Assembly: GCA_002049455.2 (NCBI GenBank)
Contig: KV919068.1
Location: forward strand, 28,938-92,937
DNA length: 64,000 nucleotides
Direction of reading: 5' to 3'
Origin: Porphyra umbilicalis
Taxonomy: Eukaryota > Rhodophyta > Bangiophyceae > Bangiales > Bangiaceae
Positions 1-64,000 of this stretch are shown here, in pieces. A model generated the notes under the pieces. That model had not been told where the DNA came from, did not search any database, and worked only from the letters and a program-made list of their open reading frames with translations. The stretch's first letter is position 1, and each line of letters begins with the position of its first letter. Both the position numbers and the translations under genes were made by a program.

Positions 1-168
1 GTAACAGCTTTTCCTATTGTTCGTTTGCAAGTTACGTTTTGAAAAAAGAAACCACAAGGTCCCCAAACCTAGCGCCGCGCCCCAGGCCCCGTGCCTCTGA
101 TGCAGCCACACCCCGGTTCCCCAGACGCCACGGAAAGAGGGGGCCACAGCAGAGCCCCGCGGCGTCCC

Positions 169-2265
169 CTACGCGCGGGATCCCCTCGCCTCCTCCAACA
201 CGGACGGGTGCGCGTACGTTGCCGGCGCAGGCGCCAGCTTGGGCCGCGCCACGTACACGCGGTCGCGCAGCGAAAAGGCCGCCTTGTAGCTACTCACCAG
301 CGTAAAGTCGTCATCGTCCACCTCGTCATCGTCCTCCCCCTCGTCCTCCTCCTCGTCCTCGTCGACCATGCCGAGTGCGGCGCCGGGGACGGCCAGCTGC
401 GGGCGGGTCGCGTCAGGGCGGACGGCCGCGGCGCCGTTTGTCGCCGCCGCGCCCGCCGCCGTCGCCCCCGCCACCGCGTCGGTGGCCAGCGGCGACACGG
501 CTAGGGCGGCAGCGTCGGTGGGTGTCCCGTCGGCGCCTACCTCGGCGGCCAAGTTCGTCACGTCCACGAGGACGCCAACCGACCCGTCCAACAGGCGCAC
601 CTCAAACGCCGCCTCGACGCGGTGGGTGACGAGCGTCGCGACGAGCGCACCGCCGCTCGCCGCCGCAGCTGCCACGTAAAATGCATTGTACGCCGCCCGC
701 GGCACGCCATCGGCGGTGAGGGAGGCCGGCGCCACCGCCCCCGCCGCCGCCGCGGACCGCCCCGCAAAGTTGAGCGCCGCAATCGCCGACGCGGACGCGG
801 CCTCCCCAATGCCCATCATCAGCCCCGCGGCGACGCCAAACACCGCCCCCCCATTGGCGGGCGCAAACACCTCCCGGGAGAGCACCGCGAGGTTGCCCGC
901 CGCCGCCGAAAAGGTGCAGTACAAGAGGATGAGGGCGCCGAAAAAGGCGCCAAAGCCGCCGCCGGCCGAGCCGCCGCCCATGGCCGCCATGGCGAGAAAG
1001 ACGGCCGTCTGGGCGGCCATCAGGAGGACGAGGCTGTTTTTAGCGCCCGACCAGAGCCACCGGCTGCCGGGCACGACGAGCACGTCGACTGCAATGCCCG
1101 CAGCGAGGCGCGCCGCAATCCCCACGCCGTTCATGATGGCAAACTTGAGGGGGAGGCCCGCCGCGGCCGCGGCAGCGGGCGTGTCGAAAAACACGCCCGT
1201 GGTCGAGAAGAACCAGGGGAGGCACGCGCCAAAGCCGAGCTGCGCGACAAAGCAAATGTACATGTAGAGCCAAAACTGGTGCAGCGTCACGAGCTGCGAC
1301 CAGGGGAGGGCGGTGCCGTGCACGTGGGTATCGTCGAGGGGGGGGGGGAGGGGAGGGGGGGGGCGACCGCCGCGCTGCCATTGACGGCGACCGCCGTTGA
1401 CACGGCCCGCCCGCCGCCGCTGCGGGCGTCGCCGGCGTCGGAGGGCGAGCGAGTGCCCGCCCGCCGCCGCCGCGGTTGCCCGCCCGCCGCGTCCGCCGTC
1501 GCGACGGCGCCATAGGCCACCGCCGCCGTCGGCTCGCCCGCCGGCAGCAGCGCCTTTCCCGCGTGTTCGTCGCGCCCCCCCCCCCCCCGCCAGCGCCGAC
1601 GCCCGCGCCCCCCCCCCCCCCCCCCCCTCCAGCTCGGGCGGAAACGATAGCCACGGCGTCAGCAGCGCACACGGCACCGCCCACAGGGCCGCCGTTGCGT
1701 ACACGGCGCGGATGCCGCCGAGCCGTCGCACGAGCGCCGCAAAGACGGCCGCAAACACCATGCCGCCGAGCCCAAACGCCGCCATCCCCACCCCCGTCGC
1801 GAGCCCCGTGCGGCGGCGGGGCGCCCACGCGGCGAGCAGCTCCACGGCGAGGAGGTAGTAGACGCCGAGGGCAATGCCTTGCGCCGCCACCGCCGCGGTG
1901 AGGGCGAGCGCCGAGCGGCCCGCGGCGGCGGCGCCCGCGGCGGCGAGGCCCGCAAAGCAGAGCGCCGAGCCCGCCGACAGCCGCCGCGCGAGGCGGCTGC
2001 GGGTGCCGCCGCCGGCGGGGGCGCCCGAAATGACCAGCCCGGCGACGAGCATGGCCGGCGCCGAGACGAGGCTCATGAGGCCGAGCGCCGACGACCAGAC
2101 GCCGGCGAGGGGGTGGCCCCCCGCCCCGCCGCCGAGGGCGTCCATGGCCGGCGAAAAGATGGAGAGGGAGTAGGTGCTGCCGGCGAGGAGCATCAGCAGG
2201 CAGGCGCCGCATAGGTTGACGACTTGGGCGTAGGAGCCGGCGGGGCAGCGCCGGCCGCCGGCCAT
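169..2265 (-). CDS. Major facilitator superfamily transporter (OFA/Mch1/nodulin-like type)
   Basis: A polytopic membrane carrier of 698 aa from the ATG at 2265. The N-half (about residues 10-212) opens with a first helix ending AGSTYSLSIF, typical of the oxalate/formate-antiporter and Mch1/nodulin-like MFS groups, and includes a loop rich in Arg after TM4. A Gly/Arg-rich, low-complexity central loop (about 212-315) precedes the C-half (about 318-570), which starts WSQLVTLHQFWLYMYICF. The cytosolic tail has a strongly acidic stretch around residues 634-650. The reading frame stays open upstream to 2808, but that extension is Pro/Arg-rich and the ATG at 2265 directly precedes the first helix. 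Inside the central loop another frame (about 1287-1520) reads more naturally, and it lies between a G-run and C-runs, so the loop sequence is doubtful. Substrate is unknown; a monocarboxylate is a family-based guess. Confidence 0.75.
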   Translation of the reverse strand: MAGGRRCPAGSYAQVVNLCGACLLMLLAGSTYSLSIFSPAMDALGGGAGGHPLAGVWSSALGLMSLVSAPAMLVAGLVISGAPAGGGTRSRLARRLSAGSALCFAGLAAAGAAAAGRSALALTAAVAAQGIALGVYYLLAVELLAAWAPRRRTGLATGVGMAAFGLGGMVFAAVFAALVRRLGGIRAVYATAALWAVPCALLTPWLSFPPELEGGGGGGARASALAGGGGARRTRGKGAAAGGRADGGGGLWRRRDGGRGGRATAAAAGGHSLALRRRRRPQRRRAGRVNGGRRQWQRGGRPPPPLPPPLDDTHVHGTALPWSQLVTLHQFWLYMYICFVAQLGFGACLPWFFSTTGVFFDTPAAAAAAGLPLKFAIMNGVGIAARLAAGIAVDVLVVPGSRWLWSGAKNSLVLLMAAQTAVFLAMAAMGGGSAGGGFGAFFGALILLYCTFSAAAGNLAVLSREVFAPANGGAVFGVAAGLMMGIGEAASASAIAALNFAGRSAAAAGAVAPASLTADGVPRAAYNAFYVAAAAASGGALVATLVTHRVEAAFEVRLLDGSVGVLVDVTNLAAEVGADGTPTDAAALAVSPLATDAVAGATAAGAAATNGAAAVRPDATRPQLAVPGAALGMVDEDEEEDEGEDDDEVDDDDFTLVSSYKAAFSLRDRVYVARPKLAPAPATYAHPSVLEEARGSRA

Positions 2266-2922
2266 GGTCGGGTGGACCGGGGCCGGGGGGGGGGGGGCAG
2301 CGGCGGCACAGAAGCGTGGAACCCGCGGCAGCGAAAGCTGCCGCCTCCACGAGGCAAAAGCCAGACAGGAGAGGCGCCCCACCGAAGAAGCAGAAATAAA
2401 GATGACCTGGCCGACCTGCCCGCCGCACGGAGGCGAGGGCACCCACCGCGACGCACCGGGCAGCGGAGTCGGCCAGCACAAAACGGCCGCGGCAGACCGG
2501 AACGGTGCCGACCGCTGGGCCGTGCCCACCCACAGGGCAAGAGCCGCGTTGGTCCTCGCTTGGGGGGAGAGGGGCAAGACACGCGGCGGCGTGCGGAAGG
2601 GCCCACACCCTGCCGGCAGCGCCGCCAACGAGGGCGGACGGGGGTAGGTGTGTGGAAGCTGCTCGCCGCCGCCACCGACGCTGCCGGCGCTGCTGATCCC
2701 CTCTGCTGGGGTCTTCACCGACGCGGCGCTCGGTCCGGATCGGGGCTCTCCCCCGGGCGCCGCTTCCGCGCGCCTCTCGAGAGTCAGCGACGGGAGATAG
2801 GGTGCCACGAGGGGCTAATTGCGAACTGATTTGATCTTCACCCTTTTAAATGTTCAATTGACCATTCGCGCGTCCCAACTTTAGTTCCTAACCCTTTTTT
2901 TTCTCGCTCCCTTCTTTCGTAC
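2266..2922. other. Intergenic, 5' flank of the MFS gene
   Basis: This stretch separates the divergent MFS gene and the transposase-like reading frames. The half next to the MFS gene is GC-rich. From about 2815 it becomes AT-richer, with TTTTAAATG at 2845-2853 and a T-run at 2896-2903. No coding signal or recognised motif is seen; it probably holds the MFS promoter. Confidence 0.4.
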
Positions 2923-3603
2923 GTGCGCTTTTGTCCATTGTCATCTCGGTGGCGCCTGGGAAGATATGAGGCCTCTGCTGTCGTTCAGCGTGTGTTCATT
3001 GGGAGTGCACCTGCCTATGTGTGTGTCTCGTGCACCTCCGCCTTCCTTAAGCCAGGCGATGGTGCTGCTCTATGGCGTCGGGCGGTGCGATTCGGCGTCA
3101 TCGACGACGCCGAGACGATTGAGTTCTACAAGTCGGTGCCGGAGCGGAAGTGCGCTGTGCGCCAAGAGTTGGACACCAACGGGACATTCTTGCGTGTATG
3201 CCTGACGTGCTGTCACGCGAGCCCCCCTGTTGGTAAACGTGTTGCGTCCCAGTGCCTCTCTCTACTCCACTCCGAGATTAAGACGGACACCGCCGCGTCT
3301 TCCCTACCAGGTCCTTCCTGCATCCCATTCCTTTGGGGCACGAACAAGGGAGAAGCACAAGCAAGATTACGTCGGGCGGAACGCGAAAAGATTTGCGCTG
3401 CGTGCAAGACGGCTGCCGAATACCGCAGTCGCGCGGTTCGCATGCCCTCTTTGGCAATCCGACGATGCTCAAGAAGCACGTGGTCTCCAAGGTGTGCACC
3501 CCACCGGCCGACGTGTACCGCATCCTCCTTGAGCGGCTCGTCGGCAGCCATTGCAAGGACACCCTGGGCTCCAGCCGTCGCCGGGAGCAGCTGGTCGACT
3601 TGA
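2923..3603 (+). CDS. Open frame 5' of the hAT transposase, unknown
   Basis: A 226-aa open frame that overlaps the start of the hAT transposase frame in a different register. It has two Cys pairs (CVSC near residue 34 and CLTC near residue 93) and a CAAC motif near its end. It could be the 5' part of the transposase, containing its zinc-finger region, cut off by a frameshift or joined by a small intron. The last 80 codons are Arg-rich and are probably only a shadow of the transposase frame. I do not recognise a family; read it as part of the decayed element. Confidence 0.25.
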   Translation: MRFCPLSSRWRLGRYEASAVVQRVFIGSAPAYVCVSCTSAFLKPGDGAALWRRAVRFGVIDDAETIEFYKSVPERKCAVRQELDTNGTFLRVCLTCCHASPPVGKRVASQCLSLLHSEIKTDTAASSLPGPSCIPFLWGTNKGEAQARLRRAEREKICAACKTAAEYRSRAVRMPSLAIRRCSRSTWSPRCAPHRPTCTASSLSGSSAAIARTPWAPAVAGSSWST

Positions 3604-5105
3604 CGCGCGACCGGGTGCATGATGCGTCTGCGGGGGGGCCGTCCATGCACACGGAGAGCACTGGACGGGCGGGCGGTAGCGGTGCTGGTGTTGGTGTCTG
3701 CGGTAGCCCTCTGCGGTCGCTGTCCAGCAGGAAGTGCGCCGACCTCGACGCCCGGTGTGTACGGTGGCTATATCGCAGTGCGCTCCTCCTGCGCACGACT
3801 GAGGCTCCTGCCTTTCAGGCCTTCTGCAAGGGGCTCAACGCGGCCTACAAGCCGCCTTCACGCTTCTCTTTGGCCGGTCCCCTACTCGACCGGAAGTTTG
3901 CAGCGCAGTCGGTGCTTGTGGACGCGTTTGTGGCGCGTAGTGTGGCCGCTGGGGACATCATCATTGGCGGTGACGGCTGGACGGACCAGCAGCGCAACAG
4001 CATCTGCAACGTCATGCTCTTCACCCCCGAGCCACTGTACGTGGAGACGGGCATGTGGCCCGAGCAGCGGCACACGGCCGACAACACGGTGGCGTTCTTC
4101 ATGAAGCGCATCGAGGCGCTGGGCAAGAGGAGCGTATGTGCTGTTGTGTCGGATACGGAGCCCAACATGCGTGCCGTCTGGGGCCGCCTACAGGAGGAGT
4201 ACCCCTGGATGCTGATGGTGCCGTGCGCGGCACACTGTTTTGACCTCCTCTTCTCTGACCTGTGCAAGTACGGGGCGCCGGCGGACGCGGCGGCTTTTTG
4301 CAACCACATGACCCAGTACTGGAGGAACCACAACCTCCCCAAGAAGGTGCTCGAGCGGTGCCAGCGCGCCGAGTATGACGGCAAGGTCATCCAGCTACAG
4401 CGGCCCGCCACGACGAGGTGGAGGTCGCAGCTGGTGGCTGCCTTGTCGTTGGCGGACACCCAAGACGCGATGTAGAAGGAAGTCGTGGAAACCGCGTTCA
4501 AGTCACAGTGCCTCCGGGGGGGCACGACCGAGCAGAGGGGGGCGGCGGAGGAGACGGCCAAGGCTTTGCGGGACGAGGGGAAGTGGGGGGCTCTGACGCT
4601 GCTGGTCAAGTTGCTACGGCCGCTTGCCACGGCGCTCGGCAGCGGCCAGGCGAACGTTTGCGGGCTCGGGTCTGTGCGCCGTAGCTTCTACGAGGTGGAG
4701 GCGCACTTTGGCAACTTTGACTACGACGTCCCCGGCCGTCGGGGCGACGGTGGCGACCGGTTTCGCTTCAAGAAGCACACGCTACGGTGCCTGCAGAAGC
4801 GGAAGCGCTACACGTTGCGGCCCATCCACTCTTTGGCGTACCTGCTTGACCCTCGGTATACCGACGCGGCAGAGCAACCGGACGCGGCGGAGGCCACCGA
4901 GGCCTTTGCGCTTCTCAAGGAGCTGGCGGTTGCGCACGACGTCAAGGTGGCGATGGCGCTTCACGGTGTCGACGACGAGAGCATCCTGCCCGCGTCGTAT
5001 AGCAGGACCACACACGGGCACATCATGCATGAGTACGCGCAGTTCAAGTCCAAGGCGGGGGGGCGGTTTGAGCTGGACATTGTGTGGGAGGTGTTGTGCA
5101 CGTAA
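3333..5105 (+). pseudogene. hAT-type transposase (DUF659 class), broken
   Basis: This frame encodes a cut-and-paste DNA transposase of the hAT superfamily. A BED-like finger (CVQDGC ... LKKHVVSKVC) lies near residues 28-55. The DUF659 core follows from about residue 210: GGDGWTDQQRNSICNVML, then VVSDTEPNM, then VPCAAHCFDLL, and later RPATTRWRSQL. These match the first catalytic Asp (DGWTD), the second Asp region and the C-x-x-H insertion of the RNase-H-like fold. A TAG at 4473-4475 interrupts the frame; coding resumes in the same frame to 5105. The protein ends just after a VWEVL segment, where the C-terminal hATC dimerisation domain would be expected, so it is also truncated. No flanking terminal repeats were found by eye. 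It is a young-looking but dead copy. Confidence 0.8.
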
Positions 5106-7096
5106 AACGGGACCGTCAGAAGGACACAGGACGTTCGCTGCACGTTCTTGATATGAACATGTCCGAAAGCCTTGGGCAATGTCGCCCATGTGTTTCTTTT
5201 TTCGAGCAAGTGTCCACGTCGTCTGTGAGGGACGTTTGTATGGTTTTTAGCTACGAATCGCTCTCCATAGGGTCAAGAACGCGGTCGAGAGCGTTGTACA
5301 GGCTGGAAACGACAATTCCTGCTGCACTCGGTCGAAGCAGTTAACCGTAGTTACGAAGAAGATGCGTTTGTGCGCTCTGAGGGGCATGTTTTTGAATCTT
5401 TGACTGGGGAGGCCGGTTCTTGAGCGGACCGCGTTGAGGGGGGGGCGTCACGCACTGTGGTGGGTCAGAGGGCGTCCGTGAGATCCGAACTGGCCTTCCC
5501 CCAGTCACTGCGCGTCCTCGGCCGCGGCAAGGCTTCTTCCTTGCACTCTGTCAGTCGGTCCACCCTCAGGTAGACGCTCCACTGTCCGACAGAGAGGGTA
5601 CACCCGCATCGATAGTTGGCTGCGCCTTCGCACCGTTGCCGCGAGGACATTGTGGGGGGGGGGGGCTTGTTTGCTGAAGAGATCAAGCAGCGCGCGCAAG
5701 AGAACGAGTTCGACTTGCCGCTGCATCAGACGCAGCCATTCCTGCGTACGTGACGCATGGGCGAGCACCCGGTGTGAGCCGCGGCCGCAGAACCCCGCCG
5801 CGCGCAACGTTATGCGACGCCCTACGTAGCGCCTAGGCGCCCCGTGCGCGGTCGTGCGATGCGCGCCGACGCGCCGGGGCGCCGCCCACCGGTGTGTGCA
5901 TCATTGCAGCGACTGACGCACGGCCGTCCATACTTTTCTTTACTCCTGTGCGCGTCGACGGCACCTGTGATTTTCGGCCGCCGTGGACAGGGGCGGGGAC
6001 GGCGGGGTTCTGAGATGCCGGCCATGACACAAGCCAAGGTGTGGATGGGGGGGATGCCGAGGCAAGTGAGGAGAGGCGGTGGTGCGGCAGATTTTGTGGG
6101 GGGCCGTGGTGGGAAGCGGGGGTGCCGGCGCAGGCGTGGGCGCCGCCGGTGAGGGGCATGTCGCTGTGTGCGTGAGGTGCTTGATGTTGTTAAGCAGCGG
6201 TACACCGTGCGGTACGACATCACTGCCGATGGCGCTGCGCGTGCTCAGTGCTGTTTGACTGGTGTCTTTTGTTTTTTCTTTCGGAGCGCTGTTGCCGGCA
6301 GTCGAGCTTCGTTCAATCAATATTAGACACGGTGCCAAGTCCAGGGTGTTTTCGCGAACGCGCTTCCAGTGCACTTTACATGAGTAAATGGAAAGCAACT
6401 ACCAACACGTGGTGTACACGTTGCGGAACGTTCGTCGGTGGCCGTGCGCCGCACCGACGCTGCGACCGCTGTTTCGCTTCACACCGGTCGCCCCCGCACG
6501 GGCGGGCGACGCGTCGGGGCTACACCACGAGACAGCGAGTGGCCCTGCGGTCCTGCGGCCGCGGACACCAAGCGCGCCACCAGTCCCCACCCATGACCCA
6601 CACGCCGCCGACAACGCGGCAACCCCTCCCCCCACGAGTGCCCCCGCTGCCCGCACCGCCGCGGGGACGTGGACAGCGCCGTCAACGCCAGCGGCACCCA
6701 TGCGGCGGGACGGAACGCGGTCGCCGTCGCCCGCCCCCCACCCCCCCTAGGCGGCCACCCGTCCCCGACGCGAGGCCACACACGGCCACCCGCAGCCGCT
6801 GCCGTCGGCACCACCGCCGACGGCGACGCACGCGCGGCTGACGGCGGGCGCCGACGCGTTGATGGCGCGGCGTCCGGCAGAGGCGTCGCGGGGCGACCCC
6901 GGCGGCGGCGCGCGCATGCCCCCGCGGCCGCCCGTCGCACGGCACGTCCGGGGCGGGCGCGTCGGCACACGCAGACGCGCCGCCACCGCCGCCGCTGCCG
7001 CCGTCACACGCGTCGCCGTCGGCGGCGGCGGCGCCGCCCCGGCGAGCCGCGCAGGCCGACGCACGGCGGGTTTGCGGCCCCGCGGGGGGCCCCTAG
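5106..7096. other. Intergenic, no gene recognised
   Basis: From 5106 to about 6420 the base composition is mixed and no open frame resembles a known protein; an 11-base G-run lies at about 5656. From about 6430 to 7090 the DNA becomes a GC-rich block, roughly CGG/CCG-biased, with overlapping open frames on both strands that are composition artefacts. This block is downstream of the Prp43 gene (3' side). Confidence 0.4.
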
Positions 7097-9447
7097 CTAG
7101 GAGCGGCTGCTCGAGCCGTGCTTTTTCTTCCCCTTGCCCTTGTCCTTGTGCGCCCGCTTCTCCCGCCGCTCACGCTGCTCCGCCGCGTCGCGGGCGTCCT
7201 TACGCTCCTTGCGCTTGTACAGCACCTTGAGGTCCTCCTTGGCGGTGCCTTCGGGAAAGTTGGACAGGTCGTAATAGTGCGGCGCAATCTCCACCAGCCA
7301 CGCGCCGCGCACCTCCGTGACGGTGCGGATAAAGTTGCGTTTGGTCAACACAAACTCATTGTACATGACCCAGTCGGGGGAGCGGGATAGGCCACAGCCG
7401 GGGTGCAGGGCGACCTTTTGGTGGTCCTTGACGGTTAGGTAGCCGACGGCTTTGCCGCCCTCCCGGTGGGCGACTTGCATGAAAAAGCCCGACAGCAGCG
7501 CCCGCCGCACGCGGTCGTCCAACTCGACTGCAGGGAGCGCCGCGTCGTCGGCGCCCGCGCGGGTGCCCGGGCGAAGTCTGGCGACGAGGCGCGCCAGCTG
7601 CGAGCGCACCGAGGACGCCGACTGGAGCGCCCGCGAGTTGAGGTAGTTTTCCCAACACCACTTGTTCACGTCGCCCCCGTCAACGCCGACCGACGTGTAG
7701 GCGGTAAAGGTGCGGAGGAGCGTCAGGTGGTCCCCGTCGGGGTGCTCAAAGGCGCGCCGCGCCGAGTCCGCCCGCACCCGGTCGGCTTTGGGCCGCAGGA
7801 AAATGTTCGCCGTCGCCGACAGCATCGCCGAAATGGTCAGCAGCGCGCCGCTGACGCCGAGGTCGACCGACGCGAGGAGGGCGGCCGACAGCTCGGGCGG
7901 CAGCGGCAGCTCCGCCATGTGCTCGCCCAGTTTGGTCAGTTCCCCGTCGTCCGACAGGGCGCCGAGGTAGTTTAGGAGCTCGAGCGCGCGCATGAGCGTC
8001 TCGGGCGCGGGCGGGTCCATAAAGTCGAAGTGCACGAGGTCCACCACGCCGAGCTTTTTGAGCTGCAACACGACGTTACCGAGGTTGGAGCGCAGGATTT
8101 CGGGGTAGGTCGCCTCCTTGAGCTCCGACGCAAAGGCCGACTCGGTGTACAGGCGGTAACAGGTGCCGGGGCGCGTACGCCCCGCGCGGCCCGCCCGCTG
8201 CTTGGCCGACGCCCGGGAGATGGGGCTGACGAGCAGCGACTCGACGCGCGCCCGCGGGTTGTACACTTTTTGTTTGGAAAAGCCCGTGTCGACCACGTAC
8301 ACAACGCCGTCAATGGTCAGGGACGTTTCCGCCACGTTGGTCGAGCAGATGACCTTGCGGCCGGGCACCCCGCCCGGCGTCCGCGGCGGGGGCGCCCGCT
8401 CAAACACCCGCTGCTGCTTGGCGGGCGGCAGCGACGAGTAGAGCGGCAACACGTCAACGGCGTACGTACACGCTGGCGGGGGGAGCGCCCGCACGTCGTC
8501 GCGGATGCGCTTGCACGCCTCCTCAATCTCCTCCTCGCCCGTGAGAAAGACGAGAACGTCGCCCGGCGGCTCGGCGGCAACAATGCGGACGACCTGCTCG
8601 ACGGCCGCGTCCACATAATTGTCCACCGGCCGCGGGGTGTACTTGATGCCGACGGGAAAGACGCGGCCGGGGACCTGCATCAGCGGGGCGCCCGCAAAGT
8701 AGTCTTGGAACTTGCCCGCGTCGAGCGTCGCCGACATGACAATGAGCTTGAGGTCGGGCCGCCGCCGCAGCACGTCCTTGAGGAGCCCCATCAGCACGTC
8801 CGTCGACAGCGTCCGCTCGTGCGCCTCGTCGAGGATGATCGCCGCGTAGTGGCGGAGGTCCGGGTCGGACATGGCCTCCCGCAGGAGCATGCCGTCGGTC
8901 AAGTATTTGAGCACCGTCTCGGGGGTGGAGCGGTCATCAAAGCGGATGGAGTAGCCGACGGGCCCGCCGAGGGGCACGTCCATCTCCACCGCCACGCGCT
9001 TGGCGACGCTCAGCGCCGCCACCCGCCGCGGCTGCGTGCACGCAACGGCGTTGTAGCCAGCGTCGACGAGGAACTGGGGGACTTGCGTCGTCTTGCCAGA
9101 GCCCGTCTCCCCGACGAGGACGAGCACCTGGTGGGCGGCGAGGTGGGAGAGCAGCTCCGCCCGCGCTTCGTGGACGGGCAGCTTGCGGCGCGTCTCGAGG
9201 ATTGCAAAGTAGCCGTCGGACAGGGGCTTGCCGGTGAGCGCATTGTGGCCGTTGCCCTTGTCATTGTCGAGGACCGACGTGGTGGGGGTGTGCGTCGTCG
9301 GCCGCGCGTTGCGGGCAAACAACGAGTCGGCCAGGTAGGGGTTGTCGCGCGCGGCCGCCGCGTCGCCAGCAGCGTCGTCCATGGAGGCGTCGGGGGGGGG
9401 GGAGCCGCGGGGATGTCCAGCCGGCGCTTCTTGGATTTGCTGCCCAT
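7097..9447 (-). CDS. PRP43: DEAH-box RNA helicase Prp43/DHX15
   Basis: An ATP-dependent RNA helicase that releases the intron lariat from the spliceosome and acts in ribosome assembly; nuclear. Nearly the whole length matches the family: PVHEAR, Walker A GETGSGKTTQ, TQPRRVAA, DEAH at about 8818-8829, SAT, LTGEEEIE, TNVAETSLTIDG, QRAGRAGRTRPG, HFDFMDPPAPETL, the ratchet region, an OB-fold end with WVMYNEFVLT and APHYYDLSNF, then a Lys-rich tail. From the ATG at 9382 it gives 761 aa. The usual family N-terminus (Met-Gly-Ser-Lys-basic) is visible at 9447, MGSKSKKRRLDIPAAPP, but in another frame. The two are separated by an 11-G run at 9392-9402, and one more G would join them. I therefore place the real start at 9447. 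G-patch partners are not in the window. Confidence 0.95.
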
Positions 9448-10143
9448 CCGGTCGGACAGTAGGGCCACGCGGGGGCGCCTGCGCCGGCGCCACCGGCAGG
9501 GGAGGAAAGGCCGACGTCCACGTCGCTTTGGCGCACACCAAAATGATGAAAAAGGAAAGATATCAATAGGCAGAGGGCGAGGAGAAAGAACCGTTGGGGG
9601 GACAAGGGGACCGACGACGGGGCACCACCAGTCAGAGGGGTCGGCGGGGGCAAGACCAGAAACGGCCGCGCGACGAGCATGGCGCGACCGCAACCAAGAC
9701 GGAGCCACCTGCGGCGCGACGGCGGCCGCGGACGCGTCCTGATCCGCCACAAAGTGGCTCCCCTATAATTCTATTGTTTGCTCAGACGTATTACTGTACC
9801 GCACAGCAGTACGGGACAGTACCCATACAGCCCCTTTTCATTCCGACTGGTGGACAAGTGGCGTTTGCTGAAACGGCCGCGGACGCGGGCGCGCCGTGGG
9901 CCCTCGTGTTTTTTCTGCCGCGCCACGCGCACGGGCGTGCTTGCTGTCTGACGAGGCGCGCGGTCGGCGCCCCCCGCGTCTGCCCCGCGGCCGCCCAGTG
10001 CCCCCGCCGTGCGGCATGCGGGCGCGCCGCCCGCGGCGCCCCGGTGCGCGTGCTGCCGGCCGACGCGCCGGCAGGTCGGGTGGGTCTTGAGCCCCCCACC
10101 CCCCCCCCCCCCTTGCCGGCGTGCCCCACCCTCGGCGGCTGCC
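9448..10143. promoter_or_regulatory. Shared upstream region of two divergent genes
   Basis: About 700 bp separate the divergent starts at 9447 and 10144, so the promoters of both genes must lie here. An AT-richer core (about 9755-9850, with TATAATTCTATTG at 9764-9776) sits in the middle of otherwise GC-rich DNA. No known element can be named with confidence. Confidence 0.4.
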
Positions 10144-10272
10144 ATGGACGCAGACGCCCCCAACGCGCGGCTCGTCCCCCCGGTCGTGGACGGCGAGCGC
10201 GTCGGTGCGACCACCGCGGACGTGCCGGCGGTGCCCGCAACGTCGACGGTGCGCGCCGCGTCGACGGTGCAG

Positions 10273-10312
<40 letters not shown>

Positions 10313-10566
10313 GTGGCGCACCTCCCCCCCGCACCCCCCCCGGCGGCCACCCCCCCCTCCCCCCCCGCGCGGCGCGTCTCCCCGGCACCATGTCGACCCC
10401 GTCCGACACCTCGTCGTGCTCCCCCCCCCCGCCGGCGCGTCGGCCGCCCCGACGCTCTCGGCGGCGAGCAGCGTGACGCCGCCGCCGAGCCCGCCGCCCG
10501 CGTGGCCGCCCCTCCCCCCGTCGGCCAAGGCCGGCCGCCGCGCCGCCCCGCGGCTGGCCGCCGCCG

Positions 10567-10598
<32 letters not shown>

Positions 10599-11644
10599 GC
10601 CGCCACCGCCGCGCGGGTGGCGTCGTGGCCCTTGCGCGCGGCGGCGGGCGCCGCGACGGCGGTCGCCACCCACCCGCTCCGCCTGCTCGTGTGGGCGACG
10701 CACGGGGGGGTGGTGCTGGTCGCCGCCGCACTCGCTGCCGTTGCGCTCCTCGGCGCCGCGCGGCAGCGGCGGGCGACGGCAGAGGCGGCGCCGCAGGCGC
10801 TGCTGACGCTCTTCACCTCCCGCCAAGAGGTTGCCCACAACCTCAAGGCGCTCTCCGCCATGCCCGTCGAGCGCCTCCACGTCTACGCCGACGCCGCGTG
10901 CGTGCGGGCGAGCTCCCACGCCTCCGCCACCGACGCGCTGCGGCGGCAGCTGCAGGGCGTGCCGGCGGCCGTGCGGGAGCCCCTCGTCGCCAAAGCGCTC
11001 GTCCCCGGCGTGAGTGTGACCAAGAGCGAGGAGAATACGGCGTTTGGCGTGGAAACCGCCGGCACCGCCTCCTCCTACATGGCCTTTTACGCGACGCAGT
11101 TTGAGGCCGCGGGGGTGGCGCTCCCCGAATCCTACTCCACCTGCGTCCTCGTGTCGGGCGTCGACTTGCGCGTCGGGGAGGACGTGGCCGAGTGGGAAAC
11201 CGTCGAGCGCCCCGTGCAAGTCGGCACCCGCCCGTGCCAGTGCCTCGTCGGCGGCTGGGGGTGCGCGGCGTGCCCGGAAATGGCCAAGGAGGTCACCCGC
11301 CGGCCGGTGCTCGCGCGCCACGCGCTGTCCCTCGACTTGCAGATGAAGCTCCACCGGTGGATGGTGCGGCAAGCCGTCGACCGCGCGCGGGCCCTCGGCA
11401 CGCACGAGCCGGGGGCGGGGGCGGCGGCGGCGCTGCGGCACCCGGCCGCGTTTTTGGCGGCAACGACGGGGGCGTGGGGGGGGCCCCGCCGCGCCACCTA
11501 CTTGGGCGGGACGTCGCTGCGCGGCGTGCCGGCGGTGGGGGAGGCGGCGGCCGGCGGGGATGGGGGGGGGGGGGGGGGGGCGCTGGGGGGGAGGGCGGCG
11601 CCGACGCCGACGCGGCTGGGGGCGGCGGCGAGGCGGACCTTTGA
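10144..11644 (+). CDS. Unknown membrane protein with a Cys-rich C-terminal domain
   Basis: Not recognised. From the ATG at 10144 (context GCTGCCATGG) the protein has an Ala/Thr N-terminal region with a 13-Ala run. It then changes frame at a 10-C run (10421-10430). After that come a Pro/Ala linker, one clear membrane helix (LLVWATHGGVVLVAAALAAVALLG, given here only in outline, about 10685-10755) and a folded-looking domain of about 250 aa. That domain contains HNLKALSAMPVERLHVYADA, a TKSEENTAFGVET segment and the cysteine cluster CQCLVGGWGCAACP (about 11236-11277). A second shift at the 19-G run 11562-11580 leads to a natural end, GGEADL-stop at 11642-11644. Both shifts need one extra base. 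A metal-binding or membrane-anchored domain is possible; no function is claimed. Confidence 0.65.
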
Positions 11645-12222
11645 CGGGGCGCGAGGGCGCCGGTGCTCCCCCCAAAAAACACGGACCCGGTCGGCTCCGC
11701 GTTTTTGTTTCTTTTAGTGTTGGGTCCCCGCTTTTTCTTTTTGCACCAGGTGCACCTGAGGTTGTAGGGCACCGGTGCCCTACCACCTCGGCGAGACCCG
11801 CTCTCGGGAGTGTCCTGTAATTACCCGCTGATCCCGTTGATTTTTTTCACCGGTCACGAAATATCACCAGCAATGCCTGCGCCCGAACCCCGCCCAGGCG
11901 CCCGATTCGCCCGCTGCTCCCCGAGGGCATCGCCCCGTTGACCTCGCTCCGCCGCCACGCCCGACCGATCGCCCCCGCGCCGCCCAGCGACCCCGCGCCC
12001 GCCCGCGTGTCGCCGCCGCGCCGCCTCCACCGTTTTTTGGCGCCGCCTCCACCGTCTTTTGGCGCCGCCACCGCCGCCGCCTCCTGCACTGCCGCCGTCC
12101 GACGTCCCCATTGCCGCCGTCCACAGTGCCGACGCGTGCGCGCCTTTTTTTTTTGCCACTGCCGCCGGCCGCCCCCCCCGTCGAGGCATCGCCCCCGCCC
12201 CCCCCCCCGGCCGACCGGCGCC
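11645..12222. other. Intergenic between two plus-strand genes
   Basis: This interval holds the 3' flank of the membrane-protein gene. A short inverted repeat around the GCACCGGTGC at 11769-11778 (CACCTGAGGT ... ACCACCTCGG) could form a hairpin in the 3' UTR. From about 11880 the DNA is CCG-rich and carries no credible gene; it probably includes the methyltransferase promoter. Confidence 0.35.
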
Positions 12223-13656
12223 ATGGCGCCCGCGTTTGCCCTTGCCCCCACCCCCGGCGCGCTCGCCGATCGGCGCCGCGGCTGGGCGCGGGGCGCCGCC
12301 GCCGCCGCCGCACCCGCCTCGCCGACGGCGCCCAGCGCGGGGGCGTCCCGGTCGCCCGGCGGCGGCGGGGGATCGCGCCGGCCCGTCCCGGCGGCGGCCG
12401 CCCGCCGTCGCGTCGGGGCGGTGACCATGGTGGGGGCACCCCCCCCCCCCCGGCCGCTGGCGACTGGGCCGCGGCGGCGCTTGCGCGCGGTCGGGGGGCC
12501 CCCCCCCCGCCCAAGCGGCGGCCGCCCTCCTCGCCTCGGCGGTCCTCCTCCGCCTCGCCGCCCGCGCCTCCCGCCTCGTCCGCGCGCGGCTGTACCTGTC
12601 CCGCACCGCCGGGCGGCGGGACGATAGGGGCAACGACCGCGCCTTGGCGGCGGCGACGGGCGCGACGGCGGCGGGTGCGGGTGCGGGTGCGGATGCGGGT
12701 GCGGGTGCGGGTGCGGCGGCGGGGGCGGGCGGCGGCGTGCGGGGCGAGTTGAAAAACGACATTGGCGACTTTTACGACGCGCGGTCGGCGGCGTGGGAGG
12801 CGGTTTGGGGCGAACACATGCACCACGGGTTGTACGACACGCCCGAGACGGCCAAGGATGATTACGCGGCGCAGGTGGAGACGATGCGGCGGCTGCTGCG
12901 GGCGGGGGGCGTCGACGCCCTGCCGCCGGGGGCGGCCATCCTCGACGTTGGCTGCGGCATTGGCGGCGCGTCGCGCTTCCTCGCCAACCGCTTTCGCGGG
13001 GTGACCGTGCAGGGCGTGACGCTGTCGCGGCGGCAGGCGGCGCGGGCGGCGGAAATCACAGACGCGTTTGGCCAAACGCCCTGGGTGACCACCTCCGTCG
13101 CCGACGCGCTCGCCCTCCCCTACGCCGCCAACACGTTCGACGTGGTGTGGTCCCTCGAGTCGGCGGAGCACATGCCCGACAAGGCGGCGCTGCTTGCAGA
13201 GTTGACGCGCGTCCTCAAACCCGGCGGCCGCCTCCTCCTCCTCGCGTGGTGCGTCCGGGAGACGGCGCCGCCGGCGGCGGCGCTCACCCTCGACGAGCGC
13301 TACGTCCTCGCGCGCATCCGCGACGAGTATTGTCTGCCGCGCCTCGCGCCGCCGTCAGAGTACGCGGCGGCGGCGGACGCGGCGGGGCTAACGGTGACGG
13401 GGAGGGACGATTGGACGGGGGCGGCGGCGCCGTTTTGGGGGCGCGTCGCCGCGAGCGCGTGGCGCTCCCGCGCGGGGTGGGCCGCGCTGCGGCGGGGGGG
13501 GGGGGGCTCGCCCGCTCCGCCCTCGCCGTCAAGTACGTGCAGGAGGGGATCCGGCGGGGGGGCTTCCGGCTGGCGTTGATGGTGGCGACCAAGCCGGGGG
13601 GGGGGGACGGGGTGCCCCTCGCGTCGGCGGCCGCGACGGAGCGGACGGTGCAGTGA
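12223..13656 (+). CDS. VTE4: Gamma-tocopherol methyltransferase, plastid type
   Basis: An S-adenosylmethionine-dependent methyltransferase that converts gamma- to alpha-tocopherol, expected in the plastid. SAM motif I is ILDVGCGIGGASRFLA (about 12938-12985), then GVTLSRRQAARA, the diagnostic VWSLESAEHMPDK (about 13146-13184), LKPGGRLLLLAWC and an ERYVLARIRDEYCLP segment. The C-terminal helix KYVQEGIRRGGFRLALMVATKPG is in another frame, reached at the 13-G run 13494-13506. Upstream, a transit-like peptide begins at 12223 (MAPAFALAPTPGALADRR). It reaches the catalytic domain through two more homopolymer shifts at 12439-12451 and 12499-12508. All three need one added base. The frame that is open without shifts starts only at 12644 in a Gly/Ala hexanucleotide repeat and would lack both the transit peptide and the C-terminus. 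Confidence 0.88.
12666..12735 (+). repeat. GCGGGT hexanucleotide repeat inside the methyltransferase gene
   Basis: About ten units of GCGGGT and variants (one GCGGAT) encode a Gly-Ala run with one Asp. It sits between the presumed transit peptide and the catalytic domain, so length changes here would be tolerated. Confidence 0.8.
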
Positions 13657-14050
13657 GGGGGGGGGGGAGGGGGGGGGGTGGGTTGTCGCTGGCGGCGTGG
13701 CGCAGTGCGGACTTTTTTTGTTTTTTTGGGATTGCTGGTTCCGCGGACTTGTATCCTGTGTGGGCTGTTTGACTTTTGTTTCTCTCGTGGGGTGGTGGCA
13801 CGGGCTTGCGTTGCGGGGCGTGGCACGTTTGGTGGGCGAGTGTGTAAAGAGCGCGAGTGGTTTTGTTTGTCACCGCTGTCGCGTGTCCCCGCCCGGCGCT
13901 CCCATCCGTCATCACGCCAAAAAAAAAAAAAAAGGCAACCACTCGTCAACCGCCTGTGGATACGCGGCAGCCCGCACCTGCGGCCGCCGCCGCCGCCCCC
14001 TGCGTCATTACCGCACCTGCTGGGCGCACCCGTTCCCCGCCCCGCCCCCC
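13657..14050. other. Convergent 3' ends, no gene
   Basis: The methyltransferase (+) and the PurL gene (-) converge here. G-rich stretches lie just after the methyltransferase stop, T-runs at 13710-13727, and an A13 tract at 13920-13932. Both 3' UTRs must share this interval. No open frame looks real. Confidence 0.5.
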
Positions 14051-17000
14051 CTACGCGTCCTCCCCCTCACACCACGTGCGGGCGTTTTGAAACATGCGGA
14101 GCCACGGGCTCGCGGCGAGCCCCTCGCGCATCCCCTCGGGCAAGTACGGCCACTGCCACAGCTGCGCGGCGCGCTCGGGGTGGGGCATCATGGCCAAGTG
14201 CCGCCCGTCGGGCGTCGTCAAGGCCGCAATCCCATCGACGGACCCGTTGGGGTTGGCCGGATACGCGGTCGTCGGCGCCCCCCCGTCGTCCACGTACGCG
14301 ACGGCGGCGAGCCCCCCCGAGCGCACCGCGTCGAGCACCGACGCGTCGGGGAAGTGGGCCTTGCCCTCCCCGTGCGCCGACCACACGCCGAGCACCGAGC
14401 CGCCCATCCCCCGCAACAACACTGACGGCGAGTCGGCAATGCGGACGGCCGACCAGCGCGACTCAAAGCGCCCACTGGTGTTGTGGATGAAGCGCGGCTG
14501 CGCCGGCGACGGCACCCGGTCAACGGGGCCAAACGGCACGACGCCGAGGAGCGCGAGCAGCTGGCACCCGTTGCAAACGCCGAGCGACCACGTGTCTGGG
14601 CGTCCCAGAAAGGCCTCCACCTCGTCCCGCACGGCGGCGCGGTAGCGGACGACGCCGGCCCAGCCCTTGGCCGAGTCGAGGACGTCGGCGTAGGAGAAGC
14701 CGCCGACAAAGACGGCGCCGCGAAAGTCGGCGAGCGACACGCGGCCGGCCGCCAAGTCGCTCGTCGCCACGTCCCACGGGTCGAGGCCGGCGAGGTGGAG
14801 GGCGGCCGCCATCTCCCGGTCGCCGTTGGAGCCCTCCTCCCGGATGACGGCGACCTTGACTTTGGTGCCCGACGCCATGACCGCCGCGGGCGTCGGCGAC
14901 GGCGTAAAGGTGAGGGCGTAGGTGGGGCCGACGCGGGCGGCGAGGCCCGCCTGCTCCTCGGCAACGCACGCGGGCGCCGCCTGCTGGCGCTCGAGCTCAA
15001 AGCCCGTCGCCTCCCACAAGTCCCGCAGCGCCCGCACGTCGCCGCCGGGGAGCAGCTCCGCCCCGCCGTCAGTGACACTGACGACCGTGTCGGCGCGCGT
15101 CGACCCGACTTTGGTGACGGGCACGCCCGCAGACGCAAAGGCAGACGTGACGGCCGCCGCGTCGGCGCCCGCCGCCACCTCCAAGACGACGCCGAGCTCT
15201 TCCGCAAAGAGGGCGGGCGCCCACGGGGGCGACCCCGCCGCCACCGCCGCCCCGTCGGCGTCGGACCCACCCGCGGCGGCCGAATCGACCGCCACGTCCA
15301 CCCCAACGTTGCCCGCAAACGCCATCTCAAGCACCGCCGTCAAGACCCCCCCGTCGCTCACGTCGTGGTAGGCGAGCACCCGCCCCGCCCCGTGTTCCGC
15401 CTGCAGCGTCTCAAAAGCCGCCCGCAGGGTGTCCCCCCCATCGTCCACGTCGGGCGGCGCGCCGCCCAGCTGCCCGTACACGTGCGCGACACACGAGCCG
15501 CCGAGCCGCCGCCGCCCCCGCGCAATGTCCACGAGGAGCAGCTCCGACCCGCCACCGCGCTTGAGGTCGGGCGTCCACACCGCCGTCACGTCGGGCACGG
15601 TCACATAGGCGGTCATGACGAGGGTGCCCGGCGCCTTGACCGTTTCCCCTTCAGCGCCCGCCGGCGCGTCGGCCGGCGGCGGGCACGCGGCGGCCATGGA
15701 GAGGCTGTCTTTGCCGCCGTCAATGGACACCTCGAGGCGAATCAGCACGTCGCGGAGCGCGGCGGCCGCGTCGTAGAGGGCGGCGCCCTCGTGGCGCATC
15801 TTGGCCGCCCACATCCAGTTGCCCTCGCACTTGACGTCGGGGAGGGCCGACACGGACGCCGCCCCCAAGTTGGTGAGCATCTCCCCCACCGACATGCGCG
15901 CCATGGCGGCGGGGGAGAGCGCCGTCAGGGACGGGCGCTCGCCAATGGCCGTCGCGCCGCCCGACGTGGCGAGCGTGGACGTGGCCACCACCGCCACGTC
16001 GGCGAGCGGCAGCTGCAGCGGCCCGACGCACTGCTGCTGCGCGACGAGGCCCGTGACGGAGCGGTCGACTTTGGTCGTGAGGAAGCGCTTGGAGCCGACG
16101 GTCATGAGCCGCAGCAGGCGGTCGAGGACGTCGGCGAGCGCCGTGCCCGCCGGCAGCGCCACCGCCGCCGTCGGCAGCGGCGGCCCGCGGGTGTCGGTAA
16201 ACGTCTTTTGCGGCAAGTCGCCGAGCACGTCTTCGAGGTCGAGGTCCTCCACGTTCGCCCCCGCGGCCGCGTCGTAGAGCGTCACCCGCCCCGACCCGTC
16301 AATGGCGCCGAGGCAGACGGCCACGACCTTTTCCCGCGCGCACAGCGCCTCAAAGAGGCCGAGTGACTCGGGGCGGAGGAGGAGCCCAAACTGCTCCTGG
16401 TACTCGGCGCCCCAAATTTCGAGCGCCGACAGCGACGCGTCGCCGACCCAAATCCGCCGCAAGTCGATCGTCGCCCCCCCCGGGTAGATGAGCTCCTTGA
16501 CGACGTTGCAGTTGCCGCCGGCGCCCTGATCGTGGAGGGACACAATCGGGTTGGCGTCCCCGAGCTCGACGCACGAGCGGAGGACGCGGACGACCTTTTG
16601 GGCCATCTCCGCGTCGCCCCGCTGCACCGCATTAAAGTCGAGGTCCCCGCGGTTGGACCCGTGGACCATGGACGACGCGGCGCCGCCGCCCATGCCGATG
16701 CGGTACGCGGGGCCGCCGACCTTGACGACGCACAACCCGACGTCGGCGGTGCCCTTCCACGCGTGCGAGTGGTCCATGGAGCCCATGCCGCCGGAAAACA
16801 TGATGGGCTTGACGTACTCGCGGCGCTCCCCCCCCGGCAGGCGGAGGCCGTAGGAGCGCGCAAAGCCCGACACGACCGGCTCCCCAAACTTGTTCCCGTA
16901 ATCCGACGCCCCGTTGGACGCCTGCACCGCAATCGTCAGCGGCGACGCGAGGCGGGACGGGTAGCGGAAGGCCGCCTCCTCCCACGGGAGCGGGTAGCCC

Positions 17001-18178
17001 GGCAGCCGCAGGTGGCCGACGGCGTAGCCCGCCGACGCGGCCGCCACGAGCGACCCGACGCCCGTCGCCGCCGTGTCGCGGATGCGCCCGCCCGTCCCCG
17101 TCTCGGCGCCCGCAAACGGGGCGACGCCCGACGGGAAGTTGTGCGTCTCGGCCGTAAAGAGCACGTCCCGATCGCGCACCGCGGGGGCGAGCGACGACGG
17201 GCCGCCGGGGACCGCCGGGAGGAGCACCGGCAGGGGCCCCCCGCGGATTGTCGACGAGTTGTCGGCAAAGGCGACGACCGAGTTGGAGCGCCCGCCGCGG
17301 GCGGCGAGGGTGTCCTTGACCATGGCGAGGAGGTGCTTTTCGGGCACCGCCGCCCCGTCGAGGATGAGCTTGCCCATGAAAAACCAGTGCCGCGAGTGCT
17401 CCGAGTTGCTCTGCGCCATATCAAACAGCTCCACCGACGTTGGGTCGCGCCCGAGTTTGCCGACAAACAGGTCGTAGTAGTAGGCCAAGTCCCACTCGTC
17501 AAAGCCGAGGCCCATCTCGGCATTGACGGCGGCGAGGGCGGGGCGCCCGCCGGCGCGCAGCGGCACCGTGTAGGTGGCGGCGGGCGTCAAGCCCGAATCA
17601 AACGACGTCAGCGGCGCCCCATACACCGTCTCGGTCATGCGGTCGTGCACGGCGGCGGCAAAGGCGGCGGCGGCGGCCGAGTCGGCCGGCACCGGCACCC
17701 CACCCGGACCAGCCAGCAGGTACCGGCGGGAGCGCTCCAGCCGACCGACGGCGCCCACCCCACACGCGGCGCAGATGGAGACGGCGTTGGCCGACCACGC
17801 CGTCTGAAAGTTGAGCCGCGGCCCGACTTCCAGCACCGCCCCGCCGGCGCCGCCGGGCGCCCCCAGCTGCGGCGCCGTGCGCAACGACGCGGGCTCGTAC
17901 GTTTCCGCGAGGAGCCACTCGAGGGCGGACCGGCTCGGCGCGTCGAGGGCGTCGAGCCCCCCCGTGAGGAGCACGTTGAAACAATCCTCCCGCGTCACCG
18001 TTGCGCCGTCGCCGGCGGCAGCAACCGCCGCGCGCACCGCCACGCTGTCGGGGGGGACGGGGCGGTACCAGCGGCAGACGGTCGCGTCGGCGGCCGCCGA
18101 CGTGGGGGGGGGGGGGGGGGGGTCAACAGGGGGGCCCCCGCACCCGCCACCACCGAGGAGGACGGGGACGCGGCGGCG

Positions 18179-18214
<36 letters not shown>

Positions 18215-18433
18215 ACCGAGCAGCGAGCGGGGGGGGGGGGGGGGGGGGGGGGGGCACCCGCCCGCGGCGCCATCCGACGCGCGGCGGCGGCCGGCGGCGG
18301 TCGCAAGCGGCACGGCCGCACCGCTGGCGCCGCCGGTGGGGCGGCCGGTAAAGGCGGCCGACCGGCCCGACGCCAGGGGCGTCATGGACGGCACAAAGGC
18401 GGGGGCGGCGGCGGGGCGGGGAGGTCCTACCAT
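14051..18433 (-). CDS. PURL: Phosphoribosylformylglycinamidine synthase (FGAM synthase, PurL)
   Basis: It catalyses step four of de novo purine synthesis: FGAR plus glutamine plus ATP gives FGAM. It is the large single-chain type, 1460 aa from the ATG at 18433 (context CTACCATGG). An Ala/Pro/Gly-rich leader of about 120 residues looks like a plastid or mitochondrial transit peptide. Then come the PurS-like domain, two ATPase-type domains with FTAETHNFPSGVAPFAGAET (about residue 425-445), MFSGGMGSMDHSH, GGPAYRIGMGGGAASSM, SLHDQGAGGNCNVVKE, and the C-terminal glutamine amidotransferase. The amidotransferase has GSNGDREMA, the nucleophile Cys in SLGVCNGCQLLALLG (about residue 1286) and the His-Glu of MPHPERAAQLWQWPY (about 1416). 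The frame is unbroken. Two long G-runs (about 18104-18121 and 18229-18253) lie in the leader, so its exact sequence is uncertain. An open frame continues upstream to 18820 through the 12-bp repeat and is probably not translated. Confidence 0.97.
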
Positions 18434-19569
18434 GGTCGCAAGAGGAGGGCTCGACGAGCGGCGAGTGGGGAGGCGAGTGGGGAGTCGAGTGGGGAGGCGA
18501 GCGGGGAGGCGAGTGGGGCGGCAAGTGGGGGGTCGAGTGGGGCGGCAAGTGGGGAGTCGAGCGGGGAGGCAGGGCCGCGATGGCTGCAGGCGGCAGCGGT
18601 TGGGGAGGGAGGCGCGACGCGGGCGACACTGCGGCGCGGCGCGGCGGTGGGGCCAAGCGCCGCAGCCGCCGTGATCCGCCGCCGGCCGCGGCGTGCTCGG
18701 CGAATGGGAAACGGCCGCCGGTGATCGGCGTGGGCAACTTGTGCGGTGAACTTGACCGCTTCTGCGACGCGCAAGTATCACTTGGCCCCGTGGCCGTCTC
18801 GTCTCGATTTCGGATTTCAAAGCCCGGCGCTCGCCCCGGATGAAAGGCGGGCCGGCGCGCCAAGGTGTCAGCGACGGGACTCAAGCGCCATACAGCCGTT
18901 GAGGCGCTACAGCGAGCGCCTTGTCAGCCTCTTCTTGGCCGACGCGCGCTGCAGTATCGCTCCACACACGTGTGTGCGAAGCGGGGCGAAACGGCACAAG
19001 CCTGGGGCCCACGCGGTCGGCAGCGAGGTAGGGTGCGCGGGACTACCCCATTGGTACACTGAGAAAGCCCCGGTCCTGGTGGGAGGGCTGAGGCGCCCCT
19101 TCACCGGTCACTGATGCGCTGGCATCTGGCACACGTGCGGCGGACCCCAGACCCCGTGCAAGAAGGCCAGGGTCGTGGAGATCGATCCCCCCCGGGCAGA
19201 TGTGGGCGGCTGCGCCCACCTCGTCGCTGCTGATTTACCGCGTGCGCGTACCTTGCTGTCACTCGGTCGGTGCGTTTTCTGCGAGACAGCCGGTATGCAC
19301 TCGCTCCAGGCGCGTTTCTCCTTTGGACCCCTGCCGACTGGTCCCCGCCGCCCACCTCGCACGTGGATCGTTCCGCGCAGCGGGACCCGTCTGCTGTGGC
19401 TGGCGCTCCAGTTGTGACGTGCCGTCCCGCCGACGCCTTGTTTCACGGGCTGCTGCGGAAGCGGCACTTGCGATTAGGCCCCGACGGACGCGCGCAGCCG
19501 GGGACGTGCCCGAGCGACACCGGCATTCGTCGCCGGCGACCGTGGGACCGGTGCTCCACGGCGGTCCCC
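18434..19569. other. Divergent upstream region of PurL and receptor-like gene A
   Basis: It begins with a 12-bp minisatellite next to the PurL start. From about 19111 to 19569 the sequence resembles the region upstream of the second paralogue (26270-26830), including CTGCTGTGGCTGGCG in both. The duplicated unit therefore includes upstream DNA and probably the promoter. The open frame running into this region is not needed for the protein. Confidence 0.5.
18446..18574. repeat. 12-bp minisatellite upstream of PurL
   Basis: About ten tandem units alternate GAGTGGGGAGGC and GAGTGGGGAGTC with small changes. On the minus strand it would read as Leu-Pro-Thr-Arg repeats ahead of the chosen start. 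It is most likely 5' UTR or promoter-proximal DNA. Confidence 0.8.
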
Positions 19570-21430
19570 ATGGCGGGGCGTGGCAGGCGTTTGCCAGCTG
19601 CTGTCGTCGTCGTCCCTACGGCGTGGTTGGCTGCCTCGGTGGTCGTCGTGGCGCTGGTTTTAATGCCGGCGACGGCCGCCATAGCCGGCAACCAATGCCT
19701 CGACCGCCTTGTGTCGCACCCCGCCGAGTTTGCCCGCTGCCGCATCGACACTACATGCTTCCTTTTTATCACGGAAGATCCGTTCGTCTTCATTGGCAAC
19801 ATTAGCAATGACCCCACCGATCCGCTCAACCCGCGGACGCCCTTCCCATGCACCGAGTTTGCCGTACGCGGTCTGAGCGGTTTCTCCTTTTCCTTTTACA
19901 AAAAGCTGTGGCCGTCGAGCCCCGATCTTTGCGTGTACGCTGGCGACGTTGACGAGTGTACGTTTAACGGCTTGGTCGACTTCCTCAGCGACACGCGCAC
20001 GCTGGGGCACCCTGGATACGGCATGGCGTTTGCCGTGGTGAACGCGCTCGTCTTTTCGCCCGTCCGCCGGCAGCTCGGTATCTCCTCCTCGTCGATCCTA
20101 GAAGACCGCCTGGTAATGGTGCGGCGAAAGCAATCGCACGCGGGTTTTTGGGCGCAGAGCAAGTTTGGGTTAACAACGCTATCGTGGCCGTTTACGGCGA
20201 GCACGTGGGCCGTCGTTCTGCACGCATTCATGGCGGCGCTGCTGTTTACAGCGGGGCTGTCAGTGTGGCGACCCACGCCTGTGTGGGCTGTGGAGGCTGA
20301 ACCTCATGGAGGCAGAGATGCCCTGCGTCGCGTGCGGTTGCTACAGTGGGCGTACAACTGGTAAGTGGGGCAACGCGGCTGTAGGGGGTGCTGCTTTGAC
20401 ATCCTGATTTGCAATGTGCTACGAGCTACGGCGAAGGATGCACTTTGTTCTTTTTTGCTCTGTTGCTGACAGACGCACGCTCGCGTGCGTCTCCCTTCTC
20501 CCACCGAATGTCTGGTGCTCCATTCTCTCGTCGCACAGGGTCCGAAACATTGCCGGCGGTGAGCTCGAGCTTGCAGAAGCGCACTTTGGGCCTTCGCAAA
20601 ACCTCGTCCGCTGCGTCCCTTATGCGATTATTGCGATAGTGGTGGTCTGGTGGGAGGCTGCGTTCATCATTGGCTCGACGAGCACCACACTCACCAAGCC
20701 GCTGAGCGGGCTCACCGATATCGACCTCTGTCCCTTCACAGTCACCCGCGACACGGCGATGGAGGTGATGTGGCTGTCCATTGTCAACAGCGGCCGCGAG
20801 AGCAACCCCATCAACATCTCGGGGCTGGCAACTGGCACCACCCACCGGACGTGGAGAACGTGTGACACTGCGACGAGTTGCTTCCAACAAGTCACCACCG
20901 GCGGTCGGTCGCCCTCCCCCCGCTGCGATAGCGCCGGCACGACCGACGTGTTCGTCACCTTCCAGCCCGTTCTCTATTCGCAAATGCGCCAGCACCCAGA
21001 GCTGTGTGACGCGCTGGAGGTGCTGGCCACGGAGGAGGAGGTGTTCCGCTTCACGCTTGGGTGGATGTACGCGGATGTGGTGACGCCCAACGCGACCGCC
21101 GCGGCAGCGTGGGCGTCACGGCGGGCGGATATCGACGTGGCCATCCGGCAGGCACGGCTCGACCAGACGACCAAGGACACCCTCGACAAGATGATTGGGA
21201 AGCAGGCGCCGTGCCCGCTCGAAATGCGGCGGGTGCAGCCGGGGCAGCTAATTCTTCCACTGGTGCTTACGCTGGCCGTCTTATATGTGTTCGCGCTGTT
21301 GTTGGCACTGGGTTACCCACCGCTGCAGACGGCCCTATCGAGGCAGAGGAGGCCGCTGGAAACCGAGGCGCTGGTGCATCCTAGAATGTCGCCTTGGCAC
21401 GAAGGACGGAGAGGGTGTAGTCGGTGGTGA
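19570..21430 (+). CDS. Ionotropic-glutamate-receptor-like membrane protein, copy A (one intron)
   Basis: Exons 19570-20360 and 20539-21430 give 560 aa; the intron at 20361-20538 has GTAAGT and CACAG ends and keeps the frame (Asn-Trp-Val-Arg). Visible parts are a signal peptide (about 1-40) and an extracellular Cys-containing region with SFYKKLWPSSPDLCVYAGD. A segment like the end of a type-3 solute-binding lobe follows (GYGMAF ... FSPVRRQLGISSSSILEDRL), then WPFTASTWAVVLHAFMAALL as TM1. Next come a helix ending WWEAAFIIGSTSTTL, placed like the pore-lining M3, a second outer lobe ending RADIDVAIRQARLDQTTK, and a last helix near the C-terminus. This order (signal, S1, TM1, pore, M3, S2, M4) is that of ionotropic glutamate receptors. 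Sequence identity is weak, there is no clear SYTANLAAF motif and no ligand Arg is proven. It could be another receptor type. Its paralogue lies 7.3 kb downstream on the same strand. Confidence 0.7.
20361..20538 (+). other. Intron of receptor-like gene A
   Basis: A 178-bp intron with donor GTAAGTGG and acceptor CGCACAG. It lies at the same codon position as the intron of copy B, which is 179 bp, although the intron sequences have diverged more than the exons. Confidence 0.85.
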
Positions 21431-21488
21431 TGGGAGTGGAGGTGGTGGATGAGAGGTGCTGACTCTGGTGTGCGAGGTCAATGTGATT

Positions 21489-21544
21489 GCTTGTTGCGTT
21501 CCCGTAGAACTTTCATGCTTGCTGCGTTCCCGTAGAACTTTCAT
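21489..21544 (+). repeat. Two tandem 28-bp repeats after gene A
   Basis: Units at 21489-21516 and 21517-21544 differ at one base (GCTTGT/GCTTGC, then TGCGTTCCCGTAGAACTTTC). They follow the stop codon of copy A by 59 bp and may lie in its 3' UTR. No counterpart is seen after copy B. Confidence 0.85.
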
Positions 21545-24324
21545 CTAGCATCATGAGGGCAATCGCCGATTGATTGGCTCAGACGGCGTTCCTGACAGAT
21601 CATTCAGACATTCACAATACAGTTTCAATTTTCGGCAGAATCATAATATCGCCATATTATGACTGACTATCATGGGTACGGCGACATGGAGGATGTGGGT
21701 GCTCAGCGGCAGTTGACGCAAGAAAGATGGCGCATGCGCAACGCACAGCCTCGGAGTCGGTCACCCCAGCAACTTGAACGAGGGGAACGCCACACATGCG
21801 CCACTGCCATGTCCGACGCGGCAGGGCCGCCCCCCCCGCGCTTCGCTGCCACCGTTGCCTGCGCCTGCGTTGCCAGCCGCGCGGGGTGGCGGCTCCACCA
21901 CCCACTCCGTCCCCGTGGCGCACCTCCCCCCCCGCCGCGCTTGCCCTCTCCCCCGCCGCCCGCGCCGCATCGGCGAGCAACGCGCGGAACGGCGGTCGAG
22001 CCCCCGCTGCCGCCGTATCGTGGGCAAAAGCCCCCCCCCCCAGGGAGCGGCACACGCGCCGTGGGACTCCCGCGCACCGGGCGCGCCGGCGGCGGCCACC
22101 GCCCGCGGGCCGCGCGCGCCACCCCCAGGCGGCTCACAAGCGCGCCGCAGCACTCCCGCCGTCCCACCCGCCCCCGCGTGGCCCGCGGCGGACCGACGCG
22201 TCCGTGCCTGGCGGCTGCCACCGTGACAAGCGGCGCTGGCAGCCAACCGCTGCAGTGGCGGTGGCGCCCCCTCCAACCCCCCCCCCCCGCCGCCCGCCGC
22301 CGCGCCACCACCCCACCATGGGGTGGCGGCCCCACCGCGCGCTGCTCGTGCGGAGCGGCAGCCGCGGCGCGACCGCGGCCGCTCGCCGCCGAAGCCGTGA
22401 TGCGGCGCGTCGCAGCGTGCCGCGGCGCGTCGCGGCACGCCCACCGACGCGACGCCTCTGGCGCGTGGCAGCACGGCCGTGGCCACGGCGGCGGCGGCTG
22501 CGGTCGCCGCCGCCGTCGCGTCGGCAGACTGGAGGCAACGCCATTGGCTCGCTCGCCACTGCCCGCCGCCGCGACGGCTGCGTGCCGCCGACGGGGCGGC
22601 TGCGGCGCGCGCGCTGCGCCCGTCGGACACCCGCCGTCGACGCGGGCGGTGCGGACAACGCCGCAGCTGCCGTCGCTGTCGCCGTCGCCGCCGCCGCCAC
22701 CACTGCCGCCGCCGCCGCGCGTTGCCACCACCACGCGCCGCCGCCAACCGTGGCGCCACCAACCCGCGTCGCCTGTCGCGTGGTCGTTGGCGCCTGCGGC
22801 GGCGGCGACGCCACAATGGACAGCACCGCGGCGGCGGCAATGGCGGCCGCGACCGACCGCGCCGCTGCCGGTAGCCGACCACCGACCGCCACGGCCACCC
22901 ACGGGCGCGACCGCCAGGGACGGGCGTGGGGCGGGCTTCAGCGTCGTCCGTTACGGCAGCGGCCGCCGGCGTGAGCCGGCGTCTCTGTCTAGACGCACGG
23001 AAGCGACACGCACCCCCCCCCCTCTCCACCATCCCACCACCCGCCGCTCGTCGCCAACCCGACAGCTCGCCGGCGCCGCCGCCGACGGCGCCCGCCAGCC
23101 GCGGCACCCCGACGCGCGGCGAGCGCTAGGGGCCACGGCACGTCCACCAGGGGACGCTGCTGTTGCGGAGACGCCCAGTTGGTGGCGGAGGCAGCGGCCT
23201 TTCCCCCACCCCCGAGCGCCCGCGCCCCGTCCGAGCGCCGCCGCCGACCCGGAGGCGAGGCACACGCATGTGCGCCGCCGCTGATTGACCCCCTCTTTGG
23301 CCGCGAGCCACGCGCGCGGCAGCCCCACCTCCCCCTCCCTGTCGGCGGCCAAGCAGTCGCCGTGCGGCGACCCAGCCTCTCCCCCAACCCCCCCCCCCCG
23401 CGCCATTGACGCCCCCGCCAGTGGCCAGCCCCGCCGTCGCCACGAGGGATTGCCGCGCGAGCAGCAAGCGCCGGCGCCCACCGCACCCGCCGGCATGGAC
23501 GGTGGCGCAGCAGACGCCACCGACGGTCACGATGGCGCGCGCCGCGCCGGCGCCGTCCGCCAAGGGGCGGACGCGACGGCTGGGGCAACGTCGACCAGCG
23601 ACCGGTCGGCCGCAGCGCCGACGCGACGGCGAGGCGGGGCGTGTGGGCGGGACGCATCGGGCAGCGTCGGCCGTGTCAGCACCACCGCCGTCGACGGGGC
23701 ACACCCTTCCAACGCCGCGCCGAACCAGGCGTGTCCGCCGCACCACCCCCGCCCCTGCCACCGCCCGCGCCACGACGCGCGCGTCCGCACCGCGTCCCCC
23801 GCCACGCACCGCCGCGCCGTCGCGGCAGGTGCGACCGCCGCTGCCGCGGCCGCGCGGCGCCGGCCGGCGCCACGGGCGGCCGCACCCCGTGGCGTGGCCG
23901 CACGCGCGCCGCGGTGCGCGTCGCCCGACCCGTGGCGCGGCAGGGCGGCGGCGGGCGTGGCGGCAGCGGCAGCGCGGGCGGCGGCGGCGGCGGCAGTGTC
24001 GCGCGACAGCCGGGGGGGGGCGGGGGTGGGGGCCGCGCGGCGGGCAGGGGGCGCCCGCACGCTTCTTCCCGGCTGGGGCAAACGGCGGCGGGGCGCCGCC
24101 CCGTCACCGCCACGCCGCCATCAGCGGGTGCGGGGGGGCGAGAGCGCCCACGCCGAAAGGAGCAGCTCCTGCATGAAAAGCTCAAGCGAAGCAAACTGAC
24201 TCCTCACCAGTAAAGAGAGCACAGAGCGCACAGAGCCGCCGCGGAGTGTGCGCTGCAGTGTTGTCGTTCCGCCAAAAAGTGTCGAGTCAAGAACAGGGCC
24301 AGTCAAGCGACTTTTCTGAAAGGG
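21545..24324. other. GC-rich low-complexity block, probably non-coding
   Basis: After an AT-rich start (21545-21700) the sequence is a block of about 2.4 kb (roughly 21780-24160) made almost only of C and G with CCG/CGG bias. All six frames stay open for long distances and translate to Arg, Pro, Ala and Gly without motifs. No frame looks like a protein. The block ends abruptly against AT-richer DNA at about 24170. Its origin is unclear: an old satellite or an eroded element are both possible. Confidence 0.5.
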
Positions 24325-24956
24325 TATGGTGTGTGTCCCAAAAATGAGACATGCGCGTTTTCTGAAGGACTGACACATCACTGCACGGGGGCAGGTGGGG
24401 TGGGGTACGAGAAAATTCTCGACTGGCCTCCATGGAAAGAGCCCCACCCGACGCGTTCTTGGCTGACAACTCCTTAGTACCCGCCTGTGGGCACTGTTCT
24501 GTGGACCTCTCAGATAGCCCCGATCTTGGAGCCAGTCTTTTTCAGGTTCTTGGGGCTACAGGTTTGCAACGCCAAAGCTCATGTGCTAACTGGAGCTTCG
24601 ATGAGGGGTGTCCCAAATCGTGTTTTCTTCACAGGGGGCTACATGGGGGTCTTTTTCACGTTTTTATTGGTAAGGTCGTGCCCTTTTCTTCGTGCACGAA
24701 CTGTCAGCACATGCCTGCTCTAGTATCCGTGCATTTGATTGGGGCGCGTGGTCGTCACATGTCGAAACTGCAATGAATGACACCATACCCCATGACACGT
24801 CAGGAGGTGCCGCCTCCGCTAACACTGTCAGGGGCCGTTCTGGAAGCACAGTGGGACCGAGTGGGTCACTTTACATTATCGGACCGTTGCAGAAGGCCAG
24901 TGGGCCGAGAAAAAAAGAAAAAACCGCGATGTCTCATTTTTGGGACACGCACCATA
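24325..24956. mobile_element. Small inverted-repeat element with TA ends
   Basis: The left end at 24325-24352 and the right end at 24929-24956 are inverted copies of one another over 28 bp with a single mismatch (TATGGTGTGTGTCCCAAAAA on the left). Each end begins with TA, the target duplication used by Tc1/mariner-type elements. The 632-bp interior has short open frames without recognisable protein, so this is a non-autonomous (MITE-like) element. Family assignment is inferred from the TA ends only. Confidence 0.7.
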
Positions 24957-25273
24957 GTTGCTCGATTTTTTTTGCGTAAACGAGCAGTCCCAACGGAGAC
25001 TCGCGACTATTCTTGGAAAAATGTGCAAGACGTTTTCTCACAATTTCACGAAGGATTGTCTAACGAGGTTAATTTGTGCACTGAACTTACGTAGTGTATG
25101 TCGAAATAAGTATATGTTGGACCTTGGAGGGACGAGTCAACTCGCAAGACAGAACTACACGGCGCCCTCCTCATGTGCCATTCAGGGCCGCCTACTTGTT
25201 GCTTCGGTTGGCATGCTGATACCTATGCTGATCACACCCCGGTTGCGCCCAATCAAGTTTTGACAAGCAGTGT

Positions 25274-25627
25274 GTGGCACACCCAGAAGACGGGCAGTTA
25301 CACGCCTCAGGCGTGCCATCCAGCACGCCCCAGGAACTCTGCACAACCGTAGTCGTCGGGCATATGCCACCGTACGTGCACATGATGAGCAAAGTAGAGC
25401 TCTTTAAAACTGTGTGCGGCTTCACGCAGGGGGAGTGTGACGCCATCGTCGATCTGTCACTCGCGTGCGTGCAGAGTGGAGTTGATCCGCTGATGGCCCA
25501 GGCGCACGCTCCGCTGCCGCTTGGGCACCATACCGTACCGGCACAGTCGGGCTCGAGGGGAAAGAGGGGGGCCGTGGGCGAGATTTCGAAGGCCAAGCAA
25601 GAGCAGTGTGTGCGAACTGTGCGGTAA
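25274..25627 (+). CDS. Small unknown open frame
   Basis: A 117-aa open frame in DNA of ordinary composition between two inverted-repeat elements. The middle (KVELFKTVCGFTQGECDAI followed by a helix ending CVQSGVDPLMAQA) looks helical and protein-like, distantly like the short helical repeat of MOZART1, but too weakly to name. There is no flanking evidence for expression. It may be a fragment of a decayed gene or element. Confidence 0.2.
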   Translation: MAHPEDGQLHASGVPSSTPQELCTTVVVGHMPPYVHMMSKVELFKTVCGFTQGECDAIVDLSLACVQSGVDPLMAQAHAPLPLGHHTVPAQSGSRGKRGAVGEISKAKQEQCVRTVR

Positions 25628-25752
25628 TGATCTGGTGCGTGACCCTCAGTATGAACCCACAACAGCTTGATGCCCGACTTGAGCCCACAAATGCATGGTT
25701 TGACAGGCACTCAACGACAAATACGTCCAACGATAAGGACATCATACATAGC

Positions 25753-25890
25753 ATACAGCCGTTCTCCCAAAAATCCCGCACTCCAACTGTTGCAAAAGAG
25801 TTCCAAATCGGCCTGTGCGGGGTCGTAGAGGCCGATTTGGAACTCTTTTGCAACAGTTGGAGTGCAGGATTTTCGGGAGAACGGCTGTAT
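25753..25890. mobile_element. Foldback element, copy 1
   Basis: Two arms of about 62 bp form a near-perfect palindrome around a short centre: ATACAGCCGTTCTCCC opens the left arm and its complement closes the right. The arms contain AACTGTTGCAAAAGAGTTCC. A TA dinucleotide lies at both ends. A second, less symmetric copy is at 50995-51164, so this is a repeat family. Confidence 0.8.
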
Positions 25891-26830
25891 GACATAGCTT
25901 TCCAGGCAGCGATCTTACATATGTCAGAGGGATAAGATATCTTACAGTATGATATAATATCCGAGATAACGTAAGAGCTGATGATAACAGCCCTAATGAC
26001 GGGCCCGCACCCGAGGTGTCAGAGTTGGTCTGTCTGTATTGCGGCGCCATGCAGCCGCGGAGCACTCTGGGGCGCATGTGGTTGTCAGCCACTCGTTGGC
26101 TGGCGCGCCATCGGTCCACACATGCGTGCGGATCAGCTCACTGTTTGGGCCGACTCCGTGGGCCCGACCGATATTGGGACCAACACGGCCACCCCATTGG
26201 TAGCTAACGAAACCACGGACGGCTGGCGTCTGGTCCAGCAGCGGCCGAGGGGCCCCCGCGACGAGGCGAAGATGCGCTGGCACTCGGGCGTCGGACCCCC
26301 CGTTTCGCACCAGGTCAAGGTGATGGCACGGATGTTCGAGGGCGATCCAGTCTGGCGGGCGGTTCTGTAGTGGTTGGGGAGTGCTGGGCCGACCTCATTG
26401 CCTCTGGCTCACCGTGTGCGCACCTCCCTGCCACTAGGTCGGTGCGTTGGATGTGAGTCAGCCGGCCCGGGGTTGCTTCGTGCAGGTACCCCACGACGGG
26501 TCGTGCTCTGGTCTCCTCTGCTCACGCTGGCGCAGTTGTGAATCGTTGATCCACTCTCACTTTAGTATCCGTGCCGACCGCACCGCCTCCACCACTCGTG
26601 GTCGCCGCCGCTCACCACCCACCTGGCATCGTCCGGCGCAGCGGAACTGTCTGCTGTGGCTGGCGCGCTGGATATGTCGCATCTTCCCACGGAAGCCTCG
26701 TTGCACCGGCTACTGTGGAAGCGGTACGTCTCGTTGGGCCCCGATGGGCAAGCGCGGCGGGCGACGTGCACGAGTGGCAGGAGCTGCCGTCGCCGGCGAC
26801 CGTGGGGTCCACACTCGACGCGGGCCCCCG
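25891..26830. other. Upstream region of receptor-like gene B
   Basis: The first part is AT-rich (25895-25990, TATCTTACAG, GATATAATATC). From about 26270 the sequence is related to the upstream region of copy A, including CACCTCCCTGCCACTAGG-like and CTGCTGTGGCTGGCGC segments. The promoter was therefore likely duplicated with the gene. No separate gene is seen. Confidence 0.45.
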
Positions 26831-28617
26831 ATGGCGGGGCGTGGTACGCGTTTGGTGGCTGCTGTCGCTACCGTCTCGATGGCGTGGGCGACTGTCGCGG
26901 CGGTCGTCTTGGTGCTTGCGCCAATGCCAGTGACGGCCGCCACGGCCGGCAAAAACTGCCTTCGCCGCCTGGTGTCACACCCCGCCGAGTTTGCCCGCTG
27001 CGGCATCGACACGACGTGCTTCCTGTTTATTGAGGAAGACCCATTCATCTTCATTGGCAACATCAGCAACGACCCGGTGGACCCGCTCAACCCGCGGACG
27101 CCCTTCCCGTGCACCGAATTTGCCGAGCGGGGTCTCAGCGGCTTCTCCTTCACCTTGTACAAGAAGCTGTGGCCGTCGAGCTCCGACTTGTGCGTGTACG
27201 CCGGCGACATTAACGATTGCACTTTCAACGGCATGATTGACTACCTCAACGACACGCGCGCGCCGGGGCACCCGGGGTACGGCATGGCGCTCGGCGTGAC
27301 GGGGGCACTCGTCTTTTCGCCCGTCCGCCGGCGGCTCGGCATTTCCTCCTCGTCCATCCTGGAAGACCGGCTGGTGATGGTGCGGCGGAAGCGCTCGCGG
27401 TCGGGCTTTTGGGCGCAGAGCAACTTTGAGTTGACGACGCTGTCGTGGCCATTTACGGCGGGCACGTGGGTCCTCATCTTACAAGCGTTCGTGGCGGCGC
27501 TGCTGGTTACGGCGGGGCTGTCGGCGTGGCGGCCGACGCCGTTGTGGGATGTGGGGGTTGAAGACGGCAGGGTTCGGTGGCGCCTGCGGTGGCTACAGTG
27601 GGCGTACAACTGGTATGTGCTGCGCGACGGCTGTAGGCGGTGCTGCTCTGTCACCCTGCTTTGCGGTGTGCTGCGAGCTACGGCGGCTAGTGCACTCTGT
27701 TGTGTATGTGCTTGATTGCTGACATGCGCACCGTCCCGCGTGTCACCCTCCTCCTGCCTCGTGTCTGTTTTTCTCTTTCCTCGCCGTACAGGGTCCGGAA
27801 CCTCGCCGGCGGGGACCTCGAGCCGGCAGAAGCGCACTTTGAGCCTGCTCGAAATCTCGTGCGCAGCGTCCCCTATGCGGTCATTGCCATAGTTGTCGTC
27901 TGGTGGGAGGCTGCGTTCATCATCGGCTCGACGAGCACCACACTCATCAAGCCGCTGAGCGGGCTCACGGACGCCGAGCTTTGCTCCTTCACGGTCCCCC
28001 ACAGCACGGCGCTGGAGGAGACGTGGCTGTCCATTGTCAACAGCGGCCGCGAGAGCAACCCCATCAACATCTCGGGGTTGGCGACTGGCACCACCCACCG
28101 GACGTGGAACACGTGTGACTCGGCGGCGAGTTGCTTCCAACAAGTCACCACCGGCGGCCGGTCGCCCTCCCCTCGCTGCGACAGCACCCGCACGACCGAC
28201 GTGCTCGTCACCTTCCAGCCCGTTCTCTATTCGCAAATGCGCCAGCACCCGGAGCTGTGTGACGCGCTGGAGGTGCTGGCCACGGAGGAGGAGGTGTTTC
28301 GCTTCACGCTTGGGTGGATGTACGCGGATGTGGTGACGCCCAACGCGACCGCCGCGGCAGCGTGGGCGTCACGGCGGGAGGATATTGACGTGGCCATCCG
28401 GCAGGCGCGGCTCGACCAGACGACCAGCGACGTGCTCGACACGACGATTGGGAAGCAGGTGCCGTGCCCGCTCAACCAGCAGCGGGTGCAGCCGGGGCAG
28501 CTGATGCTGCCGCTGGTCCTTGCGTTGGTGGTCTACTACGTGTTGGCGGTGATGTTGGCCCTGGGCTACCCGCTGCTGCAGGGGGCCCTGAGGGCAGAGA
28601 AGAGGCGGCAGGTGTGA
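26831..28617 (+). CDS. Ionotropic-glutamate-receptor-like membrane protein, copy B (one intron)
   Basis: Exons 26831-27612 and 27792-28617 give 535 aa; the intron at 27613-27791 has GTATGT and TACAG ends. It aligns with copy A along its whole length: signal peptide, TLYKKLWPSSSDLCVYAGD, GYGMALGVTGALVFSPVRRR, TM1 WPFTAGTWVLILQAFVAALL, M3-like WWEAAFIIGSTSTTLIKPLS, second outer lobe with LYSQMRQHPELCDALEVLAT (identical in both) and a C-terminal helix. Differences cluster in the signal peptide, the juxtamembrane tail after TM1 and the extreme C-terminus, where copy A carries a 25-residue extension. The intact frames and conserved Cys suggest both are functional. Ligand and ion selectivity cannot be read from the sequence. 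Confidence 0.72.
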
Positions 28618-29489
28618 GGGCCATGGGCGCCCCCTCGCGGGTCACCTTTGTGCGGAGCGAGGGTGTGCTCAGTTTTGATGAGAGTGGGGGTGGCGGAGGG
28701 GCGCTGCCGATCCGGGTGGGGGCGGTTCAAAGGATGGCCTATGGATGATTGTGACGGATGCAGTAGTACTGGATGTTGTGGGCACGCAACCGCAGTTGAC
28801 GCACAGGAGAAGCCGGAAGATGTCGTTCAGTGGAACAGCGTGGAGAAGCAAGATTGTGGTTGGGAAGGTGGTGGAGAATGTCGGGACGGGACGCCGGCTC
28901 CACGTCCAGCCACCGGTCTCCATCAAGCGAGCAGGCTTGCTCTTGCTAGAAACGGTCTGGTTGGCCAAATTAAATAAAGGGCGCAGCGCGCCATAAACAC
29001 CCTCAGTGCGAGCGCTCTGACAAGAAGAAACCGCGACAGGCCCCAGACACGACGCCACCCACACAGATGGGGCTCACTCGCGCCGCCCCCCCCACACCCT
29101 TGGCACGCCTTCCCCCCACCCCCGACCCCGCCCAACCGCATCGCAGGAACGGCGGCGGCGGCGGCGGCAGCGGCAGCGACGGCAGCGGCGGCGGCGGCGG
29201 GCGCGGCGGCGGCGGCGGCAGCAGCGGCAGCAAAGTGGCGGCCTCAGCCATGGCCCGCCGCTCCACCGCGCCGCCGCAGCGGTGTGGCGCCACCGTCGGC
29301 GTCGCGGTGCCCCAGCCCGCCGTGTACGCGCGCCGCTGCCGGCACATGCGCCGCTGCCGTCGCCGCCGCCGCCGCCGCCATCGTCGCTGCCGCCACCCCC
29401 CCCCCCCCCCCCCTCACGCGGTCCTTGGCGACGGCGGCGGCCCCATGACCAGGACCGCGGGCGCCCGTGCAAGGCACGGCCGCTCGCCG

Positions 29490-29554
<65 letters not shown>

Positions 29555-29583
29555 CGCCGTCCGCCGCGGCCGGTCAGACGACG

Positions 29584-29614
<31 letters not shown>

Positions 29615-31172
29615 ACGGCCGCAGCGGCGCCCGTCGGTGCGGCGAAAGGGGCCGTCACGGCCGCAACGGGGGCGTACGTGCCGCGGCCGCACACGTGGCG
29701 CGGCGCCCGACGGGGGCGGCGCGCACCCCCCCCCCCCCCCCCCGCCCGCCGCGTCGCGTGTGGCGTCGCGGCCGCGGCCGCGGCGGCGCCGGCGGGGACG
29801 GCGACGGCGGCGCCACGGCGCCGCCGCCGCTGCCCGTCTGCCGCCGACTTTGGCGCGACTTGGAGGGGGAGGAGGGGGGGCGGGAACCCCGCCACCGCGC
29901 GCGCCACGCGGCGGGCGGGTGTCGCCGCGCGCCGGCCGCCGCGCCGCCCGACGGGCGCGGCGGCGCGGCCGCCGAGCGCGTGGCGGGACACGCCTTGCCG
30001 ACCCACGCACGGACACACACGCCCGCCCGCCCCCGTGCCGCCGCCGTCTCCTCATTGTCACACGCGCCGCGGGGCGTGCGCCGCGGCTGCGCCGCGCCAC
30101 CGCGGCGGCGGCGGCGGCGGCGGCAGCGACAGCGCCCGCCGCCCGCCCCACCGCCGCCGCCGCCGGGTGGCCAAAAGGGCCGGCGCGCGCGTCGGCCCGC
30201 AAACACCACCACCGCGTGGGCCGTGCGGCCGCCGGGTGGCCGGCCCGCCCGCGGCCGCCGCGACCACGTGCGGCAGCCGCTGCTCCGCCGCCACTCGCAG
30301 CGGTGGCGGCGGCGGGGGCCATCCCCCCCCCCTCCCCCGCCCCTCGCCGCCGCAACCCGTCACGCGTCGTGCCGCCGCCGCCGCCGCCACCGCCGCCGCC
30401 CGTCGCGGGCGCCGTCTGCGCACCCACCGCCGGCGGCCGCCGGGTGTGGGAGGTCCGCCCGTGGCGGCGGCCGACGTCCGCGGCGGCCGCGCGCACGCCC
30501 CCCCCGCGGCGGGCGGCGGACGGTGGCCGCCGCCGCCGCGGTCGTCACGACAGACGCCTTGACACGGCCGCCGGCGCGCCCACCCCCCCTCCCCCGCACG
30601 TGCCGCCGCGCGTGCCGTTGCCGTCAATGCCGCCGCACGGGGTGGGGCGCGTGGCCGACGCTTTGCGGGCGGCCGCGGCGCTGCCAGGCGGCCGCGGTGC
30701 CGGCCGGCCACGGGCGACGACGCCGCCGGTCGGGGCGCCAGGCGCGGGTGAGGAGGGGGCGGTCGACGGGCGCGCCCGCGGCGCGTCTGCCGGCCAGCCG
30801 GCGGCCTTGGTGGGGGGCGGGGGGGGGGGGGGCGCCGTGCCCGCCGTCGGCGCGGGGCTCGCCCACGGGCCGCGCCGGTGGGGGCGGGGGCCGCGCGGCC
30901 GCCGCCCTTCCATGCCGCCGTCAGCCCGCTTTGCCACATGCAGCAGGCGCAGCCGCCTCGGCCGTGCGCGCCATGGCCACGCTAGAGGCGGCGCAAAAGG
31001 GCGGGGCGGGGGTGCGCGGGGTGATGGCGCGCAGGGTCTTGAGGAGAGGTGGGGCGCGGGGCGGCCGCTTTTCACCGCGGTGAGCGAGACGCACACAGAG
31101 CTGCCTGCCCAAAACCCAAGATACACTGAGATTATTTTTCACAGTCCGTACAAGTGTACGCACCGAGACCCC
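28618..31172. other. Intergenic with a GC-rich low-complexity block
   Basis: The first 440 bp are of mixed composition with no gene. From about 29060 to 31080 lies a C/G block with CCG and CGG repeats (for example four CGCGCCCGCCGCCGC units at about 29488-29550), of the same kind as at 21.8-24.2 kb. Frames of up to 772 codons are open on both strands at once, which marks them as artefacts of composition. No conserved domain is visible. Confidence 0.5.
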
Positions 31173-31174
31173 AT

Positions 31175-31284
31175 GGGCAACTTTTTGAGTACAGGTAGCC
31201 TTTGTGGGCCCACAAAGGCTGCCTGTACTCAAAAAGTTGAGTACTGTGGGCCCACAAAGGCTGCCTGTACTCAAAAAGTTGCCC
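31175..31284. mobile_element. Foldback repeat with an internal duplication
   Basis: The left arm GGGCAACTTTTTGAGTACAG (31175-31194) continues through AGCCTTTGTGGGCCCACAAAGGCT, is mirrored by CTGTACTCAAAAAGTTG, and this mirrored arm is repeated a second time up to 31284. The result is a strong hairpin with one duplicated arm, as expected for a small foldback element or a template-switch event. Confidence 0.75.
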
Positions 31285-32201
31285 AAGGGGCACGAAAACC
31301 ACGTGAAAATACATGCCTCTCCGCCCCCAGAAGCCATCAGATGAAGGTGTCAGGACACGCACAGGTGAGTTTTTGCAATTCGTAGCAGTACAGCCGAGTT
31401 CCTCGGGTGCACAAGCGCTGAGACAAATGAAAAGGTATGTACAATGGACCGACATTCAAGCCAACGCACGACTCCAAGAGTTTTTCTGGGTACGAGCTCT
31501 ATTCTGTGTGCACCCGAGACGAGTGCCGCGCACTGCGACGCCCAAGACACAGCGGGTGCGGTGCTCACCCGGTGCCCCAGCCGGCTACTATGTCTGGCTC
31601 ACGACAGCGGGTCTCTTTTGTGGTCGTGGAGCAACGCCGTTGCACAGCCAGGCGCACACTCGATCGCACCAGTGCAGCGGTGCAGGCGCAATGGCGGTAT
31701 ACACTTTTTTGGCGCCCTCCTGCTGGTCTCGGCAGCGCGACATTGGTACGACCGTTCAGACACTTACTATTACACCGCAGTTGGACGACATGGATGCACG
31801 CGCGCTGGTTGTGGAGGACCTGGGACTCTCGGCATCTCGCATTTCGACCAGTAGGTTCGGAGTGGCAAAGCTACAAAAGCACCGTTGTTGGCCAAGAGAC
31901 GTCTGTACTGAAGTACACTCACCGTATACACAAAAAATGCCCAAGAAGAAAATAAAGAACAATAGAACGAGACAACACAGCACCCTACAGCCTCAGGTCT
32001 TCGTCAACGCATTGCGTCGCAGCGTCCGCAGCCGGATCGGCTGAACGCACCGCGCACCGCCATCGGCACCGCATGCCCCTTGTCCGCTCTCCTGTGCAAC
32101 ACGGCTACAAAGGGATGGGCGACGCCGCCAACATCAACGCGTCCACAACGTCAAAAGGTGGTGGGGTCGGGGGACCGCAGGGGTGATGGCGGATCGCCCG
32201 C
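31285..32201. other. Intergenic with short unassigned open frames
   Basis: DNA of ordinary composition carries overlapping open frames on the plus strand (for example 31437-31955, 172 aa, and 31444-31854, 136 aa) that do not resemble known proteins. It may be remains of a gene or element. The last part (32040-32201) is the 3' flank of the minus-strand lumenal-type gene. Confidence 0.35.
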
Positions 32202-32606
32202 CTAGTTGCCGCCCCCAAACGACTTGACGCCCTCGGCCGACTTGGCCGTGGCAGGGGGCGCCTGCGGCATGTTCAGGCCCCCTCCCCGGGCGCCGTCCTC
32301 GCCCACAGAGCCCGGCACCATCTCCTTGACGCCTTCGGCCACCTTTGTCGCCTGGTTGTCGGCCGTGGCGGTCTTCTCAAACACCTGGTTGGCCGTCTCG
32401 GGCGCCTGCTGCACCGCCTGCTCCGAAAAGATGCCCGCCGACGCAAAGCCGGGGGCGGTCGCAATGACCGCCGCCGCCAGCGCCGCCGCGGCCGCCGCGC
32501 GGGAAGGGGACATGGCCGCCGTCGGGGGCGTGCGCGTCACGGCCGCCGACCGGGTGGTCGTGCGGGCAGACAGGGCGGCGCCCGAGAAGGGGGTAGCAAA
32601 CGCCAT
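32202..32606 (-). CDS. Small plastid thylakoid-lumen-type precursor, unknown
   Basis: A 134-aa protein from the ATG at 32606 (context ACGATGG). The N-terminus is rich in Ser, Thr, Arg and Ala without acids (residues 1-38), as in plastid transit peptides. A hydrophobic helix AAAAAALAAAVIATAPG then ends in FASA|G, a good signal-peptidase site. This bipartite leader points to the thylakoid lumen. The mature part is only about 76 aa: an acidic-neutral helix (EQAVQQAPETANQVFEKTAT ... KVAEGVKEMVPG), then a Gly/Pro-rich tail with a second SAEGVKSFGGG motif echoing AEGVKEM. It matches no photosystem subunit I can name. Codon use is the same as in the other GC-rich genes. A small lumenal subunit of the photosynthetic apparatus is the most likely role. 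Confidence 0.75.
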   Translation of the reverse strand: MAFATPFSGAALSARTTTRSAAVTRTPPTAAMSPSRAAAAAALAAAVIATAPGFASAGIFSEQAVQQAPETANQVFEKTATADNQATKVAEGVKEMVPGSVGEDGARGGGLNMPQAPPATAKSAEGVKSFGGGN

Positions 32607-33804
32607 CGTGATGGTGGGGGTGGGTTGGATGTGAGGCGGAGGGGGGGAGGTGCAAAAACGATAAAGGGGAAGGGGGTGTATAGAAGAGGGATCGGGGTGG
32701 CGGGCGGCGGCGTTATCGTGGCTCGGGCGCAGGCGGCGAACTGCGGTCTCGGTCCCCGAGTGCTCTTGTACTGTCGGGCGCCGCGCCCGGGTGCACGAGA
32801 TCGATGCCTCCCAGAGCGATATCTGGGCTAGCCCGCCAGCCTACCAGCGCGGACTCTGGAGGGGGGGGCACGCCGACACGGCAGGGGCCTGGAGCGCAGG
32901 GGGCGATGCGAGGTGCAGCCGCAGCGTCAGCCACCGACCTGCGTGCAAAAGAGGGACATGCAAACCGGTTTGGATGCCGCAGGATGGGGAATTCCGGCGG
33001 TATCCGCCGCCTCTCGCCTGCACCAGTCCCGTGGAGCTGGCATGAAGCGCTCCCCAGGGGCATCTACGAAGACTGCAAATCGTCAGTGATTGCACAGCAG
33101 CAAACTCGATATGCAACGCGCCCCCCCCATCCGGTGCACACACGTGCCGGCGTCGAGCAAGGGGTGTGCCTCCAAGCCCCGTCCAAGACTGCCAACCCGC
33201 CACCAACGTCCGCCGATCGCGCTCGCTGCGGTCGCTGCCAACCCCCCTCCATGCTGGCGCGCCGCCGCTGGTACCGGCGCGGTACGCAGCCGCGTCGTCT
33301 TCCACGTCGATGGTGACGTAGCTATGCGGTGGCAAGCTTTCACCAAAACAACGCAGCAGGGTGGCAGCGCGGCGGCCAACGAAGCGTTCCGATGCGCGTC
33401 GCCCACTGGGGTCACACGGGCACGCGTATGCATACGCGTGCGCATGGGCAGCACGTTGCAGCCAGCAGTGAGCGAGCGTTTCAAAAGGTGCCTGCACCAG
33501 CACAACTTCCTCTTCTCTACAAACTTTGCATGACAGACCAGTGCTCATCTTTGCACATTCACGACTCCAGTCCTCCCAACCAAACGTTCAACACCGAGAC
33601 ACGACCTACGCCCGCCCACGTCCAACGTAGCTCATAGCTCCGACGTGCACACACCCACCAGCCCGCCGGCCCTCGCGCCCCGTCCGACGGGCCGCCAGCC
33701 CGCCTCAACCACCCCCTACGCTCCCCACCCGAGCGGCGCAGGCGTCCCACACCCCCCCCTCACCAAATGTCCCCACTCGCGCGGCTGCCTCCCCCCCCGC
33801 CAAC
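32607..33804. other. Intergenic, no gene recognised
   Basis: It contains the upstream flank of the lumenal-type gene (A-poor, G-rich for the first 100 bp) and the 3' flank of the subtilase-like gene, with a C-run at 33820-33843 just inside that gene. Open frames of 100-235 codons overlap on both strands and carry no motifs. Confidence 0.4.
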
Positions 33805-35796
33805 TCAATCCGCCACGGCACCCCCCCCACCCCCCCCCCCCCCCAAATCTGCCTCCATCACCGCCCGCCGGTGGGCCTCGCGCTGCCGCGCCGCGCGGCG
33901 GGCGCCGACGCCGACGGCGGCCGCCACCACGGCCAGCAGGCCGACGGCGCCCGCCGACAAGGCGACCACTACCGTGCCGCTGACAACGCCCCAGCGGCCG
34001 CCGGCGAGGCGGTCGGGGGGGGGCGTCCCCGCCGCCGCCGCGTCCACGGCAGCGAGGGGGACGGTCGGGGGGGGGGTCCACGACGCCAGCTCCCCGGCCG
34101 TGTCAAAGACGCCCACGGCGGCGCCGCCGCCGCCGACGTCACCGCCAGCGGCCGCGTCGGCGGCGTCGGGCGGCGGCGGGTGGGCGACGCGCAGCCGCAC
34201 GCCGCGGACGGTCGCGCCGAGCGCCCCGACCGCCGCCACCGCGTCGACGCGGGCGGCCACGGTGGCGGCCAAGCCCGCCACGTCGTCGACGCCCATGCGC
34301 GCCGACGGTGCCAACGGTGGGGACGGCGGCGCAGCCGCTTGGCCGTCGACGCCGTCGCTCCCCGCCGCCGCCGCCGCCGCCACCGACGGTGCGTCGTCGG
34401 CCCATGGCACGCGCACAAGCACCCGCACGCCGAGCGCGGCGGGCTGCGTGCGGACCCCCCCGGGTGGCCGACGGCCCACCCCCCCCCCGCCCGCCCCGCA
34501 GCGCGCCGACCACCGCCGCCTCGACGGTCGCGCCGAGGTGCCGCCACGCCGGCAGCGCGTCCAGACCGAGGCGCACCTCCACTTCGAGGAGCCCCTCCCC
34601 GCCGCCGTCGGCGGCGGCGCCACCGCCGCCCTCCGCCTCGCGCAACGCCGCCAACACCGCCACCGCCGCGTCGGCCGACAGGGGCACCCCCGACCGGTAC
34701 CGCAATGACGCCGCGTCGAGCAGCGCCACGGGCGGCGTGCGCACGACCGGCGCCGCGTCGGCGGCGAGGAGCGCCGCCACCGCGTCGGCGGCCAAGCGCG
34801 GGCGGGCGGCGAGGGTGCGGGCGGCCGCCGCGGCGGCGGCGGCGGGGGCCACCTCGGGCGCAGACACCGCGACGGCGTAGGTGGTGCCCTGGTAGGCCGA
34901 CGTGATGTAAGTGCCGGGCGCGAGGAGGTCGGGCGCCGTGCACCCCGGGGGGGGGGAGGGGTGCGCATCACGGACGTCGGTCGGCGCCACGTGGATAATG
35001 GGCGGCAGCGGCGGGGGCGTCACCGCCGTCACCGCCGCCGCTGCCGCCGCGGGCAGGGGCGCACACGCGTCCGTCGGCGCGGGCGCAAAGAGGGCCATGC
35101 CCGGCACCCCCCCTCCCCCTCCCACACCCGCGTCAGCTCCGTGGACACGTTCCCAAGGCACGCCGTGGACACGCCCGGCGGAAGGACGACGACCCCCCCC
35201 CCCCCCCCGACGCGCCTTCCCCCCACTCGCCGCCGCGGCGGCCGCCGCCGCGCGGCGCGCCGCGTCATCAGCCACCCACACGAGCGCCCGCCGCAGCGCC
35301 CCACACGCCACCGCCGCCGGCCGCGTGCCGTCGCACCCCGCCACGGTGACGACCGCGAGCGGCACGCCAGGCGCGACGCCGACGCCCGCCCCGCCAACGA
35401 CACCGGCGGCGAGGGTGCCCCGCGGCACGCACGCGTCGCCGCCGTCGCCGTCGCCGCCGTCGCCGCCGCCGCCGCCCCGCGCGTCGTGCGTGCGCACGGG
35501 GGGCCCCCCCGCAAACGCCTCGTGGTCGGCGTCGACGCCCGTCGACAGCAGGTAGACGGTCGGCAGCGGCGCCGCGGCGGCGGCGGCGGCAGCGGCGGCG
35601 GCAGCGTCAGCGTCGGCGGGCGTGGCGGCCATCAACGCCGACGCGGCGGGCGTCGGCCGCAGGGGTGGCAACGCGGTGTTGCCGTCGAGCGGCAGCCGCG
35701 CCTGGTTGACCCGGTCGACGTGCCAGAGGCGCGGGGGGGGGTCCGCCGCGCCCGTGGGGGCCGTCACGGCGGCGGCGGCGGTGGTGGCGACCGACG

Positions 35797-35831
<35 letters not shown>

Positions 35832-35908
35832 GCCAGGGGAGGGAGGAACACCCACCGACGGGGGCGGGGCGGAGGGGGATGTGGCCGCCGCATAGCTGCG
35901 GCGGGCAT
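33805..35908 (-). CDS. Subtilase-fold (S8, proteinase-K-like) protein lacking catalytic residues, membrane-anchored
   Basis: From the ATG at 35908 a signal sequence (VFLPPLAVAAAA...) leads to LWHVDRVNQARLPLDGN, the typical opening of proteinase-K-like subtilases. The catalytic blocks are all recognisable but changed. The Asp block is TVYLLSTGVDADHEAF (Asp to Ser). The His block is CVPRGTLAAGVVGGAGVGVA in place of HGTHxAG (His to Arg). The Asn/oxyanion block is ALFAPAPTDAC in place of AGN. The Ser block is APGTYITSAYQGTTYAVAVS followed by APEVA in place of GTSMAxPH (Ser to Ala by alignment). The frame through these blocks is continuous. After a frame change near the C-runs at 34456-34488 the chain continues to a C-terminal membrane helix (VVVALSAGAVGLLAVVAAAV) and a short basic tail ending at 33805. 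It is a pseudoprotease, perhaps a binding or chaperone-like surface protein. Confidence 0.72.
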
Positions 35909-38000
35909 CAAACAGAGGCGGCGGGTGAGTGACGGCGCGGCGCGGCGGGGGGACGAACAGGCAGCGTGGAAGACGAGTGGTGGCACGACCGCCGCAAGGG
36001 ACGTCATCCACGTCCGCCCGAGACGGGGATGGTCCACCGCGCAGCGCCCGGTGAACACCCAGCCGCACCCAACGTGGGGTGGTGGGAGCTGCGCCCGCAC
36101 CGGCATAAGGCGCAGCCCGCCCGCATCACGCCGTGTGACCGTGCCGGCCGCGGACGCGGAGTTGCCGAAAAAGTCAGTTGAAAAACAAGCAGATGGATGC
36201 CCCCCACCCTCCCCCCGCCTCCGCTGCTTGTCACACCGCCACGCAGTCCCCCATCATGATGACGACGCAGCGAGCAGCGGGGAGGAACAACGGGGGCCGA
36301 CCAGGGATCTTGGGAGAGGAGATGGATGGCCGCCGGGGCACTGCCGGCCGCCACCCACGCCCGAACACCGCGGTGGGGCTGGCCTGGACAAAGGCGCGGG
36401 GTGGCGGCGGGGCCGCCACGTGGAGCGTTGCCGGTGACCGCGTGACCGACGGTTGGTCTCACAGCCGCCGCAGATTTCTCACGCCATGAAGCGCGAGGTT
36501 GTATTTCAAAAAAAACGCACCCCGTCGATTCGACGTGTAGGTGGGCTACAATCGACGGGGGGGGGGGTCTCAGGGGGCGTGTGGGGGGGGGGGGGGGGGC
36601 GTGCGTGGGGTTTGGGGGGGGTGGGGCTGCTGGGGGCGCCTGGGGGGGGCTGGGGGGGGCTCGGCGGGGGGGTGCGGGGGGGGGCCTGGGGGGGGGGGCT
36701 CTGGGGGGGGGTGCTCTGGGGGGGGCCCTGGTGGGGGGTGCCGTCGGGGCACATTGCGACGAGAAAATTATATCGATTGTGGACTCTGGCGTGCTTGAAT
36801 TTACGACAATGATGCGTGCCCAGGTAACATTTTTGGATATCTCTTGAGGTGACGTAACGGTGGCTGTTTGATGGATGTGAGCGTCACAAGACAGAGTAAG
36901 ACAGCTGGCCCCAGCATGTTCTGACGGGTCACAAACACGGCGCGTGGCGGCGAGGCTGGCCGGCAGCTGCCTGCAGGCGCCGCGCCATCTTGGGTCGGCA
37001 GACAGTATGTTCTGGGTAGGATGGGGTAGGACCAAGGCCGTCAACTCGTAATGTATCCAGGTGACTGGGGGCAGACGCATCAAGACGTCGCGGAGGCAGT
37101 GGGAAGGTGTTGGGCGTGGCGTGGGGATGGGCGCTGCAGGGTGGTAGGTGTCTTGGGGGGGCTGATTCTCAGCGTTGTGTCGTGGGTGTTGCGAAGGCGT
37201 ACACGCCATATGGGGGTCAGTGCTGAGTGGGGAAGAGAACGGCGGCCACTTTCTAAGAGTAGGTGACAGTGATTGCGTAGGCTCAATAGAAGTGGCATGG
37301 GGATTGGGCCCGTGAAAGAGGTGTCGCCGTGGGTGGTGAAGGAGGTGGGGTATGGGGTGGGGGGGGAGGATTTGTACTGAGGTGCAGGTCGAGCATGGTA
37401 CTGGGTGGGGGGGCAGCGCGGTTTGGGTAGGGTGCGAGGTGGAAAACTGGGTGGGGGTGGACGGGATACTGACTGGGCGTGTTACTAGCGACCGGGGCGT
37501 GGTAGCCGAGCGGGCGCGGGGGGTGAAGGTGGCATGTGCTCAAGAATAGCAGATTACACGCTACATCCTGACCACTGCATTCGGTAGATCGCTGACACTG
37601 CTTAGTCCAGTGGATCACACGTCTTTGTGATGACACTGCACAATCCAGTGGAATCCTTGATTGCGCTTCCCTACCTGCCTACAGCGGCTCTCATTGTTTT
37701 TTCAAAGAAAAAACACCATCGCACATCACTCGTGATGTTGTGTGTGCTTCCTGCCCAGCTTCGAAAAGAAAAGGTGCTGTCGGGTACACTTGCTTCACGC
37801 GTTCCTTCACACGTGCAGTCTTGCCCACGTCTGAGATGTGTCGAGCATTTCTGGGCCAAACATGAGTAAAACACAACTTTCTTGGAGAGGATCATTGTTG
37901 GATCACTGAAGGGCGCTGATCACGGCCATGTCGGTCTTTTTCTGCAAAAATGCTTCTTTCATACCGTTTCTGCACTCCAAAGAAACAACAGTCACCAGGC
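35909..38000. other. Intergenic with a G-rich tract
   Basis: 35909-36500 is the upstream flank of the subtilase-like gene, GC-rich and without a motif. At 36519-36561 the sequence GCACCCCGTCGATT and its partner ATCGACGGGG flank a 20-bp loop, then 36551-36745 is nearly pure G on the plus strand with scattered C and T. From 36760 to 38000 the DNA is of ordinary composition with no convincing gene. Confidence 0.45.
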
Positions 38001-39975
38001 GGCGGCGGCGGCATGCAGGCACGGCGGCGGCAGGGGGCGGCGGCGGTGGCGGCTAGGGGATGCGGCCGTGGCAGACAGGGGCGGGGGTGGCAGCAGGCGA
38101 CGGCGGCGGCCGCGGCGGGCGGCCGCGGCGGCATCAAAGGGCGGCCGTGGCAGGGGGCGGCGGCGGCGGCCGCCGGGGGCGGCGTCAACGGCGGCCGGGG
38201 GTGCCAGCGGCGGCGCCCGGTACCAGCTACGGCAGCGGGCGGTGGTAGTGGCGGCAGTAGCCGGGGGCACCGGGCGCACCGGGCGCCGGCGACGGCATGC
38301 AGGGGCGGTGGCGACCGGGGGCGGCGACGGCCGCCGCCGCGGCCGGCGGCTGGGGGCGGCGGCGGCAGCCGCCACGGGCGGCGGCGGCGGCCGCTGGGGG
38401 CGGCGGCGGCAGCCGCCACGGGCAGCGGCGGCGGCCGCTGGGGGCGGCGGCGGCATCCGCCAGGGGCGGCGGCGGCGACGGGTGGTGGCGGCGACGGCAG
38501 GGGGTGGCGGCGGTGGCGGCAGCAGCCGGGGGCGGCGGCGGCAGCGGCCGGGGACGGCGGTAGCAGCAGCCGAGGGTGGCGGCGGCAGCGACCGGGGGCG
38601 GCAGCAGCCGCCGGGAGCGGCGGCAGTGGCCGGGGGCGGCGGCGGCAGCCGCCGGGGGCGGCGGCGGCGGCAGCCGGTGACGGTGAAGGCAGTGGGCGGC
38701 GGCATTGAAGGCAGCGGCTGGGGGCGGCGGCGGCCGGGGGCGGCGGAGGCGGCATGCAGGGGCGGCGGCGGCCTGGGGCAGCCGCGGAGGTGGATGGGGG
38801 CTGCGGCGGTGGCAGTCAAGGGCGGCGGCTGCAGAGGGCGGCGTCGGACACCCCCGAGGCCGGCGGTGGCGACAGCCCGGGGCGGCTACGGGAGCGGCCG
38901 GGAGCGGCGGCGCCGGCGGCCGGTGGCGGCGGCGACGGCGGCCAGGGGCGGCGGCGGCGGCGGCCGGGGGCTGCGGCGGCGGCGGCCTGTGGCGGCGACG
39001 GCAGGGGGCGGCCGCGATGGTGGCAGCGGCCGTGGCGGCGGCAGCGGCCGGGGGCTGCGGTAGCAGCCGCCGGGAGCGGGGCCGGCGGCGGCCGGGGGGC
39101 GGCGGCCGTAGCGGCTGGGGGCGGCGGTGGCGGCGGCCGGCAGTGGCGGCAGCCGGGTGCGGCGACGGTGGCGGTATGGGGCAGCGGCGGCTGCTGCCAG
39201 GGGCGGCGGCGGAGACAGCTGGGAGCGGCGGCGGCGGCGGCCAGGGGCGGGGGCGGCGGCAGGCAGGGGCGGCGGCGGAAGGGGGCGGCGGTGGCGCCGG
39301 TGGCAGCACGAGGTGGCGGCTGCTCCAGGAAGGGGCGGCTGCGGGCGGGGGCGGCGGCTGAGATAGCTGGGAGCGGCGGCTGCGGCGGCCAGGGGCGGAG
39401 GCGACGGCAGGCAGGGGCGGCGGCGGCAGCGGCCGGTGGCGACGGCGGCGGCGACTCGGGGTGGCGGCGGCGGCGGCGGCCGGGGGCGGCGGCGGCGGCA
39501 CCCCGGGGCGGCGGCGGCGCCAGGCCGGGGCTTCGGAGGTCGGGGGCAGCGGCGGCGGTGGCCGGGGGCGGTGGTGGCGGCGGTGTCAGCCGGGGAGGGC
39601 GGCGGGGGCAGACAGGTGGCGGCGGCGGCGGCGCCCAGGCGCGGCGTCGGCCGGGGGCGGCAGCCCGCGGCGGCAGCAGCTGGGGGCGGCGGTGGCCAGG
39701 GGCGGTGGCGAGGGAAGCCAGAGCGGGCGGCGGCGGCACCCGGCGGTGCCGAGAACCGGGGGGCGGCGGCGGCTGGGGGCGGCGGCGGTGGCAGCCGGGG
39801 CGGCGGCGGCGCCAGGAGTGGCCGCGCCGCGGGGGCGGCGGCAGCCAGGGGAACTGGCAGCGGGGGACGGCGGCAGAGGGGGACGGCGGCAACCGCTGCG
39901 GGGGGGGCAGCGAGGTGCAGCGGGAGCCGCCGCGGGGGCGGCGGCAGCCATACATGCGCCGCGGGTAGCGCCCAT
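38000..39975. repeat. 2-kb (GGC)-rich satellite
   Basis: Nearly 2 kb consists of GGCGGC, GGGGGCGGC, GGCAGCCG and GGCGGCCG words in irregular tandem order on the plus strand (for example GGCGGCGGCGGCAGCCGCC). All six frames stay open and would code Ala/Gly/Arg or Pro/Ala/Arg polymers. Without motif or unit regularity it is better called a degenerate trinucleotide satellite than a gene. The G-strand should readily form G-quadruplexes. Confidence 0.75.
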
Positions 39976-40694
39976 ACAGCGGGGGCGGCAGGCATGACGC
40001 TCGGCTCGTGGGACCGCGACGGGGAAATGTGATTCCAGCACTGTGAATGATGTGATGATGCCCAGCTCGCGGGAACGTTGTAACGATCTGTTCTCCAGCC
40101 TCTCGTTGCCATTCCCCTGTGCTGGACTTTCCGTCCGGCAGTGCATTTGAATCCCGACCGCATTCCATCCGGGGCGGGCCGACCGCTGCTGTAAGGGACC
40201 CCCTCCGGTCGCGCGTACTGAGGCGACTTGATTGTGATTTGCTTTGAACTACAGTGCTCTGAGGAGCTGCAAACGGCCCACACGACGATTTTTCCTTACA
40301 CAATCGACGGGGTGCCCTTCTGGATGAGATACTACATGTGAAGCGCGGCCACAGGAATGCATGCAAGGCGCGCGAAAGTCCGTGCAAAGGCGTCGTCGAA
40401 TTTGGTGCCGGTGACCTGCCCGGCAGGTCGGCTCGGTCTCGGTCTCCGCCTCTGCGCCGCCCCCGACTCCGCCCCAGTCTCTTTGCAACTGGCAGCGCTC
40501 CCCGCCCCCCCACGGTCTCGCCACCGTCATTGACGCCCCCATCCTCCCCGTCACGTCCCCCGCCACTTCCCCCCCCCCATCGACGCATGACTGGGGAGGC
40601 CACCTGGCTCCTCTCTGCCGCGCAGCGCACCCCCCTTTGGTCCGCCGGTGGCCGGCCGCCCCCCCCTCGCGTGGGTGCTCCCCCCCCCTCCACC
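39976..40694. other. Upstream region of the glutaredoxin gene
   Basis: Ordinary composition up to about 40330, then C-rich towards the start codon. AATCGACGGGGTGC at 40301-40314 is the exact inverted copy of GCACCCCGTCGATT at 36520-36533. An open frame from 40338 continues into the glutaredoxin frame but is Pro/Ser-rich and is probably 5' UTR. Confidence 0.4.
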
Positions 40695-41477
40695 ATGGAC
40701 CTCCCCGCGCCCGCGAGTTCCCGCCGCCCCACCGCCCTCCGCAAGCCGTCACCACTGCCCCTCCTCCTCATCGTCGTGACCGTTGCGCTGGTCGTGGCGG
40801 GCTACCACCACCTCTCCACCCGCGTCGCGTTGCGCGCAGTGGCGGTGCCGACCGCGGCGGGCGCCCCCGACGGCAGCGGCGAAGGCGCCCCCCCGGCGCC
40901 CCCCGTGTCGGCCGAGCTAGTCGCCGCCGTCGCGGGCGCCGCCTCGGAGGCGGTTGTCGACCCGGCCGCCGCCGGCGGTCCACCCGACCAAATCGGGTCG
41001 GCGCCGCCGGCGGCGGCGCCCATTGCCCCCGCCGGCGCCATTGCGGCGGTCACGGCGGCGGGGGGTGGGGCCGCCCCCCCCTCTGGCGACGCGGCGGCGG
41101 CGGTCGCGGCGGCGGCAGCCATCCCCCCCCCCGGCGGGGACCCCGCCGCGATCGTGCGGTCGCTCGTCGCGTCCCACCCCGTGCTCATCTTTTCCAAGAG
41201 CTACTGCCCCTACTCGGCGCGGGCCAAGGCGGCGCTCGCAGAGGCGGCGGCGCCGGGTGCGCCGCCGGCGACGGTGGTGGAGCTCGACCTGAGGGAGGAT
41301 GGGGCCGCGTTGCAGGCGGCGCTGGAGGCGGCAACGGGGCGCTCGACGGTGCCGAATGTGTTTGTGGGTGGGCACCCGGTGGGGGGGAGTGACGAGGTTG
41401 CCGCCCTGGCGGCCGAGGGGAAGCTGGAGGGGCTGCTCCGCGAGGCGCCGGCGCAGTTGGTGGCCAAGATTGCGTAG
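40695..41477 (+). CDS. Membrane-anchored CPYS glutaredoxin
   Basis: A thiol-disulfide oxidoreductase of 260 aa from the ATG at 40695 (CCACCATGG). A short basic N-terminus is followed by one membrane helix, PLLLIVVTVALVVAGY (about 20-36). An Ala/Pro/Gly linker of about 110 residues comes next, then a C-terminal glutaredoxin domain (about 150-260): VLIFSKSYCPYSARAK with the dithiol site Cys171-Pro-Tyr-Ser, the cis-Pro motif STVPNVFVGG (about 217-226) and the glutathione-binding GGSDEV. The second active-site position is Ser, so the protein is monothiol-like at the second residue, as in several CPYS plant glutaredoxins. The layout resembles the Golgi/ER-anchored yeast Grx6/Grx7. An open frame upstream to 40338 lacks support. 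Location in the secretory pathway is inferred from the uncleaved helix. Confidence 0.9.
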   Translation: MDLPAPASSRRPTALRKPSPLPLLLIVVTVALVVAGYHHLSTRVALRAVAVPTAAGAPDGSGEGAPPAPPVSAELVAAVAGAASEAVVDPAAAGGPPDQIGSAPPAAAPIAPAGAIAAVTAAGGGAAPPSGDAAAAVAAAAAIPPPGGDPAAIVRSLVASHPVLIFSKSYCPYSARAKAALAEAAAPGAPPATVVELDLREDGAALQAALEAATGRSTVPNVFVGGHPVGGSDEVAALAAEGKLEGLLREAPAQLVAKIA

Positions 41478-42184
41478 GGGGCGGCGGTCCATGGTTGGGG
41501 GCAGGGGGTCTGAGGGGCGGCGCGCAAAGGCGGTGAGGCGGAGATTGGTTTCTTCTTGAAATGTACCTATTTGCAGACACTACAGGCTCCTCTTTGTTGG
41601 TGGCTGTGTAATACATGGCGTAACGCCCGACGGCACCCTACCGCACTCTACCGCGCGCTAGTGGTGGTCGTGGTGACGCTGCAGCGCGGATCGCCCGTGG
41701 AGTCGGGGCTCGGGGCGACGCAGCACGCAGCGTGAGCCGTCTGCGACTCCCGGCGGGCGGTCCACTTTGGCACCCCAAAATATCTCGACTGGTCGAATCT
41801 CAACGGCACGCTGAGCGCGACCCAACGGCCGCCCGCGCGTGGCTCACCGGAGGTGCAAGAAACCCAACTTCCAACACGCGCTCGGAGCTGGGCGCCGCGC
41901 GCTTGATCCCGCCGCCCGCCCCTGACGCCCGTGCGACAGACGCAACCTCCCGCCGCCGTGTGGCGGCAGCGTCCTCGGCCGCGGCGGGCCCCAGCGGTTC
42001 CGCACCCCAACGCTGGTTTATTCCCCGGCCGGCCGCTGCCCCCACTGGGCGGCATCGGCGTCCATCCATCCATCCCCGACCGCCACCTGCCTTTCCTGTC
42101 TGCTCCCCCCCCCCCCCCCACATCCACCATCCATTCCTCTCACCCCATCCCACTGCTCCCCCCAGACTCCCTCTGGCCGTCGTC
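41478..42184. other. Intergenic upstream of the W-R-repeat gene
   Basis: Mixed composition; no gene seen. TCCATCCATCCATCCCC and a C13 run (about 42107-42119) lie close to the start at 42185. The open frames on both strands are not protein-like. Confidence 0.4.
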
Positions 42185-44915
42185 ATGGCCTTTACCGTTG
42201 CGTTTTACCCGGGCACACCCCTGGTCGTAAGCGGCCGCCGTGTTGCGGCGCTCCCGGGGGGGCGGCGGGCACCCCCCCCCCCGCGGCCGCAGCCGCGGCC
42301 GCCGCCGGCCGTCGGCGGCGGCGGCGGCCGCTCCCCCCCGCATGGCCGCCGGGTCGGGTGATGGCAGCCCCGACGGTGACGAGACGGACGCGAGCGGCGC
42401 GCGCAAGCCCCGCGGCGACCCCGAGTGGCTCGACATGGCCAAGGCCGTCGGCGGCGACGGCGGGCGCAAGCGCTCCTTTTGGCCCTTTGGCCGCAAAGCC
42501 GACGGCGGGGGCGAGGAGGCGGACGACGCGCGGCCGGCGCCCCAGTGGAAAGTCCCCGACGGCTATGGGGAGGAGTCCATCGGCGGCGGGGGCGCCCCCG
42601 GCGAGGCGTCTGCGTGGCAAACCTGGTCGGGCGCCCTCGATCGCGAGGCGACGGCGCCGCCGCCGCCGCCGCGGGACGGCAAGGCTGAAGTCGACTTTTG
42701 GCGGTCGTCGGCCAAGGAGGTAGCCCCGCCCGCCGAGGGGGGTGACGCCGGCGCCGGCGAGGCGCGCGCGGCCGCGCCGTCGGCCGCGGCCGCCGACGAG
42801 GCGCCGCCGCCGCCGCCGCGGCGCGGGGGCGTCGCAGACGCGACCCCGCCCGATGACCCGTCGGCGCTGTGGGGCATGGCGCGGGCGGTGACGGGGGAGG
42901 TGGCGGAGCTGCAGGAGCGCCTGCAAGAGGAGGTGACGGGGTACGACCTCGGCACCAACACGGGCGCGTATCGGGATTTTGCGCGGGGCGTCTTTGAAGC
43001 CAACCGGGGGGAGGGGGGGTGGGCGGCGCCGCCGTCGGCGCCCGACGCGGGGGGGGGGAGGGGGGGGGGGGGGGGGGCACCGAGCGACGGCAGTGGGGCG
43101 GGCGCCGCCGCCGCCGCCGCCGCCGCTGCCGGTGCGTATGCGGATGTGACCTACACCGACGACGACGGGCGGGTGTTGACCGCCGCCGAGGTGGAGGAGG
43201 CCATGTCGTCTGGCGCCATCTTTGTCGACGATGATGGGAATGAGGTGGCGGCGGAGGAGCTCTTTGGCGGCGCCCCACCGGGGGGCGGTGGTGGCGGCGG
43301 CGGCGGCGGCGATGGGGCCTTTCGGGGTGGCTGGCAGCCGCCGCCCCCGTCGGGCGGCGGCGGGCCGCCGGCCACGCCAGCCGCGTTTGAGGCGTCGGGC
43401 CTCCCCCCCCCCGCCCCCCCCAGCCTCCCCCAGCGGCCGCCCTCCACCTCCACGTATGGGGGCAACTGGGATGGGGCGGACCAAGCGCTCCGCGAGCTCC
43501 AAGCCGAGGGCGTGCCGCTTCGCGACCCGGCGTCGGAGACGGCCTTTTGGCGGTCGGCCGTGGCCGACATTCAACTGCCCGAGGCGGTGTCGCCGCCGCC
43601 CGCCGACGCGGGCGCGGGCGCCGCCGTCGGGGCGGCCGCGGCGGCCGCGTCGACGCCCACGGGCGTGCCCGGCTGGACCGACTTTGCCGCGTCCTTTGAC
43701 GCCGGGTCCGACCCCCCGCCGGCGCCCTCGTCGACGGTCGAGGACGTTTCGGCCGGGCGGATGGAGATGCTCGAAGCCGCCGCGCGCGCGCGCGGGGGGG
43801 GGGTGCCGCCGCCGCCGCGCCGGACAATGGGTCTGCGGGCGCCGCCGCCGCCAATGGGGCCGACGGGGGCGTGCCGACGTTTGAGGTGCGCCTCGACGAC
43901 GAGGAGTTTTCGGCGCTCCTGGGGGGGTTGGACCTCGACGAGCTCGACGGCGGCGACGGCGGCGACGGCGACGCTGCCGCCGCCGCCCCCGCCGCCGCTG
44001 CCACGGACGGCGCGGCGGCGGGTGCGCCGGGCGTCCCCGCCGCCGCCGTGGACGAGCCGCCGACCGCCCCCGCGTCGCCGTTGCCGCCCGCCGAGGCGGT
44101 GGCCCCCCCGCCCCCCACCGGGGAGGACGTGACGTCGGCGTGGAGCTCCTGGTCGGCGGCGGCCTCCAAGTGGGAGCAGGCGGTCGGGTCGGCGCCCGGT
44201 CGCGACCCAAAGCAGGAGGTCGACCAGTGGCGGTCGGCGGCACGGGACTTGAGCGGCGGCAGCGGCGGCGGCGGCGCCACCGACGCGGGCGCGCCCGCCG
44301 GGGCAGCGTCGGGGGAGGATGCCCCGTGGGGCTCCTCGACATCCTTTGGCGGCGGCGGCGTGGCGTCGGATTGGGGCGTCGGCCTCGACTCGGAGGCCAC
44401 GTCGGAGCGCGCGCGGTGGGGCGCCTGGGGCGCCTCCTCCCCGCTCAGCGACGCGGGCACGTCGGGCCTCGGCGGCACCTGGCGGCGGCCGGGGGAGGTG
44501 AGTGGCCGCCGGCCAGACGCGGCGGCGGCGGGCGCCGCGCCGCGCGCCGCAGACGCGCCGAGCTCCGCGGCCACGTGGATGGACGCCGCCCGCGACTTGA
44601 CGCGTGGGGGGGAGGGGGGGGCGGGGGGGGGCCGCGGACGGCGGCGGCGGCGACCCGTCGGTGGCGGGCGCAGAGGGGAGCGTCGGCGCACCGACGGGCG
44701 CGCCCGGCGGCGGCTTTGTGTTTGACCCGTCGGCGGTGGCGGGGCGCGCCGACAAGGGCGCCGACATTGACCTGTGGCGGGTGGCCGCCCAGGATGTGGC
44801 CGTGCCGCCGGCGGAGGAGGGGGAAGAGGGGGGGGGGGGGGGGGGGGACCCGGCGGGGGGGGTGAGCGGCCTGCGTGAGCGCCGGGGGGGGGGGGGGGGG
44901 CGGTGGGCGTGGTAG
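42185..44915 (+). CDS. Large disordered protein with repeated W-R-x-x-A helical motifs, probably plastid-targeted
   Basis: The chain runs across several frames and totals roughly 900 aa. It begins MAFTVAFYPGTPLVVSGRRV at 42185, transit-peptide-like, shifts near the C-runs at 42271-42282 and 42332-42338, then is open from 42342 to about 43800. It shifts at the 10-G run 43794-43803, runs to about 44605, shifts again in G-runs and ends RWAW-stop at 44915. Long Gly/Pro/Ala/Asp linkers separate short helices. Helix cores (Trp codon) are EWLDMAKAV (42426), DFWRSSAKEV (42699), ALWGMARAV (42870), AFWRSAVADI (43548), QWRSAARDL (44228), TWMDAARDL (44576) and DLWRVAAQDV (44775), consensus W-R-x-x-A-[RK]-[DE]-[VL]. 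More Trp motifs lie at 43467, 43674, 44141, 44150 and 44171. A folded-looking segment TYTDDDGRVLTAAEVEEAMS lies at about 43152-43205. No family is recognised; a multivalent scaffold is the reading I favour. Confidence 0.75.
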
Positions 44916-46189
44916 GGGCGACGGCGGGCGCCTCTGCGGCGCCCGCAGCGTGGGCGGTGGCGGGCGGCGCCGTTTTGGGGTGTGCTGCGTGGGGGCGCAT
45001 CCCCTTTTTTTTTCAGTTTTCTTCCTTGAGGGACTCGCGCCGCGGGCGGGGAGGTTGGCGCGCCGTTGCGTGGGCGTCACAGGGCGGCGCGATGGGGTGG
45101 AGGTGCAACGGATCGAGGCGACGCGGGGCGGTCGGGGTGGGTCCCCCACGACCGTCTGTCGGGGCGCCACCTGTGGAAAGTCGTCAGACCAGCTCAACGG
45201 ACAACGGCGGCCACCTCGGCCTCCCCGCACTGGCCCCCCCCTCCCCACGGTGACCGACGCACCGCTCTGCCACGCTGATCCCGCAGGACGGATGAACTGC
45301 GGTGCCGTCGCGTGGCCAACGACCCCCCTCCCATTTGTGGTCACCACTCTGCCTTCTTTGTGGGTGTCTCTACTCGACCTTTCCGCCACCGCTCTCCCCC
45401 CGCCCTCGCCGTCCCTCCCGTGCCACCTCGACCGCCGCGGCGAGTGCCCCCTCCCGCTCCCCGCTCGACCACTGCCCTCTTCCTCTTCTCCTTGTCTGCG
45501 GACCGCCACGGACGCCCCACGCGGCCGTCGTCGACGCAAAAGCCCCAGGCAGCAAAAAAACCATCGATTAAAAAAAAAACCAATATATGATATGTGAATA
45601 TATAGATTAATCGATCCCAGATTTCATGAATATAGAGATTAATCGATCCCATATGTAGAAAACCCCAGAAAGTTTCAATCCCTGACAACAACCCCGCATC
45701 ACACTATGTATACACCGTCCAATACATGGCGCCAGGTTCCAAGTCGTGTATTCCGATACACCCAACTACAGCGGAACGGCCCCGCACAAGGTGGTACCCG
45801 AAAAAGGTCCGGCGGACCTTCTTCGAGTGTCCCTCGTTTAAGTAGCCTCGCGTGAAAATCTGGCGTACTCCGTTCGTAGGGGTCGTGAGAGCCGATCCAA
45901 CATGAAACTGCCCAGTTGTAGGCGGTTTTAAATTCGATTGGGAATGATCTAGAGGTGCTACCTTCATAGCATCTGCTGGGACAAGTGCGTGGTTGTACGG
46001 TATTTATCATGATCTTCCCGTAACCCCATCTTGTGCAATCGACTGTAACACGACCTTCAACCCGAGCCCCGTCAAGACTTGGCGTCAGGCTGCATCGTTG
46101 TGCCACCGCTGCTGCCCTCAACGCCTGGCTTGTTCTCCCTCTTCTCGTGGCGTCTACCTGTCGAGCCCGCCAGCCTTTCGCCGCGGACA
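44916..46189. other. Intergenic; 3' flank of the repeat-protein gene and promoter of the cyclo-ligase
   Basis: GC-rich up to about 45550, then AT-rich with a tandem repeat at 45595-45657, then ordinary DNA to the cyclo-ligase start. A minus-strand open frame at 45699-46208 shows no known motif. Confidence 0.4.
45595..45657 (+). repeat. Two AT-rich direct repeats
   Basis: Two copies of TGAATATAGAGATTAATCGA-like sequence (45596-45618 and 45628-45651), each followed by TCCCA and separated by 9 bp. They stand out as AT-rich DNA in a GC-rich setting and may be remains of an element end. Confidence 0.7.
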
Positions 46190-47008
46190 ATGCAGCCCAT
46201 TCCTGCAACCACCCCCCCGCCTCCCGCGCTGCGACTGCTCAAGTCGGCGCTGCGAAAGCGTGTCACTGCTACCCTCAAGACGATGCCACCCCACGTCCTC
46301 GCCGCCGAATCCGCGGCCGTAACGTCCGCGCTACAGGCCCACCCAGCCTACGCGTCCGCCTCGGCCGTGGCCGTCTACGCGTCCATGCCCGCGGTGGAAT
46401 TGGACACTAGGCCGCTGGTGGCAGCCGCCGCCGCGGCAGGCAAGCGCATCTACTTCCCGCGCATACTGCCGGCGGCGGTCGTCGGCTCGGCCGGCACCAC
46501 TGTTGGTGGGGGCACCGGCGTTGCCACTACCGCCGCGGACGGAACGACCGGTAGCGGCGGCGCGGACGGCGATGGCGGTGGCGGTGACGTCAGCTGTGCT
46601 ACTGCTCCTCCACCGTCTCCGCCCCCCAACAATGCCATGGCCTTCTTCCCCTGCGTCGGCGGATTGGCGGAACTCGACACGTGGGACACAGACCAGTGGG
46701 GCATCCGCCAGCCGCCCGTTTGCGGGGACCCCGCCGGCGTGCGGGGCGCTGAACTGGACCTGGTCGTCGTCCCTGGGGTGGCCTTCGATGCCACCGGCCG
46801 CCGGCTCGGTCACGGCAAGGGCTACTACGATACTTGGCTGGCAGGCGTCGCCGCCGATGTGCGGTCCGGGGTGGTGCGGGCGCGCATGCCGACGTTGATC
46901 GGTCTCGCGTTGTCTGTGCAAATGGTCGACGAGGTACCCGTCGATGACTTGGACGTGGTCATGGACGACGTGCTGTGCGTGGCGACCATGGGGGGGGATG
47001 CCTCGTGA
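46190..47008 (+). CDS. 5-formyltetrahydrofolate cyclo-ligase
   Basis: It converts 5-formyl-THF to 5,10-methenyl-THF with ATP, returning folate to the one-carbon pool. From the ATG at 46190 it has 272 aa. The N-terminal LLKSALRKRVTATLKTM, the VAVYASMPAVELDTRPL strand, the loop with YFPRIL, MAFFPCVGGLAELDTWDTDQ, the ATP-site RRLGHGKGYYDTWL (about 46800-46840) and the final VPVDDLDVVMDDVLCV are the ordered family motifs. A Gly/Thr/Ser insertion of about 45 residues lies in the middle. The frame is also open from 46079, adding 37 residues that begin MASGCIVVPPLLPSTPGLFS; this could be a mitochondrial or plastid leader, which plant enzymes of this family have. I give the shorter start as the minimum. 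Confidence 0.93.
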   Translation: MQPIPATTPPPPALRLLKSALRKRVTATLKTMPPHVLAAESAAVTSALQAHPAYASASAVAVYASMPAVELDTRPLVAAAAAAGKRIYFPRILPAAVVGSAGTTVGGGTGVATTAADGTTGSGGADGDGGGGDVSCATAPPPSPPPNNAMAFFPCVGGLAELDTWDTDQWGIRQPPVCGDPAGVRGAELDLVVVPGVAFDATGRRLGHGKGYYDTWLAGVAADVRSGVVRARMPTLIGLALSVQMVDEVPVDDLDVVMDDVLCVATMGGDAS

Positions 47009-47367
47009 CGTGCGACTTCGGGCAGAGGAAGAACGACGGCGAAAGTGGGATATTGGATGACGGCATTGGACAGGGATTCCATGGGGAAGATGAGAACATG
47101 CATCCGGTAGCGTAGAGGAATGGTCCACAAAACTAAACACCACAAGTCAAACGCCACCCGATGGGCGACGCAAACGCCACACCAAGCCACGCCGTGCACA
47201 AGGACTTCAACCGGCAAAACAATATCGGAGAACACACAACACGCAACACGCCCTACGACAAAACAAGACGCACATTCCTCCGCAGCGCACCAACTGCGGC
47301 GAGGCTCTTCTAACGGCACCGCGCACTAGCGTCCCCTACCGCAGTCACTCCGCCGCTCGACGCCGCC

Positions 47368-47813
47368 TCAAGCCGCATTCTTCTGGTACGTGAAGGTGAT
47401 GATGGCCATGAGGAGCGTCAGCCAACCTACCAGCGCGAGCGAGCAGGCCCAGAGGCGGCAGCGGGTGCATCGAAGGCGGTGGCTGCGGGGGTGGCGTCAA
47501 GAGTCACGGCGGCGCCAGGGGCACCCACTGTCGGGCTGTCCCCTGCGGAAGACGACGGCGCCTCAGCGAGCGCCGGCGCCCCCCTGGGCGCCTTCGCGCT
47601 CCCGCTACTCACCGCGGGCGTCGACGGTCCCCACACCGCGTCTGTCCACACAAACTCTGGAAACAGCTCCCGGAAGATCTTTTCCTTGCTGTTGTATGTG
47701 TGGCTCTTGCGCGCCAACCGCTGCTTGTTCGCGTTCGAAGAGCGGATGGCCCCCGCCGTCATCTCATCCGACGTCATGAAGGAGAGGAAGCCCGACAGGA
47801 TCGTCGACAGCCC
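47368..47813 (-). pseudogene. Orphan 3' part of a UBC6/UBE2J2-type ubiquitin-conjugating enzyme
   Basis: The segment reads GLSTILSGFLSFMTSDEM, then GAIRSSNANKQRLARKSHTY, then KIFRELFPEFV, the stretch just after the E2 core in UBE2J2/Ubc6 enzymes of ER-associated degradation. A Ser/Ala/Pro linker follows. The tail anchor, LVGWLTLLMAIITFTYQKNAA-stop at 47368, is in another frame than the linker, so an intron or frameshift lies between; a good GTGAGT donor is at about 47614-47609 (minus). Before 47813 there is a possible acceptor (TTGAG). No exon with the E2 core (His-Pro-Asn and the active-site Cys) is found on this strand before the next gene begins at about 49 kb. Either the core exons lie very far off, which the opposite-strand neighbour makes unlikely, or this is a truncated copy. 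Confidence 0.6.
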
Positions 47814-49012
47814 CTCAAATTTTAGTCATAGACCAAGAATGGGCACATGCGGGTCCTTTGTGACGTTCTGAGGTGGTTTGGATGAAGGGCCGAGAAACTG
47901 GGCGTCTGCCACTATTCATCGGGTGGCAGGCACCCAACTGGGGGGGCAACTGGTATGGATTACGAATCTCTGAAGCGGGGCACATTGCGCCTTTGTCACG
48001 GGGAGGTCTTCTGTGATCATGGAGGGCTATTGGGCACCCTCGGCGTCCCGCAAACAGAGAGAGACGCCAGCATCGCGTGGAGGCGCAGTGGAGGAGGGCA
48101 GTGGCAAGCGTTGCGGGATCGGTAGGCCGAAGACTGACGGTGAAGCATCGACTCAAGACGCTGATTGCAAGCACTGCGAGCCGCCTCCCTCTGTGCGGTT
48201 GTTTCCTTGCGTGGCAGGAAGGCCACCAGACGAGGCGCTACGAAGGGAGCACCTCTATGCAGTCGAGTGCGGTGGGGGCGGAGGCCCGCAGACAATGATC
48301 CGCACCAGGAATGGTGGCCTTACGGGATGAGAAACGGGTGCTTACAGATCACGTGTTGGGCACCGATTTGCCCAGTATCAGAGCAACAGAGGAGGCACCA
48401 TGGCGCAGCAAACATAAAGTATCCGTATGATAAGCAGCATTGCTGATCAAAGAGCATACTCCGCTACGACAGCAACTTGATATTGATATGTTTTTTTCTG
48501 TATGTACGACTCTGCCAGGATCTTTTTCTCTGTATTTCTCTGAAAAAAACAAGTCAATTGTTTGGCATCCTCCCTGACGATGTGTGCGCGAAGGGGCACA
48601 GCACGCCCTCTCCTCATCTATGGTGGTTACCGTAGATCTGTATTCCGCCAGTGGTCGGTGCTGGGGGCACACTCTGGTCGGGGGACGTCCGGCCCCCATC
48701 GCCCCGTCGGCAGAGATCGGGCCGGCGACTTGGGTGCTCCGCCCGCGCGTCCGCTCCCGCACGCCCCGCGGGAGGGCGCGCGGTCGCCGGCCGCCCCGCC
48801 GCCGCCTCCCTCGACGACGGCGGCTCGTTTCTCCACCCCGTCCTCCCCCACTCCCGGCTTGGGCGCCGCCGGGGCTCCCCGGCGGTCGCCGCGCGGGCGA
48901 CGCGGTGCGGCCCGCCGGGAGCGTCGCCCCGGGGGGCCGTCGGCGGTCTGCGGCGGAGCACGCCCGTCGCTCCCCCTTCGTTTCCGCTCGCGGCTCCCGC
49001 CGCACCGTTGCC
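47814..49012. other. Intergenic between the UBC6 tail and the FAD monooxygenase
   Basis: 47814-48560 is DNA of ordinary composition with no gene; a T-rich stretch with TTTTTTTCTGTATG occurs at 48489-48502 and GAAAAAAACAAG at 48542-48553. From 48600 the sequence is GC-rich and the monooxygenase frame is already open (from 48584) but reads as Arg/Pro-rich. Part of it could be a leader peptide. Confidence 0.4.
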
Positions 49013-50739
49013 ATGGCAACGCCCGCCGCGGGCGGGGAGGCCGCCGAGCCGATGACGGCCGCGGCCTCTGCGGCGGACGGGTCCGGTACTCCCCCCCCCA
49101 CCCGTCGTCCCGCCGCGGTGGTCATTGGCGGCGGCCCCGCCGGCGCCTTGGCGGCCCTGCACTTGGCGCGCGGCGGCTACTCCCCTGTCACGGTCGTCGA
49201 GCAGCGGCGGGTGCCCGATGCGGCGGGTGGCGGCGGCGGCGGCGGGGGCGGGTCCCCCCCCCGACCGCCGCCCCCCACCCGCCGCTCCTACAACATCCTC
49301 CTCAACGAGCGGGGCTTGCGGGCGCTCGCCGACTTTCCGGGCCTCCTCGCCACCGTGGCCGCCGTCGGTGTGGCCGTCGGCGGCGCCTGCCGTTACATGT
49401 CGTCGGGGCCACGGTGTCGGCGGGTGGGGGTGGAGGGGCGCGGGGGGGGTCTGGCGGGGCTCTCCATCGACCGAGGGGCGCTCGTCGGCGCGCTGGCGCG
49501 CTACGCAGCAGAAGTGGCGCCGCCGGGGGTCGTCGGCGGGATCGACTGGGCGATGGGGGTGCGCGTCGACGACGTGGATTGGGACGGCCGGCAGGTAGTC
49601 GGGGAGGTGGTGGGGGGGGGTGGTGACGGCAGTGGGGGGGGGGGAGGGGAGCGCGTCACCTACCCCTACGACTTGCTGGTCGTCGCGCAGGGCGTCTACT
49701 CGCCGGTGCGGGACGCGGCGGTCGCGCGAGGCTTCCTCACCTATACGGGCACCGCCAACGAGGCCGAGTACAAGGTGGCAGCGTTGGGTAACCCGCACGG
49801 GTGGCACGTCCCCCCCCCACCCATCCCCCCCCCCCCGGCACCAACGACGGGCACCCCCCCCCCCCCCCCTCAGCGCCAACGGCGGTCGCCGAGGCGGTGG
49901 CGGCGTGCCCTCGCTCCGGCCTCTTCACCACCTTCCCCGCCCACCAGCCGGCCGTGTCGCTCCTCGCTCCACCGTGGGCCGACGCGGCCGGCGACCCCGC
50001 CGTGCGCGCGGTCGTCGTCACGACCGCCGGCGGGTGGTCGCGGCGCTTGACCACCGCCGACGCCGTCGCGCGCCTCTTTACCGACCGCTTCCCCGAGGTG
50101 TGGGGGCCCGGGAACCCCCCCCCGCCCGCCGTCGTTGACGACCTCCTCGCGCAGCCCGTGTCGGTCGGCGGCGTCACGGGCGTGGCAAGCCGCTACGACC
50201 TTGCGTCCGGCACCGCGGTGCTCGTCGGCGACTGCGCGGCGTCGTGTTGGCCGTCCCTCGGGCAGGGGTGCAACGCCGCGCTGGCGGGCGTCGCCGTCCT
50301 CGGCGGCGCCCTCTTTCCCGCCGTGCCGCGGGGCTCGCCCGTGGCGGCCGCGTCCGTGGCGGGGCAGTCGCCGCCACCGCCGCCACCGCCGCCGCCGGCC
50401 GACGCGGTGGCGGGGCGCTTGGCCGCCTTTACGGCGGCGTTCAAGCCCGACGCGGACGCGGCGGGCGTGTTGAGCGCCCGCGGCATGGGCGGCAACGCGG
50501 GGGTGATGACGCGCGCGGCGATGGCGCGGCTCGCCGCCGTCGGCGTGGCGTCCAAGGTGTTGGGCACCCCGCCGCCGGCGCTGAGCGAGGTCGGCAACGC
50601 AGACGTGCCGTACGCAACGGTGCTGCGCCGGTGGCGCGCGGAGGACGCGGTCGTCGACGGGGTGGTGGCGGCGGCGGCGGTGGGGGCGGCGGCGGTGGTG
50701 GTTGCGCTGCTCGTCCCGCGGTTGGGGCTGGGGGGGTAG
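49013..50739 (+). CDS. FAD-dependent monooxygenase (kynurenine 3-monooxygenase-like) with C-terminal membrane helix
   Basis: A flavoprotein hydroxylase. The dinucleotide-binding fold is PAAVVIGGGPAGALAALHLA followed by an acidic strand end VVEQR. LSIDRGALVGALARYAAEV matches the substrate-domain helix of KMO-like enzymes. YDLLVVAQGVYSPVR is the second FAD motif. The last FAD motif GTAVLVGDCAASCWPSLGQGCNAALAG (given in outline, about 50212-50290) corresponds to GD-(A)-H-x-x-x-P-x-x-GQG-x-N. Start at 49013 has the context TTGCCATGG. The chain shifts frame at the C17 run 49853-49869 and needs one extra base. It ends with a membrane helix, VVAAAAVGAAAVVVALLVP, as in mitochondrial-outer-membrane KMO. 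The usual GDAAH His is missing (GDCAAS), so close KMO function is not assured. Substrate unknown. Confidence 0.8.
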
Positions 50740-50775
50740 GGGGGGGGGGTAGCATGCTACCCCCCTCCCCCTCCC

Positions 50776-50847
50776 AAAAAAAAAAAATACAGTGATCTGG
50801 AGAGCCCCCCTGTTAGCAAGAGGGCTCTCCAGACCACTGTTTTTTTT
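50776..50847. terminator. Strong hairpin flanked by A- and T-runs after the monooxygenase gene
   Basis: ACAGTGATCTGGAGAGCCC (50789-50807) and GGGCTCTCCAGACCACTGT (50822-50840) pair with one mismatch. The flanking A12 and T8 runs extend the stem. In a nuclear gene this is not a classical terminator; it may be a 3' UTR hairpin or the remnant of a very small foldback element. Confidence 0.6.
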
Positions 50848-50994
50848 CTTTCCGAGGGGATCGGGTGGGCTCGCAGCCCCCACCTGCAGAACGAGATTTG
50901 CAATGAAACCCACTGACTGGGTTCTGCTTCAGGCAACTACTGTATCATTTCTAAAAACACCTTCTACAGAGTACTCTTCAAACTCTCTCCAGAG

Positions 50995-51164
50995 GCGTTC
51001 TCCCAAAAAGCCCGCACTCAACCTGTTGCAAAAGTGTTCCAAATCGGCCTCTGCGGGGTCATAGAGGCCGATTTGGACCTCTTTTGCAACTGCGGGGTCG
51101 TAGAGGCCGATTTGGAACTCTTTTGCAACTGTTGGAGTGCGAGATTTTGGGGAGAACGGTTGTA
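50995..51164. mobile_element. Foldback element, copy 2
   Basis: It shares with 25753-25890 the arm sequence GCGTTCTCCC / GGGAGAACGG, TTGCAAAAG and GAGGCCGATTTGGA. Here the inner part is duplicated: GCGGGGTCGTAGAGGCCGAT and the following 19 bp occur twice in tandem (about 51051-51128). Arms are less perfectly paired than in copy 1, so this copy is older or rearranged. Confidence 0.75.
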
Positions 51165-52575
51165 CTGTACCGAGTGTCAGACGTCTGATACGTACCCGTA
51201 CACTACGTAGGTGTATCTGAGGACCACGGGCGCGACCACCCTGCGGCGAGGCGTGCTGACAGACGTCACCCTGCGTGGCGTGTGGACGTTCACAGCATCT
51301 GTGTGCCTGCCAACGTCTGACGCGTCGCAACAAGGTGATGCTCACGCGCCTCCGTTGCAGGAAACGCCACCCAAGACGAGCCAAACAAATGGGGTGCACT
51401 CACTGGCCGCTGTGGGTCCCCGCGCGACACACTCGCCCCACTTGGCTGCGCGCCTGACGCATCCGGACGGGTGCGAGCGTCGTACAGCGTCAGCAGGCCA
51501 AAGAACACGGCCACTCTTTGCACCGCCCGCGCCTCCTTTCCCCGCACCCTTGGCCCGCGCCCACGTGGCGGGGCGCCACGCCGCCGCGGCGCTCTGACAC
51601 ACGACGGCGCATCCGCGCCGGATCGCAGCGGCTGCATCAGTGATTGGGCGACGGCACTGGCGCCGAGTGAGTGCGCAGCGGTGCCGCCCCGGTCGCTGCC
51701 GCGCGGCGGCGGCGGCCCGCGGCGGGATCCGCCTGCCCCAGTGCCGCTGGCACCGCGTCGACACGGCGGCGGCTGGCGCAGCGGGGGCCCGTGCGCGTCT
51801 CACCCGGCCGTGGCGGCCGCCGTGGAGGACGCGTCGCGGGAAATGGGCGCCGCCAATGTGGCGTACGTACCCCCGCGCGCCATCGTCGATGGGGCTGGTG
51901 GTGGTGGTGGTGGTGGAGGTGGATCCGTCTCCCACGCGCACGGGGCCTGCGGGGCGGTCGCGCGGGGATTTGTGCGCGCATGGTCGTCAGCTCCCCGGCG
52001 TTGGTGGCGTCGCCCTCGTCACGAGGACCTCGGGTGGGTGGGGCGCGGGGCGATTGGCCTCGTGCTCGGGTCGTCGGTGTGGCTCGCGTCGATGCAGAAA
52101 GGCCGCACCATCCGCGCGAGAGAACACCGAGACAGCCTTCCGTCAGGAGCTAGACAGCATGAGTGCGACTGCGCCGTCTCGCGAGGCGCAACGCAGGGCC
52201 GACCCGCCGCCGTGCTTTGGCTCTGATGTGCGGAGGAGCACCCGTCTATGTTTCACGTTTTGATGCGACGTGCACGGCCGTCTGTGTGGGCGCGTCGCGG
52301 GCCAGAGGGGAGTCTGGCTGGCCCGCTGGGAGGGCCGCCGCCGCACCAGCTGCGGAGGTGGCGCTACATAAGCGAGGGGCGCGGTGCAGCACGAGGGTGA
52401 AGGCGACGCTGCACAGAGGCCGCCTCTACTGCCGTGCCGGGCCTTGGGTGTCGGCCGCCACGCGCAGGTACCGACCCCTCCACCTCATTGTCTGCAGCTC
52501 CCTGCCCACCAACGGGCCTCCGACCCTTGCTGGCCCGCCCTGTGCGATTGGGCCGACCGCCGGCCGAGGGGCACC

Positions 52576-54075
52576 ATGGCGCGGCAAACCGTGCTCTTCG
52601 TCGCGGCGGCGGCCGCGGCGGCGGCGGCAGTCGCGACGGCGGCTATCGCCCCCGCCACCGCTCTGCCGGCGGGTGCGCGCGCCGATGCCCCCCTCCCCCC
52701 AGCCCTTGCCGACGTGGCCGCTCGGCAAGTCCCGTCACCCACGCCCGACGACGACCACGATGGGCACGGGCACGGCGGTGGCGGCCACACCGACGACGGC
52801 CCCGCATTTGGCGCGCCCGTGCCGGCTGTTCACGCGCCAGACCACGACCATGATGGCGGCGCGCACGACGCGGGCGCGCACGACGTGGATGCCACGTGCA
52901 CGTCCGAGGCGTGCCGCCGCAACTGGAAGATTGTCTTTGCGGCGGTCCTCTTTTTTGAGGGCGTCTTTGGGAGCCTCGTGCCGTTTGGGCTGAAGTACCT
53001 CCCCCGCTTTGATGTGGCGTTGCATATGGCCAACGCGTTTTCCGGCGGCATCTTTGTCGCCACGGGCATGCTCCACGTGCTCCCCGAGGCGCTCGCGCTC
53101 GCCGCGGGCCACGCACACGAGGGCGAGACCCACGACGCGCACGCCGGGGAAGGCGGGGAGGAGGAGGGGGGCTTCCCCACCGTCTACGCGCTGGCGCTGG
53201 CCTCCTTCTTTGCCATCCTCTTTGTCGAACACATCGTCCTCCGCAAGTACTCCCACGCGCACGGGCACGCGGCGCTCGCTGAGGTGGTGGCGGAGAAGGG
53301 CGGGACGGAGCTCGCCGCCGTCGGGGGGGGGGACGCCAAGGGCGCCCTGCGGCCGCGGGCGGCGGCCGCGGGCGGTGACCGCGACAGCTGGGACCACGTC
53401 GACGGGGCGGGCTCCCCCGACGCCCTCAAAGCGGAGCTGGCGGACGAGGCGCGGCTCGCGGCGGGCGCCCCGGGTGGGCGCCGCCTGCGCGACGCGGCGG
53501 GCGCCGTCGGCGGTGCGACCGTGGGTGGCCGCCCGGGCTTTGCCAGCTACGCTTTAGAAACGTCGTTTGAGGTGCGGCGGCAGACGCTCGCGGCGGCCAA
53601 TGAGGGCTTCTTCTCGGCCAACTTTTTCCGCGCGCTGCTCGCCATCGTTGCCGTCTCCCTCCACTCGATGTTTGAGTCGCTGTCGCTCGGCCTCGCGTCG
53701 GACTTTGCGTCGGCGCTCAACATCTGCATCGCGATTGCGTGCCACAAGTGGGCAACGTCCATCGCCCTCGGCGTCAAGTGCGAAAAGGAGGAGCTGCGCT
53801 GGGGGCAGTACCTGTCCCTCATCCTCCTCTTTGCGGCCGTCACCCCCGCGACGGTTGGGGTGGGGATGGCCCTGTCGGGCGTCTCGACGACCGTCCGGGG
53901 GGTGCTGTTTGCGCTCTCCGCGGGCATCTTTTTGTTCATTGGCGCCTTTGAGGTGCCCGCCGAGGAGTTTATGGTGCACACGCGGTGGTTGTGGGGCAAG
54001 TTTTTCGCCTATGGGGGGGGGGCGGCGGTCATTACGGGTATCACCGCGGTCTTGATCGCGACGGGCATCCACTAA
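52576..54075 (+). CDS. ZIP-family divalent metal transporter
   Basis: It imports Zn2+, Fe2+ or Mn2+ into the cytosol from outside or from an organelle. It has 499 aa from the ATG at 52576 (GCACCATGG). A signal peptide (about 1-30) is followed by an extracellular His/Asp-rich segment with DDDHDGHGHGGGGHTDDG and DHDHDGGAHDAGAHD, a metal-collecting region. Then come TM1 (IVFAAVLFFEGVFGSLVPFG), TM2 with SGGIFVATGMLHVLPEA, TM3, and a long variable cytosolic loop with SHAHGHA. TM4 has the metal-site HSMFESLSLGLAS, TM5 HKWATSIALGVKC, and TM6-8 end near GIH-stop. The His and Glu/Lys of TM4-TM5 form the binuclear metal site; here the TM5 motif has H-K where many have H-E. The frame is intact. A hAT-like element is inserted 111 bp after the stop. 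Confidence 0.95.
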   Translation: MARQTVLFVAAAAAAAAAVATAAIAPATALPAGARADAPLPPALADVAARQVPSPTPDDDHDGHGHGGGGHTDDGPAFGAPVPAVHAPDHDHDGGAHDAGAHDVDATCTSEACRRNWKIVFAAVLFFEGVFGSLVPFGLKYLPRFDVALHMANAFSGGIFVATGMLHVLPEALALAAGHAHEGETHDAHAGEGGEEEGGFPTVYALALASFFAILFVEHIVLRKYSHAHGHAALAEVVAEKGGTELAAVGGGDAKGALRPRAAAAGGDRDSWDHVDGAGSPDALKAELADEARLAAGAPGGRRLRDAAGAVGGATVGGRPGFASYALETSFEVRRQTLAAANEGFFSANFFRALLAIVAVSLHSMFESLSLGLASDFASALNICIAIACHKWATSIALGVKCEKEELRWGQYLSLILLFAAVTPATVGVGMALSGVSTTVRGVLFALSAGIFLFIGAFEVPAEEFMVHTRWLWGKFFAYGGGAAVITGITAVLIATGIH

Positions 54076-54186
54076 GTGTTTGTGTGGCCACCCCGCCCGC
54101 ACACGGGCGCGTGCGGGGCGGCTGTCGACGAGAGCGGCGTCCCGCCGTGCGCGGCGGGCGGCGGCGCACACGGGTTGGGTTTGCAG
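54076..54186. other. ZIP 3' flank up to the transposon
   Basis: GC-rich spacer that probably carries the ZIP 3' UTR. It ends with GTTTGCAG (54179-54186), the left copy of the target-site duplication, so the mRNA end may now lie within the inserted element. Confidence 0.6.
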
Positions 54187-55862
54187 TAGGGGTGTCCAAT
54201 CGGATGGTGATGCCAAACCGGTTAAACCGGTTTTCGTTATAGCACATTATCGATTCTAAACCGATTGGTACTTACCTGCATAACTAGCTCGATAAGTTCT
54301 CAATAAGTGTATAGTTATACGGGTCAATTCGAAACTTGCACAGCATTCCTTGACCAACGCATCTCACCCAGCGCTTTTCGTGCACTTCCAGGGGCTCTGC
54401 CGCAGTAGCACTTCGCGGACTGCGCCCCAGATAGGCCGAGCTGGTGCCGCAGAGGAAGAGGGCGGAACCCAGTGCCACAATGTCTCATGAGCCATCGAGA
54501 CCTCTCCAGAAGATATTGCCAATGCCCTGGAGGCAGGTACTCGTCGATGAAGTGACTGCTCGCAGATGCAGAACAAGTTTAGGTACTCCTGGATACAGTT
54601 TCCATCTGGCCTACATAGGCCTTCCGTGAATGATGGAGAACTGTGTACCGCTCGGTGTCTTCGTAAGAGAGCACTGTCCTCGTAAGGACCATCGCGAAGC
54701 CGATGTACCAGCCACATTCTCCTTCTTCTCTTGCCAGATGGAGCGACCGTTTGCCCCACACTGGAAGTCCCTCTCTGATGCTCTCCTTATCCGGTTGCTC
54801 TGACTCTACCCGCAGAGGTAGACGGAGGACGTGAGAGTAACAGGCCGGGTTTCGGTACGAGCTCGGTTGTTGCTGCATGTAGTCCAGGGCCCTGCACATG
54901 CCATCTTCCACAGCACTGTTGACCCGGCGGCCTTCCTCTTTCCCTGGCCTTTAGGACAGGGTGCTCTCAATGTGGAGTGAAGCACACATATACTTAGATA
55001 ACGAGACTTGATCTCCGTTTCAGAGGTGGCAGTCTGCATTCGTGTCCTCAGGGATCTGAGGGTGTGTCAGCGTTGGAAGGGTCGCGATGACGCCAAAAAG
55101 CAAATAGAGTTACGCGGCTGAGAAGAACTCTCCTGCCACAAGGGTCACAGGGCCCGGACGGCGTCTGCCCCTCTGCCCCCCCCCACCGCCCCGAGTTGCG
55201 CGCGGCGACCGCGCGCAGCGACTTCCGGGGTTAGACGCGCCCACGATGACCCGCGGGTGATCGTGCCTGCGCACCGTCTTCTGTTGCGGCGGCGCGTCGG
55301 CGGCTGCTGCCGCCACCTAGCGGCGCGGTTGGAGGCGCCCCAACGCGCGGCGATCAGTCCCACCCGCCCGCCCGTGCGCCGTGTCGGCTGCCCTGCCCGC
55401 CGTGCGCAGGTGCGCTGCGCGGCGGAGTGACAGCCCCTTCTGTGGGCGTCGCGCGACGCCGGCGGGCCGCCGCCGCTGCGGTGGAGACGGCGGCCCCCCT
55501 TCCCCCGCCCCACATTCTGCCCGCCACGGCAGCGTGGCTGTACGTGCCTTCGTGTGCGCTCGTGGCTATGGAGTCGGCCGGCCTGCCCGGTGTCGATGCG
55601 TCGCCGAGCGCGCCACGGCCCTGAAGGTCAGAGTATTGCACGCAGTGCCTGGAATTGGATCCTTCGATCAGCAAGCTCAAAAACATTGTCAACAATGTAT
55701 TCTGACCGTTCCAAGAAGCGCATGAGCTGGGGAAATTCCGGGAGTTAGATCAAATCGGTTGGCCCGATTTATTTGCCTCCGAACCGGTTTGTGATCGATT
55801 TCAGTTTTTGGCCCGATTTAATCAATTTCAACCGATTGCGGTGAACCGATTGGACACCCCTA
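54187..55862. mobile_element. Non-autonomous hAT-like element with perfect ends
   Basis: The ends are inverted copies of TAGGGGTGTCCAATCGG (54187-54203 and 55846-55862), 17 of 17 bases identical. They are flanked by GTTTGCAG at 54179-54186 and 55863-55870, an exact 8-bp target duplication, the hallmark of the hAT superfamily. Subterminal regions on both sides are rich in AACCGGTT- and ATCGATT-like words. The 1676-bp interior has no transposase. A GC-rich stretch (about 55145-55620), unlike the AT-richer remainder, could be captured host DNA. The perfect ends and duplication suggest a recent insertion. An autonomous relative, possibly the source of the transposase remains at 3.3-5.1 kb, would have to supply activity. 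Confidence 0.93.
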
Positions 55863-55870
55863 GTTTGCAG

Positions 55871-56661
55871 CACCGGGGGTGGAACAGCGTCTACGGCGCC
55901 CGAACAGCCCCCCAAAAAATTGGAAGAGCGCCCGGCAGCGACACTTGTAGCCTACATTGTGTTTTTTTAATTGCTTCATAGCACCCTACATTTGATGTCG
56001 TTGGTTGGTGAGGCTCTCTGAAGGCTCTTTGGAGGACGTTCAAGCGGCTATTGAAGGAGTAATTAGTCGCTTTGGGGTTAAAAGTGCGCACAAGACGCCC
56101 CAACTACACATGGCGCGGAGCGTTAACAGCGCCCGAACAGTACCCGAACAACGAAAAGCGCCCCTGAACAACGCCGCCCAGGGCGACCTTCCCAACCCCC
56201 ACACGGGTGGCCGCCAGACAGGTGGCATCGCGACCACGTCGGGCGGCAGCAGCTGCACATGCCGACGCACCGCCGTCGTCATCACGAGCGGCGGTGGCGG
56301 CAACGCGTGGGCGCCATGGCGCCCCGAGCGGGCGGCAGCGGAGCAGAGGGGCAGGCATCAGGTCGGTTGATTTAGACGCCTCTCTGTTGTACACGTTTGG
56401 AGAGCGCCCAGCGCAAGCAGCAAACAGTCATAAAAAGAGGAGCGGGAGAGCAGGGGACCCGACAGCAGCAAGAAGAGAAAAGAAGGAAAAAAGTAGACGC
56501 ATGAGCAGCAAGCGCCACGCACGGGGAGATCACCCGACTTTTGTGCGTTTGCGCGACACCCCACACCCTCCACAAGCGGTGAGCAGCTTGGCGCAGCCGC
56601 TCCCGGCCACCGCGTGTCGCCCAAGAATAAAACACTGGCAGGCCCCGAGAGGATGGCGCTC
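55871..56661. other. Intergenic between the transposon and the ESRP-like gene
   Basis: No gene is recognised. The stretch includes the 3' flank of the ESRP-like gene, with AAAAGAGGAGCGGGAGAG-like purine-rich DNA at about 56430-56500. Open frames on both strands are short or continue as shadows of the gene. Confidence 0.4.
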
Positions 56662-58896
56662 TCAACCACCCCGAAAAGAACTCGCACGACCCAGCAGCCC
56701 ACACGGCACCACCCCACTGCCCCCAAGCTCGCCGACGCCCCCCCTGTTTACACAGGCGGCGGTGGCGGCATCCGGTTCGCCGACATCCCGTGCGGCGACC
56801 GCACGTACATTGGGGACGGATGCCCGCCGCCCCCCCCCCGTACCCGTGGCCGCCCGCGGGCACCCCCCCCCGGGGGGCCCCCAAGCAACCGACAGGCCCG
56901 CCATCCCCGCCGCCGCCGCGTCGACGCCCCCGTCGGACCGCCCGCCGGCGGCGGCACCCCCCCGTGGCGGCTCGGGCGCCACGACCATCACGTCGAGCTG
57001 GAGGCTCCGCGCCTTGGCCGCCGCCAACGCCGACGCCTCGCCATACACCTCCACCATGGCCGTTGCGGGCGCACCGCCCCCCGGCAACGCCGGGCCGCCA
57101 GTGACCTGTATGGCGCCGAGGGAGGAGGCCGCCACGCCCCCAACGCCGGTCGTGAGGAGGCGGCGGACCGTCGCAGCGTCCGTGCCGCAGGGCAGCCGGC
57201 GGAGGAGGAGCGACACGGCCGGCGGGGGACGCGGCAGACCTCCCAGCGAGGGGCCCGCCAGGCCGCCAGATCGATGGCGCCCGCTGCGCACGCCATTGGC
57301 CATGGGCTTGCCGCCGCCGCCCGCCGGGGTCGCCCCAGCCGCCCCGACCCGCCCGCCGGGCGGGGCGACGCCACCGCCTCCGCCCGCCTCGTCTGAGTCG
57401 GCGCGGCGGCCTTCGCGGGAGCCCCGCCCGTCACACCGTGCGAGGTGCGCGGCCATATCCGCCGGGGACGAGGCAAACACCTCCACGTACCGGGGCCCCA
57501 TCATGTGGCGATGCCGCCGCAGGGCGCGGTCCATCGACCCGAGGGGCACTTGGAGAAAGGCCTCCCCCGTCGCCTTGCCGGCCGCGTTGCGCACAAACCG
57601 CACGCCGCCGGGGGTGGCGGGCACTGACGAAAAAAAGTTGAGCACGTCCGCCTCGGTCGCCGACCACGGGAGCCCGCGCAGGCGCACAATGTCGGCAGCG
57701 GGCACGCCCGCCGTGACGACCGGTGCAAACAGCGGCGGCGGCTGCACCGGGGACACAAACGCGTGGCCCGACGCGAGCAGCCGGGCAACAACGCCCGCGA
57801 GCGCCCGCACATGTGCCACAGAGGCGGCGGCGGCGGCGGCGGGTGTTGGGATCGGCCCCGCCGACGGGGGCGGCGGCAGGTGTAGCGCCGCGAGCAGCGC
57901 TGCCCGGTTGTGTGGCCGCCCCGCGTGCGGCAGCGCGCGGCTAAACTCGGTGCGGAGGTCAAAAAAAGTTGTCAGCGTCGGCGGCAGGTTGAGGTGTTTA
58001 GCGGCAGCCTCCCGCGCGAGGACGACGCTCAAGTCCCACGGCCCGTCTGTGGCAAGGATGTAGGTTGCGGGCGGCGGCAGCAGCCGCCCGAGGTGGGCGA
58101 GGAAGGCGTGGAGGGACGCGCCGAGGGGGAGGCCCTGTACGAGGATGGACGCGGGGGGAAGCAGGGGGGGGGCGCCCCGCCGGGGGGCAGAGACGGCGCG
58201 GGGGAGGGCGTGCGGGAGGGCGTATGACGCGGCGAGGGGCAGCTCACGATGGAACTGCCTTCGCCGCTGCCGGGTGCGCTGTCGGGGGTGCGGAAAGCGC
58301 TGCTGCCGCCCTCGCCGCCGCTGCCACTGCCGCTCCCGCGGGCGCTGCCACTACCGCTCCCGCGGGCGCTGCCATTGCCGCTGCCACTGCCACTGCCGCT
58401 GCCACTGCCGCTGCCGCTGCCGCTGCCCGCGCGGGGCCCCCCATCCGCGGGGCGGCCGAGCGGCCGCGGCGCCGCCGACGGGCGGGGGAGGCGGCCGGCG
58501 TCGCCCCCCGCGGCGACACCACCGGCGGCCGGCGCACTCCAACTGCCGCCGCTGCCGCCGCTGCCGCCCGACGGGGCGCAGGCGCGGCGGCCGTCCAAAT
58601 CGGGCGCGCCCGCCGCCCACGCGTTGCCCTCACCGCCGCCCGGCGGCGGCGGAGGCGCCCACCCCGCCGTCGGCGCGGCGGTTTCGGTCCCCCCCCCCCA
58701 CCCGCCGCGCCGCCCACACTCCCCCCGACTCCCACTGCGGCGCAATCAGAATCAGGCGCTCCTCGACCACCTCCGCCGTCGGCAAATGCACGACCGCGTA
58801 GGGCCACTCGACGACCTCCCCGCCGCCGCCGGCGCCGTCGCCGCCCGTCGTCTCAATGTCAATGACGACCAGGTACTCGCACACGTGGGGGTGCAT
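56662..58896 (-). CDS. ESRP/Fusilli-like protein: DEDD exonuclease-type domain plus quasi-RRMs
   Basis: It resembles animal epithelial splicing regulators, which bind G-rich RNA. From the ATG at 58896 (CACCATGC) it starts HPHVCEYLVVIDIETTGG, the ExoI motif of DEDDh exonucleases, then EVVEWPYAVVHLPTAEVVEE. After a Gly/Ser minisatellite (about 58316-58436) the domain resumes with LGASLHAFLAHLGRLLPP, then ATYILATDGPWDLSVVLARE and LPPTLTTFFDLRTEF, like the ESRP TDG and FFDLRKEF blocks. The first RRM is of the hnRNP F/H-ESRP type: IVRLRGLPWSATEADVLNFF ... GEAFLQV ... RHRHMMGPRYVEVFAS (57455-57680). A second, weaker RRM (VSLLLRRLPCGTDAATVRRL) and a Gly/Ala tail end at 56662. Frame changes fall at the C11 run 58689-58699 and a G-run near 58165-58172; an intron over the Gly/Ser part is an alternative. 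Confidence 0.78.
58316..58436. repeat. Minisatellite of GCTGCCACTGCC-type units
   Basis: About ten variable 6-18 bp units of CTGCCACTGCCGCT, some with CCCGCGGGCG. On the minus strand they encode Gly-Ser and Ala-Arg-Gly-Ser repeats within the exonuclease-type domain of the ESRP-like gene, or form part of an unrecognised intron. Confidence 0.7.
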
Positions 58897-60726
58897 GGTG
58901 GCGGCGGGGGGGGGCGGAGGAAGGGCGGGGGGGCGAGGGGGGGGGCGAGGGGGGGGGGCAACGGCGGCACGCCCGCCGCGCTCCCCGCGACTGGGACCGC
59001 AACCGCGACCGCGATGGTGGCGGCGGCGGTGGCGGTGGCGGTGGCGGTGGCGGTGGCGGTGGCGGTGGCGGTGGCGGCAGGCGCCGAGGCGTCGTTTGCA
59101 ACCACGCTGCCGCGGCGGAGCGAGCGGCCGGCCGCGGGGCGGCGGCACGCGTGGAGGCGGCGGCGGGCACCGGCTGCCGGCCGTCGCGTGGCGGCGGCCG
59201 GCAGAGGCGGCAACGTGCGGCGGGCGCGGCGGGCCGCAGCGGTGAGCGGGGGGGGCGGCGTGGCTGCCGCCGCCGCCATGGCGCGCCGCGGGACCCGCAG
59301 GCGGGCGCCGAGACGCGGCCAAGCCACTGACTGGCGTGGGCCCCGGCCGGGGCGGCGTCGTGGCAGCGGAATGCGGTCGCCCGTGCCGGGAAACCGGCAG
59401 CCGAGGGCCACGGTGAGCCCACGACGGCGGGTCGGTTTTTGGTCGCATTTGTTTCATTGCGGACGAGAGCACCGGACAACAACCGTGCATACTGAAGCAA
59501 ATGACTTTAGTCAACAATGCTTGTGATTACCTTTGCGGCCAAGATCTCCGAAGCACGAGGTCAATACCCAAAAAATACTTGAGATTTTGATTCATGGCAA
59601 AGTCCCAGATAGATTGAACTATAAGACAACGAATCTCGTGAGCTGACCGGGAGCCTCTCGCCGAAGAAAATGTCCTGCTGAGTTCAGCGTGAGCCTCTTA
59701 TTGAGCGTGCTCAGAGGAAATGGAAATCAGGCTTGCCTCGTCGCTGGAAGTTCTTCAATCCTGCGGCGGTGAGGCAGAGACGGCAGCGCGGGAAGACGAT
59801 ACAGGAAGGGTTCTTCGGATCGAGAGTGTTGCGGCGAGGGGGATACTGACTAACAGCAGAAACTCTGATGAAGGGAAGGGTGGGAGGAGTAGAAAGGTGA
59901 AAGAAGGGACGACGACGTCGAGCGCGAGTACTGAAGTACAATGGTAGTGGTAGAGCACATGGGAGAGGAAAGCTGAGACTCTTGGGAATGCGAGGATACT
60001 GATGACCTTGGGAAGAGATGCAACGGCCTTCGGAGAGGAGCTTAGGCGGTTGTGCCTGGGTTCGGCTGGTGGAGGGCTCTCGGGGGGCGTCGACTGGGCC
60101 GATCAAACTTCAGACTGGATGGGCTTTTGATCCATGACCCTCATGATTCGCAGTGAACATTGCACGCATCTGAATGCAGCCCTAACTATTTATTCGTTCC
60201 TTGTTCATTATTGGTCCAGAACTCGGACGAACATCGCTGATGGCAAGCATGTAATATGTTTGCGCAGTATTCATGTTCTTGAGCAACCATGTTTTCCAGC
60301 TCTTGGACCACTGCGGTGCCTGCGGACGTGTGGCCAGTTCTCTTGGATCTTGCGGCGGCACCAGCTCCACTCTGTGATATCCGGCTGTATTCACCGAGGT
60401 CGTTCAAGTACCTTGGGTGCTGAGCAACTATCGTTGTGACCAACTCCATGATACCCTGTGCGCTGTCCTTGCTGTGTTGTCGACCGAGAGGCTGTGTTGC
60501 GCGCGGTGTCTCGCGGTTCGATGACGGGAGTCCAACTGGACGTTGTTGCGGTGGCCCGACAAGCGTACCGAGCGGCCGGCTGCCACCTCTTTGTTTCCGC
60601 TTCCGTGCTCTTTTGTTGTCTCCCGTTCCTGCCCTTGAGCCCCCCCCCGCCGTTCCCCCCTCTTGTGCACCCCACCGTTGTTTGCGGCAGCGCTGTCCGT
60701 GGCATTGCGGCCCTCTTTCTGCGACG
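58897..60726. other. Divergent upstream region of the ESRP-like gene and VPS28
   Basis: GC-rich to about 59430, with G-runs and a hexanucleotide repeat, then ordinary to AT-rich DNA (59430-60480) without a recognised gene. Open frames at 59711-60106 (-) and 60134-60439 (+) do not match any family; they may be debris of an element. The last 240 bp upstream of VPS28 are again GC-rich. Confidence 0.4.
59019..59084. repeat. GGCGGT hexanucleotide repeat
   Basis: About ten units of GGCGGT (plus strand) in the upstream region of the ESRP-like gene. It would encode Ala-Val on one strand and Pro-Pro on the other but no gene needs it. Confidence 0.85.
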
Positions 60727-61644
60727 ATGCAGCAAGCGCGGCCGGCACCCCGTACGGCGGTGCGGCCGTCGCCGCCGACCTCCACCGGGTGGGAGCCCCC
60801 CCCGCCCGTGTCCGTCGCTTCCGGCCGCCACACCACCACCGCCACGAGCACCGCGTCGGACAGCGGCGCGTACCACCGCCCGTCGACGGCCACGGCGGTT
60901 GGGGCGGCGGGCGGCACCGCCGGGGTGCGGGACGCGCCCATCCGGCTGCACGAAAACAATGAGCAATACCAGCTGCACTCGACGCGTGCCGACTTGTACG
61001 CGGTCATCCAAACGACAGAGGCGCTGGAAGGGGCGTGGCGCCGCGGCTCCGTCTCGGACGAAGCCTACGCGCGCGCCGTGCGGACGCTCATTGCGCAGTT
61101 CAAGTCGACGGCGGACCTGCTCGCGGACAAACTGCCCAACCCCGAAGCCTTTTGGGGTCAATGCGGGCTGTCGGCGCAGGCCGCCCGCATCCGCCTCTGC
61201 CGCGAGCAGGTGCCGGGCACGCACGTGGGCGTTGGGGCGCCCGCCGCCGCGGCCGCCGACCACCCCACCGAAGCGGCGGTCGTGGAGGAGCGCCAGCAAA
61301 AGCTCAAGCGCGTCGCCACGTCGTCGGCCGTTGCCGGCGCGGGCGTCGCCCAAGCGGGCGCGCTGCTCAACTGCGCCGAGTGCTTCTTGACCGCCCACGA
61401 CGCGTTGCAACTGAAGTTTACGGCCGTGGACCAAATGTACCCGCAGCTGCTGCACGTGGCCGAGTCGCTCGACCGCGTCACGTCGCTGCCGCCGTCGTTT
61501 GAGGGCAAGGCGACGGTCGGCAAGTGGTTGACCAAGCTCAAGACGCTGCCTGCAACGTACCAGTTGAACGAAGACGAGGTGCGGCAGCTGACGTACGACC
61601 TGAATATGGCGTATCAGGAGTTCCGGTCAGCGGTGGGTGCGTGA
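60727..61644 (+). CDS. VPS28: VPS28, ESCRT-I subunit
   Basis: A core subunit of ESCRT-I, which sorts ubiquitinated membrane proteins into multivesicular bodies. It has 305 aa from the ATG at 60727. A Pro/Thr/Ala N-terminal extension of about 75 residues is unlike the short animal form. The core begins RLHENNEQYQLHSTRADLYA, then VIQTTEALEGAWRRGSVSDE, YARAVRTLIAQFKSTADLL, the coiled region ending RLCREQVPGTHVG, and the separate C-terminal four-helix domain that binds ESCRT-II/VPS20: DQMYPQLLHVAESLDRVTSL, GKATVGKWLTKLKTLPATYQ, LNEDEVRQLTYDLNMAYQEF. An Ala-rich insertion between the two domains (about residues 170-200) and an extra stretch before the C-domain are lineage features. The frame is intact and without introns. 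Start at 60727 is the first ATG in frame after Pro-rich DNA; 60436 is also possible. Confidence 0.95.
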   Translation: MQQARPAPRTAVRPSPPTSTGWEPPPPVSVASGRHTTTATSTASDSGAYHRPSTATAVGAAGGTAGVRDAPIRLHENNEQYQLHSTRADLYAVIQTTEALEGAWRRGSVSDEAYARAVRTLIAQFKSTADLLADKLPNPEAFWGQCGLSAQAARIRLCREQVPGTHVGVGAPAAAAADHPTEAAVVEERQQKLKRVATSSAVAGAGVAQAGALLNCAECFLTAHDALQLKFTAVDQMYPQLLHVAESLDRVTSLPPSFEGKATVGKWLTKLKTLPATYQLNEDEVRQLTYDLNMAYQEFRSAVGA

Positions 61645-61877
61645 GGTCGGCCCCGCTTGTTTGGTACACTTGCGCCCTCTTTTTTTTTTACATGTGCGGG
61701 TCTCGCCTGATCTCTCGTAGCCGCCCTCGGTTCTCCTTCTTTTGTTCGGTCCCGCGCTGCCGCGCGTTCAAAGGGGGTCCGGGCGGGTTGTGCCTCGCCA
61801 GTCTCAATGCCGCGACGGCTGCGGCCAGCAGGCGTTGCACGGCAAGCAACCCCCCACAGCCGCGCCCCCCCCCTCGT
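61645..61877. other. Convergent 3' ends of VPS28 and bL25
   Basis: A short shared 3' region with a T10 run at about 61680-61689, then C-rich DNA up to the bL25 stop. No gene. Confidence 0.5.
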
Positions 61878-63574
61878 TTACTTGGAGATCACCGCCACAA
61901 TCTTGGTCGGGTCCCCCACCACCCGCACGCCCGGCCCCCCGTCGAGCTCCCCCACGCACACGCGCCCGCGGAGGCCGAGCCCCCCCACGTCCGCGGTCAG
62001 CCACTCGGGCGCCACGGCGCCAACGCCAACGTCCAAGTCGACGCCCTGCGTGAGGTGGTTCAACCACCCCCCCTCCTCCTGCAGCCCCGCGCACCGGTCC
62101 ACGCCCCGCACGCGGACGGGCACGCGCACGCGGGCGGGGGCGTCGAGGGGGGCGGCGACGAGCGACGCGCCGCCGGGCGCGTCGCGCGTCGGCAAGACGG
62201 TCACGTTGCGGAGGGCGCCGCGGGTGTGGGCCCACCCGGCGGCGGCCGCGTCCGCGTCGGTGGCAAAGGCCACGTGGTAGAGGGGGCCGTCGAGCCGCAC
62301 GCGGCCGTTTTTGGAGAGGGGGAAGAGCCCTGCCCGCGGGGGAGCAGCGCACAACGCGGGGCACCAGTCGGGAAACGGGAAAAAAAAGGCACCTCAGCAG
62401 TGCGCCGTCATGCATGGAAAAAAGAGTCAGCGACACGACTCATGAGGATGATACGAGTGAAAGGGGGGCGCGGGTGCCAGCGAAAGCACGTCCCTCAACG
62501 AGGAGGAGGAAAACGTACCGGCCTTGTAGTCCTCGAGGATGGGCTTGAACGGGATGAGAATTTGCGCATCCCCGCGCTGGCCAGTGCCCCTGGTTTGAAA
62601 GACGCCCGGCAACCTGCACAGTCGTCCGCCCCACAGGGGTCCCGCACCACCGACGAGCAAAGCAGAGGCAGGGTGTGGTCGCGTCCACGCACCGCCACAA
62701 GCGTGCCTCTCGACTAGCAACGTTAAGAAAAAGACCAGACGTGCCACCACGGCGGATGCCGAGAGGGAAAAGCAGTCGGCCTCACCCCACCGGCACGGCG
62801 AGCAAAAACGTACCAGTTGCCATCGACGCGGACCGCCCGCTTGTCCCGCTTGGCCCCCGTCCGCAGCCGAACCACCAGCGTGCTGCGGGCGGAGCAGACA
62901 ACAAAGCCGCCGGCGCGCAAGACCAAACGAGGCACCCACCACAGTGCGCACACGGCCACACACCCGGCGTCACGACGAGACCGCACGTCGACGGCGACGG
63001 CGGCACACACACAGCGAGACAAAAAAGAGAGGTGGTCAGACCCCACGCCAACACCGTCGCCGGCGGGTGCCGCGCCGCTCCAGCACAGGAAAAAAAAAAA
63101 AACAGCACGCGCCGCCGCCCGCACCCCCCCCGTCCTCCCAGGGGTGACGGCGGGCCGCCGCCGCGCGGGGCAGCGGCGGGGCGCCCCCGCCGCCCCCCGC
63201 CGGCGCGCACCCCCCCAAAACACGACACACCTCCCCGCACCCACAACCGCCAACGCAGCAGGCGCCGAACCGTACCGGTGGGATAGGCCCGCAATCGCCG
63301 GCGCCGCCGCCGCGAGGCGCGCGACTTGCGCGGCGCCCGCCGGCGGCGGCGGCGGCGGCGGCGTCGTCGGCGTCGACGTCTCGCGCGCGCGGATGAGGGG
63401 GAAGGGCGCCGGCGGCCGCGCAGTCGCAGACCGCCGGATGACGCCTTGCATCGTCGAGGCGCACCGGGTGGACGCTGCCGCCGCCGCGGGGGGGGGGAGG
63501 CGGGGGCGCCGCGCTGCCCGCGCCACTCCGAGACGGACCACGACCAAGACGCCGGCGCAGCCGACGCGGCGCAT
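61878..63574 (-). CDS. Organellar ribosomal protein bL25 (TL5/CTC type), four exons
   Basis: A 5S-rRNA-binding protein of the bacterial-type large subunit, so plastid or mitochondrial. The gene needs three introns, and all phases fit: exons 63276-63574, 62814-62882, 62519-62613 and 61878-62329 give 304 aa. Donors are GTACGG, GTACGT and GTACGT; acceptors end in GCAG, GCAG and GCAG. Joined, the middle reads SHRTLVVRLRTGAKRDKRAV, then VDGNWLPGVFQTRGTGQ, then ILIPFKPILEDYKAGLFPLS. The last exon carries the TL5 C-terminal domain: VPVRVRGVDRCAGLQEEGGW, LNHLTQGVDLDVGVGAVAPE, WLTADVGGLGLRG, ending VVGDPTKIVAVISK. The N-terminal leader MRRVGCAGVLVVVRLGVARA, with Arg and no acids, looks like a mitochondrial (or plastid) targeting peptide. 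It is the only multi-intron gene here, and its donors share an unusual GTACG start. Confidence 0.85.
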
Positions 63575-63978
63575 CGACAGGGTTCACTGGACTAACCAAC
63601 ACGACCTAAACGGGCTGCTAACTATCAAAGTAGCACCCGAGAAAGAACGAGAGGCTGGGGTCAAGGGCGGTCGGCCGCGGCACGGAGGAGGCGGGCGCGC
63701 AAACGCGCGGCGGATCAAGCCGCCCCGACCGCGCCGCGGCGGCCACGACGGCTACGGCACGCCGCTTTACCCCCCACACTGCCTGACAGCGTCTGCCGAC
63801 ATTGGCGGTCGGTCCCCTGGCTGCCGGGCGCGGACCGCCGCACTTGCCGCACCGTAGCGGCGGCGCGGCGCTGACGCGTTCTCTTCGCGGCGGCGTCTGG
63901 CGTTCAACTGCCCTCCTCCTCCTCCCCGTCCCTGACCCTGCCACCCCCCCCCCCCCTCCCCCCCCCCCACCCCCCACC
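63575..63978. other. Upstream region of bL25 and a possible gene at the window end
   Basis: Mixed then GC-rich DNA; the AT-richest part (TAACTATCAAAGTAGCACCC, 63620-63639) follows the bL25 start closely. C-runs precede the ATG at 63979. No motif can be named. Confidence 0.4.
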
Positions 63979-64000
63979 ATGCACCTGTGGCAGCTCACGC
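63979..64000 (+). CDS. Possible start of a gene running off the window
   Basis: An ATG in the context CCACCATGC, like the other starts in this window, begins Met-His-Leu-Trp-Gln-Leu-Thr and runs to the end. A gene start is suggested by the C-rich lead-in and start context only. Confidence 0.25.

Follow-up and report, generated by a model that had tools for sequence, protein, structure and literature searches.

A tryptophan-repeat protein of the red alga Porphyra umbilicalis as a candidate multivalent plastid scaffold

The plus strand between positions 42185 and 44915 of the window (the whole 64-kb stretch of Porphyra umbilicalis DNA that was analysed) very probably carries a real gene, and a tryptophan-centred repeat recurs along its predicted product of about 860 residues. 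A multivalent plastid scaffold is the best reading of this protein, and we put at about 0.5 the probability that the product of this nuclear gene of a Bangiales-type red alga is an acidic, mostly disordered scaffold imported into the plastid.

Locus and coding segments

The genome assembly comprises 83.8 Mb in 665 contigs. The GC content of the window, 70.4%, fits the Bangiales range, which the accessible part of PMC7423979 gives as 64–68% for the genomes it names, against 37–57% for other red algae. A codon model, trained on portions of seven window genes that have Pfam matches, shows coding signal in three segments of the plus strand, in frame 0, frame 2 and again frame 0:

42185–42283, plus strand: start codon and transit-peptide-like N-terminus, MAFTVAFYPGTPLVVSGRRVAALPGGRRAPPP, with an M-[AG]-F-x-x-x-F start as in four plastid-type genes
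42285–43796, plus strand: coding segment P1, 504 codons, frame 0, LL/codon 0.27 (best of the other five frames -0.03)
43808–44602, plus strand: coding segment P2, 265 codons, frame 2, LL/codon 0.26 (best other frame 0.10)
44634–44915, plus strand: coding segment P3, 93 codons, frame 0, LL/codon 0.30 (best other frame -0.09)
44913–44915, plus strand: stop codon of P3, TAG

The predicted protein, encoded by a nuclear gene, is rich in alanine, glycine and proline, contains 2.9% tryptophan and is acidic, as the initial annotation had stated (pI 4.19, net charge -65). Searches of prokaryote, viral, PDB, Pfam and NCBIfam collections returned no relatives. Neither Pfam nor NCBIfam gave a family match to the segments at E up to 1, and the short segments gave only weak Pfam matches, all below cut-off. 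A P1-like stretch (42231–43805) compared with genome_contigs yielded 82 pattern stretches and P2 compared with viral_contigs yielded 600, with none confirmed in either set. Fold searches found 12 PDB matches for the P1 model at E up to 10, none of them at 0.001, and no PDB match for the P2 model; these nulls carry little weight, since confidence is low over most of the models.

The tryptophan repeat

The tryptophan repeat is real. Of seven helices proposed in the initial annotation, five have tryptophan sites that fit W...[AV].[DE][VIL], four of them with arginine, and the four octamers it had singled out (WRSSAKEV, WRSAVADI, WRSAARDL and WRVAAQDV) are indeed present, at 42699, 43548, 44228 and 44775. 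The two remaining sites lie off the consensus: 42426 (WLDMAKAV), where position 7 is not acidic, and 42870 (WGMARAVT), which is out of register. The copies are:

42606–42722, plus strand: repeat unit A, SAWQTWSGALDREATAPPPPPRDGKAEVDFWRSSAKEV, tryptophan at 42699, WRSSAKEV; matched by the unit C query at E 0.0036
43458–43595, plus strand: repeat unit B, NWDGADQALRELQAEGVPLRDPASETAFWRSAVADI, tryptophan at 43548, WRSAVADI
44120–44260, plus strand: repeat unit C, GEDVTSAWSSWSAAASKWEQAVGSAPGRDPKQEVDQWRSAARDLSGG, tryptophan at 44228, WRSAARDL; predicted helical hairpin
44558–44602, plus strand: weaker copy E, SSAATWMDAARDLT, tryptophan at 44576, WMDAARDL, with methionine for arginine
44763–44797, plus strand: repeat copy D, DIDLWRVAAQDV, tryptophan at 44775, WRVAAQDV; third genome-wide match of the extended pattern

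The strict motif, WR[SV][SA][AV]x[DE][VIL], which was defined after the sequence had been seen, occurs four times against a shuffle mean of 0.0002, and none of 5000 shuffles reached four. Successive strict copies stand 283, 223 and 172 residues apart (residues of the segments, with the runs between segments omitted), in keeping with the irregular spacing noted initially; if the weak copy E is included, spacings of 116 and 56 appear towards the C-terminus. We also scanned both strands of the 83.8-Mb genome with an extended DNA pattern, [DE]-[FLIMV]-[DE]-x-W-R-x-x-A-x-[DE]-[FLIMV], with arginine encoded by CGN. Its only three matches all fall in this gene, and the reversed control gave none. Copies of the extended motif lie in two assembly frames, which supports the joins between those frames.

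Units A and C have about 40 residues in common, SAWxxWSxA...RDxKxEVDxWRSxA, with a score of 90 that none of 2000 shuffles reached; the part before the WR helix scores 48, a value reached by one shuffle in 2000. When the genome was searched with a 47-residue unit C query at E up to 10, a search that scores the best candidates only, it returned unit C itself and unit A (E 0.0036), copies B and D not being recovered. Unit B scores 62 against A and 55 against C (0 of 2000 shuffles for each). Ahead of its WR helix, 117 of 2000 shuffles reach the score against A and 209 that against C, and from its sequence unit B appears to resemble the other two mainly in the WR helix. The score of copy D against A was reached by no shuffle in 2000, and its likeness to B (10 of 2000) and C (5 of 2000) is weak. 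The longer unit is common to only two of the four strict copies, and its first half was not found for D or E.

A general test of any tryptophan-centred pairs is marginal, because tryptophan and alanine are so common in the protein: 10 pairs were found against a shuffle mean of 2.57 and a maximum of 9 in 500 shuffles, and the best single pair score, 47, is no higher than shuffles can give (maximum 51). Among 18 other coding-like open reading frames from the window and five 10-kb stretches, none holds a tryptophan-centred pair scoring at least 28. In all six pairs of strict copies, similarity at third codon positions does not exceed that at first or second positions, which indicates that the strict copies are not the product of recent tandem copying.

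The possibility that other proteins share the motif, as happens among pyrenoid proteins of Chlamydomonas, was considered and rejected. A relaxed pattern matched 24 times genome-wide, with 3 matches in the gene and 21 elsewhere; the reversed control gave 12. For each of the 21, some 75 residues about the match were read and the whole frames then scanned (4 of the 21 reach the locus edge); a second loose motif turned up in one, a frame of 887 codons (L037). Some of these 21 matches are identical or near-identical copies. A match of the unit B query on contig C218 (E 0.07) was likewise set aside as chance: by eye it lies in a RING/zinc-finger-like frame without the WR helix.

Predicted structure

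AlphaFold2 was run on single sequences, without alignment, and gave models of 483 and 244 residues with mean pLDDT of 49.3 and 53.6. Confidence below 50 for 315 of the 483 and 132 of the 244 residues, together with the composition, supports the disorder claimed for the protein at the outset. The repeated helices are supported as well, being predicted for B, C and, weakly, E; unit A was modelled as coil. Unit C comprises two predicted helices, GEDVTSAWSSWSAAASKWEQAVGS and PKQEVDQWRSAARDLSG (model residues 84–107 and 113–129), with tryptophan on both and pLDDT blocks of 88, 87, 83 and 83 over residues 81–120 and 71 over residues 121–130; the model suggests a two-helix hairpin. In unit B, two helices are predicted at 374–388 and 396–410 with blocks of 49–71, and in copy E one at 234–241 with a block pLDDT of 46–48. 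In amphipathicity, four of the five motif helices exceed the average of their own shuffles; the exception is SETAFWRSAVADI (0.25 against 0.27 for shuffles). Two further segments were modelled with structure:

42858–43010, plus strand: predicted helix pair, LWGMARAVTGEVAELQERLQEEV / GAYRDFARGVFEANRG, holding the out-of-register tryptophan 42870; model residues 173–223, ten-residue blocks 76, 80, 75, 55 and 65
43146–43268, plus strand: DDDG twin segment, ADVTYTDDDGRVL...AIFVDDDGNEV, predicted strand-helix-strand; blocks 81, 77 and 72 (residues 271–300) and 59 (301–310)

For the DDDG twin segment, the Pfam matches are all below cut-off (best E 0.0086, 16.3 bits, cut-off 27) and the PDB matches are weak (best E 0.06).

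The hairpins bear directly on a different reading, in which the tryptophan helices fold on themselves and are structural or homotypic only, the protein being an assembly factor, filler or regulator with no client. The two predicted helices of unit C, both bearing tryptophan, would fit such a role, as would the pair predicted at lower confidence in unit B. The coil predicted for unit A speaks against it, as does the recurrence of the WR helix in B, where the first half bears no clear likeness to that of A or C, and in D and E, where no first half was found. We judge this reading somewhat unlikely.

The N-terminus

The protein begins MAFTVAF, and the start-codon frame, MAFTVAFYPGTPLVVSGRRVAALPGGRR, holds several arginines and no acidic residue. 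Two PBS-linker genes (L014 and L015) and one Lhc gene (L006) of the same genome start with MAFVSTF, and a further Lhc gene (L002) starts with MGFVSSF (MMGFVSSF with a leading methionine), the first exons of all four having been assigned by eye. Such starts occur in two of eight Lhc loci and two of four nuclear PBS-linker loci; in the others the first exon is unplaced. Overall, the genome has 10 Lhc matches and 12 phycobilisome-linker matches, 4 of the 12 on contig C665; that contig also has rbcL, rbcS and a CbbX-like frame, and we treat it as the plastid genome. In the window, seven genes with starts guessed by eye lack a start of this kind (PurL, DEAH helicase, MFS, ZIP, VPS28, FTHF ligase and glutaredoxin); an eighth, a methyltransferase, shows no visible start and was omitted. 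Of three places with a PRK domain, L047 starts with MVSAFVSAA, a different pattern with phenylalanine at position 5, and L049 does not have the appearance of a plastid-targeted gene. PsbO (PF01716), sought in the genome as a transit-peptide control, gave no matches. The accessible part of PMC2222254 describes a phenylalanine motif in plastid precursors of Porphyra yezoensis. The likeness of the start to those of two phycobilisome-linker and two Lhc genes supports the plastid targeting proposed in the initial annotation, and on this sequence evidence the protein is quite probably imported into the plastid.

Comparison with Rubisco linkers and phycobilisome scaffolds

EPYC1, the Rubisco linker of Chlamydomonas, is disordered and carries short repeated helices around W-[RK]-x-x; Bangiales have pyrenoids. 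The Porphyra protein is likewise a disordered, probably plastid protein with repeated short W-[RK]-x-x helices. It differs in being acidic and irregularly spaced, a distinction drawn from description, and in two copies its helix sits in a longer two-part unit, not alone. PYCO1, the diatom linker of red-type Rubisco, has a pI of 10.03 and six repeats of about 80 residues with KWSPR/Q and GTGYNP repeats, and is likened to EPYC1 in positive charge (accessible part of PMC10288592). The two proteins have tryptophan stickers and a form ID Rubisco host in common, and the weak, large-subunit-binding tryptophan helix of PYCO1, as given in that part of the paper, loosely resembles the Porphyra motif. 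CsLinker of Chlorella makes a phenylalanine-dominated contact and was found by architecture, not homology, with the FLIPPer rule, which asks for repeats 20–120 residues apart (accessible part of PMC11570498). By the same account it too is a disordered chain with repeated helices, of about 10 residues.

Could the Porphyra protein then be a Rubisco linker, or a tether between Rubisco and matrix, of the red algal pyrenoid, as EPYC1, PYCO1 or CsLinker are elsewhere? Among the features of the linker class, it has a largely disordered chain with repeated structured elements, as judged from composition, the tryptophan-helix repeats and low AlphaFold confidence, and plastid targeting is read from a single feature, the resemblance of its N-terminus to those of four genes in this genome. 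The PYCO1 helix AAEWGSMNQ is also acidic before its tryptophan and has serine two residues after it. The cleft that binds this helix is largely kept in Porphyra RbcL, with Y89, D92, F102, L361 and F366 identical to the diatom residues and F104 replaced by tyrosine; diatom F482 probably corresponds to F480, matched by eye. This says little, however, because RbcL is conserved in general. The basic charge of EPYC1 and PYCO1 is lacking: the Porphyra protein, at pI 4.19 and net charge -65, contrasts with PYCO1 at pI 10.03, and the RbcL of the alga is acidic too (pI 5.80). KWSP and GTGYNP are both absent from P1–P3, and the strict copies, 172–283 residues apart, exceed the FLIPPer range of 20–120, with spacings of 116 and 56 appearing as well once copy E is counted. 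The failing charge lowers the probability that the protein is a Rubisco linker, and less so that it works like one; we consider the linker reading unlikely.

A job of the CaRSP type, as a scaffold associated with the phycobilisome or thylakoid, has a precedent in red algal phycobilisomes, where nuclear-encoded scaffolds built of repeated modules are known. According to the accessible part of PMC7994580, the repeated CALM domains of CaRSPs hold several phycoerythrin beta subunits, and the CALM motif has three parts arranged about a beta-ribbon core. Like CaRSPs, the Porphyra protein is red algal and nuclear-encoded, with several copies of a short module per chain; its richness in tryptophan, its one strand-helix-strand segment and the 12 phycobilisome-linker matches of the genome, 4 of them on C665, would also suit this role. 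Against it, the Porphyra repeat is predicted to be helical, where the CALM core, as that source describes it, is a beta-ribbon, and no phycobilisome chain turned up among PDB matches, taken up to E 1 for P1 and P2 and up to E 10 for P3 and three short segments. This comparison was made by PDB matches and assumes that CaRSP chains are present in the PDB. One chance-level match links P3 to the light-harvesting chain iFCPI-5 (E 0.35). Such a job, too, seems to us to have only a small likelihood. The Rubisco and the phycobilisome or thylakoid readings are special cases of the scaffold reading, and their odds overlap with it.

Frame changes in the assembly

A reading from start to stop needs three frame changes, perhaps four. 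The features concerned are:

42229–42282, plus strand: first frame change, frame 2 to frame 0; Viterbi switch at 42229 with penalties 6–20
43794–43803, plus strand: second frame change, frame 0 to frame 2, at a G10 run; Viterbi switch at 43804 with all five penalties
44606–44631, plus strand: third frame change, frame 2 to frame 0, at G7/G8/G9 runs; Viterbi switch at 44631 with all five penalties
44884–45016, plus strand: candidate C-terminal extension after a G17 run, VGVVGATAGASAAPAAWAVAGGAVLGCAAWGRI, frame 2

A motif-blind Viterbi path on the codon model was computed with five switch penalties (4, 6, 8, 12 and 20). Penalties of 6, 8, 12 and 20 placed switches at 42229, 43804, 44631 and 44878, and a penalty of 4 added others. 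The switches at 43804 and 44631 fall exactly at the ends of G runs, that at 42229 lies 27 bases ahead of a G7 run (42256–42262) and 43 ahead of a C11 run (42272–42282), and the fourth, at 44878, lies 6 bases before the G17 run. Homopolymer assembly error is the simplest reason for the frame changes. The gene holds 17 runs of at least seven G or C, so that closeness of a switch to a run is little proof, and in the MFS gene of the window a C20 run within the domain match leaves the frame unchanged, which indicates that long runs are not always mis-assembled and that real breaks are possible. The extension beyond the G17 run possibly belongs to the gene, with some uncertainty: frame 2 scores 0.24 LL/codon against -0.27 and -0.21 in the other forward frames, and the KD19 maximum is only 1.39.

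Introns as the cause of the frame changes were rejected in a scan that covered canonical sites. A canonical donor at 42227 (GTAAGC) has no suitable acceptor: the AG sites between 42240 and 42480 that restore frame 0 (42384, 42408, 42426, 42444 and 42471) are without a pyrimidine tract, and the well-formed acceptor at 42293 leads into frame 2 and then to a stop. The only remaining GT[AG]AG donors within 42185–45100 are at 44498, 44862 and 44875, and either of the last two, spliced to the CAG that follows a T9 run (45005–45013), may alter the C-terminus.

That the locus is a decaying gene or mis-read GC-rich DNA, with real frame breaks and no intact protein, draws on the three frame changes in 2.7 kb, the many open frames on both strands, the 17 runs and the undisturbed MFS frame, but we hold it to be very unlikely, since coding signal and motif continue on both sides of the breaks and two of the switches sit exactly at G-run ends.

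Discussion

We regard the protein as a repeat-bearing orphan, probably plastid, and a fair candidate for a scaffold. What is new is that two copies share a longer unit of about 40 residues, one of which is predicted as a two-helix hairpin. In the scaffold reading, the tryptophan helices would serve as docking or self-association modules and the alanine-, glycine-, proline- and aspartate-rich stretches as flexible spacers. One chain with at least four tryptophan modules, placed in the stroma or at the thylakoid surface, could then gather multiple copies of a single abundant partner in the plastid, or further copies of itself, into a loose network; candidate partners would be Rubisco and phycobilisome or thylakoid components. 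The restriction of the motif (3 of 3 matches) and of the longer unit (2 of 2) to this gene, and segment scores of 0.26–0.30 per codon, argue for the scaffold. Against it stand the three or four frame changes that have to be assumed, which if real would mean that the gene is broken; the tryptophans, which may be buried within the hairpin and thus be no stickers; and unit A modelled as coil, the one motif helix that is not amphipathic, the longer unit confined to two of four strict copies, the weak B–D and C–D likeness, and the 21 relaxed-pattern matches outside the gene, one of them in a frame with a second loose motif.

No Rubisco linker of a primary-plastid red alga is named in the accessible parts of two reviews, PMC10473226 and PMC13159521, or in the open-licence literature examined. 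It is a long shot that the Porphyra protein condenses Rubisco in a primary red plastid through two-helix tryptophan hairpins on an acidic chain. If it did, its sticker would be of a type unlike those of EPYC1, PYCO1 and CsLinker, and a pyrenoid matrix would have arisen independently once more. If the protein is another scaffold, it would add a helical, tryptophan-based module to the known plastid scaffolds of red algae. In either case, it could be tested by single tryptophan mutations once the frame is settled by cDNA: a candidate whose tryptophans can be probed point by point would make the cohesion of red algal Rubisco, or of another plastid assembly, a testable matter.

Trp-repeat protein

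43146-43268, twin DDDG segment (VTYTDDDGRVL...AIFVDDDGNEV), inside the Trp-repeat protein

The twin segment is predicted, with moderate confidence, to adopt a strand-helix-strand structure, and the matches in a family search all fell under the cut-off. At the C-terminus, the coding score of frame 2 persists past the G17 run over 44884-45025, where translation would yield a moderately hydrophobic Ala/Val/Gly stretch that may serve as a C-terminal anchor. Just past 45005-45013, T9-CAG resembles a splice acceptor.

Genomic surroundings

40338-41477, + strand, glutaredoxin-domain gene (PF00462, E 6.7e-13), upstream of the Trp-repeat gene
37998-39811, 1.8-kb GGC-rich minisatellite, upstream of the glutaredoxin gene

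By eye, a hydrophobic stretch, possibly membrane-spanning, precedes the glutaredoxin domain. The minisatellite array (38140-39696) comprises ~71 copies of period 22; 38001-40000 has a GC content of 85.7% and a GC skew of 0.32.

PsbO (PF01716) had no match in a six-frame search of the whole genome assembly, although the Lhc (light-harvesting) and phycobilisome-linker families did; either the assembly lacks the PsbO gene or introns divide its coding sequence.

Four plus-strand frames from 19234-21427 and 26438-28614 had no Pfam matches. The reading frames of these two loci are closely alike on both strands (RPRCRGGRVGRHHIRVHPPKREA...; VRNIAGGELELAEAHF... / VRNLAGGDLEPAEAHF...), and the loci are probably copies of a single repeated element.
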